64,000 nucleotides of DNA from Ectocarpus siliculosus (Eukaryota; Sar; Phaeophyceae; Ectocarpales; Ectocarpaceae): assembly GCA_000310025.1 (NCBI GenBank), contig FN649740.1, forward strand, positions 2,404,831-2,468,830, read 5' to 3'. Under the pieces are notes generated by a model. It had not been told where the DNA came from and made no database searches. It worked only from the letters and a program-made list of their open reading frames with translations. Each line of letters begins with the position of its first letter. Positions within the stretch are counted from its first letter, which is position 1. The position numbers and the translations under genes are program-made. Of this stretch, positions 1-64,000 are shown in pieces.

Positions 1-96
1 GGGGGGGGGGCATACTCTTATGTTTTGCATACCTTAGCGGTTAGACCATTGACCACGCGTCCTCAAGGGGACGGAGCATTGTTCCCACAGGACCGA
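1..96 (-). repeat. 3' tail of LINE-like element, ending in poly-C
   Basis: Read on the minus strand, this follows the stop of the retroelement ORF at 97 and ends in a run of C (10 G on the plus strand, cut by the window edge). The same tail recurs at 4,821-4,913 and, much shorter, at 62,970-62,990. In all three the element strand runs into a TATGAGTAC-like stretch followed by poly-C. I infer it is the 3' untranslated end of a retroelement family. Confidence 0.5.
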
Positions 97-360
97 TCAT
101 TCCTTCCTACTTTGCCAAAGGTGGATCAAAAATGTCTTCCCCAGTCTATCTATCCTACCGATATCACTGCCCACCTTTTCAACCCACTTCCCATGCCCCA
201 GTACAGCTAACGTCTTCTCCTGGCCATCCCATGCCTCAAGCATCTCCCTGTACTTTTCTTCTACCTTTCCCAGCTCAGTCATGTACACTTCCCTCTCCTT
301 GTACAACCGACATTCCGCGACTACATGAACACGGTCTTCGCACTCGGAGCCGCAATCACA
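97..360 (-). pseudogene. C-terminal fragment of a LINE-type reverse transcriptase ORF
   Basis: The minus-strand frame has a zinc-knuckle-like pattern near 310-360 (C-x-C-x3-C-x4-H-x4-C, reading CDCGSEC then H and C). A charged helical tail follows (EKYREMLEAWDG, then IDRLGKTFLIHLWQSRKE and a stop). A Cys/His cluster followed by a short basic tail is typical of the C-terminus of non-LTR retrotransposon polyproteins. No reverse transcriptase core is visible in the window; the element is 5'-truncated or continues in sequence I could not frame. Identification rests on pattern only. Confidence 0.45.
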
Positions 361-395
361 TCCTCAAGAGGGGGGGTAAAGAGGGCGCATCGTAG

Positions 396-649
396 CTCGT
401 GGCTCAGTGGGCGCGGAGGAACGGGGGGTACGGTTTGATACTGTAGCGTGCACGGGAACAAGTACAGCGCTGCTAATCAAAAACGGAACGGATTTGCCTG
501 CGGGTTATGGGATGTTCTGCTGCTCGAACTCCCCCCCCCCGATGGTCCATCCTGGTTAGGTAGGTAGGAAGAGACGCGAGGGTTTCGGCATCAAGCAGCA
601 AGCACCACCAAAACGCCAGGTAAACCACACCCTATCCCAAAACCTCATC
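396..649. other. Intergenic, nothing recognised
   Basis: Non-coding sequence between the LINE fragment and the 3' end of the minus-strand coiled-coil gene. It contains a poly-C run near 531-540. It probably includes the 3' untranslated region of the neighbouring gene, whose stop is at 650. Confidence 0.3.
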
Positions 650-3600
650 CTACGTAATACTACCATCGAGCTCCAACAAGCAAATCCTTGCTTCAACCGC
701 ACCACCCCTCTGGCCGCCGTTCCCTCCCCCCTCCCCCAACCCTACCTGTCCCAACGACAGCACAGCCGATGCCTGCCGCCCGGCCGCCGCGCGCCACTCC
801 CGTGCTTCCGCCGCCGCTTCCGCCGCCGCCCTCTCCAGGGCCGCACGCTCGTTCCCCAGCCTTCGCGCGAGGGCCTCCAGGCGCCGAGCGCCTTCGGTGC
901 CCCCCGCGGGCTTGACGCCTCGGAGGAGGCGCAGGCAGGGGGCGCTGGAGCTGTCGGACGCGGCGCCTTCGGTGACGGTGATGGGTCGGTTTCGTTGGTG
1001 GGTGGGGCGGTAGCGGTGAGGATACAAGGCGAGGAGATGACGACGATGTGTGAACGGAAGGGATGTTGTTGTTGTTGTTGTTGTTGTTGTCGTTGTTGTT
1101 GTCGTTGGTGTTGTTGTTGCTGTTGTGAGGTTCGGTAGATATCCATTGTCGGTTGGTCTGGAGGGAAGCGGGGCGATCGTGCAAACCGGACGACGAGGAA
1201 CAACCACACGGAGGAGGGGCAGGAGAAGAAGGAGCGGTGTACGACAAAAAAGACACAAGCCCATAATCTATCCAAAACATATTTTGTGCGAAAACGAACA
1301 AGAAGGCGTTCCTTCGGAAGAGCACTTACTTCCATGCGCCCGCCCAGTTAGCGGCAAGAATCGCTTGCTAGCTACTGTAGCAGAGGGGTGCCGGAAGGAC
1401 CCCTCCGCAAAGTGACGCCACCAGCTGCCGTCGCACAGAAATCTCTGCACTGGTTGCACCGCCGGAACACGCGCTACAACCAGGAAAACACACGAGATAT
1501 CTGGGAGAGCGGCGGCCGAGTCCCGCTGTCCCGCCGACCCTGCTGAGTCTGCGAGCACCAAAAAGACAGGGTGCAGCTCCAAGAAAAAACAAACGAGCTG
1601 TTGAACGCTTCTGGTTACCGCCTCTATCTACGAAGACGGATTAGGGTTAGGGTTAGGGTTAGGGTTAGGGGTTAGGGTTAGGATTGCTGTTGGCTCCTCA
1701 CCTGCACCCTCCGGGGAGCACGGCACCGCCACTCCCAGCGCCGCAGCGGCAACCACGAGACCCGAAAACGTATCCCGTACTTCCGCGATAGCCTTCACCG
1801 TTCCCGCCTCCCCCCCCGAGCACCCTCCCCTCGCAACCGGTAGCAGCAGCGACCCAACTCCCACGGTCGCGGGAAGCGGCAGCCTACCCGCCGAGGCGCA
1901 CGCCGCTGGTGCGCGGCCACCGCCGCCGCCGCAGCCATCACCACCGTCACCCCCGGTTACGCCGACCAAGAGAGCCTCCAGCGCACGGGTCGCCGCCGCC
2001 GCCGCCTCTTCGAACTGCCGCAGAGACGGCGCATCCAGGTGATACATCTCGCGGATCTCGGGTACCGCGCTCCCCTCATCGGACGCCACCGATGCTGCCG
2101 CTGCTGCCGCCTCCGCCGCAGCTGCCGCCGCGGCTTCCGCGGCCCTGGCCGCCACCGCGCCTCCTCCCCCAGCGGCACGCGCGCCTGCCCGGCTGCAAGC
2201 CCCGCCGCCGCCGCTAGCCCCGCCGGGGGGGGTGCGGGAAGGACCAGACAGTGACAACGCTGCCGAAGAATACGGAGAAGTCCCCCCCCCATTCCTTCCT
2301 CCTCCTCCTCCGTCATCCGCTAATAGCACGGAGGCGTGTCCTGCGGCCGGGGATGCCCCCGCTCGCCGGTGGTGCGACTCTCCGTGCGCCGGCGGGGGAC
2401 ACGTGAAGTGGTCTGGATCGAGGGCGCGGAGGCGGATATCTCGCGGCCGCCGCTGACCGCCACCGCCGCCGCGCGCGGGGTGAGGACTACTGAGGAACAT
2501 TCCTGTTTTATTAACGTTTTTGATGCGGTCGGTATTTTCTTCGTTATGGAGGTAGACAGATCAGATCATGGCAGATCAGGTGTGTGTGTGCGAGAGAGTT
2601 GGGGCCAGGCCTGGAAATTTCCTGTCGTTTTTGTAGATATTTCGTTTCTGTTGTCATCATGGAAGGTAGGTAACGGTTTTGGTAGACAGATTAGATCATG
2701 AAAGATCAGGCGTGTACGTCCGAGAGAGCTTTCGGGGGGTGGGGTCAGGGAGCCGGGGGCAGCAGAGGGAAGGTGGAGCGGCTTTCTGTTTCGCGGGCAG
2801 GCGGGCTGAAAGGGGGCAACACGACGAACACTTCGGAGCCAGCAAATCCTAGAACAACGCGGGGGCGACCGGGGGACGGGGGGTCATCATGTGACATACT
2901 CCTTTTCAGAGGAGCTTATTCCACTGACGTACAACACATAGAGTGCTTCAGCCCCAGCATGAGCCTACTCCTTTGTGCATGGAATTTAGTTCTCCGGTGT
3001 ATGCATACATACCTCAGGGCTAAGGTTATACCTTGAGGTTACAACCAAACCCCGGGATATCACAAGAGCGCACCACGCTCGAAGGCATGCAAAATTCAGC
3101 CCTACCAGCGTCCGGACGGGGCGAGAACAAGCAAAAGCGCAAGGGTTTTTGAACCGAGACCATTCTATCACACATGCCGACCCCGCTCTCACCGGTACTC
3201 TGACCCACGTGGATCCTTCCGTCCGCCGCCTTCTGCGCCGCCCTCTCCGCCCATCGCAACCGCCTGGCTCGGTGTCCAAGAGGAGATACAAAGAGAACAT
3301 CGTGGGGAGAGAGAGAGGATACGACCACGCCGTTGCACGTACGATGCGCAAAAAAAAAAAAACATGCGGTAGGGTGGTTCGCCGAGGAAGACACAACAAC
3401 CCTCGAGAAGGCGTGTTGTGGGCGTAAAAAAAAATATCGAGAACGAATCACGACGAAGGCGGACATGGGGACCCTGACTGAGAGTGCCATGGCGGCCCTC
3501 ACTGCAAGCGCCCAAAACAGCAAAACTGTCCACCCCACCCCGCACCCCACATCCCACACCTCGAGAGGTCCTTCACGCGGTCGAGAACCTGCCGCCAAGC

Positions 3601-6600
3601 GGGCAGCGCCGCATCTCCGAACACCCCTCCCGCCGCCACCCCGGGATAAAAACCAGCCCCGGTCCCTCCGCCGCCGCCGCCGCCGCCGGCGGCGGGACCC
3701 TTCGGGTTTCCACTGCGTTGGCGGGAGGAAACGCCGCCGGGGGATCGGGGACCACTACTCGAATAGCCATCTTGTCCCAACGAGGCCAGCTCGAGGAGGG
3801 TGTCTTCTAGGTGGCCCAGCACCGCCTTAACCTGTGGGGGCGTGTTTTTCGGGAAAACGGGGCGAGTTTGGGCGTACATCGTCCAAAAAGAGAGAAGGCG
3901 GACAGCATAAAAGTTAAACAACAAGTTGGTGTTTTGTTTTCAAGAGCGGAGAGTCGAGCGCGCCCTAGACAAGCAAAAGACTTGGTGCGAACAGCGCATG
4001 CTAGAGGGAAGGTGTCTCGACTCTTAGCCCGTAGGAAGGTACGGCGGCACGTCAACTGCTGTTTCACGACGGGGGGGGCGGACGTGGTCGAAGGCCAAGA
4101 GACGAAAGGACAAAGAAAGCGTGAAACGAGTACGCGTTGGCTACATAACGCGCTGCCGTTACGCTCTGCCTTCCTGTTCTCACAGAAAACGGCGGTGCAC
4201 TGCTGCTGCTGCTGCTACTGCTGCTACTGCTGCTGCTGCTGCTCTGCTGCTGCTGCCAAAGGCAAAGGAGCAACGCTACCAGACACCTCTCTTCGTGCGC
4301 GCGGAAAACACAAACAACTGAGATGCATGCCTGCTGCGAGAGCAAACAACCAAAACCCTAGCGACCAAGAACAAGTTGTATTGCCTTCTTCACGCTCACA
4401 CGCGCGCCTGGCACAACACCCTGCCTGCCCACCTCTTGCGTCACCGCTGAACTAGCGTCCACGGCGCACCACTGCAGCCTGACCTGCCGCCTCAGCTGCG
4501 CCACCTGTCCCCTCAGGATCGCGTCGCAGGCGGCCGCCTCTGGTCCCGGTCCGGCCGCCGCCGCCGCTCGCTCTGACGCCGCCGCCGCGGCCGAGCCAGC
4601 CCTTTCCCCCGCCCCCCCCCCGTCCTTCGCGACCTCGTGCTCCTGCTGGTGGTGGAGGTTGCGGTGGCTCGCCGTCGACGATTTCCCGGAGCTCTTCGAT
4701 CCGTTGCCTCAAGCGTAAGTTTTCGGCCACCACTGCCTCTACGTCGACCGCCGTTGCGCTACTTTCCTCCTCTCCAAAGCTGTAAATTATGGGTTGATTC
4801 AAAATTGAAAACAAATGTGTGGGGGGGGGGGGGGGGGTGTACTCATAGTTGTGCATGCCGTAGTCTTTAGACCATTGACCTCGCATCCCTACAAAGCCGG
4901 GACGGAGCATGCCGGGTTCTCACCGGCGAAGCGCCGTGAGGTATTCGGCGAGTCGCATGAAGGGTGCGCTGCATCCTGCTAAGGGTGTTCGGCATCTTGT
5001 GCTTACTTCCTTGCCTACGGATGACAGCTGCGTATGACTTAATTTATTTTCTGGTGCTTTCACTTCCAGAGACAGTTGGAAGCGCTGTGTAGCTGCCTCG
5101 AGGGTGCTTGACCAATTTTAACACAACGTGCGATTATCCCCTTTGCGCGGAGTCAGGGTTCTCGACCCCGCACAACATAATCTACTCGACCACCATTCAT
5201 GGTTACCGGAAAAAAAAAAACGAAGGCAAAAAAAAGACCCGGTAACCTGGTTGCCGAGCTCACGAAGTGATCGGCTTGTTCTACAACATCGCTGTGCGGG
5301 GGGAGGCGCAAAGCAGCGGTTGGGTGGCGGGCACAAGAGGGAGGATAGAGAAATGGATATGAGAGGTGTACCGACGAGGTCTGGTTCAAAAGAGACGCGC
5401 CCGACCCGACAACAAGCGATTCTCTTGTCTTTCGACGCGCAGCAAAAACAGTTAGACTTCTGGCGATCGGTCTCCCCACACCACAACCGTACGAACACAC
5501 GCACAGCACGGGTAGGTAGAGCAAGCAGCTTGCCACCCCTCGCATCCCCTGCCGCGCACACTCATAAAACGCCCGAAAAAAAACACAACACGAAGAACGG
5601 CGTTACCTCTTCCGTCTCTGCCCGCCCGCCACCTCCCTGGTGTTGCTGCTGCTGCCGCTTTTCAACGCGGCGGAACCTCCCGCCCCGCCAACAATGCTCA
5701 TCTCCAAGCCCACGGCGGTGTAGTCTCGCAATCTGCCCGAAAGATCACCATCATCCAGATCAAGAACGTTGGCACCGCCACCGCCGCCGTTGCCGGAGTC
5801 GGCGCCGAGGACTGCCCGCTTATCCTCCCGCGAAGAGCCAGGCGGCCGGAGGCGCGCTCTACGTGCCGTGGATCGCGGAGCCGCTCGCCGAGAGCTGCTC
5901 AAGCGTTCTTCTTCCGCCGCCCCGGCCATCGCCGCCTTCGAGTGCTTATTCTGCCGCTCGGTGGTGGTGTCAGGCTCAGAACGCGGCGCCGGCGGCGGTG
6001 ACGGCGGCAACGGAGACGTTGGTTGCCCCGTCGCTCGGCCGCAAAAACCGCCTGCAGCACCGATGCGCGGAGGCGTTACTGCTGCTGCGGCGCCCGCCTG
6101 TTCCTCCTTCCTCCCCCGCACGGGTGAGCCGTTCCGCCGCCGCTCTTCGCCTCTACCGCCGTCGCCACCGCCGTCGCCGTCGGGAGGAGCGGGCCTCCGT
6201 TCCTCCCAGGGAGATGGCACTCTTGCGGGCTCGATCGGAAACGGCGTCGACATGCTTGCCGGCCTACCACCCGCCGATAGCTTCAGCGCGGCTTGTTCGG
6301 ACAACAGCGAAGAGATTTCCTCGGTCGGTGCCGCCGCCGCTGATGCCGCACCCGCGACTGCGAACGGAGGCGTTCTTTCGAAGGCGGCATTGCCGGCGCC
6401 GCCGGCGCCGGCGGGCAGGCTACGTCTACGACGGGACGGGCGGGGCGTGCGCGCCGTCCTCAGCCCTGCCGTGCGGAGGGGGGTCGGGGAGGGCCCGCCG
6501 CCGCCGGAGGTCGCCAGCGACAGGCAGGAGGGGGAGGCTCCTCCGTCGAACCTACCGGCAGAACGATCGACGCCGCCGCCGGTATCGGCGGTGCTCTCGC

Positions 6601-9600
6601 TGATGTTGTGATTGCTGCCGCCGTGGATGCCGGTGTCGTTGGTGCTGGTGATGCCCTCGCCGTTGTTGTTGCTGACGCTATTCGTGTCACGGCCGCTGCT
6701 GCTGTCGACGCCGAGGGTGTTGCCGGAAGTGTTGATGCTCGGCGTGGGGCCTGTCGATGCAGGTGCGGGCGCAGGCGCCGCCTCCGGAGCACTTCTTCGC
6801 CTTAGCTGACGGCTGCTGACTCTTGCCGCCAAAAATCCAACAGCCCTGCGGGGCGAAACGAAAAAATGTACCAGCGTGTACATCGGGCACACGGCCGTCG
6901 ATCGCGGAGGAACATTTCTTGGCGAAGACTGTTTGGGGGTGCTCGGCAGATCTACGGGACCTCAAGGGGGGTACGTGGGTGATGTGATGGACACGCCACG
7001 TGGGGATAGTCTTGCCTCACGCATGTGTCTGTCACTCGTTAATGACAAAGGTCTTGAGCCGTCATTTTTTCCTCTTTCGGCCTCTGATGACGAAGCTGCC
7101 GCACCCAAACAAAGACTGTTGTGCGCGTTTCACCGTCTGCTGTGTGGTGGTCCAAGCGCTGCGGGTGTATGTTGCGCACCTCTGTGTGCACCAGATGTGT
7201 GTCAAGATGCCATGTGTACGCCAGACGGCTTTTGCCGAACAGCCAAAAGTAAAGAGAGTGCGCCGAGCGACCAGTGAGAAAAGGAAACGTGGCTCGCAGT
7301 TTTCAGATTGGTCTACAAACCTGCGGCGGAATATTTTCAGACATGACTGAAGATCCTTGGATGACGGGTGGCGTCACCAGCACACCACGGGATACGCCTC
7401 GATCGGTCGCACCCAGAGTCCGCTACTGGGTCGGTTGCTCTCGATGACCATCGGCCGCTCTCGACCACGTTGAAAGACTGACACCTGTTTACGAAAAAAT
7501 ACCCCCCGCACAGAAAAAAAAAAGCAAACATCGGAACGAAAGAGTCACAAATACATACATGCGCACCACCGGTCCACACACACAGGAAACTACCTGAGGC
7601 ACACGCCGGCGTCTCCCTGTAGCTTCTTCGGCGCCCTGAGGGCGGGAGCGGCGCCCAAGGCGGCAAGCACGGCCCCCACCTCCGCGAAAAAAGTCCGCCG
7701 CAGCTCGTCCTCGGCCCTGCGCAAGGCGACCGGCAGCGCCTTTGCCGCCTTGTCCAACTGGCGTGAGACGGAGACGGGACGAAGCGTTTGTTTGGTTCAT
7801 CGTGCACGGCGGCGCGGCATTGTTGAAAATGTCAGCATACATACGCAGAAGATAAAGATAACGGGTTTGTAGAGGGTGGCGGCTTTGTGACTTTAACCCG
7901 CAGTTTTATTTTTTTGTGTGTGTGGGCAAACGAGTCGTGAGCTTCTGTCATTCACACGCGTGTAGCCGACCCACGGCATTTTTGGCGCAGAGCATGCCAT
8001 GGATGCATGTCGTGCCGACAAAAAACAGGTTGAGATTATCATCGATTTTCTTATGAGGGCGTCCGAATGGCCAGCGGTCCATCAACCACGAACCGCGGAC
8101 GAAACGTTGCAGAAATTGACCCTACAGCTCGCTATCGTTGAAAGATAGTCCCGATGGTAGCAACGCAATCGAAGCACCTCTCGGCTGCGCGGCACGCCAT
8201 CCGCCCGTCTCCTTCCATCGTGAGAGCCGAGGCGGTCCAAAACACACCGCCGCCGCAGCAACAACCAAACTGCAAAGGGTGGGTTAGGTACAATATGGGA
8301 AATCGGGGCTAATTTTTAATTAGCCCGAAGCGCGACATTTTTTCCCTTCGTCCCCAGGAGGGAAAAAAAGGATCTATATATTTAGCGGGCAAAGTTGCGC
8401 AGCACGATACAGGGGCCCCAAAACTTGTTTTCCGTGAAGCCGATAAAACCCACTTCTGGGACCAGAACGACATCTACAGGGCACCGATTGACGATCTGCT
8501 CGCTTCTGAGGAAGAAGAAAACTAGCGCCCTCTGCGTCACACCGGTTTGGTCGTGCTCCGATAGCGGATGGCCGTGCTACACAAGCGTTTGTGCCCTAAA
8601 TTCGTAGGAGATCTTTCTGCCCAGCCCCGGGGTTTCTCCGCGAAAAGGCGTGCACAAAAGCGGAGATCGCGCGCACGCGCGATTGAAACCGGGAGAAGAC
8701 ACCGAGACAGACAGAGACAACAACACCACAAAAAACCACATCACCGCTGGGACGCTGATCCGAGACCAGCTATGAAAACCAGGAGGGGCCGGGCCTATAC
8801 GACCTGTGCACCGTGGGTATAGTCATGTGCCATGTGTAACCTTGCGGCGGGTGTTTAGTGATGTTGAGTGGGTCCAACCCACTGCTCCAAAAACAGCAGA
8901 CCGATGATGGTCACGAACGAACACACGACATAACACACCTTCCCAAGTCCAGATCACACCTACCATCGAGAGAAACCGTCGAGCGCGTGAGGGTCTACTG
9001 CTGCTGTGCCTTATCAGAATGGTTCCCCGCGGGATCGGTTCAGGTTGCGTACTTGCGCCGCGCTACTGACTGTCTTCGCACAAACCGTGCCCTGCCTGCT
9101 GTTGCTGTTGTTGGGTCTGTTCCAGATGCCCAGATGCGCGTGTTTGCGTCCGCACAGCGGGAAGACGTCACATTTTGTTTCGTCGTGGGTGTGTGTATGT
9201 GCATCAACGGAAAAGAAACAACCGCATGTAAAGTGCAAAATATTGAACGCGGGGGGCGCACATACACCCATCGTCGCTCATTCCGCCGCACGCTTGTCCC
9301 TCTGATGGTGCACGCGTAGCTGCACCACAAACGATTCACGCTGCTGTGTATCGGGATTCGTGCACCATCAGCATCGCAGATAAGACTACTGTAAGGTATT
9401 GAGTCACTACCCCGCGCGGCTCATCACCCCGCCCTATCTAGTACTCCCCGGGCCCCCCTCACCGTGCCCCCCCCCCCTGCTAAGAAACTGGGCTGCGCCA
9501 AAAGAGTCAACAATACGCCTATACATACGCACCTGCCGCGCCCTGTTTCGCTCCATCTGCAGCTGCGCGCATGCCATGACGGCCTCTTTGCCTTCTGGCA

Positions 9601-9601
9601 G
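650..9601 (-). CDS. Multi-exon low-complexity coiled-coil protein (5' end not found)
   Basis: Function not recognised. Exons inferred in transcription order: 9,601-9,533 (LPEGKEAVMACAQLQMERN, helical), 7,757-7,594 (LDKAAKALPVALRRAEDEL, helical), about 6,817-5,607 (long Ser/Gly/Pro-rich segment with GSSREDKRAVLG), 4,779-4,484 (coiled coil, VVAENLRLRQRIEELREIV), 3,831-3,560 (VKAVLGHLEDTLLELASLG), about 2,216-1,702 (Ala-rich helix with EIREMYHLDAPSLRQFEEA), and a terminal exon from about 925 to 650 (RRLEALARRLGNERAALERA, ending in LLELDGSIT and a stop). Donors are GT with AG acceptors at the ends I could place. The 4,484-4,779 exon seems to need a frame change across its G-rich tract, which may be sequence error. 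Heptad-rich segments separated by disordered linkers suggest a structural or scaffold protein. The exon set is a model without transcript support. Confidence 0.45.
1065..1126. repeat. TTG trinucleotide microsatellite
   Basis: Near-perfect (TTG)n with occasional TCG and CTG units. It lies in the intron before the terminal exon of the minus-strand coiled-coil gene. Confidence 0.85.
1641..1682 (+). repeat. Interstitial telomere-like repeat (TTAGGG)n
   Basis: About seven consecutive TTAGGG units, one with an extra G. On the minus strand it lies just inside an intron, about 20 nt past the GTGAGG donor at 1,701. TTAGGG is a common eukaryotic telomere unit; here it is internal and flanked by coding exons on both sides. 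Confidence 0.85.
4201..4254. repeat. CTG/CAG trinucleotide microsatellite
   Basis: Interrupted (CTG)n with CTA and CTC interruptions. It lies between exons of the minus-strand coiled-coil gene. Confidence 0.8.
4821..4913 (-). repeat. Truncated copy of the poly-C-tailed LINE 3' end
   Basis: On the minus strand this reads GCTCCGTCCC, then GGTCAATGGTCTAA, then TATGAGTACA and a run of 15 or more C. It matches the tail at 1-96 with point differences. It carries no ORF and is inserted about 40 nt upstream of the acceptor of the coiled-coil exon ending at 4,779. Confidence 0.55.
8306..8368. other. Two adjacent perfect hairpins
   Basis: The first has a 9-bp stem GGGCTAATT with a 3-nt loop (8,306-8,326). 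The second pairs a TTTTTTCCCT arm with an AGGGAAAAAA arm around a short loop (8,338-8,368). No gene is called here; it is upstream of the first exon I could place for the minus-strand coiled-coil gene's second exon. Function unknown; a terminator or 3'-processing signal is possible. Confidence 0.5.
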
Positions 9602-11349
9602 CTGCCCCCCCCCCCGCCCAGACCCCCGGCGGACAGCAGTGGGAACGGTAACATGATCGCGCACGATACATAGATGACACGCCAAGGGAAGGGGGTGGGA
9701 GATACAGCTAGCTGAGAAAAAAATTAAGAAATAGCAGCAGTCAGCAGCAGTCAAAACAAACGGGGCGGATATTCGACGAGATAAAGAACGAATGGTGGTG
9801 CAAGAACGGTCGTCGTAGTTCGGATTCCTTGTCAAGAAGGAGGCTTGGAGCCGAAGCACCAGCACTGCTGGTGGCTGGGAAGCCAAGAGCTCCAAGAGGA
9901 TATCTTTCGTTAGGTGGAGACTAATGTAGTCCATTGGACTATTCGTCAGCGCTGACGAAGGAGTTGGAGTAGCCTTTATCCAACACACAGCATGGGGTCG
10001 ATACATGTAGTCTAGTTCCCGTTGTGACGTATGCTATGCATATGAGTTAGTCCCCGCCCTTTGGGAAGGGCTAATAGTGGCCATTACATATTTGCGCGCG
10101 GGGCAATTCAGCACAGGCAGATGTTCGTTGATTGGCGGACATGTACACGCGTGGATCCTGTGTGTGATGCCTCGTGAGAAGAGGAGGCTGAGGGACAGAC
10201 TTTTACTTCAGGACACAAAGCCCGGTCTTCTTCTGCAAGTTCCATCGAGTGTCCTCTACCTACCGCTGTTTTAATTTACACCTACAAAAGCTCGACCTGG
10301 GGGACTATCAACGAGTACTGTATTATGCAAAGAACATGACCTCTGCCCTGGATACCACGCCTATTTTAGTACACAACCCGCGAGGGATTGACTACGCACA
10401 CATAGGGCGCCACATGTTGACGAGAAGCACCGAACGCGTTCGTCCGCGCTCAGGTGCGTACCATCACGCCTACATACATACCTCCGCCAGAAGGCCGAGA
10501 AGCACCCGCTGCTTCGTGCGCCAACTTAGCTCCCCAAGATCAGCCGCACTCTGAAAGCAATGATTAGAGAGGAGAGATAGAGAGAGAGACGGGCGTCGTG
10601 TGGACCGGGGGGCGAGTGAACCAAACAAAGCCGGTCGAGAAAAGGCTCGATGCGCGCAAGTCAGGAGTCATCCAGTGCAAAGTTCTAGGGATTGTGTCAA
10701 TCCAAAGAACAACATCTTGTGCAAACAAGAGATGAATTGCTATGGTGTGAAGCGTGCTTTGCACTGCTGTCTCACAGCAAATGATTGTTTTTTTTTTTTA
10801 AGGAGATGGCGATCAAACGGACTTCTACGGGTATTATACTGTTTTTCTCTCTCAGTTACTTACCAAGGTCGAACATCCCGCCAACTCGCGAAGTTGGCAC
10901 AAAAGATCCTCTCGACTTGACGCCATCGACACTGAGCACCGCCCTTTGTTGCCCTGCGGCAGACACAGGCTGCAGGAGACAGCAGACAGAGCAAGATCTC
11001 TCTCTGTCGGGAGCTGCCGAGCGCCGACGGAGCTCCGTGAAATTGAAAGCCTACCTGCGCGATGTTCGATACGGGGCCCCATGAGGTTAGTCTAGTGTTG
11101 CAGTTGTTTGCCATGCAGCAGCATTCCGTCCGAAAGCTCAACAAGGTGCACATACACCGAGGCGAAACCCACCGTGACAGAAGAGATACACCAGGAGGCC
11201 GGTAGCATTGAAGCAACAAGAACCGTCAGGGTCCAGCGGCACCCCGAGTACTGCCAAGGTGAGTCTTTTCTTCCAGGTCTTTCTTGAGTCCCAGCTGACA
11301 CGGGCGCTCGCCGAAAACAGCTGGAGGATCAGACGCGGCCAGCAATCTC
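9602..11349. other. Intergenic, no gene recognised
   Basis: Only short unconvincing ORFs. It should contain the missing 5' end and promoter of the minus-strand coiled-coil gene. A GA-rich tract is at 10,566-10,590 and a poly-T run near 10,790-10,799. Confidence 0.3.
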
Positions 11350-11850
11350 GGTCGAGGTTGGCGCGGCCTGTCTCTACTGGTCCCTGGTGCTTTGTTTTGC
11401 TTTGGTTACTTCCGAGCGTGTGTTGCAAGTGAAGTTCTTTTTTCCAGCACCAATTTTGTCGGATAGTTGTTCGGTGACTGCGCCGCAGCTGTGCAGCCTC
11501 TCTGCCATCTGCAAAGGTTATCTCCGTAAACAGCCGTGAGGGACTAGCAATTGCGACGCAACCAAGCCACGCCGGTCACGGTCGGCGCGCGGGCTGTCTC
11601 TACCGGCCCCTTGTGCTTTGTTTTGCTTTATTTAGTTGCGAGCGTGTGTTGCAAGTCATGTTCTTTTTTTCCAGAACCGCATCTGTCGGAGAGTTGGTCG
11701 TTTACTGCGCAGCGGCTGTGCAGCGTATCTGATATCTGCCAACGTTCATCTCTGTAAACAGCCGTGAGTGATTAGCGTTGTGCAAGATGCGACGCAATAA
11801 GCCACGCCGGTCACGGTCGGCGTGCGGCCTGTTGCTACCGGCCTCTGGTG
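11350..11850 (+). repeat. Imperfect tandem repeat upstream of the LRR-ROCO start
   Basis: Two diverged units of about 230 bp plus the start of a third, beginning near 11,350, 11,577 and 11,811. Each starts with a GGTCGG/GGTTGG-C-GCG motif and has GTCTCTACYGG or similar. The two full units share TGCTTTGTTTTGCTTT, GAGCGTGTGTTGCAAGT, TTCCAG and ACAGCCGTGAG. The array ends about 110 nt before the ROCO start codon, so it probably lies in the promoter or 5' leader. Confidence 0.6.
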
Positions 11851-11959
11851 GTTTGACGCCAGGGGAGGCTTGCGTCGTCTTTTGCCTTTTTCTTCCACTA
11901 AACGTCATTTTTGCGAATATCCCGCAAACTTCCGCACCCACCCCAGGTCCACTCCTGCG

Positions 11960-12132
11960 ATGGCGTCGACGGACCGTGACGCACTGGTTGCTCTATACAA
12001 GGCGACCGACGGGGCGAATTGGAGAAACAGGAGAAACTGGAATACTGATGCACCGCTAGGGCAATGGGACGGGGTCAAAGTCAACGACCAGGGCCGCGTG
12101 GTGAAGTTGGAGCTGGACACAAACAACCTAAG
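11960..12132 (+). CDS. ROCO exon 1: N-terminal LRR cap
   Basis: Starts with MASTDRDALVALYKATDG and continues through WRNRRNWNTDAPLGQWDGV to KLELDTNNL, the usual N-terminal cap and first LRR of this family. The ATG at 11,960 is chosen because it begins the conserved cap. The exon's natural end lies at 18,646-18,647: removing the insertion and one copy of the TAAG duplication restores AAC-CTA-AGA-G followed by GTATTT, i.e. NNLRG then a donor, matching the phase-1 donors of the other LRR exons. Confidence 0.85.
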
Positions 12133-12200
12133 TGTGAAAAGAGGGAATCGTCCTCGACAGACGTTGGGGAGTTTCTACCTTTATGAAGGTGGTCTCCACA
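12133..12200 (-). repeat. TRIM long terminal repeat (3' copy)
   Basis: 68 bp, TGTG...CACA, identical to 18,574-18,641. Target duplication TAAG lies immediately left. The polypurine tract lies immediately to the right on the plus strand (as a C/T run). Confidence 0.8.
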
Positions 12201-12329
12201 TTACCCCCCCCTTTTTTCGAGACTTTTTCTTGTTGCCCAGGCAAGAGAAGTCTTCTTGGGGTAACCGGAACCCGACCGGCTGGCGGCGGGGCGATTCACA
12301 TTCCTCACAATCCTCTGTACGTGTTTTAC

Positions 12330-12440
12330 GGGCGCGAATATTTGCAATCCATGGATTATAGAAGAGAACCACAGTCCAAACATCCAGACGGATCGAAACC
12401 CCGGGAAACCGCCCGGAGTGTCCCCGAAGAGGTTCTTCTC
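12330..12440. repeat. MULE left terminal inverted repeat
   Basis: Starts GGGCGCGAATATTTGC and matches the reverse complement of 18,272-18,382. GTGTTTTAC precedes it. Confidence 0.9.
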
Positions 12441-13048
12441 CCTCTCCTATAAAAGCAGCGATAATCACGGCGGCGGAGAGCCGTCTGAAGGCGGCGACAC
12501 GCACCCGCACGCTGGGGGAAGACGAGGAGACAACACACAACGATAACTGGTGAGATCCCGTCCCGACAGGCGTCCGTGCATCCTCTGTGTCTGTGCCTCA
12601 CCCTCACCCTCTCTGTGATGTTTTTTTTGGAAATAAAATAGCAACGGCCGCACCCGCACCAGCGCCATGTGTGTGTTGGTCTGTCTCCTGTGTTGCAGCC
12701 TCCCTCATGCTGTCCCACGTGTCGATGCTGCTCTGTACCTGTTGTTGCCGTCGTACGTACGTTGGTGATCATGTGCCTGCACTGGTGTGGTCAGGCCAGG
12801 CCAGGCCCTGCCTGTTGTCCTTGCCGTATAGTCCGGAGTCTTTTCTTCTGGCTGCTCGGCTGTATGGTGGTGCTACAGCAGTGCTGGACTGGTAGAGGTG
12901 CAGGCATTGTGCACGCACTTGCCCAACCCCTTAACTTCATGTGTCTACCCTCCATGTTCGCGTCGTGGGACCCGTGGCCTGCCGTGCGGTAGTGTCATTG
13001 CTAGGAATGCTTCCATCCAGTGCTGCTCTGTCGGCCTCTTACGGTGCT

Positions 13049-13885
13049 CGTCATGCTGGCGCTGCGGGAGCCTTTGCGGGCTACCCTGTACAAGCCCACC
13101 CCGTACAGCAACAACAGCAGCAGATATTGACCACCAGCCCTCCGCCGGAAACGCAGGCGAGACGGGTTGATGTTTGACAAGTGCGGTTCGACGTGACACC
13201 GGCAATGTTTGTTCCGTGGGTGTAGCACGCCAGTGGATTGTCGCTGCTGTGCTGTACCTCGTGCCTTTCAACGCGTGCACGTACGGTTCGCTGTTTTCGT
13301 GTACTCAGCGGTGGACGGCGAAACGTTTCATTTGTCTTGTCTTGTGATCAAACGTTGACATGGTGTCCTTCCATTCCGCCGCGTGGTGGGTTTCGCGTGC
13401 GGTTGCAGGCCATGCTTTCACCTCGCACTGGTCTGCCGTTGGGAACTCCGGCCCCTGTGGGTGCTCCCGATGCTGGGGCCGCCGGAGGTTTTGCGGGCTA
13501 CCCTGTACAAGCCCACCCCGTACAGCAACAACAGCAGCAGACATTGACCACCAGCCCCCCGCCGGAAACGCAGGCGAGACGGGTTGGTGCTTGACACGTG
13601 CCGTTCGGCGTGACACCCACAATGTTTTTTTGTGTGCTTTACTTGATGTTGCTGCTGCTGTTCCCCTTGGCCCCATGAAAAGAGCACCGGTATCTGGCAT
13701 TCCCCCGGTCCACATCAAGGCTCCCTGTAGAGGCCCTGCCATTGTTTCCGTGGGTGTAGCACGCCAATTGATTGTCCCTGCTGTGCTGCACCTCGTGCCT
13801 TTCAACGCGTGCACGTTCGGTTCGCTGTTTTCGTGTACTCAGCGGTGGACGGCGAAACGTTTCATTTGTCTTGTCTTGTGAATCA
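13049..13885 (+). repeat. Internal tandem duplication in the MULE
   Basis: Two copies of a segment of at least 300 bp: 13,049-13,350 and 13,459-13,885, the second with about 120 bp extra near 13,625-13,742. Both contain a frame reading GYPVQAHPVQQQQQQ then TTSPPPETQARR, so the duplication may have doubled a Gln/Pro-rich 5' exon of the transposase gene. Confidence 0.8.
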
Positions 13886-14090
13886 AATATGGGGCAAGGA
13901 AGATTGAACTCGTTGGAGTAGGTCTACAGTGGCTCCCGTCGTATCCCACGGTTTGTCATGGTTGGTAGTCATGATGCCGCATGACGAACGGCCCTTGAAG
14001 CGTGGTACTGCTGTCGCCTCCACATTGTTACCCTGTTTGTCTGTGACACGCCACTTATTTTTGTGCTCCCGGCTCTCCCATACGGCGCAG

Positions 14091-17000
14091 GTCATGGGAT
14101 GAAGCCAAAAGAGGTGACGAAAGCAATGAAGGCGTTGCACGAGGACAGCGACATCGACATCAACAAGCGCGCGGTGCAGAACGCAGCTGCCATTGTGCAC
14201 GGGGCGGAGAAGCCGAGAGATGCTGCCGATGCGTACGAAGAGGTGTGTCCATGTGTCCGTTGAGACTGTTGCCTCTCTTGTTTGTGTGTGGGATGTTGGG
14301 GTTTTGCTCAAGGCGGTATCCGGGCGACAAGACACATACGATCGCAGGTGACAACCGGGAGAATATATGCCCCATGACACCAAACCAAGAAATGTTGGAG
14401 GTAAAAAATGTGTGCCGTGCCGTCGTCGTGGTTTTGCGCTGATGCCCTCGATGTTTCCGGGCGCTTAACATGTTGCAATTTCAGGTCATGGCCGCGACGG
14501 CCGACGGCGGAGTGTGCGAGATCAAGATGGATGACAGCGGCCGCCTGACGCACATCTGGTGGCAAACGAGAGAGCAGGTAGGTCGCCGGTCGTTGTGCCC
14601 CATACGAATATTCCCCAGCCGGAAGGTTTGCTTTCATTTTAGCATCTCGCACGTACCGCTTCGCCGTCCGCAAATGTAGGACGTCTGACCGAAAGCACGC
14701 CGTAGGCAAGGGTGGGGGTGCGTTGTGACGCGTCCAACACACGTCACACCCACAATTAAGTGCTCTCGATCCCCTTCGACGTCATGCTCCGAATACGCAG
14801 GTGGCGCTTTGGAATCGGTACGGTCACGTTGCGCTCTACGACGACACCGCTGTCAAGAACAGATACCGTATGCCTCTCGGTGTGCTCGCTGTCGTCGATT
14901 CGGAGTATCGGACGCGGATCGTCGGCCAAAGCATAACGGCCGACACCACAACGGACACTTTCCTGTGGATGTTGAAGAGTGCGTTGGAGTCTCGCGGGAA
15001 GCAGCCGGATACCTTCATCCAGGACGCGGACGCGGCGATGACGGCGGCGGTGCGAGAGGTGTTCCCGGACGCGCTGGCGAGGCGCAATTTATGGCACCTC
15101 AACCAGAACGTTATCAAGGCCCTCGCTAAAGTCCTTGGTGGGTACATGAAGGTGCGCTCTACTGTGTGTGTTGGCGTGGTTAGTCTGGCCTCTCGTATTG
15201 TCCTGGTCGCGCGACGTACGCTGCCCACTCTAGCCCCCCTCCCCCACTCCCGCTTGTATCCCCTGTGCGAGTTGGTGCGTTGTCATGGATCAGTGTCGCC
15301 TACTTGGAAGAGTGATATCCAGCGTCTCTGCGTAGACCGTGATGCGGAGACGACCTCGGCTTCGACGGAAACATACCTCACGACGTCCAGTGCACACAGA
15401 AAAAGCAGCAGCAGCAGCAGCAGGTTGTAAGCACCAATGGTATGTCGCTGAGTTTTTTCAACCCTCTCCTCGTCTCGCCTTAGCGCTAACGAAGTGTACG
15501 GGGTTGTTGGTGGCAGTCAATCGTACAGACCGGTAGCCCATATCGCAAAGGCCCCAACTCACGCAACACCCACCCGGCCCACGTCGTTTGTGTTTTCCGC
15601 AGCCTTTCATGGACGAGTTCAGGTGTGTGCGTCAGCAGCTGTCATTGGCGAAGTTCGAACGGAAGTTCAACGCCCTCATCGAAAAGTACCCGAAGGCGGA
15701 GAAGTACATGCAAGTAGTATATGACGACCGTGCACGGTGGGCGGAATATGTGTCGCCCCTGGTGTTCTCCGTGGGTTCGTGGACGACATCAAGAGTTGAA
15801 GGTGCGTGTATGCGTCATCTGCCATCATGAGCGTTTTGTTCGAGAACGACAGCGCATATAGCGTTGTCGTTGTTTTTGGGAGTTTTTCTACGTCTGTAGG
15901 GGTTGGGGGCGGCTATCTTCCTTGCCCCCTATTTACTATGCCATTGGTGAGTGCTTCTGGACGAATTTATCGTACGCCGTCAGTGGATGACCAGTAAACA
16001 ACTCCCTACATGACGCTAATGTTTACGACCTCTTCGAAACATGTGGCTGTTGTCCGGCCCCTGTTGTTCGGGATTGATGTACTTGGTCGGTGCACTGCGA
16101 TCGTCCGGCTCACGTGTACATACATCTGTGGCGATGGGTGCGTCAAGTCATAGGCTTCTCTTTCAGTCGTTTGGCGTACTGCGACTTCAACGATGTCTGA
16201 TGACACCCATCACTAACCTACGGTTTGGTTTGTGTGTCGCTTCTTGCGTGTTTGTCCGCCGCACACACAACAGGCCAAAACGCCCTCATCAGGGATAGGT
16301 GCAACTCGCGCTCCTCGCTTTTGGACGTGGCGAAGTACTTTTCGGGCATCATCTGTTCCCAGAAGGATGCCGCCATGCTGCGTGACGCAATCGACCATCT
16401 GCCGCCTAATCGGATGGCGGCTCCACCAGCGACCGCTTTCAAGAGTGTGCTCGAGTCCTGCGAGTTCTCCATCGCGGGCTGGCCGCGGCGGTTCATGGAG
16501 CAAGAGATGACCGCGGCCATCACGTTTTGCCAGATGGGTGGTGGGGAGGTGGATGGACCAGAACGCGCGGCAGCTTCGGGGCGCACGTTCGAGTACATCG
16601 AGGACAAGCTTTGCGACGCCATTTACGTCTTCGGGATTCACGAGCAGCGTGATGACAAGGCCTTCGACTACCTCGTCTTGCTCTTTTCCGACGGTAGCCA
16701 TCTCTGCCAGTGCCGCACACTCCAAACTCTCAGGCTATTTTGTCGCCATGTGTGGGCGGCGATGATGTACAGCCCCCGATTCAGATTCCACGTAGGCCTC
16801 CTACACGAGCACTGGCTGACGGAAAAGGCGAGGGGAACACCGCAGCAGGACTGGCCGGATGTCGCCCGCCCTCGGTGGGTGGTATCCAACCGCCACGCTG
16901 CGAGAGAAGTGGACGGGGCGGCGGGAGAGGGAGAGGGAGAGGGGGTGGGGGGATGCAGCGGGAGGTGGAAGTCTTTCGTTGGGAGCAGCCAGACGGTGCA

Positions 17001-17346
17001 GACGGTCCTGTTGGACTTGAAGGAGAAGGGGCCCACGGACCAGGATAGACAAGTGTTGTACGCCGACGTAACGAAGAAGCTCGGGCAAGCCGCGAGTATT
17101 TTGTCTGATCGCTTTTCACCGACAGTCGCCGTAGCCCTCGTGGACCAATTTCTGACGATGGTCAATGTGCAAGCAGGCGGGGTAGGAACTACAACGACGG
17201 GAGGGCGGGGGGCGGCTCTCTTCATGGCCAACCCTGGAACTGTTCGCCTGCCCGCTAGGACAAGTAATAAAAGACGACCTGGCGCTGCAGAAAGATACAC
17301 AAGAGGGGGTAGCAAGAGAGCCGCGACTTCGGGGTCCCAACTCTAG
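14091..17346 (+). CDS. MULE transposase with SWIM zinc finger (5' exons uncertain)
   Basis: Five exons join in frame: 14,091-14,242, 14,485-14,577, 14,801-15,151, 15,603-15,801 and 16,274-17,346 (stop). The third exon has the MULE DDE core: YDDTAVKNRYRMPLGV, then TADTTTDTFLWMLKSAL, then FIQDADAAMTAAVREVFPDA and LWHLNQN, resembling FAR1/MURA transposases. The last exon holds a SWIM finger, CQC then CRH eight residues on (CxCx(n)CxH), which in these proteins contributes to DNA binding. A disordered Gly/Arg-rich tail follows. Additional upstream exons likely lie between 12,450 and 14,090 (Gln/Pro-rich frame at 13.1 and 13.5 kb). The gene lies wholly inside the terminal inverted repeats. Confidence 0.85.
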
Positions 17347-18271
17347 TTTCGGTGTTGCATACTTTGGGGTACGTGAGTAGCGGTACGCGGCCCTAGGTTT
17401 ACGACGTCACCGGGGCATATGCCTGAACGATGTTTTGTCCCCCCCCGGCGGCAGGTCAAGGCTCGGTGTGTTGTTTATTTTTCGCTTCGGCGTTTTTGCG
17501 CCGATCGCCGTCTGTGATGTTGTCGATTTTGTGTTTGTATGTCTATTTGGTTGTTGCGGTGTAGCGTTCGATGGGGCCATCTGGTTCCTGTCCTGTTTTT
17601 ATTTCTTTTGTTCCATTTCCTTTTCTTTTCTTTCTTCCGCCCCCTTTTTTGCCGTGTTGGGGTCATATCCAGGTCCTTTCTTTTTTTGGTGGGGGTCAGT
17701 CTATCATCAAATCGCCTGTTGGATATTGATTGTTCCTGTTTTGTTTTTTTTCTGCGTCTATCTGTGCTTGTCGACCTGTGTGCTCTGCGAAGAAAACCGT
17801 GTGAGCCGCGTCTCGAGTTTGTTGAGCGGGCCTGCGGTGTGCGAACTAAACGATGCCTACAGATTTTGACGGCCCCATGATGACTGACATCCATCACGGC
17901 AGCACCGTGCAGCAGGTTATATCTACCAAAAAAAGAATACTGCTGTATGTAGTTCACAAAATCTACAGCAACAATTGCTTGCAGCAGCAGAAACGCACAA
18001 CAACAGCAGCACCACACGCGGATAGACACACACACAGAGAGAGACGAGCACTCCTCTAAGTACGGGGCGTTGTGTGTCGTCGTGTCCTCCTGTTCCTCTG
18101 AGGCCTAGCGTCTCCTGGGCATCCCGGGTGCGAAGGGTGGCCTTGGCGTGAAATATGTGCCAGTATGGCAGTATGGACTGTTGAGGCTGTTGCTGCAGAC
18201 GAGAGCTCTGCTTCCGAAGACAACGGGCGTTAGATCCAGGCTCCGAGATAATATTGAATTTGAGAGGGAGA

Positions 18272-18382
18272 GAGGAGAACCTCTTCGGGGACACTCCGGG
18301 CGGTTTCCCGGGGTTTCGATCCGTCCGGATGTTTGGACTGTGGTTCTCTTTTATAATCCATGCATTGCAAATATTCGCGCCC
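18272..18382. repeat. MULE right terminal inverted repeat
   Basis: Ends GCAAATATTCGCGCCC and is followed directly by the target duplication GTGTTTTAC. Confidence 0.9.
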
Positions 18383-18573
18383 GTGTTTTACGGGTTCGCT
18401 ACGTCCGCCACGTTTTCAGAAGTTCCGAGTTCGATAGCCAGTGCGTCCTCCCTTGGCCCACCCACCGTTTTTCTTTTTCCGTTATCCGGAAGAAAATTTA
18501 GTGACCAGCGGGTTTTGAACCCGTGTCGTTTGCAACCAAAAGCAGACACCCTGACATCTCACGTCGACGCCAT

Positions 18574-18641
18574 TGTGAAAAGAGGGAATCGTCCTCGACA
18601 GACGTTGGGGAGTTTCTACCTTTATGAAGGTGGTCTCCACA
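18574..18641 (-). repeat. TRIM long terminal repeat (5' copy)
   Basis: Identical to 12,133-12,200. TAAG follows at 18,642-18,645. The putative primer-binding site (minus strand, starting TGGCGTCG) ends at 18,572. Confidence 0.8.
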
Positions 18642-18823
18642 TAAGAGGTATTTTCACCATGTTCACTTAGCCCGTAGAGCCTGCTGCAGTTTGCGATGTG
18701 CTCGACCTTCACCAAGAATTCCTTGACCGACAGTGGCCCTTTCATAAAATTGCAAGTTTTACAACAGGCAACAACGTTGTCACTTTCGTACGTGCCCTCG
18801 TTCTGCACGCGGTCCACTCCTGA
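18640..18823 (-). pseudogene. HNH endonuclease-like fragment in ROCO intron 1
   Basis: The minus strand reads VDRVQNEGTYESDNVVACC, then KTCNFMKGPLSVKEFLVKV. This matches the HNH pattern seen in algal and giant-virus proteins (D-R-x-[ND] ... Y-x-x-[DE]-N-v-v-x-C-C-x-x-C-N-x-M-K). A stop codon lies in frame just upstream (near 18,825). A longer open frame at 18,831-19,127 (RRIRALRKKRYRRSPAYQ) may be the rest of the same decayed gene in another frame. A remnant of a mobile or acquired gene is the likeliest reading. Confidence 0.5.
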
Positions 18824-19496
18824 TTACCCCTCATTCGTGAATTCGCCACAGTAAAGCACGGCGTGCGCACAATGCTGCTGTACTCGTCAAGGCTAATCGA
18901 TACCGCAATGTCTCTCTCTTAGCTTGCTCATTAAACACCCTCCACCTGTACACCAAATCGACTTTCCTGGCTTTTAGATGCCTCTGGTAAGCGGGCGATC
19001 TTCGGTATCGCTTCTTCCGCAGGGCTCTGATGCGGCGTATGTCGTACTCTGGAGCATTCACGACGACGAATCCGTCCCGCACGGGCCCAGTAGGCTTGGT
19101 GGATGGTTTTCTTGTCGAGATCCATCCGCTGTCCTTTGTCGCACCCATGGCTGATGAACGGCCGGAAGTGTTGTGTGGTGTGGGAGAAATCGTTTGGCGT
19201 CTTGTGGAAGGAAATGTTCTAGACGTTGGCGGGCCTACGGGGAAAAAAATTAAGAAACGACCCGGTTTCTGGAACACCTTGTCGCTTCTGCCACATGCAG
19301 TTGTGTGGACGCCAACGCAACAACGCAACTCGTAGCAAAAGATGTCCCGCGAGTTCCGAAATAGCGAAATTTCGTACTCACCCACGCGTGGGTGAGTAGG
19401 TGTTCAGGAAGCCATCAGCTAAACATTTCTCTAGAAGGCGGGACATTTTTCGCGCTTTCCCCCGCTGAATAAATAAGTCTCGTCTTTTCGCTGCAG

Positions 19497-19568
19497 GTGC
19501 CATCCCACCGGAGCTGGGGAACCTGGCAGCACTGCAAACGCTTAACCTCGGGTGGAACCAGTTGAGCG
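19497..19568 (+). CDS. LRR exon 1 of array
   Basis: Exactly 72 nt between AG and GTGAGT, phase 1 at both ends. Codes AIPPELGNLAAL...LNLGWNQLSG, a plant/bacterial-type LRR. Confidence 0.85.
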
Positions 19569-19689
19569 GTGAGTATCTAAAATTTTGTGATCGAATTTTA
19601 GTATGAATCCCGTGTATGCGTACGCAGGACTCATGATGTTTTTGTGCAAGATGATCGGGGGAACCAAATTTCGTGTTCTCGCTACTCAC

Positions 19690-19761
19690 CGCTTAGCTGG
19701 TTGGTCGGAAGGGAGAGCACCTTCAGTGCTTCAAACTTTCCGAGCTCCGGCGGGATGGGGC
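19690..19761 (-). pseudogene. Inverted LRR exon between LRR 1 and LRR 2
   Basis: Exactly 72 nt on the minus strand with its own AG and GTGAGT. Codes PIPPELGKFEAL...LSLPTNQLSG without stops. It is intact as an exon but lies antisense to the host gene. Confidence 0.85.
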
Positions 19762-19974
19762 CTGCAAGCAGAAGAGCAAAAAATGAAATCAGCTGGAAAC
19801 AAAGAAACAGCTCCCCGCTTTCGAGAACATCCACCTACTCACCCACGCATAGGCGGGTACGAAATTTCACAATTGCGGAACTCACGGGACGTCTTTTGCT
19901 ACGCGTGTCGGTGAGTAGGCGGAGAAGCATTTAGTCAATTCTCTGTTTCTCTCGTACTGCTCTCCTGCTTGCAG

Positions 19975-20046
19975 GTCATATCCCTCCGGAGCTAGGGAAG
20001 CTTGGCGCGTTGAAGACACTCGAACTCAGCGCCAACAAGTTAGATG
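19975..20046 (+). CDS. LRR exon 2
   Basis: 72 nt, phase 1/1. Codes HIPPELGKLGAL...LELSANKLDG. First copy of the 268-bp duplication. Confidence 0.85.
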
Positions 20047-20242
20047 GTGAGTCCAGAGATGAAATCCATTTCATTTACTATTTTGTTGACACAAGGTACA
20101 TGAATCTCGCCGACGCATAGGCGGGTACGAAATTTCACAATTGCGGAACTCACGGGACGTCTTTTGCTACGCGTGTCGGTGAGTAGGCGGAGAAGCATTT
20201 AGTCAATTCTCTGTTTTTCTCGTACTGCTCTCCTGCTTGCAG

Positions 20243-20314
20243 GTCATATCCCTCCGGAGCTAGGGAAGCTTGGCGCGTTGAAGACACTCGAACTCAGCGC
20301 CAACAAGTTAGATG
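20243..20314 (+). CDS. LRR exon 3 (duplicate of LRR exon 2)
   Basis: Identical 72-nt exon to 19,975-20,046, created by the 268-bp tandem duplication. Confidence 0.85.
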
Positions 20315-20476
20315 GTGAGTCCAGAGATGAAATCCATTTCATTTACTATTTTGTTGACACAAGGTACATGAATCTCGCCGACGCGTGGGTAAAGTAGGTG
20401 CTCTAGAAACCGGGTAGTTTATTTACGCTTTCCCCCGTTCAATTCATATGACTGCGGTTATTCGCCATTTGCGCAG

Positions 20477-20548
20477 GAACGATACCGGAGGCGCTAGGGA
20501 AGCTGACTGCGTTGCAGGGGCTTTATCTGCATCGCAACAAACTCTCAG
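20477..20548 (+). CDS. LRR exon 4
   Basis: 72 nt, phase 1/1. Codes TIPEALGKLTAL...LYLHRNKLSG; donor GTGAGG. Confidence 0.85.
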
Positions 20549-20680
20549 GTGAGGAAACGGAAAGGTTGTTTTGGAATGTAGAAGAGTCACACCCACGCGT
20601 TGGCAGGACCGTTTTTCTAGACGCCGGGGATTTTTTTTTTTTCTCTCCCGCCAACTTCTTATTTTCCCTTTGTCTGGCAG

Positions 20681-20752
20681 GCAACATCCCGCCAGAGCTA
20701 GGAGATCTCCGACAGGTGCAGAAGCTGTGGCTCAACCACAATCACCTCACAG
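20681..20752 (+). CDS. LRR exon 5
   Basis: 72 nt, phase 1/1. Codes NIPPELGDLRQV...LWLNHNHLTG; donor GTACCT. Its intron family recurs around LRR exons 7 and 11. Confidence 0.85.
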
Positions 20753-20903
20753 GTACCTATTTTATTTTGATGGTCGGTTTATTTTTCTAGCATTGGTCCA
20801 TGGATGAATCTCGCCGATTTCGCGTCCACGAAACTTCAGAACTAGCGGGATAGCTTCTTCTGTACCCTGTCAAACTGCCCTGCGTTGAATCGTTCATCTG
20901 CAG

Positions 20904-20975
20904 GCCATATCCCGCCTCAGCTCGGACAGCTTGGCGCCCTGAAGACCCTCGACCTCTCCATGAACAAGTTAGATG
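20904..20975 (+). CDS. LRR exon 6
   Basis: 72 nt, phase 1/1. Codes HIPPQLGQLGAL...LDLSMNKLDG. Close relative of the inverted exon at 22,890-22,961. Confidence 0.85.
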
Positions 20976-21126
20976 GTGAGTTAACAGACCAAAAAGAGTT
21001 TTGTTTTCTTTCGATTTCTGAAAATGCATGAATCCCGCGTATGCGTTGGGAGGACCATTTTTCTAGACGCCGGGGGATTAAGTTTGTTTTCTCCCGCCAA
21101 CTTCTTATTTTCCGTTCCTCTGGCAG

Positions 21127-21198
21127 GCAACATCCCGCCAGAGCTAAGAGATCTCCGACAGCTGCAGTGGCTGTGGCTCAGCAACAACCACCTCACAG
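21127..21198 (+). CDS. LRR exon 7
   Basis: 72 nt, phase 1/1. Codes NIPPELRDLRQL...LWLSNNHLTG; near copy of LRR exon 5 with matching introns. Confidence 0.85.
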
Positions 21199-21358
21199 GT
21201 ACGTATTTTATTTTGATGGTCGGTTTAGTTTTTTTCTAGCATTAATCCATGGATGAATCTCGCCGATGCGTTGGCGTCCACTCACTGGTCTAGAAGCCGG
21301 GGCATTACTTTTGTTTTGACCCGCAACCATCACTCCGTTTTCCTTCTTCCACTTACAG

Positions 21359-21430
21359 GTCCCATTCCGCCGGCGCTAGGAAAGCTCGCAGCGCTTCGAG
21401 AGCTAAACCTCGGCGAGAACCAGCTAAGCG
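21359..21430 (+). CDS. LRR exon 8
   Basis: 72 nt, phase 1/1. Codes PIPPALGKLAAL...LNLGENQLSG. Confidence 0.85.
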
Positions 21431-21599
21431 GTGAGACACTCTTTAGATGTGTTGAAAAAAATTCCCATGAATTTTCATTATGAATCCCGTGTATGCGTTG
21501 GCGTCCACGAAACTTTTGTACGGGACCAATGTTCTAGAAAGCGGGGGGTTGTTTTCTTTTGTCCCGCTGAGCTACTCCGTTCCGTCCGTCCGCTTGCAG

Positions 21600-21672
21600 G
21601 CCCCATCCCATGGGAGCTTGGGCACCTTTTCAGCACTGAAAAGGCTCTACCTTTCCAACAACCAACTGAGCG
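21600..21672 (+). pseudogene. LRR exon 9, 1-nt frameshift
   Basis: 73 nt instead of 72. The first half reads PIPWELGHL in the expected frame; the second half reads SALKRLYLSNNQLSG only one frame over. The extra base is probably in the CCTTTTC run near 21,629. Splice sites are intact. Because all exons are phase 1/1, skipping it would keep the reading frame. Confidence 0.85.
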
Positions 21673-21903
21673 GTGAGTCAACATTTGATTTCATGACTGT
21701 TCCACGACCGATTTTGCGGCGAGTCCCGTGTACGAATCTCGCTGATGCACGTGAGTGGACGCTAACGCGTTGGCGTCCACGAAACTTCAGAAATAGCGGG
21801 TACGAAATTTCACAATTTCGGAACTCGCGGGACATCTTTTCCTACGCATTTTTTTCTACAACTATCCTCGCTGATATTTGCTCCCTGCTGCATTCTTGTG
21901 CAG

Positions 21904-21975
21904 GACCCATCCCCAAGGAGCTGGGAGCACTTAGTAGGCTGGAGACGCTTTGGCTCAACGACAACAACCTCACAG
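21904..21975 (+). CDS. LRR exon 10
   Basis: 72 nt, phase 1/1. Codes PIPKELGALSRL...LWLNDNNLTG. With its introns it is a near copy of LRR exon 12, about 475 bp downstream. Confidence 0.85.
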
Positions 21976-22119
21976 GTGAGAGAATCGAAGAAGAGTTGAA
22001 AGTTTTCTTGTTCACGAAATAAGAATCCTGCCGACGCGTTGGCAGGACCGTTTTTCTAGACGCCGGGGGATTTATTTTATTTTCTCCGGCCAACTTCTCA
22101 CTTTCCCTTCGTCTGGCAG

Positions 22120-22191
22120 GCAACATCCCGCCAGAGCTAGGAGATCTCCGACAGCTGCAGACGCTATATCTCAACGGCAACCGCCTGACAG
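22120..22191 (+). CDS. LRR exon 11
   Basis: 72 nt, phase 1/1. Codes NIPPELGDLRQL...LYLNGNRLTG; same exon/intron family as LRR exons 5 and 7. Confidence 0.85.
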
Positions 22192-22378
22192 GTACCTATT
22201 TTATATTGATGGTCGGCTTGATTTTTTTCTAGCATTGGTCCATGGATGAATCTCGCCGATGCGTAGGCGGGTACGAAATTTCATTCACAATTTCGGAACT
22301 CGCGGGACATCTTTTCCTACGCATTTTTTTTCTAGAACTGTCCTTAGTGATATTTCTCCCTACTGCATTCTTGCGCAG

Positions 22379-22450
22379 GACCCATCCCCAAGGAGCTGGG
22401 AGCACTTAGTAGGCTGGAGAACCTTTGGCTCCACCGCAACAACCTCACAG
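22379..22450 (+). CDS. LRR exon 12, last plus-strand exon of the main run
   Basis: 72 nt, phase 1/1. Codes PIPKELGALSRL...LWLHRNNLTG. The orientation of the array flips shortly after its intron (about 22,510-22,560). Confidence 0.85.
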
Positions 22451-22600
22451 GTGAGAGAATCGAACAAGAGTTGAAAGTTTTCTTGTTCACGAAATAAGAA
22501 TCCTGCCGACGCGTACGCGTCCACGAAACTTCAGAACTAGCGGGATAACTTTCATGACGCCAATTACATACGCGGCATTCATGCTCAACTTCAGCCTCAC

Positions 22601-22672
22601 CGGATAGCTGGTTGTTCCACAGTTGGAGCTGCACCAGCGCTGTTAGCTTGCCCAGCTCCGGCGGGATAGGCC
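22601..22672 (-). pseudogene. Inverted LRR exon
   Basis: 72 nt on the minus strand with AG and GTGAGG. Codes PIPPELGKLTAL...LQLWNNQLSG. Open, but antisense to the ROCO gene. Confidence 0.85.
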
Positions 22673-22889
22673 CTGTAAGCAGACAAGCAAACTAGATTGA
22701 TCCTCATTATTTTATGTTCGATCTCCGTAGATCCATGGACGCGTACGTAATTGGCGTTCATAAAAGTTATCCCGCTAGTTCTGAAGTTTCGTGGACGCGT
22801 ACGCGTTGGCGTCTATTCACGCAGTACGCGGGATTCATGCAGGCAGAACTCGCAAGAAAACAGAACTCTCTTCGATCTTTTCAACTCAC

Positions 22890-22961
22890 CATCTAACTTG
22901 TTGCCGGAGAGGTAGAGGTACTGGAGGGCGCCAAGCTGTCCGAGCTGAGGCGGGATATGGC
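22890..22961 (-). pseudogene. Inverted LRR exon
   Basis: 72 nt, minus strand. Codes HIPPQLGQLGAL...LYLSGNKLDG; acceptor CTGCAG, donor GTGAGT. Related to LRR exon 6, including its upstream intron (CGTTCATCTGCAG). Confidence 0.85.
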
Positions 22962-23206
22962 CTGCAGATGAACGATTCAACGCAGAGCAGTTTGGCAGGG
23001 TACAGAAAAAGTTATCCCGAGAGTTCTGAAGTTTCGTGGACGCCAACGCGTGGGTGAGTACGAAATTTCGCAATTTCGGAACTCGCGGGACATCTTTTGC
23101 TACGAGTTGCGTTATGTAAGTGTTTCTAGAAGCCGGGGCATCGGCGAGGTTCATCAAGATCAACGCTAAAAACAATTTGAAACCATTGTCAAAATATAAA
23201 ATTTAC

Positions 23207-23278
23207 CTGTGAGCTGGTTGCTGCCGAGACTCAGCGTGTCCAACTCTCGGAGATCTCCCAGCTCCTTCAGGATCGCGC
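23207..23278 (-). pseudogene. Inverted LRR exon
   Basis: 72 nt, minus strand. Codes AILKELGDLREL...LSLGSNQLTG; donor GTAAAT. Confidence 0.8.
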
Positions 23279-23442
23279 CTGCAGCGAAAGTGCAAACAAG
23301 AATAGAGCGGAAGTGTAGCGGGAAATACAAAAAACAAATCCCCGCCTTCGAGAAGGACGTGTCCTGCTAACGCAGTACGCGGGATTCATGCGTGTTTAGA
23401 ACTCGAAGGAAAATAAAACGCATTTTGAATTGTTCAACTCAC

Positions 23443-23514
23443 CATCTAACTTGTTATCGTTGAGGTAGAGGTTGTGGAGGGCGCCAAGATTTCCTAGCTG
23501 CGGCGGGATATGGC
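23443..23514 (-). pseudogene. Inverted LRR exon
   Basis: 72 nt, minus strand. Codes HIPPQLGNLGAL...LYLNDNKLDG. Confidence 0.85.
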
Positions 23515-23635
23515 CTGTAGACGAGGGAGTCAACGCAGGGCAATTGGGCAGGGTAGACAAAAAGTTATCCCGCGAGTTCTGAAATTTCGTACCCGCCTAC
23601 CCCGCGGTGGGTCAACACGTGATTTGATGGATCTT

Positions 23636-23702
23636 TCCCGATCGATTTTGCATGAGCTTGGCGCCTCGACGATATTCAATCTCAGCTTCAACGAGTTGGA
23701 TG
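23636..23702 (+). pseudogene. Degenerate plus-strand LRR exon
   Basis: Codes ILHELG then ASTIFNLSFNELDG before a GTGAGT donor. It is about two codons short and has no clear acceptor or IPxxL start. Orientation is opposite to its two LRR neighbours. Confidence 0.65.
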
Positions 23703-23833
23703 GTGAGTCCAGGAGATGAAATCCATTTTATTTTCTATTATGTTGAACAAGGTACATGGATCTCGCCGATGTAGTTGGCGTCCACACATATTTTTATTCA
23801 TAGGGCCAGTTCGCACATATAACAATTTCGTAC

Positions 23834-23905
23834 CTGTAAGCTTGTTGTCGTAGAGGGCGAGAACCCGCAGTTCGCTTAGATCCCCCAGCTCCGGCGGAAT
23901 GTGAC
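23834..23905 (-). pseudogene. Inverted LRR exon
   Basis: 72 nt, minus strand. Codes HIPPELGDLSEL...LALYDNKLTG; donor GTACGA. Confidence 0.85.
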
Positions 23906-24070
23906 CTGCAAGCGCCAATACGGAGTTTGGGTCACGGGACAAAAAATGTTTTCCCCCGGCTTCTAGAACACTGCAGAGACTTGAGTGGGTGGGACAAGAT
24001 CTACGGAGATCGCAAAACAGTTTTTTTCCGAACTCCTACAAAATGTCTTGCTTTGATGCCACATCTACAG

Positions 24071-24102
24071 GACACATCCCACCACAGCTAGGAGATCTAA
24101 GC
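24071..24102 (+). pseudogene. Half LRR exon (5' half)
   Basis: After the acceptor CTACAG it codes HIPPQLGDLS and then breaks into unrelated intron-like sequence (CACACGGGATTCATCC). A rearrangement breakpoint lies inside the exon. Confidence 0.7.
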
Positions 24103-24181
24103 GCACACACGGGATTCATCCAAGAAATTTGGGCGGGGAGAAACAAGAGGTTATGTTGACCTAACCTAAAAATTGACTGAC

Positions 24182-24206
24182 CGCTTAGCTGGTTGTTCCC
24201 CATGGA
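24182..24206 (-). pseudogene. Half LRR exon (3' half, inverted)
   Basis: The minus strand ends in GNNQLSG followed by GTCAGT. The first half of the repeat is missing; a second breakpoint inside an exon. Confidence 0.55.
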
Positions 24207-24209
24207 GAT

Positions 24210-24697
24210 TGCAGGCAGGACGCATGCTCTAGAAGCGGCAAGACTATGTCGTTGGGGAGAGCAACAAAATTCCGCCCCCACCCCTTGTATGTTCAGTGTC
24301 GAGCAGCACAAAGCTCCTTCAGCTCCATCAATGAAGTCTGCCAGCCCCGCACAATCCAAGAAAAAGACTTCTTGAGAATATCGTGAATATCGTGCGAAAC
24401 ACTTGTAGAACATCGGTCGTGGTAAGGGCGGGGCATATGTTCGTGGAAGTCGAAACGCCATAAATTGGCGTCCAAACACGATACAACGCATCACTGTTTT
24501 TGAGAATGGACTTCCCGTGGTGACGCATGTGGACATGAGCCATTCGTGAAGAAGGATGTGGCCTCAACTTGTTGTTGGCGTTGGGCGGACGATCTTGATA
24601 CTACAGCGTGTTGTGTTTGGATAAATACCTGCAATGTCCCGAGTCCGATGTGCTTGGCATTGACGTGCGGTTACACGGTTGTCTGTCTTTCCGCCAG
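24210..24697. other. Intron between LRR array and Roc domain
   Basis: No exon recognised. It ends with the acceptor CGCCAG that opens the Roc exon at 24,698. Confidence 0.5.
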
Positions 24698-24929
24698 GTC
24701 TCGGCGAAACCGAGGATGCATTGCGACTGGTGGAGAGGCTCGGAGACAATCTGCTTCTGCAAAACAATCCGTGGATCATGCCGCCCGAGGGTGTGGTGGA
24801 GGCGGGATTGACTGCCGTCAAGAGATACCTCGTGGACGTTCAAGAGACCAAGAAGGCCGGGGCTGATGTCACGTCCCTCCAGCTTCTCAAGGTGGTCTTG
24901 GTTGGCTCGGCTTCGGCTGGAAAGACTAG
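24698..24929 (+). CDS. ROCO exon: LRR-Roc linker and P-loop
   Basis: Phase 1 in, phase 2 out. Codes a helical linker (EDALRLVERLGDNLLLQNNP, then LTAVKRYLVDVQET) and the start of Roc with the Walker A motif GSASAGKT. The exon ends with AG, which pairs with T of the next exon to give the Ser after GKT. Confidence 0.9.
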
Positions 24930-25236
24930 GTGGGTTTTCTGTGGCAAACAGCGGCATTTGTGCACATTCCGTCATCCCACAGACGGATCATTGAACAACT
25001 CTACCTAATGTTTGTAAGTAGAGTAGCCAGGCACGGCTTGCTCAGACGAATCGCGCTGCGCTGTGACTTGGCGAATTCAGTCGAGGCCGGTTGACGGTGA
25101 CAGGGCGCTTGCCACGACATCCGCGGATCGAGGCCCTGGATAGTGCTGTTGCTTCTGTGGATTACTTCGCACTTCGGCAGAGGTTGAACCCTATCTGTTT
25201 CACCACTCCTCGTGTCGCCATGTTGAACGATGGCAG

Positions 25237-25474
25237 TTTGATGCAGAGCATCATCGCGGGCCGTGGCTCCCCGACGAAGGGGACGCCAGCGCAGGCGAGT
25301 ACCGTGGGGATGGAGCTGCGTCCTCATCAGCTCCAGGACACAAAAGTTGAGTTCTTCGACTGCGCTGGACAGGTCGACTACGCCGGAATGCACCAGACAT
25401 TTCTCACACGACGGGCTCTGTACCTGCTGGTGGTGGATATCACGAAGTACCACGGTGTGGACGACCTTGACAAG
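25237..25474 (+). CDS. ROCO exon: Roc GTPase G2-G3 region
   Basis: Begins SLMQSIIAGRGS directly after GKT, contains TPAQASTVGMEL (switch I region), and FFDCAGQVDYAGMHQTFL with the DxxGQ G3 motif, then YLLVVDITKY. The acceptor GGCAG at 25,232-25,236 is chosen because it gives exact continuity of the GTPase fold. Ends in phase 0 before GTGCGC. Confidence 0.9.
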
Positions 25475-25861
25475 GTGCGCGTGCCTCAGGCTGACGTGAT
25501 TGTATTCCGGTAACTTGCAGTACTCGTATTTTTACTTGGATGGCGTTGTATGGGTGTGTTGCAAGCCTTGTAGATTCGAGCATGCAAGCATATTCAGGGG
25601 CCATTCGTGGTTACAGGGTCGAAGGACCCCACGGTACACACACAACGCTTGGTAAAAACGACACCACCTTGTACCGGGTCCCGACCCTTGAAGAAGGCCC
25701 AAGCCATTGCATTGATTTTATCTCAATGCTCTCGCTCTCCTCACCAATTCAAACCCACCCTCGGCTTTGTCGCGTTATCTATCAAGCGCCAACATCTCAG
25801 GACCGTTTTCAACCCAATTCAAAACTCGTCAACTGTTCGTCGCTGACGTTGCTACGTGCAG

Positions 25862-26451
25862 GCCATCCACGACGACATCATGCGGTGGCTGTACTACCTG
25901 TACCGTCGGGCGCCAGGGTCCACTGTGGTCCTGGTTGCGAACAAGTGCGACGGCTCGATTGACAAATTCGCAGAGACCACCGAGAAGGTCCAACGACGTG
26001 TACGCGAGCTGGTGGCCGTATGGCACGAGGCCCGCGGTCTTCGTGGCCGGAGTAAAGGTCATGTGACGGACTTGACTCTTCTTCCAGGCATGAGCCGCGT
26101 AAGCTGCCAGGAGGAGGGCTCCCCGGAGGCTTCGGGTCTCCCCGCGCTGATTGCTCTGATCTCACGCCAGGCTGCGACGGCTATCCACGTGCCGCCCGCC
26201 TGGGACCTTGCCCTCGAAGTGATTGGCGCCCTGAGGGCTAGCTGCAATCCGATTGCGGCTGCCCGGGACAAGCTCGGTTTGCCCAACCCGCTCCCAGCCG
26301 ACGGCGTGGCGGATGTGCACGCCTTCGCTTTCATCTCGAAGGACGAGCTTTCGCGCAAGTGGAGAAGCGTCGTGGACAACCTCCGAGGTGATGTACCGGC
26401 GGCGACGATTTCCAACTGGCAAAGCGCTCTGGAGGGTGCGCTGTGGATCAG
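25862..26451 (+). CDS. ROCO exon: end of Roc and start of COR
   Basis: Codes DDIMRWLYYLYRRAPGSTVV then LVANKCDGS with the NKxD G4 motif, a long helix, and GLPALIALISRQAAT. The COR segment then begins (AFISKDELSRKWRSVVDNL). Ends in phase 2 (AG before GTGTGT). Confidence 0.9.
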
Positions 26452-26675
26452 GTGTGTTTTGCTTTGATCAGATTTGAATTTTGTGTTTGTGTCCGACTGT
26501 CGACTGGTTTTCACCCTGTATATCTGACTTTGCGGCAGTGCTTCGTGTACAAGAAACGTGCCTGCATTTTATTTTATACCGCGGTTCATGGCAACACCAC
26601 TTTTTACAACTTTAATAATACTGGAGACCATGTAGCTCACACAAGCCCCGCCCGCTCCGCCAACGTTCACGTCAG

Positions 26676-27523
26676 TGATTTTGCCGGCCACACGCTCCGT
26701 GTTGATGGTGGCGACGGTATCTTCCTGGACGTGTTGTGGCTCTCGAAGTGCTTGAGTCCTATCCTCAGCCACAAGCTCAAGAATCAACCCTTCGAAAACC
26801 GTTGGCTCTGGATGAGAGACGACCTAGCCGGCGACGGGATTCTACGGCGGGAGTTTGCCTTGCATATCTGGAGCGAAAGTGTCGGTAACGTAGTGATGGA
26901 GTCGGAGGAGGTCGCGGAGGCTCTTTTTAGCGTCCTTATTAAGTTGGGTGTGGCTCTTCCCATGGGGCGTAGAACGCTTTTAGCCCACTCCGATCGCAGT
27001 ACGCCCACAGCCCCCAGTGACGTCAGCGGCTCGAATGACATGCTTGTGATCATGCGACTATCAGAGACGTGCTACGGGCACCAGCGAACGCTGTTCGACG
27101 GCCTTGCCTCTAAGATGCCGCGTGACCGGGTGACGCTCAAGTGGGAATTCGACAAAGCGGGACCTCCGTATGTATGGGTTAATAGAGCGGTTGATAGCAT
27201 CTTGCCATGTCCTTGGCAAGGTGGAGGCGGGAGCGTGTTGGCGATACGGCGCCGTGTTCAAGAGTCATGACATGAAGTTTGTTGAAGGCAACGTTCGGTT
27301 GTACACGGTCGCTCTCAGCATGACGAGCTACAACGAATCGGAGCGGGTGTTCACGGCGAGGGTGTTCGGGCCACTTGATAATAAGAGGGTGTGGGTGGCT
27401 ATCCGCTACGTGGCGTCGGCAATGATCAACTTGTCCAAGGAGTGGCCTGGAGTGCTGTGGACGGGATGGCTAGATTGTGAGAAGCATCCCTTGCAGCACC
27501 TTTACCTGGCGTCATCGGTTGAG
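26676..27523 (+). pseudogene. ROCO exon: COR domain with 4-nt duplication
   Basis: Codes HTLRVDGGDGIFLDVLWLSK, LKNQPFENRWLWMRDD and WSESVGNVVMESEEVAEALF, typical of COR (C-terminal of Roc), which mediates ROCO dimerisation. After EFDKAGPP the frame is lost: TATG is repeated at 27,169-27,172 and 27,173-27,176. With one copy the sequence would read straight into YGLIERLIASCHVLGKV in the next frame. In the present frame translation ends at a TGA about 95 nt later, removing the C-terminus. Confidence 0.85.
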
Positions 27524-27645
27524 GTACGAGTATGCAGTACGATGCCTCTGTGTGTTGCTTCCTTCGCCTTTTCGCCTTCAAATAGCGGTCGAAAGTCCTG
27601 TGATTTCGAAACTCCGTGACCCTGCTGTCTGCCACCCGACCGCAG

Positions 27646-27775
27646 GCAAGGGTCGGTGACCCCCTTCTTCCCGCAGCAGCTCCGGATGCTCGAAGGTGCG
27701 ACTGCCTGTTGGAACCGGGTGGGGTGCTCAGGCTGGCTGTCGAGAATCTTGGCCCCGTGATTGATACCGGAAAAG
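27646..27775 (+). CDS. ROCO post-COR exon
   Basis: Phase 0 acceptor CGCAG. Codes ARVGDPLLPAAAP then CLLEPGGVLRLAVENLGPVI, ending phase 1 before GTGGGG. No domain recognised; it continues the frame found after the COR lesion. Confidence 0.65.
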
Positions 27776-27989
27776 GTGGGGACAATCTTGGTGGGGTCGT
27801 CTGTTTCTTACTTTATCTGCAAGGGTATGGAAATTTCCACTCCCTGTCGCGATGCGTTTCTACCAAAAAACATGTAGGCTACGTGGAAAATGGGGCCGTC
27901 AAATGTAGTCACCAATCATCAATTTCCCCTGACATTGTCGCGTCTCCCTGCTGGCTCTTGTACATGGTATTGACGATAGAGTTGGGTTG

Positions 27990-28388
27990 GGCACTAGAAT
28001 ACCGAGGTTACCGCACACTTTTGCTGATTGGTGGACGCTCCCCTCTCGTTTGTCCTCGATAAATCCGTTCGAAGGCCTATCAGATGAGGACACGGAGGAC
28101 CCTGTTGCATGCAACTGTGTGCGCGAGGCATTCGGTCGCTGGCAACCGCACGCTTGGCGAACTGCCAAATGGCTTTTTGGGCTTGCCGTGGTGCTCTTCA
28201 CCACAGCTGTCGTCGCAGGCATCGTGGACGACGAGGACGCCCTCTGGAAGAGTTCGTTGGGGGTCTGTTGTCTCTTGATTTTGTTAGCCGTGGTAGCTTC
28301 GGTGTTCGCGTACTGCGGGGATCGTGAACAGGGACAGAGTGGGGGGCAACATGGAACGCCCGAGGACGTCGTTGCGGCCTTTGCATGA
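27990..28388 (+). CDS. ROCO C-terminal exon with two membrane helices
   Basis: Codes FADWWTLPSRLSSINPFE, an acidic stretch, then the hydrophobic segments WLFGLAVVLFTTAVVAGIV and LGVCCLLILLAVVASVFAYC about 14 residues apart, and a polar tail to the stop. Two adjacent helices suggest a membrane hairpin. The exact acceptor could not be fixed because no AG gives the expected phase. Confidence 0.65.
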   Translation, partial: GTRIPRLPHTFADWWTLPSRLSSINPFEGLSDEDTEDPVACNCVREAFGRWQPHAWRTAKWLFGLAVVLFTTAVVAGIVDDEDALWKSSLGVCCLLILLAVVASVFAYCGDREQGQSGGQHGTPEDVVAAFA

Positions 28389-28757
28389 CATGAAAAAGCC
28401 CTCCGAGAACATAGTTCAGAGCTCAGCAAACCTGGTGAAACGGGTGTAGTATCGGACGAATCTTTGGCATGTTCGGAGGCATGCGAAGGCATGAGTGTGT
28501 AAGGTTGAGTGCGGAGTAGCACATTCGGAGGGAAGGGTATTGCCGTGCATGCCTTGTCCGCCTTGGGAAGAGATTGGGCTTTTGGGGTTGGTAGCCTTGC
28601 TGCGCCCGACGGGGTTGTCTTTTTTTGTGTGTCCTGCGGTAGATGGGAGTGTGTATGACGGTAGGCTTGATGATGTGAGTTTGTAACATATGGCATTGGC
28701 GTCCAAGCAAGCACGGGGGTGTGAAACTAGTATGTGTGGGTAGTATTGTCCTGTGGG
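28389..28757. other. Region downstream of the ROCO gene
   Basis: No gene recognised. Likely holds the ROCO 3' untranslated region. Confidence 0.35.
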
Positions 28758-30098
28758 TCACCCTGAAAAATATGCCACTCTAGAAATTATTGTCTGCATG
28801 ACGATCATGGTACATTCGATTCCACGTGAGCGAGGGTTTATCAACTTCCAGAAATATGTTAATTCCTCAGCATATAACAAACGTGATTCTAGTGTTGATT
28901 TGCGCATGCGTTCGGCGAAAAAGTAGCGCGTTGCGATGACGCCCTCCATCAAGGCATCCGCCCCCCCCGTCCTGTCTCGTGCCCTTGAGACGGCGGGGCC
29001 GCGTTTGAAGCGACTCAAGCATCATACAGCATTTTGCGCGTAAAAGTTGTCATCCACCAGCAACGGCTACGATTCAGCGCTGCCAGTGGACGTGAGATGG
29101 AACCATGAAACCCCCCAAGGCCAGGGTTCGAGTAACCTTATTTCGTATCATCTCCACGGGGGGGGGGGGCGTCAGGACGCGGCTCCGTCGCTGGATACGT
29201 GTGCAGCGAGTCAAGCTAAATCGTGAACATGTTGTGAATTATAAACAAAAAACTCTCCCGGCCCGACAACTGCCACGAGGCCTTTTGTTCAATCAGCCCT
29301 GTCACGCCTCCTCTTTGGACTACTCGAGACCGACGCAAACCTCATCGCCAGCAAAGACTTGATAAGTTTCCTCTCGTCGTGGTCATGCCCGATATACCTG
29401 TCAACGGCCCTACAGTGCCTCTCCAACCAATTCGCCGAATACATCTCGTTGTGCAAGATTTTTTTGGGTATCGTGTCGACGAGAGAGTACACCCTCCATT
29501 TCTCCCCCCCCTCTCTCCTGACCTTGTGAGTACCCCCAAACGCTCTTCACGTAGTACTTAAACTCTTCCAGTGAATCCTCGGCTCTCGACATCCGCACAA
29601 GCTTGGCAGTTCGTATCGAAGTGATGGTCTGGTCGAGCATCGCCTTCGTTTCGACAGGCATGCTCTTCAGGTCCAGTCTCTCCCCGGCAATACCCATATT
29701 TTTGAAGCCCATCTTCTCCAGCGTCTCGAGGATGTCTGTCGCGATGGTGTAGTTGGGCCTAAATTCGTCGAGTGACTCTCGCATCAGCTAAAGGGTTGTG
29801 TCGATCATTTTCCTCACGATGGGCGGAAACGCCGTGAAACGTGCGTCGCCCCCCTGAACTTGTTGAAATCCTCGACGTCAGTGGCGTCAATCTTGTCCCG
29901 GTAAAAGCGCTGCACGAGCTCACAATGAACTAATAATCGTCGATCTTCAACGGGTGGCGTAGCCGGGGGCGCACCAGACACGCGCCTCTGGAATATCTTG
30001 GCCAAACGTTTCACGTCCGGTCGTGGAGGTTTATGTTCCCCGTAATCTAGCGAAAAAATGCCCGGCTTCAGTCCCGGGAAGTCGGTCGGTTTTACCAA
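28758..30098 (-). pseudogene. Decayed gene of unknown function
   Basis: Minus-strand fragments line up as one protein only across frame changes. 30,098-29,850 codes DYGEHKPPRPDVKRLAKIFQ and VEDFNKFRG; the reading continues one frame over (GGDARFTAFPPIVRKMID) with a stop near 29,790; 29,784-29,530 codes ATDILETLEKMGFKN and DSLEEFKYYVKSVWG; then a shift near a G-rich run at about 29,505 leads to SLVDTIPKKILHNEMYSANW, ending at 29,289. An ORF at 29,018-28,758 (STLESRLLYAEELTYFWKL) may be a further piece. I do not recognise the family. Confidence 0.5.
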
Positions 30099-30359
30099 AA
30101 CGGCCGACGAAGTAAATGCTCTGGAAGAACGGTGTTTGTTCTAGAAGTTGAGGCCAGCGAGGATTAGCCCTCCGCCACCACTTTCGCTTCTCTGTCCTCA
30201 GGAGGCCTTCCGGGAAGATACGCGCCCACTGCTCTTTGCCGTTGCTCTACCCGCGGGAGTAGCGCTGGCGTATGTCGTCTGTTATGCGTCGCACGGTCCA
30301 CTACGTGGACGGATACAATGGTGAGGGGCATGGTTGTGCGTGGACTATGTCGGGAACCA

Positions 30360-30742
30360 AATGAAGGTCGAATACTTGCGGGCTGTGTCTTGACCCAGAC
30401 TGTGAACATGCTGAACTTAGCAAGACTTTCTCGGATGGTATTTGGTATGTCGAGCTTGGTACGACAACAAGGTTTGCCGATGTGAAGGGTCGTACGTCAA
30501 CGAATAGGCCGGGGCACAAAACAAGACGAAATGTTGTAGCGTTCGTAAACAAATGTGCTGTGGTCCACCTCGGAGACGTCACCCCTCACGAAATGGAGAA
30601 CGCTCCCGCATTTCTCGTGTTCGATAGAATGCATATCCACCGCGTCATAGATGAGTTGCATGGAAGTAACTCAATCTACGCCGACCGGTACGATCCAGCC
30701 ATTGTCTTCGCTCAGTTAGTGCCACAACGCATTTTTGAATGA
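30360..30742 (+). CDS. Unrecognised ORF fragment
   Basis: One open frame runs from about 30,365 to 30,742 with CGLCLDPDCEHAELSKTFSD, YVELGTTTRFADVKGR, NVVAFVNKCAVVHLGDVTP and AFLVFDRMHIHRVIDELHG. It may be part of a larger broken gene. A conventional ATG is only found at 30,482. Confidence 0.3.
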
Positions 30743-30784
30743 ACGTCAAATCGATTGTTTTGTTCTTGAGCGCCTCCTCGCCAA

Positions 30785-30833
30785 CGCAGCTTATTGAAGG
30801 TTCCTATTTCCGTGGGCATTGGCCCTGTGAGAA
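30785..30833 (-). pseudogene. Truncated inverted LRR exon
   Basis: After the acceptor TCACAG (minus strand) it codes PMPTEIGTFNKLR and then departs from the LRR pattern. Only the first half of a 72-nt module is present. Confidence 0.55.
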
Positions 30834-31132
30834 ATGGTTCAGCGACAGGCAGAAATCGGAGCCATCGTGACTTCAGCGTGCTTTTTGGGGGAACACTCCC
30901 GACCCGTCTCTCTACGTGCACATATGTATGCGCGGTGTCTCTTTATCTTCCGTCGTTAAAAGAGGTCTTGGTGCGCACTACGCATCTCATTCACATCGAA
31001 CGAGAAACACGCCTGTAGAACCTGGAAAAACCCACAATGTCTGTGCCCGCGACTTTGGGAACCGCCGCTTCTACAACAAGCTGCATACAAGTTTTGACGC
31101 CGATCGTGAACCTTTGCGAATTATACGCACAG

Positions 31133-31204
31133 GATGCGTGCCAGCACACCTCTTGAAGCTCGTCTACCTGCGATCGGTGGACCTCCGCGACAACAAGCTC
31201 AGTG
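31133..31204 (+). CDS. LRR exon of the ZU5 gene
   Basis: 72 nt, phase 1/1, acceptor CGCACAG, donor GTGAGG. Codes CVPAHLLKLVYL...VDLRDNKLSG. Confidence 0.8.
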
Positions 31205-34200
31205 GTGAGGATTTCGATTTCCCGTCCAGAAGTTGTATGTTGTTTTCCCGCTCGTTTTCAGCTTGCTTTTTGGAGCTGTCCCACATCCTGAACTCCAATG
31301 AAAACTCCATGGGTGCATTTACAGGTCCTGCGCCTTCAGTGAAGCAGCTGAATGATCTTCGTCGTGCTTTTGTTTCGTCGGGCGACAAGTGCAAAGGTAT
31401 GACGCAGTCCGGGCTAGAGTGCTCGGATGATGAAGATGTTCCTGCTGAGCGAAGTCACGTTGCGGGCATGTACATGGTGGCAAAACGCCGTTTTTTTGCG
31501 CCGCCCTGGGAGGCTATTGGCACCCCCCTTCAAAACCAGTCCTTCATGACCAGATTGTCCGCAACCACACTCTTGCGGTAGTTCGACCAAGCATTCGCCG
31601 CCAACAATGCGGGAATCTTGTTTTCCATTTTCTAAGCTATTTTTTTTATTCTGGAGTGCATGTCCACACTTGCGACATATAATATGACCAGCGTTCGTTT
31701 GTGTTGCATTCTTTGCAACCACAGTTTTGCCTGAGACCTTCACCAACAATGACAGGACCTATTGATGAAACGATGGAACGCATATCGCAGCAGCCGCGAC
31801 CACTGGGGTATGTCTAATACTCTCCACCGTGCGGCACAGAAAAAATCGTGGACGGCATCGTTGCCTGGTCTCAACATTGATTGTTGTTTGATGGATGAGG
31901 GGTTTCCACGTCCAGCGTTAGTGACCCCTGGTCTAGCTCTTCACATTTTGATATGTTTGCTCAGATTTCACACGGCCTTCCTGCAGTCCCGTTTCGTCGT
32001 CATCTGCACAATCGGCACACGTAGTTGAAAATGTGGTGCATCGATGTACTACATTGAAAGGCTGTCTCTGTAGGCTCCGGACAAACGGCGTTTTTTTTGT
32101 CGTGTAATGGTGTGAACAGTCCATGGTCGACGATCGTCAAATGTCAGCGGCTAGTATGGCAGCAGTGTGGCGGCCCAGAGTTTACCTGGAATCATTGAAC
32201 AGCGCGCTACGGTCAGAACTCGCTGCGTAGTACATGGCCCATCTTCTATTTGTGCGCGGTTGCTCGAAGTTCTAGAAGGGAAAATATGCCATCTTTGGGT
32301 CATTTTTCCCCTGCTTTTGGATTACCAATGGCACGAAGAATGGCACGAAGAAACGGGCTCTTCTGTCAGAATCGAAAAAATACATATTCGAACGTTTGTG
32401 ATTTCCGCTCGCATTAGAAACGGCCTTCACAAAGTCCGCACCAAGATTCTTCGAAATATTAATATTCCCCCCTTCACACAGAGAATACGTAAGGTTTTTT
32501 CCTCCCACGAAAATCCGCACGTCTTTCCTCTGTCACAGCAGGGTCCGAGCAAGGTGACGCGGCAACTCTAGCCGAACATGATGGGTCGAGGACAAAGAAT
32601 GCCGAGGGTGCACAGAGTGCGGATGATGGATCGACCTCCACGACGAGCAAAATGGCCACCGCCGCTCTTGGTACAAGTTTTAACACAGGTAAGACTTTAC
32701 CCCGCTTTTGTGGTCGCCTGGCTGTCGGCGTGTCGATGCGTCTGCTGAGCATTGTAGGCTGGACTAGAGCCGTCCGGAAACAGGCCAGGAGCAACGCAGA
32801 GGCGTGTGAAGAAGTTTTCTTGTTCTGTACCTCATTTTTCAGAGGTAAATTTGAACATTTTTGGTCTGTAGGAACCATTGAATTTGACTTTTCGGGTCGG
32901 CGCAGATAAGCGCACACTCCTTGTGATGAAGCGCTTTATATCTTGGTACCCACCTGCTACACGCGTGTCAGACTTCCAGACTTGAGCTCAAGTAGTAGAC
33001 CTCGGCTCCTCCCAGACTGAAGAAAGCCGGATGGATGTCTACAGATGTAACAAAGATGAAGCACACGGTTCCCAACTCTGTTGAGTTGCTTACCCTCCCC
33101 CGTCGTCAGGTCTACGCTGAGCACGTGGGCCTCCCATGGAGCGGAGATGAACGTTGTACTCATTACTCTTGAATCGCACGTTGGTGTACACTTTTTTTGC
33201 GTGTTCCGCCTAGTCCCCGACAACTGCAAGCAGCAAGGAAGGTGGAGTTCAGCGAGAGGAAGAGACAATTGTGTTTTCACTGGTGCTGGGATCGTGGAAA
33301 GGGCCTTTTTCGGCTCCCCCGAGATTGTTTCGGGATCCTTGTTTTGTACCTCGTTGATTTCCAACAGAGGCCATCAGACAGAGTACACTGAAACGGCTTA
33401 TGGTAAACTACGTTTTTTTTTTGTCGCCGTGCCCCTTGTGCAGGACCTATTCCTGTGGCGCTGGGATCTCTCAGCAGGCTGCAGCAGCTCTCCCTGTCCT
33501 GCAATGAGCTTACCGGTAAGAGCCGGGCACCCATCATGCCCCACTTGTAGAAGGTTTCGCCGCGAGTGGTAGAGGACCCCTGGGCCAATCCCGCTTGCAC
33601 GCTCTCCTGGGGCAATTCGCAACTATTCGCACACTTTCAAGAGGAAGTGACCGGGATCGTCTTAAGGAGATCGTGCCGAGATTTCTCCTTACACGTCCTT
33701 CCTCTACCGATTACCGCAAGCAGGCAGTTCGATGGAATCCCGCCCATTCGGCCTTGGCAAGAACGAATATGACACCGGTGCCAAGGTTCCAGTCGTATCA
33801 GGTACGTCGTTGCGGGCTGCCCGAAACACACGATCATCGCCCAGTGCACTACCGAGAGGTTGAGAGGCAATTCACCCTGTGCCGACCTTTCATTTTATCG
33901 CCGCCCGACTCGCAAATTTCGAGGGGGACATGTTCGCTTGGTCTTTCGGAGATCAAGAGGAGAGTATCCAAAGCCCTGGGTGTGAGTTTGAGCTCAAGGT
34001 GCCCAACCAGGGGAGAACTGTTCCTGCCCTGATCGGCCTCGGCCTGTGCTCGGGCTCAGCCGAAACAGCGGACGGAAAGCAGTGTCTGCTACATCCCGTA
34101 CTGACATGCGTCGCCGGTGTTGGAGAGACATTCGACCCCCCGCTCCTTCTGCGGTTTCCCGTCGGAGACGTGGACTCAATGGAATCGGGCTCCGAGCGCG

Positions 34201-34995
34201 GCAGCCGTGATGAAGCTGAGGTGGCGTACCGTGCCCACCTTGGGTACGTCTTTTCGGCTGTCAAACGAGAGGACTCTGATTCAGAGTGGGTCCCGATGAA
34301 TGGGGGAATCGTCGAAATCGAGGGGGGTGTTTTCGTTTTGGAGGTGGCTGTTGAGCACTTTTGCGAATTTGCCCTCAGGGAAATAAACGACGTGCCAGCC
34401 GGTTGTGCGGAACAAGTCCCTTTGCCAAAGCTCAGGATCAAGAGCAGAGAGTCGCACTACCACTTCGTCAATCTTGGCACGCGGAACCTCGTGGTCCACT
34501 GTTGGGGTGCTGCATGGAGGGAACCTTTCGTAAACGTTGCATAGGGGCAGGTTGGAATTGCCCCAAGCGGGGCAAACGCCGGGGGAGAGATGGAACGAAC
34601 GCTCGTAGACTTGCCCAGCACTGAGGTGTTCACGTTTACCGTGCCTGGTAAATCCACCGGAAGCGCGCGTCAAATATGCTTCCGGCTGAACGGCGCGAAG
34701 TCACTGATGGTAGCGTGGACGACTCAGCAACGACGAGAACCGACTCAGCAACGACGAGAACCGTCGTGGTGGTCGTCGTGGTGGTCGTCCTGGTGGTCGG
34801 GTGATGTCGGCCACGAGCTAGTCCAGGACGGCCACGAGCTAGTCCAGGTCTGGGGCAAAATCTCCATGCACAGTAAGCATGCCTTGGTGTTTGGACACGA
34901 GCTAAAGAGCGCGAGTCCTGTTGTGGCAAATCTGGTCGTGGAAGACTGCAAAAGTGCAGGTACAAGTGTCACGGCGGCGGTGGCACAGGAAGCGT
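31133..34995 (+). CDS. Second LRR-type gene with a ZU5-like domain (partial, possibly broken)
   Basis: Exons in order: LRR (31,133-31,204), a 72-nt non-LRR module (31,325-31,396), a Ser/Thr/Ala-rich exon (32,542-32,688), LRR (33,444-33,515), then a large exon from about 33,900. That exon codes CEFELKVPNQG, then CLLHPVLTCVAGVGETFDPP, LLLRFPVGD and FVLEVAVEHFCEFAL. The pattern of a VP turn, a cysteine-bearing strand and a PPLLLRFPV strand resembles ZU5 domains of UNC5, ankyrins and PIDD1. A TAG at 34,542 interrupts; the same frame continues to 34,995 (TLVDLPSTEVFTFTVPGKST). The inverted copy at 36.2-37.4 kb has the same TAG. LRR plus ZU5 recalls PIDD1; domain assignment is by eye. Confidence 0.5.
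31325..31396 (+). CDS. 72-nt exon with LRR-exon size and phase but no LRR pattern
   Basis: AG before, GTATGA after, phase 1/1, exactly 72 nt, open. Codes PAPSVKQLNDLRRAFVSSGD then KCK. It could be a strongly diverged LRR exon or a different module of the same geometry. Confidence 0.55.
32542..32688 (+). CDS. Low-complexity exon of the ZU5 gene
   Basis: 147 nt, phase 1/1. Codes SEQGDAATLAEHDGSRTKN, then SADDGSTSTTSKMATAALG and SFNT before GTAAGA. Predicted disordered linker. Confidence 0.5.
33444..33515 (+). CDS. LRR exon of the ZU5 gene
   Basis: 72 nt, phase 1/1, acceptor GTGCAG, donor GTAAGA. Codes PIPVALGSLSRL...LSLSCNELTG. Confidence 0.85.
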
Positions 34996-35291
34996 AGAGG
35001 TCGGCTGACATTCCTTACAGGAGGTGGTATGCGGCTTGGTTATGTCCTCTGGATGCATGCGTGGTGTATTGGTTGGTAGAAGCTTGTTTCGCACCCCTTG
35101 GAGATGTTGATCTTCGGACAGCCTGGGAAGAAACAGACTCGTTGGTTGGGAGTAAGTGTATTGTTTATTTGGCGGGAAGATGGAAGTCGTCAGGGTCCGC
35201 AATTTTCTTCGGGGGTCGGTGCTGCGAGAAATTGGAGGTCAAAGCCGGCGCTTGCGCCGAAAATTGCTGGGCGGGTTGTCGCCGATATGGT
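34153..35291. repeat. Left arm of a 1.15-kb inverted repeat
   Basis: Matches the reverse complement of 36,206-37,370 from GGTTTCCCGTCGGAGACG to GATATGGT. Divergence is low; the long minus/plus ORF pair differs at about four residues clustered near SALDPELWQRD versus SALEHELWQRN. The arm covers the second half of the ZU5 region, the TAG stop, and minisatellite-like repeats at 34,720-34,850. Confidence 0.9.
34720..34850 (+). repeat. Short tandem minisatellites in the ZU5 gene
   Basis: Two copies of a 21-bp unit (GACTCAGCAACGACGAGAAC), then GTCGTGGTGGTC-type 12-bp units, then two copies of GGCCACGAGCTAGTCCAGG. All are conserved in the inverted copy near 36,680-36,805. Confidence 0.85.
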
Positions 35292-36205
35292 ATACGTCAA
35301 TGTGCGGTTTCAGGTGCCACGTTATTCCACTCTGTGGTCCGTATTCAGCGTTCAATCGCTTGTTCCTGAAACTCACCGCTCATTTTCGAGAAGAACCCTG
35401 GCCATTCATTGGTGACACTACTAACGGCTCGGCCATCTGCCAAAAAATCACTTCGTTGAACAGCCAAACGAACAACCGTGAACAGCGAGTGAGTACGATC
35501 GTTGTTCATTCTGCCGTCAGCCAAGAACGGGTACTACTCTGTGCAACTGGACGAATCGTCACCGCGACTGATTCTTTGTCCATTGTTGGCATAATAACGT
35601 AGGGCTGTCCCACTGCGCCTGATGCTCCGACCCGCCCAACAACCGCCAAGAAGAACGATGAGGGTTAGGGGAGGGGTGAACGGAAGACTTTTTCTGTTTT
35701 CCAACTTTCTTCCCATCTTTCGTCTTGAAAAAACAAAGCACCGACGAAGATATATAACCCATTACCGGCGTCTGCAAACAAACAGGTGGCAAGTTCTTGG
35801 AGCAAACACGGATGGATCGAAATGCCCCTGCGGCATCATTGTGTGGGACCAGTCTCAGGAGGAAGACCATACAGAGAAACGGAACCGACCTACTTCACCA
35901 TTTCGCGCGCTGAGCTCGTTGCGGAGAGGGTGCACATGAAAATCATTCCGTGGGAAAGGTTCACGGAGTTTCCCACGATACTGTGTACATGGGAAAGGTT
36001 CACGGAGTTTCCCACGATACTGTGTACAGGATTGTTTCGGGACCCATGCGATTATTCATGAAATTCCACAATAGAAGAAAACAGGAAAGGATATTCCGCT
36101 TCGCATTTCAGGTAAGAAAAATCAAAGCTAACGCAGCTGGAGAAGAACGGCCCCTTTTATAGAGTTGGTGGCTGGCTGCAAGATATTCTTTTGGCGCAGC
36201 TCCAA
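35292..36205. other. Spacer between the inverted repeat arms
   Basis: About 0.9 kb. No confident gene. It includes a 39-bp tandem repeat at 35,951-36,029; one frame there reads GKVHGVSHDTVYRIVSG, reminiscent of a helix-turn-helix, but too short to call. Confidence 0.4.
35951..36029 (+). repeat. Two perfect copies of a 39-bp tandem repeat
   Basis: Unit starts GGGAAAGGTTCACGGAG at 35,952 and again at 35,991. Confidence 0.9.
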
Positions 36206-37370
36206 ACCATATCGACGACAACCCGCACAGCAATTTTCGGCGCAAGCGCCGGCTTTGACCTCCAATTTCTCGCAGCCCCGAGCCCCCGAAGAAAATTGTG
36301 GACCCTGACGACTTAGATCTATCCGCCAAACAAACAGTCAGTCAGGCCGACAATAGTACACTTACTCCCAACCAACGAGTCTGTTTCTTCCCAGGCTGTC
36401 CGAAATCGATCAACATCTCCGAGGGGTGCGAAACAAGCTTCTACCAACCGATAAACCACGCATGCATGCATCCAACGGAAATAACCAAGCCGCATACCAC
36501 CTCCTGTGAGAACTGTCAGCCGACCTCACGCTTTCGGTGCCACCGCCGCCGTGACACTTGTACCTGCACTTTTGCAGTCTTCCACGACCAGATTTGCCTC
36601 AACAGGACTCGCGCTCTTCAGTTCGGGTCCAAACACCAAGGCATGCTTACTGTGCATGGAGATTTTGCCCCAGACCTGGACTAGCTCGTGGCCGTCCTGG
36701 ACTAGCTCGTGGCCGACATCACCCGACCACCAGGACGACCACCACGACGACCACCACGACGGTTCTCGTCGTTGCTGAGTCGGTTCTCGCCGTTGCTGAG
36801 TCGTCCACGCTACCGTCAGCGACTTCGCGCCGTTCAGCCGGAAGCATATTTGACACGCGCTTCCGGTGGATTTACCAGGCACGGTAAACGTGAACACCTC
36901 AGTGCTGGGCAAGTCTACGAGCGTTCGTTCCATCTCTCCCCCGGCGTTTGCCCCGCTTGGGGCAATTCCAACCTGCCCCTATGCAACGTTTACGAAAGGT
37001 TCCCTCCGTGCAGCACCCCAACAGTGGACCACGAGGTTCCGCGTGCCAAGATTGACGAAGTGGTAGTGCGACTCTCTGCTCTTGAACACGAGCTTTGGCA
37101 AAGGAACTGGTTCCGCACAACCGGCTGGCACGTCGTTTATTTCCCTGAGGGCAAATTCGCAAAAGTGCTCAACAGCCACCTCCAAAACGAAAACACCCCC
37201 CTCGATTTCGACGATTCCCCCATTCATCGGGACCCACTCTGAATCAGAGTCCTCTCGTTTGACAGCCGAAAAGACGTACCCAAGGTGGGCACGGTACGCC
37301 ACCTCAGTTTCATCACGGCTGCCGCGCTCGGAGCCCGATTCCATTGAGTCCACGTCTCCGACGGGAAACC
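36206..37370. repeat. Right arm of the inverted repeat
   Basis: Reverse-complement copy of 34,153-35,291. At 37,371-37,490 it continues as the reverse complement of about 32,340-32,500 (GCACGAAGAAACGGGCTC, AACGGCCTTCACAAAGTCCG, ACACAGAGAATACGTAAG). Relative to the left side, about 1.65 kb (32,500-34,152) is missing. Confidence 0.85.
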
Positions 37371-37499
37371 TTACGTATTCTCTGTGTGAAAGGGAAATGT
37401 TTAGAAGAATCCAGGTGCGGACTTTGTGAAGGCCGTTTCTAATGCGATCGGATATCACAAACGTTCGAATATGTAGAGCCCGTTTCTTCGTGCCATATG

Positions 37500-37956
37500 T
37501 GAAAAAAAATAGGGGAAGGGACGATCTAGAAATATTCAGAATGATGAACGAAGGATTCCAGGAGTACTCACACCGACCACTGGACGCAGGGGCAAAGTTA
37601 AATGTCAATTTAGGACTGGGGACATCAACCTTGTTTCCGAGAAAATTGACAGAAGGTAGTCGAAGGCGACGACAAGTTCAATTGTGAATGTGGCTCGGGA
37701 TTAGGCGTATCCAGCGCCGCGTGTCATCAGAATAATGAACATCCGATGACCCACTGTGCAAAGTTTACTCAAAACTTAAAACTTGAAATCGGTGCACACG
37801 GGTCTCACACCCAGGCATCCTTCCACACGAAAAACGGCAACTCTTTATTCTTTGCCACCCTACCAAGTAGCCTACTTATGTTTCAACCCTTGCATATTAG
37901 TTTCCAAATGCTTAACTTTACACCAATGACCATCATGGCACTGTAGAAACCAAATT
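37500..37956. other. Intergenic, nothing recognised
   Basis: Sequence between the inverted repeat and the 3' end of the recombinase gene. No gene or repeat identified. Confidence 0.3.
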
Positions 37957-39301
37957 TTACTCGCAGTACACGCACTCCCGGCTACCACATGCACTCAGGA
38001 CCGCATTCGTCCACACAAATTCTGGCGTCTCTTTGCCTTTGTTGACCCTCCCGACCAAATTCCCCACGTTGTCCGGAGTTCTGGGAAACTCCTCTTCAAA
38101 TCTATCACAAAGCTCCCTGTTGAAGCAACGAAGAAACTCTTTTATGTCAGTCACGAAAAGTACCCTTGCGTTCTTGCCCCTTCTCAGCTTTTTCTTCAAC
38201 TCTCTCCTCGGGTCGTCAAGAATCTTAGACGCCAAATCTTTCGATACTTTGGAAACCGATGGTAGAACACACTCCTTTTCTACCTCTGACACGTAAAGTG
38301 CGTGCATCTCCCTCAAAACTTCCAACTTGGCAGCATCCGTCGACTCGGTGCTCCTCTTTACCCTGGTCTCCTCAACCTTTGGCTTCTTCGCACGACACAC
38401 GGGCACAACTTCACCTATTAGCCTCTTACTGCCCACAAACCCCTTCTCGGGGACCATACTTCCACCCCCAGCTCTAAGACTATCAAGCGTACGCTCGCAT
38501 TCCGCAATTTCTCCCTTAATTTCTTCGCGAGCAATTTGCTTCTTGAGCTCTCTCAATTGTTTCTTGTTCCCCAAAAACTCTGGATCATCATCTTCATCCG
38601 AGGCATCAGGGAGCGTACGCATACCCTTCATCTCCCCTAGAAATTGTCGGAAAAACTCAACCACACCACCAGGTCCGAAAAACGCCTCCATCGAAGGGTG
38701 TACCGTTCTTGGGTGATTTCCCACGCGCTGCGCACCCTGTTTCAACGGCCCAAATCCTACTTCCCGGTCAAACAGACTCAGAAAATCATCCTCGTCGTGT
38801 GCAGTCACTGGTTCACCATCTTCCCCATATGTCTGGGCCAATCCATGATTCTGACCCTGAAATGTACCATCATCGGCCACTTGCAGATCTCTCTTTACCA
38901 TATTGTACGTTTTCTCGCGCTCAAAAATGCCGTGTCTAGCCAGAGCAAAAAGGTTGACAATTTCAGGGTCGTCGTGCTTCTTTCCCTCCTTAACAGCATT
39001 TGTCAAAACAGCCGTGACATGCATTGACCGCAAAATGTTGGGACCAAAGGCTGGCAAACCAAGACAATGCCTCCCCACGTACCGGTAAAGAGTGTACAAC
39101 TGTGTCCTATTGTAGGTCTTGCCAAATTCAGTAATGGGACCTATGTTTGCTTCGAGCTCAACGGCGTACTTCTTTTCCTCTTTGGCAATAGCATCACCTG
39201 ATGCCCCCGAGCTCCTGAGCTTTGCGATCACTTGGGCTAGCTTGGTTTTCAGCAGATCTCGGATCAACCGTCGCCCAACCACGAGCATGACAGCATACGG
39301 G

Positions 39302-41545
39302 CCTTCCAATTCATTTGAGAAGGGAGGGGGAGGGAGGGGTGGTTTTTGGTTTCAGGTTTCAGGGTAAAATACATATCTCACATCTCACGATTCAGGCAAG
39401 AAACACACACACACAAACTCTCTCACCTTTGCATGCCGAACTCTTGGTGTGGTTAACAGCGAGCCCATACAAGCTCCGCGCCAATTCTTCGCCATTCTTG
39501 CAATCCTCCGGCAGGACAGCCCGAAGTAGACCGTCAAGGATGTGGAAGTCTCTTGCCTTGCACCCCAGGATGTCCTGCGGACGCAGGCACGGCCCTGACG
39601 TTGCGTCCAGCATGTTCAGGGCGCAGCTGAACGTCGACCACTGCTTCAGCGTAATCTTTTTCAGCTTTCTTGCTACGCTGTCTATGTTAGCCCGCTCGGC
39701 AGCCGGGTAGAGGTGTGCTTCGTCCGTGTGCTCCCCGATTGCATCCGGGTCACTTGCAGCACCCGGTAACACACCTCCTTGTCCTCGTCACTCACTAAGT
39801 CCATGACAAGATCTACACCATTCTTTTTCAGCATCTTCCGCAAGAAAAGTACAGCTTCATTGTTCCCCGATTTGTGCGTCCGCCCACCTTTTACCTTCGG
39901 GCCATAACCCATTCGCACCCGCCTGTTCTCCCAAATCACAGCCAACCTTTTCTTCTCTTTGGCTACGCCCTCGTACTCTGAGTACCAAAGGTCGATGACC
40001 TCTAGATCCTCTCTTCTAGTTATGCTCAAGTCCATTGCTTTTTGAAAAGCTACGAAATGCTTTCGTGTGGGGCTGACCCTGTCATTTAAAAAAAAGCCGG
40101 TGTGCGTGACAGACGAAATCAAGCAGAAACAAAGCGGAAATATGCTTAGGTGACGCGATAGACAAACCTCGGAGAGTCTCAAACATAACCACCAAATACC
40201 AAATCCCTCTTACTTTCGCTCACCTGCTCGTGTTCTCCGTAGTCGGCTTGATCGGCTTCTTGTCTCTCCCGGGGCGGCTAAACAGCATCGTTCTGTACAA
40301 TGGAGCATACGCATACCATTGACACAGTTCGTTGGAGACCCGAGCTCTCGCCACAAGAGCTCGCGTGGCCAACCCGTACCTCGCGACATTGACCTCTATC
40401 TTCATGATGTGCAGCGAAATCCTCCTCTGCTCCTCGTGCGCAAGATTGACTCCCGGGGGAAGCTCGTCGCGGTCGCCACCCATGGACAACGGAGCCATGC
40501 ACGACTCCAGGCTCATGACTCGACCTAGCTTATACGCAGCCTGAGCTCCTTTGATGTAGTGGTCTACGGTGCTGTAGTGCTGGGGCGCGTAGTCCATGTG
40601 TTGCTCGTGCTCATCCTCCAGGAGCATCAGGCCGGGGTACGTGTCGAGGTTGATGTTGAGAACTTTTACAAGACTGTTATCTTGCTGAAGCTCCCGCTGC
40701 AGCTCTTCGTCCGAGGCGAGCAAGCCGAGTTCATGGGCGTTGATCACTTCTGAAGCTCTAGCACTCTTAATCTGATCCCACGCAAACCGGCGAAGCTTGA
40801 GAGCTTCCGTTCTCTCTTTCCCTTCCAACTTGACCGGATTAACTTTTCGCTTCACTTTATCGTCGCTGATGACGAACTTGTAGACGAGGACGTACACGAG
40901 GGCAAAAATACTGCAGAAAGCCTTCCCCATCCGCTTCACCTCATCTTCCCACCGGACGATTCCCTCGCTCACGGCACTCTCGAGAAGTTGGCGGCTGTTG
41001 AGCGTTTTGTTGGTTCCCTTGCCCTTGCGCTGTTTCCCGTCCAACTCGACCCGAAATTCTAGGTAGCCGTCGGCATCCCTCTTTGCTGCCACGACTCTCC
41101 CCTTCCTGCTGTCGAGCTCAACCTGTGTGCCGCTCACCGGGTCCACCGTGATGCCGTACAGTCGTGGGTCCTCTTTCTCCATCTTCCGAATGATGGCACC
41201 ATCAATTTCTATCTCTGCCTTCATCTGTCTGACGGCTTCGGTGACGTCGTTCCTCGTGAGGTACCGGGTATCCGAGATCGGCTGATCCTCTTTTTTCTTT
41301 TTGGCGAGCTCACGCTGGGCATCTATGTTCGCCTTGATGACCTCGCGATCCTCCTCCTCTTTGGCTTCGACGAGGTCGATGTACGGGGACCTACTTGCCC
41401 GCGATTTCGCTGATCTGCTGCTCGCACTATCACTGGCCTCGTCTCCGCTGTCATCCCCACCACTGCCACTGTGTTCGTCTCCGCTACCACCCCCGTCGTC
41501 GCCTCCAGAGTCCTCCCCGGGGACAAAGCATTTTGAGCACAACCA
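39302..41545 (-). other. Recombinase linker exons: PHD end to box I
   Basis: Covers the 41,545-40,224 exon (acidic start DSGGDDGGGSGDEHSG, then coiled, charged sequence with DPRLYGITVDPVSGTQVELD) and the 40,078-39,427 exon with box I. Splice phases 2 and 1 are consistent except for the one-base discrepancy in the second exon: 652 nt where 653 would keep frame. Confidence 0.6.
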
Positions 41546-43389
41546 CTGCGCAAATCAGAGAAGCAAAAAAAAGAAAGGGGGTTTGTGTCTTGTGTCCAGC
41601 GATTGAATTTCGACCTGAGATGCACTAATATTCACTTCCCCAAAAAAAGAAGCCAAAGAGTACATTTTTAATCCTGTTGCGCTCTCTTTGCTCTCACCGT
41701 TTCACTGTCGTCACAGACCGGGCCATCCGCGCAATCCCGGTGCCAGCACCCCTCGCATCCAGAACATCTCATCATGTCGTCGTCGTCATCAAAATGTTGC
41801 CCACACTCCGTGCACATTTCCTCGTCTTCGCCTTCGCCGTCGCTTCCCGCCCACAGGAGATCACGAGTTGTCGCAGCCCGAGCCTCCACCGAAAGCTGCG
41901 CCTCCCGTTCCCGTATCATCTTTGCAATCTCGTCCTGTCTCTGAATTTGCAGATTGATCTCCTCCGCCGAGTATCCATTGGTTTGATGGATAGTAGCAGA
42001 GATATCGGCATTGTTGATCTGAGAGGAAGCGCCTTGGTTGATTGACACGAGATCCATGATTTTTCTTCGACAGTTCCTAATGCTCCTGCGGACTTCTTGC
42101 TGTTGCTCGTCTGCACTCGCCCCCCCGCGCAACAACACGCGTCGCCGGCCATGTCTAACCACGCGTCCACGCCCATTTGTCCTCCTATGGCGCCACGCCC
42201 GGCGACGCCGTTTGTTCCGGAGACGCCTGTTGTTGTGTCTCGAACGGCGACGAGTCCTCCGCCGGCTACGAGGCTTGTCGATGTCTCTCAGAATAATATA
42301 GCCGTCCCGAATGATCCAGCTGATCTTGACCCAATCGCCCCGGTCGGTCACGGTTGTCCACTCTCTCCAGATGGTACAACCGAGAAATGTATCACGTCAC
42401 CGGCGTCGAGAGATCTGCACACCACCGGGAGATGCACCCTTCTCCCCGACTTCTTGCCCCACCACAGGGTCCAGGCTGGTCTCCGCATTGGTCTCGGCGC
42501 TGGTCTCCGCGCTGGTTCCCTCCCCAGTGTCCACGGGGATGTCAGCCGCCTCGGCATCAGTCTCCGCGTCCTTCTTGTTAGGGAGAATTGTACGAAGAAG
42601 TAGTCAGAGAGCAAAACACGATTTCACGGTTTGGACAAGGCTAAAGTATCAAGTGTAACATAGGATAGAGACATGGCTGAAAACAGAAAGGCATTGGAAG
42701 CTTTTGGAACACGAAAACAAATATAAACATACCACAACAAAACACACTACATTTCAGGCTCGCCACGTACCGCGTCCGCGTCGGTGCTTGAGGTTTCCGT
42801 ACCGGCCGCTGCGCTGGTCCTGCGGACATTCTCCCTCGTGTTCACCTCACTCAGGTACGACCCAAAGGTGACGTTATATCCCTTGTTTTTTTAGCAACAA
42901 AAGCAAGACGAGACATTGCTTGTTAATACTTGGTTGAGCAGGAGGAGGGCCAGTGTTGAGACAAGCGTGGAGGTACAGACAAGTACACGTGGCGACATGG
43001 GCTTGTTTGTAGTTTTCTGTATAATCTACTCGTCATGTCTTCTGAGAAAGAAAAACGCACCTCCACACTCGTCTCCGCTCTGACGTCCGCGCTGGCCTCC
43101 GCACCGGTCCCACTGGCGTCCACGCCCGCGTCGGTGCTCGTAGTCCCTGCGCTGTCGGCTATCCTCTTGAGACCTTCCCGTGAAATCTTGATGAGCTCCA
43201 GGAGGTAGTCCACTACCCATTCCAGGTCCTCCTCATCTGAGATGTTAGACTCGCACTCCTGTGAAAAAAACGGAAAGACGTTACATGATGTTACGATTTT
43301 GCGAGAAAAAGCGGGTGGAGACGGGGAAGCAACTTAAAGTACATGCGGCTATCGACAGAAATAATTGCATTTATACTCTAAAAACTCAC

Positions 43390-44055
43390 GTCCTTGAGAA
43401 TAACGGCCCTGAAGTGCCCGTAGTCATAGTAGACCATGTTTGCCACGTTGCCTTCGTAGTTGGTCCGCAGGTACTTGCCGTCTTCGTACTCGCTGTCTCC
43501 GTCTTTACTATCTACCCTCTCTTGGACAACCGCAAAGTCGTGCATGCCGACGCTGGCGGCCAGGACTTCGGCGGCCAGGTCGTCTCCTAGTCCGCGCGGG
43601 TGAAGGATGCTGTTCTTCCAGTCGTAGAAGTTCCCGATGTCCCTCCGCACCGTAGTTGCCATCTCCTCGATCTCCTCGGGCGTGACCGCCGACTGCTCCT
43701 CGACAGTAAAAGCGTCGCGACCAGGGTGGAATGGATCGGCCTCGAGAGCTGCGACCGTCAGATTTCGAACTCCCGAGGCCAACTTGTCCAACTTATCGAC
43801 TTCCGCGCCACGCTTACCGTCCTTCAACAGGGCCTGCTCGGCATGAACTGGGTGGAGGAGGCCTTCCGACATCAAGTGCCTCTGAAGAATTGACTGCCAC
43901 CAGCAGTCTCCGCGTCCACCGATATCGATTAGATCGCAGTGCATCCTCCAGTTGAATCCATTGGTGGTGGTCGGGATGACGCGAGGATCCTTGCTTCCAC
44001 CCTTGCTTCCACGGCGGCGACCCGTGACGACAGTCCATCCTTTTTCGACAACCAT
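43390..44055 (-). CDS. Exon 1 of the composite: OTU-like cysteine protease domain
   Basis: 222 codons from ATG at 44,055 (MVVEKGWTVVTGRRRG). The putative catalytic Cys sits in GGRGDCWWQSI near residue 52 and the His in DYGHFRAV near the exon end, a spacing compatible with OTU folds. Ends phase 0 before GTGAGT. OTU proteases remove ubiquitin-like proteins or process polyproteins; the role here is inferred. Confidence 0.65.
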
Positions 44056-44503
44056 ATTTCACCTGTTTTGACCCGCGGGCAAAAAACAAGGGCATCGAGA
44101 TAAATAGTGTTTATGGTAAGTACAAACAGGCATAATTTGAATTTTGTTAAAAAATAACTGTACAAAAAAAGAAAAAAAAGAAAGAGAAAAAGAGGGGAAA
44201 AGTCGTGTACAAAACAAAAAGAAAGAGAAAAAAAAGTAAAAAGACAGAAGAAAAAAACGTAGGTCAACACTGGGGTCGAACCCGCGTCCTGCTGTGGAGA
44301 AAAAAAAAAAGAGAAAAAAAAATATGAGTTGTCCGGGATTCGAATCCACGTCACTCACACGTAATGCGCGTATCTTTTGTTGGCGTGATGCGGAGTGTGG
44401 GAGTGGATTGGGAGTGGCGTCGCAGTCTCTGTGTAGCGTGCAACGTGGTTCGATGCTACAAAAAAGTTTTCTGGGGGATGGTGCTTGACTCGATTTATGG
44501 GGG

Positions 44504-44564
44504 AGATATTTGATCCCATTTTATATATATTTGATCTCATTTTCGAGATATTTGATCTCATTTC
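44504..44564. repeat. Three imperfect copies of an about 20-bp repeat
   Basis: GATATTTGATCCCATTTT, ATATTTGATCTCATTTT and ATATTTGATCTCATTTC in tandem, followed by GATGACGTCA. Confidence 0.8.
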
Positions 44565-44779
44565 GATGACGTCAAATGGCTAAAACGCCACCCAGAGGCC
44601 CAAGATCCAAAATCATTTTACCCTAGATGTTGGGAATGGGTTTTACTTGGGTTTAGTGTGTGAATCGGGCATTTCATTCATCTTGTAGATCATGCGGTGC
44701 CCGAAACAGGATTTGTCCAAGTCTCCTTTTACCCCCCCTCTTCCTGAAAGCATTTACCACCACATCGATAGCCTGTACA

Positions 44780-44879
<100 letters not shown>

Positions 44880-45002
44880 CTGTCAAGGCTGACGTATCCC
44901 CGACCGTCCCAATAACTACTCCAAAGGCTTATCGTCACCAACCGTGCATTCGCTCCCCTCCCTTTAAACTAAAATAGGTACCTTACATTTTATTGACCCC
45001 GT

Positions 45003-45560
45003 CCACTTTTAACCCTCTTCCCGAGGGCGTAAGTAAAATAAACTGCGTCTGGGTGTTCGCCTCTTTGCCCAAATGCTAAAGCAGTTGCCCCTCCCTGATT
45101 TCCCCCCTCTCCCGACATCGTTTTTCCCGCCCAGCCCCTCTCCCTGAAGATCCAAGTAATTCACAAGGCCCACCCGCTTTTACCCCTTTCTTCGAGGGGT
45201 AAGTAAAATAAACCGCCTCTGCCCGTGTATGCACCTCTATCCCCAAAAGATGAAACAGTCAGTCACTCCTCCCTTGATATTCCCGCTCTCCCGAAATCAA
45301 TTTACGCCCAACCGTAAAGGCCCAAAAACTTTAACTTTTACAAGACCCGCATTGCCCTTCTCTTCGGGGCGTAGCAAGTAAATTGTACCGCGTCGCCGTA
45401 TGTATTCACCTCCCTCTTTCGCCGAAGATTGACATAGCCGCTTCCTCGTTTGTTTGTGTCCCTCTCGTGAAGAAGTAACTTTCCCCGCCCCGCCCCGATT
45501 CACCCCCCTCCCCTCGGAGGCGTAAAGCAATTCGAACAGCACCACCCGTATCCTCCCCTC
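45003..45560. repeat. Diverged tandem repeat, three units of about 180 bp
   Basis: Each unit has a CGAGGGCGTAAGTAAA-like core (45,022; 45,202; 45,366), then a CGYCTCTG/CGTCGCC segment, a CACCTC block and a CTCTCCCGA-type block. Non-coding. Confidence 0.6.
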
Positions 45561-45943
45561 TCACCGCCGAATTCAATAACGTGCCCGCTATCGCACCAAC
45601 TAAAGCATGATTCAAGTTCACAAAAACCTCTAGAGTCGTGCCCTATTTAATTCGCCACGACAGACAGTGTGTGGTGATGCGAGGGCAACGGTCCGGCGAC
45701 TGCAACAAGAGTTTTGCAACCACACACACACGCATGTAGGCACCAGGGTTTCCTTCCCGCTCTCGGCTAAACCTGAACGGCGCATTTTCCGGCCGTTTTC
45801 AAATATCGGCCTCAATGCATTTGACGTTACGTTCACCGGGGCAACTGGCACCTAGCCAATAACGCACGGGTAGGATAAAACGCACCACAAACACGCGCAG
45901 AACGGGGCATGACGTGTAAACTATTTTGTACCCGGCGTTCCGC

Positions 45944-48900
45944 TCATTTCCTCATTCGCTTGGCGGCTCTCTCAAGCGTGGCATCGGTCACTGGGCAGTA
46001 CCCCAGCCCGTGAACACGACCATCAGGGATGCACCCAACCTCCGGCCGCATCGCGCTGGCGTCAACACCGTTGCTGCCGCCAAGGTCGCCGCCGCTGCTA
46101 ATGCTGCTGCCTCCGCTGCCGCCGCCGCCGCCGCTGCCACTGGCGTTGCTACTGGTGCTGTTGCTGGTGTCCGTGATAGCACTGCCGTTGCCGTTGCCAC
46201 CGGAGAAGATCCCCGCCTGTTGTAGCTCACCACCATGCCCCTGCCAGGTGCCGAAGGTACCTCGAGCAACACCGCCGCCACCGCCGCCGCTGACGCCGCC
46301 ACCCCGAACAACAAGGCTGTTCCGGGCGGGGAATACGCCCAAGCGCGGCAGCAGCATCGGCGAGCTGCCAACGCCTTTCGGTTCGAGACGAGGGACCAAG
46401 AACCGCGGCCTCCGCTGCGGGTCGCCACTCGGCCTGACGGAGGGAGCCCTTGGCTCGTGGCACGGCTGCTGAGGCTGTTGGTCCACCTTCTGCCTCTTGT
46501 TCGGGCGCTGCTGCTGCGGCTGCGGCTGCTGCTGCTTGTCCACGCGTGCCTGTCGATGGCGAGAGCGGAGGGGAGGAGGAGAAAGCGAGATATACTTGAG
46601 CGGTCGGCCGGCAACCCCGCGATGTGAGACGATCAGAGAGTGAAGGTAGAGACAAAAAGAGCACGACCGGCGCGAAAGGGCCGACAACAACGCCATCGCC
46701 TGCCTGTCCGCGGTAACCCCACGAACACCACGTATAGACAGAGCTGAGACCCCACGGGAACACGCGCACGAGGCGAAAGAGTGCAACTGCCCGCACACCC
46801 TTACGCACGACACGCACACGTCTTCCAGAGCAATACGTGCCAACGGTATTGAACGTAGTAGAGCGCCCGACGACAGAACGACACCCGCCCGAGGCTCTTA
46901 ATACACAAGAACGGCATTTTCTGTTTTCCGCCGCGCTGAGACTGACGTTTTCTCATTGTTCAGCCAGTCAGCGCGGTGGGTACTAACAACCAAAACGCCC
47001 AAAATCCACTCACCACATACGCGACACGCGAGACACGCACCTCTTCGGGGACGAACGACAGATCGGCCTCCCGCGAAACGAGCCCCAACCAGGCGGAGGT
47101 GAACGAGTCGGCCCTGCCCAAGGCCTCCCGCTCCGCCGTTGGCTTCTCCTTCGGCTTGTCGCTGGCGCTCTGGAGAGGGCACTGGGGAAGCGTCGCCTCG
47201 CCGCTCGCTTTGCCGCCGTTGCCACTCCGAATTGTGCCCGGTTCCCCGATCGGTGACACCCTGGTTGTTTCTCCAGCGGAGGCGGCGTTCCTAGGGAGAA
47301 CGGGGGGAGGGACGGCCGCCCCGCCACCGGAATTCTTGCACGGAGCCCGCCCGTGGGGAAGGCCGACGTCGACGCCGGTGCCTAATGGATCGATGTGGCT
47401 GCTCCCGTTGCCGGTGTGGTCCCTGATGGTGGGGGGTGGACGGTGAGAGTGCTGCCGGAAGGTCGCCGCGGTCCCGGCTCTCGCGTATCTCCGCTGTTGA
47501 TAGCAGGAAGGGAGGCGTAATGAAGAGATGCGGTAAGTCTAGAGAGTCGGGGTGGGGGAGGTGGTGTAGATGTTTGGTCCAGCGATGCACCCTGCGGTTT
47601 CGCAAGACTGACAAGCAGCATCCGGCAGCAATTCGTGGGAGAATATGTGCAACGTGTGCGTGTTCGCGGAAATGTTGTAGGGCCGCCAATTCCTTGGTTG
47701 GGGCCAAGTACGATAGTCGAACGATACCCCGACAGTGGGGAATGTTCTATCTTCAACGTTGACTCGACGACTTCACCCACCTTCTTCACTTGCTCGACTC
47801 CGTCAACAGTCGCCGGGCGATTCCGGATTGATGCCACAAGCCCTCTAGGGGCAGCTTTTCTACCGTAACCAACAACGCCCGAACACGCCGGACCTCCGAC
47901 CTTGCCACCACTGCTACCGCTTTGGTCCGTGGCGCCGTTGTTCGCCGCCGATGCCGCCGGCGCACCCGTCAGGTCGGGCCCGCCACCGGAAGAAGCCCCA
48001 CCACCGGCCGCCGTGCCGCCATGGCCAGCCCAAAGCCACATCCCCTTCATGCCGGCCGCTCCATCCGCGATCTCATCGATGCGCCCTACCTTGAAGAGCC
48101 AAGCGTCCAAGCCCGAGGCTTGGTCCGCCGTTGTTGTCGGCTTCGTCTCCGGCTTGCTGTCGCTGTCGCTCCGGGGAGGAACCCGGGACAACATCGCCTC
48201 GCCGCTTGCTTTGCCGCCGTTGAACCGGCTGCCGCTCCGATCGGTGCCGATCGGTGAAGCCCTGGTCGGTTCTCCAACGGCGGCGGCGTTCTCAAGGGGA
48301 ACTGGGTGGGGGGAGGCCGCCCCGTCACCACCGGAATGTTTGTACGGAGACGCCCCACGGCGAAGGAAGACGTCGCCGTAGGTGCCTTGATCGACGCGGC
48401 TGCTGCTCCCACTGCCGGTGTGGTCCCCGATGGTGGAGGCTGGGCGGTGAGAGGGATCCTGGAAGGTCGCCCCGGCCCATACTCCCGCGACCTTCCCCTT
48501 GTAGCGTTAACAGGGAATCGGGAAATGATGGAGAGAGAGACGGTTTGTATTTCGAGTCGGGGTTATGGTGTATCTCCAGTTCGATGCACCCTGCCATCTT
48601 GCAGAATGCACACCTTAACGTGCCGGGAAACATCCAACAACGCTTCGTGTAATACTAAGTGTCATCGGTGTATTCCACACGGGAGACATTGTAGTGCTGT
48701 GGCCAGCTCTGCTGACCCTCGCAACTTGTTGAACGATACACCGACACTTGAAGGGTGTTCTTGGCTCAACGTTGTCGGTCAACAAATGCCTCCACCTTCT
48801 CCCCTTTCTCGACCACATCAACAGCGGCGGGGCTCTTCCTTTTCGACGACACAATCACCGCACGGGTAGCCGTTCCACCCTCAACAACACCAGAGAGCGG

Positions 48901-50662
48901 TGAGCCCCCCGTCTCGCCACCGCCTAGTTCCGCCGCGCCGTTGTTCGCCGCCGATGCCGCTGGCGTACCCGCTAGGCCGAGACCATCACCGCCGCTTGAA
49001 GCGCGACCCGCTGCCTCGCCGTACCGGTTGCCCTTTTCCTCCATGAACCCGAGTTTTTCACCCGCGGTTTGATCGACACGCCCTCCGTCCCCGACAACAC
49101 CGGCACCGCCTCCGACGGTTCGACCACCGCTACCGCCGTCCATGATAAGTCCACCCTCTCCTACAACAACGGCCCTCTCCTCCTTGAGAGGAGGGGCGGA
49201 AGAAACGGGCGTCCCGCCGCCGCCGCCGCCGCCGCCGCCGGAGGCACGCCGAGGCACCTCGGACACGCTCCCACCGTGGATTACGTCCCCGCGAGGGCTC
49301 TCCCCGCCTACCGCCGTGCCGCCGCCGCCGCTGTGTACTCTTGGCAAGCGCGCGGGCTCGCCACCGCCGCTGCCCTCCGGAAACGGGGGGAAGATGGAAA
49401 CGAAGGCACCGGCAGTGGGGAAGGGGCCGTAGAAGCTTCCGAGGGCAGTGAAGCACGCGCGTGGAGGTAGAGGGATGACGTTGGGCGGGGGTGCGCGTAC
49501 CTCGTACTCCACCTGGTTTTTTTTTTTCGAGGGGGAGCGGAGGGGGTCATGTTGTTGGCGTTTTCGCGAGAGAATGTTAGCGGTTGTATGGAGATGCACG
49601 CAAGGACGCAAGCACGCAAGTACACAAGCACGCAAGCACGGGTAAGGCTGAAAACCTGTTTTCGCCAAAATTTGGTGCAGTTTGAGGCCTACCGACATGA
49701 AGTCTCCACAAGGTCCATCGAACGAGCCAAGACGTAGAGTCGGGGGCAATAAAGGGACTGAGAATGGTACCAACGTGGACGGGAATTAACCTGTTGTTGA
49801 CGGCGAGTTGTTCATTTCTGATTGGTATGTTGTTGCGATGTTATTTTCTCTCTCTTGGTAGAAGATGCGAGTCTTGGTCGTTTACATCTTTCCGTTGGGT
49901 AGCGGACCCTTCTATGTTCTCCAAACACGACTCCTCACCTCCTCCGTGTCGTCAGCAACGCGCGCGGGAAACGACGCTTCCAGCACACGCCCGGAGCAAA
50001 TTACCACCCGTCCATCTCTGCCGCCACTTCCAGGACCAGAGCAACCACCGCCACCGCCCTTCATGGTGTACTTCCCCGCCGCCGCCGCCGCCGCCGCGCG
50101 CACCCCGCCGACCATTCCCCCACCGCCATCCAGGGCTCGGGTCTTGAGACCGCCACCGCCGCGGCGCCTGCCCTTGTCACTACCCGCCGCCACTACGGCC
50201 TTGGACGACAGAGAGGCTGGTGATGGACGTACTGACGACGCCGACGCTCTGGAGGAAGAGCCTCCGTTTCCCGGCTGTTGCTCGGGCGGGGGGGGGGGCT
50301 TTGGCTTGGGTCCTGTCTTTCGCTTCATGCCGAAGCAGCACGGAAGGCCCTTGTTTACACAGTACCTGCAGGACCCTTCAAGCACGGGGCCGCCGCACCG
50401 GACCTGTGTGTGTGTGTGTGTTATCGGCGGTGATCGGTTTCAGCGGGGATAGGTGTGTGTGTCTTTATTATTAGCATCGGCCGCGCTAACCGGTTGACCA
50501 ATGAAAAGACGTCAAGGGGTGTGTATGTGTGTGTGTGTGCGGCGAGAGCTTTCTGTCCCCTCTGGTATGCTAGCTGCCACTCGATACGAGTTGATTATGT
50601 GCTTAGGAACCCACCTTCCTGGCTTTGCAACAGTCGCATGTGGTCCGGGGCGCTCCGCTCAT
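45944..50662 (-). CDS. Zn2Cys6 (fungal-type) transcription factor
   Basis: Exons (minus): 50,662-50,615; 50,403-49,939; 49,512-48,797; 48,439-47,781; about 47,456-47,014; 46,549-45,944. Exon 1 codes MSGAPRTTCDCCKARK; exon 2 continues VRCGG, then EGSCRYCVNKGLPCC. Together they give C-x2-C-x6-C...C-x2-C-x6-C, the GAL4-type binuclear zinc cluster that binds DNA, followed by a basic stretch (MKRKTGPKPK). The intron falls inside the cluster. The rest (about 800 residues) is Gly/Ser/Ala/Pro-rich and probably disordered, with a Gln-rich part (DKQQQPQPQQQRPNKRQKV, possible nuclear signal) in the last exon. Exons 3 and 4 share sequence, as do exons 4 and 5, from tandem duplication. No fungal TF middle homology domain was seen. 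Confidence 0.75.
46931..46976 (+). repeat. 46-bp element with 9-bp inverted ends, copy 1
   Basis: CCGCGCTGA at the left and TCAGCGCGG at the right are perfect inverted repeats around ACTGACGTTTTCTCATTG. In the last intron of the Zn2Cys6 gene. Related copies at 50,481 and 63,495. Confidence 0.65.
47014..49100. repeat. Tandem duplication of exon-intron units (period about 1.02 kb)
   Basis: 47.10-47.48 kb matches 48.16-48.48 kb (CTCGCCGCT...GCTTTGCCGCCGTTG, CGGCGGCGTTC, CCGGTGTGGTCCC.GATGGTGG), and 47.56-47.99 kb matches 48.59-49.00 kb (GATGCACCCTGC, GAACGATAC.CCGACA, GCCGTTGTTCGCCGCCGATG). It doubles coding and intron sequence of the transcription factor gene. Confidence 0.75.
50481..50515 (-). 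repeat. 46-bp element, copy 2 (partial)
   Basis: The minus strand reads TTGACGTCTTTTCATTGGTC then AACCGGTTAGCGCGG. In the first intron of the Zn2Cys6 gene, between the two halves of the zinc cluster. Confidence 0.6.
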
Positions 50663-53600
50663 GGTTCCGAGAACTCTGTGTCCGACAGTCCTCCTGTGGA
50701 CTACTGAAGGCGTGTTCGACGTGAAGGTCGCCGGAGTGTTTGAAAATGTCCTGATCCGTCGGGTTGTCGTTGCCTGCGCTGCCGCCCCCCCCCCGGATAA
50801 TATCCGCAACGCCGTTGTGTTGTTGACCGATGCCTGCATGGAACTACTGTTCGTTGCGATTTGCATGTCTGTGCACAAAGACCAACAACAGCAGCCTACA
50901 GCATGCATTGCATTTGTAGACTAGTACAAGGACGATCGAACAACACCCACAGAGGATGCTCTGAAACTCGAAGTACGAGGTGCGGCGGGTAGACTATGCG
51001 TGTCTGCTGGGGAGAGATTTAGATGACGGGGGCTTGTGGGTGGTCACCTGCTTGCGGCACTGGGTGATATGTTCGTTAGAGAAGCTCAAAGCATTCATTA
51101 ACAATGGAGCGCTTGAATGAAATCGCGGAAACGAACATCATTCATTCTGCTTAATCTACGTTCGACAGAGTAGACAAGGCTTGGGGAAAAACCTCGTTGT
51201 AGCTGCCAGTCGAACCACGTCTAGAAATGAAACATCAATCTGCAACGTCATACCTCTCCCAGCCCTAGCCACTACAACGTCATACCTCTCCCAGCCCTAG
51301 CCACTACGACGTCCTGCCGTCCACTAACCCGAAGTCTGAACGTATGAGCGAGGGATGTGATCGGTGAGATACTTGAATCCAGCCGAGCAACAAGAACAAA
51401 TTTGTCTCCAACGTGCAGCGCCACCACAACACACAGCACAAGCACAACAACTCTACTGGCGAACCACAATCGCCAGATTTTGTAGTCCGCTGGCGTAGCG
51501 ATGCGCTTCTGCCTCGCGGCTGTGACAACAGCCCCCCCGTAAAGAGCACAGATGTCGTTGTATACCGCGGCTGAATATCCATCTTGATGGGGAGCTAACG
51601 GTAGGATCGCGCCCGGAACAACAGCCACACCAGCAGCGAGCTAAACAGAACATACGGCGACACCAGCAAATTGACGCCCACAGTGATATCGTGGGGGTGC
51701 TTAATTTTTTTCACCCCAATCGTCGGCACCGCGATACACAGCGACTGGGCAACCGTGCTGTTACAGCTGTATCGGAAGGCGCCCACGGCACCAGCCCTGG
51801 AGACCGCACATAACATGGAGGTGTGTGTGCATGATATGCGAGTTCGTCGTGCGGCACACAGCGCGGACAGCTGCTTGTACCACCCGCTGGGAACAATAAA
51901 AGCGTAGGCGAGGAATTGAGTCTGCCACCACTCGATCGGCCGTCGACAAGCCGTTTGGCGTGTCAACTGTTTGTAAGTGCCACGCTCGACTAACCTCATC
52001 GCTTCAGCGTTGTTATATCTGGCGGTATTCTGGCACACGAAAATCTCAATCCCTTTTTTCTTGTCTCCAAAAAAGCACGGCTGTTACCTGACCTTACCAA
52101 GACCACATACCTGGGACAAGTGCGTGAAAAATCCTCCGGCAGATAGACAAAGCTACGTGATTGAAATGCTGAGCGCCGGGTGCTGTTTCTGCTTTGCTAA
52201 CGGACAAAATATGTGATGGGTGTGGCGGGTGTGGCTGCTGTGCGGATTGATTTCTTGTCATGTGGGGGGGATACGCAGAGGGGGGGCAACGGGGTACGCC
52301 AATCTGATGCCACAGCTTCAAAATGAATGATCGTTGAACAATCAACGAAACAGCTCACTGATCACCAAACCTGAACGCTGAACACACAAGACACGTACGT
52401 ACGCGTAATGCATACTCCGCTGGCTACAGTACAGCGGGGAGAATGTCGAGGTAATCAGCGGAGTTCGCTTTTCCTTTGTCTCGATCAGTCAAGTTCTTCA
52501 ACTAAGTGCATGTGCTGGTGAAGTATACATATCAGCCGCGTGGGCACAACTTCGATGTATGCCACGCATCGTGGTCGTTGTTGTTCACATCTACGTTGGC
52601 CCTGCTGTGTAAGTCGTGGTCCGTTTAGTTTTTTCTCCCCACCCACTCTCCTCGTACAACGGGTGTAGAGAGCAAGGAGCGACGCAGCATCACTCGAGCC
52701 GCGCGGTGTTTGCGCACCATGTCTTTTGCCGTGTGCGCATGTACGACAAACATTCCTTCGTCGGCAAACGCACACAACCTTGGGGCAAACGAACGGTCAC
52801 CCCTCACCATGCGACACGAAAAAGTGTCACAAACGAAATATTATTTATCCCCGTTACACCTTGCTCTGCCTAAACTACCGCAGCGCTGCGGACTGCTGTG
52901 CTGCCAATCACTTCGCTTGTGTCCCCCGAGCATTGTTCCACCCCCACACGATCACGTCCGGCGGGTATGAGCTCTTCGTGAACGCTTCGTGGGAGTAAAT
53001 GGCATCCCTGAGACAAAATAGCAGCAACACCAACGCAGACAACAACAGCACCAACAAACCACCACCACCGAATAGACGAACAAAAAATGCGAGCGAGCAC
53101 AACCAACACGCAAGATTAACACAGTACATCACCGAATTCAGCCAAAAGAAGAATGAAACACGTTAACGTTCGAAAGGTCGAGCAACGAAGAGAACAGAAC
53201 CGGTAAGGAACGCAACGAACGAGACGAACACAGGGATAGAGACAAATGGAGGACGGGGAAACAGAGCGAGGGGGGAGACCGAAGGGAGAGAGACACACAG
53301 GCACCCCAGCAGATGTACCGGAAACGGAAGAGCAACGACAGAAAACACAGCGACAAAAACGCGTACGAGGGCAGGGAGGCGGATCGGGGTGGGTGGGGTG
53401 AGCAATGGTGGCACGAGAATACAGATGTTGCATAGCGCTTGCTCTGCTTGCCCGATAGGTAAGTTGTCCAGACGAGTCTTGAGGCCCGCATCAACATCCC
53501 GGCAACAACGACAACAAGCGCCAGCGGGGGCAATTGGGTTCAAGAGCTTTTACTATTCAAATATTTTTCGGACGGATGGCTCCACGTACACCGCAATCAG

Positions 53601-53943
53601 GATCACCGTGCATCAAAGCGACGCGTGACATTGGAGCATCCGACAACCAAATCTGCATTAATTCTCTTGTGCCAATGAGAAGAAGCAAGCTTGGAAGTAC
53701 AAATCATGCCCTTCAACGTCGCCGGACGTAGTAGATACAGTAGAACAGCTCTCTACGCGCTTGGACGTGACAAAGACGAGTCTCGGAAAGAAACCTCCGC
53801 TCGCTCTGGCTGGCCTTTTCGTAAAGAAATGCCAGAAAAAACTCCTGCACCCCCCTCCCCCCTTACGACCCTTGTTTCGGCAACTCCTGCACACCCCTTC
53901 GCTTCCCTTGTCTCGGCGTTCCTTTTCTGTAAATCTAAATATC
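50663..53943. other. Intergenic, no confident gene
   Basis: The start contains the Zn2Cys6 promoter. Minus-strand ORFs at 51,272-51,628 (LWFASRVVVLVLCVVVALHV, one hydrophobic helix) and 51,595-52,038 (LLVSPYVLFSSLLVWLLFRA) could be pieces of a membrane protein, but they need a frame change to join and have no recognisable family. Nothing else is supported. Confidence 0.35.
51243..51307. repeat. Two copies of a 32-bp tandem repeat
   Basis: Unit CAACGTCATACCTCTCCCAG followed by CCCTAGCCACTA; copies start at 51,243 and 51,275. Confidence 0.9.
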
Positions 53944-56900
53944 TCACATGTACTTGTGCAGCGACTCCAGATCGGGCGAGATGACCGTGTTCTTGAAGTG
54001 GGCCAGGCACGTCGAGGCGTGGTACAGCTTCGGCGCGAAGGAGCAGTCGGCCAGGGTCAGCTCCTCCCCGCACAGGTAGGGCCCCTTGCCCTTCTTGAGG
54101 AAGGCTGGCGACATCAACGAAAAAAAAAGAGGCGGTGGAGCACAAGACAGCATTTAATATTGGTAAACTTCAATAGCTGTAATCCTGCAATAAACAGAAC
54201 AGCACTAGTTCAAAAATATCTTGCAATACATCCAATATTTGACTAAATTCAATTATCCATACTGGTACATGTTAAACTGTAACGGGGTTATATCACAATG
54301 ACAGATACACGGGGTGCGTTTTCAAGAAAACGACTAAACCGTCATGTCACTCGCATCCCCGGCCGGACAGACCTGAGGCAAGGAGGTCAGCGAGACTACC
54401 ACATACACATCCGTTTTGAAGGGGAGAGGCGTACTAGTTAGCGTCGCAGCATGGTTAGTCCAGAGCAGCGGTGGGGCAGCAAGTTAAAACACACGGAAAA
54501 CCAGTTTGGCACGCGGTTCCAGGACATGGAGAACTAAGTAACTCCCATAAATACTTTGGTATCCCGTGTGCGCAACTCGACTTATGTAAATAGCGCTATC
54601 TTGTTCTCGAGGCAACCGGAAAGCGAACGTTACGGGTTACTTCCGCGACAACAATTCTCGACGAGGGCCACATGTGGTCGCAAAGCCGACCATCGCCGCT
54701 CAAGAACACCGCCGAGTCTATGTATGCACAACAGCGGACTTGGAAATACGACTTTCGCACTCGTATAATACAACGGTCGCATCCCTCCCTCCCAATAATT
54801 GGTTGTGTTTGTTCAGGCCCGCCAATCACAGAGAGAGGTAACAACAACAAAGCAGGGACACGCCGATAAATGGTGGCCTTGGAACCTCCCGGTCGAGGGC
54901 TTTCCGAAAACGCATCATTTGATTTCGGCATCCATCTTTGTCGTGGAGAAATCGACCTCAGCTATTTTGCGCAACCTCCTGCATACAACCGTCCCGTTCC
55001 ACACCTCCCTCCGTCCCCGTCTCTCACCGTCAACCTTCTTCAGCTCCGCCATGGCGTCCGCGATGAGCATCGGGTCTTCCTTAGGGTTGAGGTTCTTGAT
55101 GCACTTCGCCAGCGAGCCGAACACGCCGCTTGTCACTTCTTTCGCCTTCAGACGAACAATCAAAAATATATGGGGGTGTTAGATGTAATTAATTGTTTTT
55201 GGGTTTGGGGAGTACACATGTAGGCAGGATCAATTATTTCGGACGCAAGCGCCTTGCGGTCGACGCTCATTGGCCATGTGCAAAAATCGCCAAAGTTGGG
55301 GGAATTAAACTCAAGGCGGGTAGGCTCACGGACAGAAGTCTGTCCCCTAGCACACACGCGGCCCACAGTTCGATACAACCTATGGTGAAAAACTCCTTTC
55401 TCAACGACAAAAAAACAACGAATAGCCTTGGTGCCAGATGTCAGTCAGTGCAGCCCGGCTTCTGTATGAGCGAAATCGTGCACGGAGGAACAGTTCTTCT
55501 ACGAATCCTCTCACACTTGCCACTGCTCTGGCAAAATCAATTAATCCATACAATCTCAAGTAATTAAGCAATTTTCGGTTTTTAGGAGACGGTATGACGA
55601 AAAACAAAAAAAAAACAAGAGTTCTAAAAACGACGTGCAAAAAAAGAAAAAGACAAGGCAGCAAATGGTGCAGACACCGCCGCGGGCACAAGAAGAAATA
55701 AAGTTGTTTCCAAACACCACTTTCCTTTTCTGTTCTCTGGGTTTGCGGGTGTTGAAGAATCGATTAAATGTCCTAACCGAGAAACCGTTTCGAAGGAACC
55801 GGCCAAAAAGGGTTTCGTAGTAGAGAAGGCAAGCGTCGCTAAGTCGGCGGGGGATGTTTTCGGTCCATTGGTTCGGCTCGAGTATTCCAACCCGCTGCTC
55901 GGTGCAGTCAGTCGGGAGCACGACGAAACCAGAACCTTCGCGTCGCCACCACTCTCCCCCAGCGACAGCGGCTTGATAGGGAGAGCTTGTGCTGCCAGCC
56001 CGTTGCGTACGCAAACGCCTCTGCTTTGAATCTTCTCTCGTGCAAGCGTCAGCCCTTGGCACCATGCCCGCACCCCTTCCTCCCCGTCCCTTCTTTCGCG
56101 AGGGCTTTACTATTAATCCATGATAGAGAGAGGTGGGGGTTCGTATCCCTATTCCCACACCGTAAACACAAGATAACACACACCCTGAACCGATTTTCAA
56201 ATCCCGATTTCGATTTCTCAACAAACAGATAGAGTCACAGCGCCGAAAACGGTGGCGTTGAAGCTGCCTCGTCGACAGCTTTCCGAAAATTTTATTGCTT
56301 CATTTATGCATCCTCTTCGTCATGGCGTAATCGAGCTTTGAAAATTGGTCCAGGGGGTGTGTTATCTTGTGTCGTATACGGTAACCCCAACCCTCAAAGA
56401 CACCCCCCGGACCAACGCCACCCCGTACCCCCTACTAAAACCAACCTTATTGCATATCTTGGCGAAGGCTACTGCTGCTGCCTTTTCCATTACCTTGGCC
56501 ACGGCGTCGCTGTCCTTGATGCTCAACGTGGGCTCCGGGTAGAAGTACTCGACGTAGTCGACGATGTTGGCCGACTCCGTGTAGGCCTCCTTGCTGTCCA
56601 CGAGGCACGGCATCTGGCCCTCGTAGTCCTCCACAAGCCAGTCCGGCTTTACAAAACAAAGAACACACAAGGGGTGCACACAAGAATTAAAAATTGGTAC
56701 AAGGTGATGACAACTGAGACAAGGAAGTACTTGGTAAACATATAGGGCATCTGGCCCCCGTAGTCCTCCAAGCCAATCCGGCTTGCAAAAAAGCACAGGG
56801 GTTCACGAAACAAGATTAAAATGACACGAATGAGAAAAAGGAAGCATATATTGTATTATTATCCTGTTCCATTGGGCGTTTGGCCTTCATGGTCCTCCAC

Positions 56901-57782
56901 AAGCCGACCCAGCTTGAAAAAAAGCAAGGCTTACACAAAACAGACGAGACAAGGAAGTATTTCAAACGAGTCAAATGAGAAAGCACTGATAGTAGATAGG
57001 AAAAGGGGGGCATGGGATGCCAAACGCGAACAAAAGGCAAGTGAACAGATTCACACAAACAGAAAAGGTGTCAGCGTTCGTTTTTTCTGGATCTTGAGGG
57101 CGTGCTTGACGCTCCGACCGTCCGACCACTGGGAAAAACCCCAAGTACTCAAGCGGGGAAACAAGAAAAAAGAAACAAATCGAGTTCCGGTCCGCCGGCG
57201 ATCCCTCTTGTGCCACGGACACAAAAACACAACACGTCTCTGTGGTCTTTCCAGTGCTGCACGCTTGTGCATTTGGCGCCGATCGATTCACGGACTCCGC
57301 AACAGCCGTAGCGACAACGCCGCCGCCGCCGCCAACAGTTTCTCACCTTAGCGTCTGGCGCCACGGGTGTGAGCTTGAACGGCAGCCCCTTGTACTGGAG
57401 AACCATCTGGAGATGCACAAGAAAGGGCGCGCGGTGTCGGGGTCGGAGGGGGGGGGGGGGAGAAGAAAAGGGGGGTGAAGGACCACGGACAGCAGTCGGT
57501 CAGCGTACGCGAGTTCGGCCGCCGCTCTCCCCCATCATCGTGTCTCTCTGCCGTCCACCAACAGTCAGTGCGCGCATCCTCCGATCGAGATATATTTTCC
57601 GGTGCACATCTCCACATCAATTGAATTCCGTGCGCACGTGGGTAGTAGGAGTTGGCCCGAAGAGGGATCGCGGCGAATCGAGGAATGGCTAGAGATGAGA
57701 AAAGGCGTGGGTAGCAACGCGAGGAGGTTGCGTGCGCTAGCATAGTGCCCTTCCTTCATGAAGCTCTTCGTGTCGCGGTGTG

Positions 57783-57824
<42 letters not shown>

Positions 57825-60800
57825 CCTCCCTCCCGCTTTCTATCTGCCTGTCTGTCTCTCTCTTTCTTTATTTCCCGTACAGAGCCCACCACACAACCTT
57901 TCGCTTGTCTTCCCTCCCCCGCGCTTCCTTCTTTCCTCGTTTCGTTTCGTTTCGACACCTTAACCTTTCATTGCCCGCTGCTCTCTTCCAACGCCCGCGG
58001 AACACAGGCCGCAGTACGAACACGCAGACGGTGGACCGCCGTTGGCGTCAACGTTTGGTGGTCGGCGAACCCCTCTCCGGCAAGAACACGGGGGGAAAGA
58101 CTGACTCACGTGGACGTAGTGAGTGAAGGGGCAGTCCCCCAAGGCGTTCCCGTCCGCCGCCGCCTTGCAGAAGAGCTCCATGTCCGGCTCGAGCAGGCCC
58201 GGTCCCGCCTTCGCCATCTCCTCCTTGGGCGCCTCCTTCTTCTCCTCCTGCCCGGTGCCCGTCGTCGTCGTCAATCGGCAAGACAAGCAGAGACGTCGGT
58301 TATAGCCCCGGAGGAGGCCAAGCTTCGGGAGTGTACATGTCCTGCTGTACAGCTTTGGTTCGGTGTGTTTTGCTTGGGGCTCTTCCGAGTCTAGACGCAT
58401 TAGCTGCGTGGGCTGTTTGTTCGCGCTTGGAAAAACACTTGGCAGTTAGTCTACGTATGCATCGCTTTTCGAGCTTTTTCGTGTTCATGCTGTGCTCTCA
58501 TGAGTCGATCCACTCCTGAGGGCAGGCGCCCTTGTTCTACAAAAGAGCGCGTCTTCTTGGCCGACGAAGGCGCGGAGAATCAGTTTGCGGGTATGTTTAA
58601 AAGCCGAAAGCAAATCAGTAGACTAGATTACAAGCCGAAATCAAACCATGAGACTAGTTTAGAGGCCGAAATCAAACCTGTACTGTAATTCGTGTTGAAG
58701 CCGAAATCAAACCGATCGACTATTTATCAAGCGCTGACTAGTCTAATGGTTTCGTTTCCGCTTCTAAAGGTGCCACCCTGACCGCGCCCAACCACAACCT
58801 ATGGTGGGGGGGGGGGGGGGGGNNNNNNNNNNNNNNNNNNNNNNNNNNNNNNNNNNNNNNNNNNNNNNNNNNNNNNNNNNNNNNNNNNNNNNNNNNNNNN
58901 NNNNNNNNNNNNNNNNNNNNNNGCTGCTCCCCGGGGCGGTATGGGGAGAAGGGGCGTCCCCCAAGGGGTCCCGGTCCGCGCCCCCTGCAGAAGGAGTTCC
59001 TTTTCGGGTTGGGGCGGGCCGGGTCCCCCTTTCCCATTTCCCTCTTGGGGGGCTTCTTTTTTTCCTCCCGGCCGGGTGCCGGTGTTGTTGGTAATTGGCC
59101 AGGAAAAGAGGGGAGTTGGGTTATGCCCCGGGGGGGGCCCAGGTTTGGGGAGGGACCATTCCCGGCGGTACGGTTTGGTTCGGGGGTTTTTTGTTGGGGG
59201 TTTTTCGGGTTCTGGACCCTTAGGTGGGGGGGGCTTTTTTTTCGGGTTGGAAAAACCACTGGGCGTTTGTTTTAGGTAGGCTTCGTTTTTGGGGTTTTTT
59301 GGGGTCCAGGTGGGGTTTCCAGGGGTGGTCCCCCCCCGGGGGGCGGGGCCCTTTTTTTTCAAAAGGGGGGGTTTTTTTGGGCGGAGGAGGGGGGGGGAAA
59401 CCATTTGGGGGGTTTTTTAAAAGCCGAAAACAAATCCGGTGGATTGGTTTCCAGCCGAAATCCAACCCTGGGGATTGTTTTGGGGGCGAAAACAAACCCG
59501 TTCTTTAATTTGGGGTGGAGGCGAAAACAAACCGGTTGGATTTTTTTCCAGGGGCGGATTGTTTAAAGGTTTTGTTTTCCGTTTTAAAGGGGCCCCCCCG
59601 GCCGGCCCCCACCCCAACCTTTGGGGGGGGGGGGGGGGGGGGGGCGCTCCCTTTTGCATTTTTTATGTACCTTGATCATTTCCCCCGACTTCATGTTGAC
59701 GGTGATGGACGTGGGCCCCGAGTCGTCGTTCAATGCCTTCTTGCTCAACACAAACTTGCCGGTTTTTCGCATGGACAGGTCGCCCCTCCTCGCAACCGCG
59801 CGATGCCGGACCGACGATGCCCGTGAGGTCGCCGCGATCTGCCATCATCACCCCGAGCAGGGAGTGCAGCAGGGGCGGCGGCAGCAACAGTAATTGGGTA
59901 GTTTAGACCATGACGTGGGGGTGGGGGGGTGGGGGGTGGGTTGACAGGAGTAACCGCTTTCAGCGTGAAGTCGGCCGGACAACGAACACTTCTAAAGGAA
60001 CATGCAGGTTGCATCAAAATAGGCTGCGCTTTTGTACTGACCCAAGAGACAGCTTGTACACCATTGCGGCGGTGCTTGTCTTGATCCGCGTCCTTTCGCC
60101 CTAACCGCTTTACTCACGCTGTCCGCCGCAATCACCTTAGTTCTCAAACTTATTTCAGTGTACACATCGTACCAAGTATTTTCAGACGAAACAAAAAAGG
60201 CTCTGTACCCAAGACAGCAGTCATCATCAAGGGGATGCTCTCAAGCTTTCCGAGTAAAAGGCGGTTACGTAACTTATACATACTTCTGTTACCGGAGGTT
60301 GCACAAGATACCACATTCCCTTTGTATTCACAGCTCGACTATTCTTTGCTGAGAGTCTTTCCGAAAAGGTATCATTTGATGCTAGAATGCTCCTCGTTGC
60401 GTAGTAACGGGGTTTGAAAATCGGTCCAGACGGGGGTGGTAAATTCAGCAACATACTTACAGCGTGGCTTTTGCGCATGTGTGAGACCTGACATAGTATT
60501 GAACACATACAACTACAAGTGGTGAGAGCCTCGCCGCTCACGTTTGAGGGTGTTATCGGAGCGAGGCAGGCTAGCGAGGAAGCACACCACGTCCCACCAG
60601 CAAAGCAGTCAGTCATATGTACAAACCGAGGGCTGATTTTGCGGGCGAACGTACGTACGTGAGACATGACAAGACATCTCCGGAGTTGCCGCTGCTGTGG
60701 ACGAAACCATCAGGAGGACTCGCCGATACACGGCATTGCCTTCGTAGCTCAGAGACATCTCGGTGAGGGCAGCAAGCAGTAGACGAGAGCTAGCTGGACG

Positions 60801-61006
60801 ACAACACCCAACAACATCCAGCCTCTCGTGTCCTGGGTCAGAACGCAACACCCTGTCGTTGCGTCGAGGGACATGATCTACGCATGCTGCATAGGGGCAA
60901 AGACACACACCTGGGCTCCAGGCGTTCTCGTGACGATGGGACTCACGAATCCACGTGCGGGTGCTAGCAAAGCAAGGCAGGAAGCTACGACCGTGGGAGA
61001 GACCAT
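53944..61006 (-). CDS. Plastid-targeted DHAR/CLIC-type glutathione-dependent reductase
   Basis: Seven exons (minus): 61,006-60,911; 59,838-59,671; 58,247-58,110; 57,406-57,347; 56,646-56,446; 55,145-55,028; 54,104-53,944; 313 residues, all junctions in frame. Exon 1 is a signal peptide (MVSPTVVASCLALLAPARG) with F just after, the ASAFAP-like site of stramenopile plastid proteins. Exon 2 begins with an Arg/Ala/Ser-rich transit segment. Exon 3 has ELFCKAAADGNALGDCPFTH with the CPF active-site cysteine of dehydroascorbate reductases and CLICs. Exons 4-5 complete the thioredoxin-like domain (YKGLPFKLTPV, PDWLVEDYEGQMPCLVDS, then ESANIVDYVEYFYP). Exons 6-7 give the helical domain (GPYLCGEELTLADCSFAPKL). 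Likely role: recycling dehydroascorbate to ascorbate with glutathione in the plastid. A thiol-transferase role is an alternative. Confidence 0.8.
54868..54950. repeat. Dispersed intronic repeat, copy 1
   Basis: Shares GGCTTTCCGAAAACGCATCA with copies at 56,250-56,355 and 60,335-60,425; lies downstream of DHAR-like exon 6. Confidence 0.5.
56250..56355. repeat. Dispersed intronic repeat, copy 2
   Basis: Contains CTCGTCGACAGCTTTCCGAA, TCATTTATGC and TTTGAAAATTGGTCCAG; in the intron after DHAR-like exon 5. Confidence 0.5.
56740..56925 (-). pseudogene. Two partial copies of the start of DHAR-like exon 5
   Basis: Minus-strand stretches near 56,791-56,745 and 56,920-56,868 repeat the acceptor region and first codons of the exon at 56,646 (AAGCC-GA-T/C-GGCTTG-GAGGAC). 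The reading frame breaks after about 10-20 codons. They sit in the intron upstream of the real exon. Confidence 0.6.
57785..57822. repeat. CT dinucleotide microsatellite
   Basis: About 19 CT units in a DHAR-like intron. Confidence 0.95.
58823..58922. other. Assembly gap (100 N)
   Basis: Exactly 100 N, preceded by an 18-base G run. The size is probably a placeholder. Confidence 0.99.
58923..59640. other. Low-quality duplicate of 58,110-58,822 (assembly artefact)
   Basis: This stretch follows 58,110-58,822 base by base but with many changes towards G and T and expanded homopolymers. Examples are GGGGCGTCCCCCAAGG for GGGGCAGTCCCCCAAGG and GTTTAAAGGTTTTGTTTTCC for GTCTAATGGTTTCGTTTCC; both end in the same poly-G run. 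It looks like the poor end of a sequencing read that was placed beside, not on, the good copy. Apparent coding resemblance to DHAR-like exon 3 is therefore not a second exon. Confidence 0.85.
60335..60425. repeat. Dispersed intronic repeat, copy 3
   Basis: Shares GTCTTTCCGAAAAGGTATCA, then TTTGAAAATCGGTCCAG with the 56,250 copy. In the first intron of the DHAR-like gene. Confidence 0.5.
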
Positions 61007-62969
61007 TGTGAAAAATTGGTTGTTGTAATCAAGAGGTCTGGGAGCACCCACAAGGACACACACGTAGACACACAAGATACCGGGGGGGGGGGCTCTCCAG
61101 ACAGCAACCCCGGGTTTCCAGCGTAGGCGAACACCCTCATCGGCCCCCCGCAACACTAATACTTGCCACTACAGGTATTGCTGTATGATTTGCTTAGCAG
61201 CAAGTCCGGACAGTTCTTGACGAGAGTTGGTCACCTGGACTTTCAGCGAAATCCTCGTCATCTTTGATACTGCTGCATCTCTGCCATCGTGGTGTATTGG
61301 ACAGAATCTGAACAGATAAACAGCAGTGGTCAGTAGTCTCTGGAGCAGTGTACAACACAGCATAAAGATTCGGGAACGCACCATACATTGAAGTATATTT
61401 TACTTGTACACAGACCCGGTCAATACGCAACACAGAACTTTGCTACATACACAGACCCGCTGCTGCTGTGTTACATGGTACGACGTTTACTGGTCGACAC
61501 ACCCATCAACCTCTTTCAGGTACGGATGGGCAAAAGGGGTAAACAAACAAAAAAATAGAAATGGCAAACTGGGCGCTTGCACGGCTTTTAATGGCACCAC
61601 AACGTCTTCATACTCGCACACAGAACACAACACAGGAGCTCCGTGTTCTCTCTAGGAGCTTCTTGTTCTCTCCCTTCCGCCCGCCGTCCGCATCACATCC
61701 ATAACCTCCAAAACAAAACATTAGACTTCAGGAAAAACAATTAGGAAGAAGAACTAAGATCTTGCGCAAGGGAAGAAGAGTCAGGAGGCACTCATCACGA
61801 AAGAAACCCTTTCGCGACAAGTACTGCATGTGTGTCACCATCCCCTCATGAACGTGTTTCTGTTTCCTTGTCAGACAACCGCGACGCCCCAAACGTGCAA
61901 AAGCATGTCTGTTTCGCCACGGCCGCCGCTGCATAAACCCTCTGCTGATGAAAAAAGCTGCCTAAACCCACAATATATATGTTTGGCGCTTCGTCGCCGC
62001 GATAGCAGCACCCCCCCGAGAACGCCACCGTCAAACTACAGTCTGACGACACACACCCAGCGAAAAGAACGATGTTCGCGAGGCGGGCAGGCCACACAAC
62101 CTAGAATACGAAATATAGCACCATTGTCACACGATGAGAGCCGAATCTAGCATACAAACTTCCAAGGAATAACCGCCGACTAAAAAACATGGTACAGTAC
62201 AGAGAACACAAGGCTAATAGTGGCAGTGGTAGATAGCAGCAGGCACCAGGCCTGGAGCGCAGCTCTGATAGGAAGCAAGGCTTCCTCTTGAGACCCTCGC
62301 CTAAGCTTTCACCTAGGCTTGCAGCCAGAGACACAGGAGGCACCCACTTGATTCCGCTGCTCTACCGCCGACTGTGAACTCGAGAGCAATGACCCCCACC
62401 TCACCCCAAAACACTACCTACCAGGTACCGATTATTGGTGTGCAACAGCAAATCATGGCAGCCAGTTGGCGCGCATGACAGCAGGAGCAAACAAGGCCTC
62501 CACCGTACCCAAGACAGCCACCCCAGCACTTTTGGAGAGCATGCAGTGGACCGAACGTAACATGCCCCCTCCCGCCATTGCGGCGGTAGCTGAGCGTAGC
62601 CGAGCGGCCCATGGCCGTGATACGACCTATCTCCAGTACCTTTCCTTGCCCCCTCCACCGCGTAGCAAATCCTCCCAGGCCCATGCACGAACTCTGGGCT
62701 AAGCCTCCTTGAGCCCGCTGCAAAGGAGGGTGGGCTCAGCTCAGGACACATATCGTCTGCACATCAGGTCGGTGCGGCACGAATGTTTTTCGTTCCCTGC
62801 GCGACACCTCCCTCTCGCTACCCCCTTCTCTCCATTTGCACGCCCCCCTCTCCGTGCGCATGCTTCCCCCTCCCTCCCAGCGCCGACTACAGTCGAAATG
62901 CCGAAAAACCCACAGCATTAACCGAGTCGGGGCCAAAGCTTTGCGTCTCACACGCCCCCTCCGCTCGCG
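61007..62969. other. Intergenic, no gene recognised
   Basis: Lies between the start of the DHAR-like gene and the 3' end of the kinase gene. Contains a poly-G tract at 61,081-61,091. The left part should hold the DHAR-like promoter. Confidence 0.35.
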
Positions 62970-62990
62970 ACTATGAGTACACCCCCCCCC
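62970..62990 (+). repeat. Very short copy of the poly-C LINE tail
   Basis: ACTATGAGTACACCCCCCCC, matching the element-strand end of the 4,821-4,913 copy, here on the plus strand. Confidence 0.35.
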
Positions 62991-63104
62991 TTGCCATGCA
63001 CGGACCCTCGAAGATGAAAGAAAATACCGGGCACCGCCGGTGCCCCCCCCGTCTCCACCCCGTCGCCGCCGCCGCGGCCCTCGCCGCCCCCGCTGGCCAT
63101 TGAG

Positions 63105-63734
63105 CTAGTTGCCCAGCAAGTCGGTCTTGTCGAGGTCGTCGAAAAATGCGTGTTCTAATGCGCGCTTGGCTGAGATTCGCTTCTTCGGGTCGTAGTACAG
63201 CAATTTCTGCGGCAAGACACGACACACATGATGGCGACGACGACACGCACAAGGTTAATTACGCCAATGACAAGCGGGAAGATCAACGAGGGGCGGGGGG
63301 GGGGGGGGGGGGGGGGGGACAAGCAGACGTAAAATATATACGAGTGCTCGAATGGAATGGAATGGAACAGAAGTACGCGCACGAACAAGGCATCAGGGGG
63401 AGGAGAGACAACCAACGGGTGGCGGAAGCCAGCACATGACACCCCACCACAGGGTCCGAATTCCTGGCCTTACGGAGCGTGTCACGTTTTTTAGCCGCGC
63501 TGAGACTGAAGTACTCTCATTGGTCAGCAGGTTAGCACGGTCCATACTTCATGCCATCCAAAAGGACACACACATCAAATACACACACACACCTCGAGCA
63601 GGTCCAGCCCGCACTTGTCCATCCCCTGTGATCGGTGGGCGAGGTTCAGCCGTTTCCACGTGGGGAACCCAGGATTCCAGTCCTGCAGGTCGGTAACGTT
63701 CGGCCATACCTCCTCGTTCGGAGTCCCAAGCAGC
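63105..63734 (-). CDS. Cyclin-dependent kinase, last two exons (5' part beyond window)
   Basis: Exons 63,734-63,593 and 63,207-63,105 (minus). The first codes [19 protein letters not shown], then [11 protein letters not shown] and GLDLLE; the second codes [20 protein letters not shown] and ends [13 protein letters not shown] with a stop. LGTPNE-x-W and the DP-x-KR-I-x-A-x-x-AL-x-H-x-[FY]F segment are hallmarks of the CDK C-lobe, close to CDK1/CDKA. The upstream exon would lie beyond 63,734, partly outside the window. The intron contains a long poly-G run (63,296-63,318). Confidence 0.9.
63495..63540 (+). repeat. 46-bp element, copy 3
   Basis: CCGCGCTGAGACTGAAG, then CTCATTGGTCAGC and GTTAGCACGG. 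Same length as copy 1, inside the CDK intron. The terminal inverted repeat has one mismatch or more here. Confidence 0.6.
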
Positions 63735-64000
63735 CTAATTGCAAGAGCAAGGGCGGGGGCGGGGACGGTGTCTAACGATCCGTGCTCAGGACGCCGGTGA
63801 TTGACTGCTGCACATCTGCATGCACGTCGGCGATGTTCGAAAAAAGGGGCCTGCAGATGCAGAATGGCGCCACCCACCCACCCACCCCCGGATATCTAGC
63901 TTGTTGCAATTTGTGTACGGGAACGACAACCCGGGAAGAAGCAACAGCAGCTAGGGGTAAGTCTAGACGGGCATAAAAGAAAAGGCACATAGCAACAAAT
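63735..64000. other. CDK intron or upstream sequence to window edge
   Basis: No further kinase exon is evident before the window ends. Confidence 0.4.

What the first reader, a model, noticed from the sequence alone, without database searches (positions are those of the whole stretch)
19497..24206. LRR exon array on both strands: exon-shuffling hotspot
Twelve plus-strand and six minus-strand LRR exons, each 72 nt (one 73) with phase 1/1 splice sites, lie interleaved in under 5 kb. Every unit can be added, lost, inverted or skipped without changing frame. Published work on Ectocarpus ROCO genes proposed LRR exon shuffling as a way to diversify candidate immune receptors; here intact inverted modules sit inside the array, as if exchangeable stock.
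Basis: partly seen in the sequence, partly recalled or inferred. Interest (0 to 1): 0.9.

Follow-up and report, generated by a model that had tools for sequence, protein, structure and literature searches.

The report
Flip-and-shuffle receptor exon cassettes
In this seaweed-like genome, small ready-to-splice exons that each encode one repeat of a recognition receptor sit in random orientation, joined at a shared palindromic DNA site, and look as if they are copied one at a time between places in the genome, which may be how the organism keeps inventing new receptors.

Summary
In detail: 12 plus-strand and 6 minus-strand LRR exons (72 nt; one of 73 nt, frameshifted) lie upstream of a ROC-GTPase exon. 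It is not a local oddity. Of 27 regions scanned, 17 array segments are mixed: 116 plus and 122 minus exons, with junctions donor-acceptor 109, acceptor-acceptor 55, donor-donor 54, the 2:1:1 of random orientation. Most introns (140 of 218) carry a palindromic joint (AYGCRT, often within CRCCNAYGCRTNGGYG). Homology between copies ends in that core 6.9 times more than coverage predicts (seven control hexamers 0.4-1.5), at its central GC. Of 360 close exon pairs 318 are cross-locus, and neighbours are shared at only 19 of 670 positions: the unit that moves is one cassette of about 230 nt. Antisense and orphan exons mostly keep frame and splice sites, and their changes concentrate at ligand-face codons. 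Best reading: a germline pool of splice-ready LRR cassettes, cut and rejoined at a palindromic site, feeding ROCO receptors. The enzyme and any somatic activity are undemonstrated. Brown-algal LRR exon shuffling is published (Teng 2024, parts read; Zambounis 2012 not available); my searches listed no description of inverted cassettes or such joints.

The parts
19497..19568 (+). LRR exon GAIPPELGNLAALQTLNLGWNQLSG
19690..19761 (-). inverted LRR exon GPIPPELGKFEALKVLSLPTNQLSG
19975..20046 (+). LRR exon, identical to the next (268-bp tandem duplication)
20243..20314 (+). LRR exon, second copy of the duplication
20477..20548 (+). LRR exon
20681..20752 (+). LRR exon
20904..20975 (+). LRR exon
21127..21198 (+). 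LRR exon, identical to L019:7525 (other contig, opposite strand)
21359..21430 (+). LRR exon, identical to copies in L023 and L024
21600..21672 (+). 73-nt LRR exon with a one-base frameshift
21904..21975 (+). LRR exon
22120..22191 (+). LRR exon, identical to L019:6815
22379..22450 (+). LRR exon, identical to L019:7797
22601..22672 (-). inverted LRR exon
22890..22961 (-). inverted LRR exon
23207..23278 (-). inverted LRR exon
23443..23514 (-). inverted LRR exon
23834..23905 (-). inverted LRR exon
19384..19389 (.). palindromic joint core ACGCGT in TACTCACCCACGCGTGGGTGAGTA
20113..20118 (.). joint core ACGCAT
20381..20386 (.). joint core ACGCGT
20595..20600 (.). joint core ACGCGT
21041..21046 (.). 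joint core ATGCGT, left border of the cassette shared with L019
21266..21271 (.). joint core ATGCGT, right border of the same cassette
21765..21770 (.). joint core ACGCGT in GTGGACGCTAACGCGTTGGCGTCCAC
22034..22039 (.). joint core ACGCGT in TCCTGCCGACGCGTTGGCAGGA
22259..22264 (.). joint core ATGCGT, left border of the second cassette shared with L019
22509..22514 (.). joint core ACGCGT, right border of the same cassette (plus to minus junction)
22801..22806 (.). joint core ACGCGT
23046..23051 (.). joint core ACGCGT
24698..24930 (+). exon after the array, phase-1 acceptor, P-loop GSASAGKT; 3' end approximate
   Evidence: translation; no Pfam match on its own
25104..25504 (+). ROC GTPase exon (Pfam Roc 8.4e-7); ends approximate

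Best explanation
Each unit is a cassette: palindromic half-site, acceptor half-intron with AG, 72-nt phase-1 LRR exon, donor half-intron with GT, palindromic half-site. Cassettes are broken and rejoined at the centre of a short imperfect palindrome (AYGCRT, often CRCC-N-AYGCRT-N-GGYG, break at the central GC), so any cassette can join any other in either orientation and each joint is rebuilt as a usable site. Over generations single cassettes are copied between arrays on different contigs. Where an array lies upstream of ROC exons, cassettes of the same strand are spliced in frame into the ligand-binding LRR domain of a ROCO receptor; antisense and orphan cassettes are intron or stock until they are moved or inverted into sense. 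SHOWN by sequence comparison: cassette anatomy, random orientation, break position, single-cassette sharing, selection signature. INFERRED: that a nuclease or recombinase makes the breaks; that antisense cassettes return to use; that the receptors serve immunity. NOT SHOWN: expression, and any somatic activity.
For: Orientation 116 plus/122 minus in 17 mixed array segments; junctions 109 donor-acceptor, 55 acceptor-acceptor, 54 donor-donor; 110 orientation changes against 114.2 +- 7.1 in shuffles. Strict core in 140 of 218 intervals against 16.3% of shuffled intervals; with related 6-7-nt cores 181 of 218 against 27.3%; 104 cassettes with exactly one exon bounded on both sides, median 232 nt. 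Ends of BLAST matches fall in the core 6.88-fold over coverage; seven other array hexamers give 0.40-1.52. The variable core base follows the arm on its own side (MI 0.474, null 0.083 +- 0.030, maximum 0.233 of 2000) and not the other arm (0.071), in the 60 joints of 244 whose two arms could be typed; same for 52 unique joints (0.487 and 0.061). Among related cassettes with different neighbours, core position 2 agrees in 99% (donor side, 92 pairs) and 92% (acceptor side, 84 pairs), position 5 in 48% and 50% (pairs not independent). Two window cassettes are identical to copies on contig C11 over 227 and 252 nt, from the G of one core to the C of the next, and not one base further at either end; one copy is on the opposite strand. 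Of 360 close exon pairs 318 are cross-locus; neighbours shared at 19 of 670 positions, background about 1.3%. Donor-end motif: 74 in the genome, 0 in the control. Intact: 228 of 257 exons. In antisense exons of three ROC-linked arrays, 11 of 13 polarised changes are nonsynonymous in six ligand-face codons, 10 of 13 in the four codons that correspond to Teng's four positively selected sites. Synonymous changes are not raised in the six codons (12 of 66, 18.2%, against 18.4% expected).
Against: No recombinase is linked to the arrays: one partial serine-recombinase match and one integrase match in the genome search, both elsewhere. 78 of 218 intervals lack a strict core and 37 lack the extended one; among mixed arrays L029 (2 of 12 intervals), L037 (5 of 17) and L042 (6 of 16) are poor in cores, so the site is not the whole story or has drifted. 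The contrast with the two mono-oriented arrays is weak: L038 has cores at chance (8, 7.6 expected) but L039 is 1.9-fold (5, 2.7), like L037 and L042, and strict cores lie in 3 of 5 and 4 of 9 of their short intervals. In the exon-anchored test 839 of 2189 match ends fall before the first core and 460 go beyond it. Exons of the two mono-oriented arrays are distant from the cassettes, so most ROCO genes may not use the stock. Structural constraint is weaker in orphan arrays (ratio 0.52) than in sense exons of ROC arrays (0.29). The polarised-change test used only intact exons and an incomplete set of arrays, and the six codons were chosen from the same data. No RNA, strain or tissue data.
Confidence: 0.6

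Rival explanations
1. Palindrome-centre breakage without a dedicated enzyme: the imperfect palindromes extrude, break at the centre and are end-joined, as at human palindromic AT-rich repeats. Same anatomy, no evolved recombination system.
For: Breaks at the centre of symmetry; joints are rebuilt as palindromes such as TACTCACCCACGCGTGGGTGAGTA. [quoted passage not shown]
Against: Those palindromes are hundreds of bp and AT-rich, and one fusion is reported with deletion of a few nucleotides (PMC4940405). Here the symmetric part is about 16 bp and the hexamer is kept exactly at 80 of 143 donor arms and 26 of 51 arms of one acceptor type.
Confidence: 0.18
2. Microhomology-mediated template switching during replication that uses the common 6-nt core as microhomology.
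For: The core is short and shared; cassettes are copied rather than only moved (29 identical exon pairs; identical copies of window exons elsewhere).
Against: Seven other frequent array hexamers show no such break enrichment; core position 2 is almost wholly inherited with its own arm and position 5 is not, which fits a fixed central break better than a break anywhere in the microhomology.
Confidence: 0.1
3. Ordinary birth and death: segmental duplication and inversion by ectopic homologous recombination; the inverted exons are dead relics in an intron.
For: Some multi-exon segments are shared (13 unique pairs); 29 of 257 exons are not intact (two of them because of N runs) and 20 more fragments exist; the window has a 268-bp tandem duplication.
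Against: Neighbours shared at only 19 of 670 positions; homology stops preferentially at one motif; antisense exons change mainly at ligand-face codons.
Confidence: 0.07
4. Programmed somatic recombination: cassettes are inverted or copied in body cells to build individual receptors, as proposed for brown algae by Zambounis et al. 2012 (not read; known from citations in PMC11378527 and from recall).
For: Palindromic joints with a central break and cassettes in both orientations beside ROC exons are the anatomy such a system would need.
Against: All data come from one assembly; Teng 2024 states that somatic recombinant ROCO loci and a dedicated recombinase have not been reported (PMC11378527 section 15); no candidate enzyme here.
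Confidence: 0.04
5. Assembly artefact: inverted exons are misjoined repeats.
For: Four of 17 mixed arrays contain N runs (L019, L021, L029, L037), and L037 has identical exons on opposite strands on either side of its gap.
Against: 13 of 17 have no N; three mixed-orientation segments recur on different contigs at 82.5-95.7% identity; 2:1:1 junctions and exact core breaks are not expected of misassembly.
Confidence: 0.01

Closest known systems
LRR exon shuffling in brown-algal ROCO genes (Zambounis 2012, not read; Teng 2024 PMC11378527: abstract, section list, sections 11 and 15 and a term search seen)
   Same: 72-bp exons each encoding one LRR, equal phase, upstream of ROC; diversifying selection at concave-face sites; LRR-only sequences named by Teng as a possible reservoir
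   Different: In Teng's main text the term search found no 'opposite strand', 'antisense', 'orientation' or 'reverse'. Here: random orientation, palindromic joints, central break, single-cassette sharing. Whether Zambounis describes any of this I could not check
Lamprey VLR germline cassettes (PMC3308329, passages read)
   Same: LRR modules flanking a receptor gene, in forward or reverse direction, used as stock
   Different: VLR cassettes are copied somatically by a gene-conversion-like process guided by short similarities, and by recall are not splice-ready exons; somatic assembly is not shown here
Bacterial shufflons and serine-recombinase invertases (recalled; serine-integrase central dinucleotide from PMC3783163 passages)
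   Same: Short pseudo-palindromic sites with a central crossover; DNA segments in both orientations; a symmetric central dinucleotide (GC) would give no polarity
   Different: No recombinase identified; eukaryotic; units are exons shared between contigs
Human palindrome-mediated translocations (PMC4940405, passages read)
   Same: Break at the palindrome centre, hybrid palindromes as products
   Different: Long AT-rich palindromes; no cassettes
Dscam-type exon arrays (mentioned in PMC11378527 section 15)
   Same: Tandem alternative exons encoding one domain type
   Different: Splicing of fixed arrays; by recall one orientation and no movement between loci

Membership tests
Brown-algal ROCO LRR-exon array | 72-nt exon encoding one LRR, equal phase at both ends | tested here: met
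   17 of 18 exons with 72 nt, AG/GT and phase 1/1; one has 73 nt
Brown-algal ROCO LRR-exon array | ROC domain downstream on the same strand | tested here: met
   Pfam Roc 8.4e-7 in window 25103-25504 +
Brown-algal ROCO LRR-exon array | COR domain after ROC | tested here: inconclusive
   No COR match in the four window pieces scanned after the array; Pfam COR-A matches only one place in the whole genome, so the model seems to miss it here
Brown-algal ROCO LRR-exon array | Diversifying selection on concave-face LRR sites | tested here: met
   Excess nonsynonymous change at codons 14, 15, 17, 19, 20, 22 and at the four codons corresponding to Teng's sites
Brown-algal ROCO LRR-exon array | Expression and alternative splicing of LRR exons | not testable with these tools
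   No RNA data
VLR-like somatic cassette system | Receptor modules in both orientations next to a receptor gene | tested here: met
VLR-like somatic cassette system | Somatic assembly differing between cells | not testable with these tools
   One assembly only
Site-specific recombination (shufflon or invertase type) | Segments bounded by a common short symmetric site with exchange at its centre | tested here: met
   not all intervals carry the site
Site-specific recombination (shufflon or invertase type) | Cognate recombinase gene | tested here: inconclusive
   One partial resolvase match (C16:5122087) and one integrase match (C76:55488), neither linked to the arrays; nucleases and transposases not searched
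Target-site-duplicating transposon cassette | The same target sequence duplicated on both sides, belonging to the target and not to the element | tested here: not met
   Core half-bases travel with the cassette's own arm

The most novel reading that the evidence does not exclude
A eukaryotic exon shufflon: a dedicated enzyme cuts and rejoins splice-ready LRR exon cassettes at the centre of a short palindromic site, in either orientation and between chromosomes, as a built-in generator of receptor diversity, possibly also in somatic cells.
Probability: 0.25. Interest if true: 0.97.

Novelty: new variant of a known kind. Interest (0 to 1): 0.86.

Why it matters
It has been proposed that brown algae diversify candidate immune receptors by DNA recombination; Teng 2024 (section 15) notes that no recombinant locus or recombinase has been reported. 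A defined short site, a defined cassette and a defined break point make the proposal directly testable by PCR, long reads and biochemistry. It would also be exon shuffling whose breakpoints lie at a sequence-specific site rather than at random in introns, and a further LRR-based route to receptor diversity beside plant LRR receptors and lamprey VLRs.

Tried and rejected
Targeted hypermutation of ligand-face codons (DGR- or AID-like): rejected because synonymous changes are not raised in those codons (12 of 66, 18.2%, against 18.4% expected) and 132 of 305 differences between close copies do not involve A. A transposon-like cassette with target-site duplication: rejected by the core-base test. 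A dispersed intron repeat unrelated to LRR exons: the two intron pieces searched gave 22 and 42 matches, which lie in the clusters where LRR exon matches lie. The same site in NB-ARC genes: donor-end matches do not coincide with the 27 NB-ARC matches; TPR exons were not scanned. Signal domains beside orphan arrays: 10 longer flank ORFs of the 150 listed gave one sub-threshold Pfam match. COR domain: one Pfam COR-A match in the genome, not near this gene. Antisense exons as RNA-level splice regulators: complementary stretches exist (for example 164 nt, 91%) but nothing tested it further.

Limits of sampling: I scanned 26 fetched regions plus the window (27). 19 had at least four exons (17 mixed, 2 mono-oriented or nearly so); 8 had none or one. 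Two window hits beyond 25 kb were left out of the array counts. Regions were chosen from intron-repeat, LRR and ROC matches, which favours mixed arrays; many LRR and ROC places listed were not fetched. Some segments are near each other on one contig (L029/L030, L027/L028, L022/L041, L023/L042), so 'cross-locus' counts include some pairs within a contig and the segments are not all independent. Intervals over 600 nt were left out of the interval counts. The sense strand of L019 is assumed from a ROC match about 7 kb away beyond an N run.


Full report
What is there. The 54 ROC-family matches (some will be other small GTPases) and 27 NB-ARC matches fit a brown alga, probably Ectocarpus; that identification is my inference, no call names the organism. 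A 25-residue LRR profile finds 12 plus and 6 minus exons at 19497-23905, 17 of 18 with intact AG/GT and phase 1/1; five shuffles of the window give none. One exon (21600-21672) has 73 nt and a broken frame. A phase-1 exon with a P-loop follows (24697 onward), then a Roc exon (25103-25504, 8.4e-7), so the plus exons are in the sense of a ROCO gene and the minus exons are antisense in its introns. The joined peptide of the intact plus exons matches plant LRR receptor-kinase ectodomains best in the PDB.

It is a genome-wide pattern. Two intron pieces of the array gave 22 and 42 genome matches in a few clusters, and an LRR exon query gave 150 matches scored of 321 candidates, in the same and further clusters, often on both strands. 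I fetched 26 regions. With the window, 19 of 27 had four or more exons: 17 mixed and 2 mono-oriented or nearly so (L038, all 9 minus; L039, 8 plus and 2 minus, one of the two minus not intact). In the 17 mixed segments there are 116 plus and 122 minus exons; neighbouring pairs join donor-acceptor 109, acceptor-acceptor 55, donor-donor 54; orientation changes number 110 against 114.2 +- 7.1 in within-array shuffles. Orientation is thus random overall. The window array is more ordered than that (3 changes, p 0.007), possibly because a ROC gene needs sense exons; this is inference.

The joints. Reading the introns of the window showed that nearly every interval holds a palindromic hexamer AYGCRT, and its arms come from a small set. 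In the 17 segments 140 of 218 intervals hold it, against 16.3% of shuffled intervals; related 6-7-nt cores raise this to 181, against 27.3% in shuffles; in the window 15 of 17. Mixed arrays differ: L022 17 of 20 and L024 16 of 19, but L029 2 of 12, L037 5 of 17 and L042 6 of 16. The mono-oriented arrays are a weak contrast: L038 has 8 cores against 7.6 expected, L039 5 against 2.7, and 3 of 5 and 4 of 9 of their intervals under 600 nt hold a strict core. The fuller site CRCCNAYGCRTNGGYG occurs 63 times in the genome and 7 times in the reversed control; 50 places are listed, and by my comparison 30 of these 50 lie at LRR exon clusters and 20 do not. In the window 14 of 15 site-like places lie in the array. 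The donor-end motif has 74 matches and none in the control; by my comparison 69 lie within 5 kb of an LRR exon match and five do not.

Where copies break. Ends of pairwise matches fall inside the core 6.88 times more often than coverage predicts; seven other frequent array hexamers give 0.40-1.52, and one that overlaps the core, CGCGTA, gives 6.44. An exon-anchored test agrees: 392 of 1742 ends at a core against 117 +- 10; but of 2189 ends on sides that have a core, 890 are at the first core, 839 before it and 460 beyond it. Two tests place the break inside the core. First, the variable base of each half-core depends on the arm of its own side (MI 0.474, null 0.083 +- 0.030) and not on the other arm (0.071), in the 60 joints of 244 whose two arms could be typed; the same holds for 52 unique joints (0.487 and 0.061). 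Second, in related cassettes with different neighbours (92 of 135 donor-side and 84 of 128 acceptor-side pairs), core position 2 agrees in 99% and 92% and position 5 in 48% and 50%; the inner arms were selected to be similar and four core bases were fixed by the search, but positions 2 and 5 were free. Beyond the core only a GGCG-like half-site is partly shared, then similarity is near chance. The exchange is therefore best placed at the central GC of a symmetric site, and each product is again such a site. Example: the cassette of the exon at 21127 is identical over 227 nt (21043-21269), from the G of one core to the C of the next, with a copy on contig C11 in the opposite orientation; one base more at either end breaks the identity. 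The cassette of 22379 is the same over 252 nt (22261-22512). Not all related pairs are this clean: others shown have scattered differences, or identity that ends inside or beyond the joint.

The moving unit is one cassette. 104 cassettes with exactly one exon are bounded by strict cores on both sides, median 232 nt. Among 360 exon pairs differing at 6 or fewer of 72 nt, 318 are at different loci; the neighbour is shared at 19 of 670 testable positions, background about 1.3%. Thirteen longer shared segments exist; four contain exons of opposite orientation, one of them a self-match in L037 and three between contigs at 82.5-95.7% identity, which argues against misassembly. Mixed-array exons have a median nearest-neighbour distance of 4 nt, and 156 of 223 are within 6; exons of the two mono-oriented arrays are 12-28 nt away, so mobile cassettes and fixed ROCO arrays look like separate populations, on two examples of the latter.

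Selection. 228 of 257 exons in the 19 arrays are fully intact (two of the 29 others are cut by N); 20 further fragments are decayed. Between nearest neighbours most structural positions change little (pN 0.00-0.03 at the conserved Gly, Ile, first Pro, Leu and Asn, against pS mostly near 0.10), while codons 14, 15, 17, 19, 20 and 22 have pN 0.12-0.29. In pairs with 6 or fewer differences the excess is at positions 1 and 2 of codons 14, 15, 17, 19 and 20, much less at their third positions. Teng et al. report positive selection at sites 14, 16, 18 and 19 of the 23-residue repeat (PMC11378527, section 11), which are codons 15, 17, 19 and 20 here. Polarised changes that are nonsynonymous at my six codons: 11 of 13 in antisense exons of ROC-linked arrays, 13 of 22 in sense exons, 102 of 215 in orphan arrays; at Teng's four: 10 of 13, 11 of 22 and 84 of 215. 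Structural constraint is weaker in orphan arrays (nonsynonymous to synonymous ratio 0.52) than in sense exons (0.29); the antisense value (0.59) rests on two changes. Only intact exons entered, so the absence of stop changes is by construction, and my six codons were picked from the same data. Synonymous changes are not raised there (12 of 66, 18.2%, against 18.4%), so this is selection on protein and not local hypermutation. Splice dinucleotides change less than introns (AG 0.011, GT 0.028; intron stretches 0.043-0.161 per site, 88 pairs). Antisense and orphan copies therefore carry the marks of receptor exons in use: either they are used (transcription of the other strand), or cassettes pass between silent and expressed positions faster than they decay. 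I favour the second because of the cross-locus identity, but cannot exclude the first.

Mechanism and rivals. The most likely process is germline cut-and-join at the palindrome centre. A symmetric central dinucleotide would remove orientation specificity, as the central dinucleotide decides productive alignment in serine integrases (PMC3783163, passages read); this analogy fits the 2:1:1 junctions. No enzyme is identified. Palindrome-centre breakage and end joining is the main rival (PMC4940405, passages read). Lamprey VLR cassettes, which lie in forward or reverse direction beside the receptor gene (PMC3308329, passages read), are the closest functional analogue; somatic use is not shown here.

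Literature. Teng et al. 2024 (PMC11378527: abstract and section list, sections 11 and 15, and a term search) describe 72-bp LRR exon shuffling, selection and LRR-only sequences as a possible reservoir, and note that somatic recombinant loci and recombinases have not been reported. Zambounis et al. 2012 is not held. The listings show no paper whose title or abstract start describes inverted LRR cassettes or palindromic joints in brown algae; I did not read the listed papers other than those named. An Ectocarpus transposon paper (PMC12477816, term search only) does not contain a word beginning with LRR.

Check of this report. It confirmed the two exact cassette borders and the independent four-codon test, and it weakened the contrast with mono-oriented arrays, now told above.

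Noticed in passing
window 19838-20373: Two tandem copies of 268 bp at 99% identity, each with one identical LRR exon; each copy begins 7 nt before a joint core.
   Followed up: partly
window 33444-33515 and 31133-31204: One moderately scoring and one weak lone plus-strand LRR exon with AG/GT, about 6-8 kb downstream of the ROC exon.
   Followed up: no
window 19851-19900 and 20119-20168, and other arrays: A 50-nt exonless mini-module with a core on each side; its inner sequence is found in many arrays in both orientations.
   Followed up: partly
L037 (C26:5006500-5012500): Identical exons on opposite strands near a 100-N gap: a real large palindrome or an assembly error.
   Followed up: no
arrays L017-L042 and the window: A possible second joint type with cores such as ACTAGT and 7-nt hybrids such as ACTGCRT or AYGTAGT, as if two half-site families are joined with loss of one base.
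   Followed up: partly
window 19497-22450, translated plus exons: The LRR class (GxIPxxLGxLxxLxxLxLxxNxL) resembles the plant receptor-kinase type; best PDB matches are GSO1, FLS2 and PEPR1.
   Followed up: no
G000:C16:5122087-5122275 and G000:C76:55488-55793: The only serine-recombinase and integrase family matches reported for this genome; not examined further.
   Followed up: no
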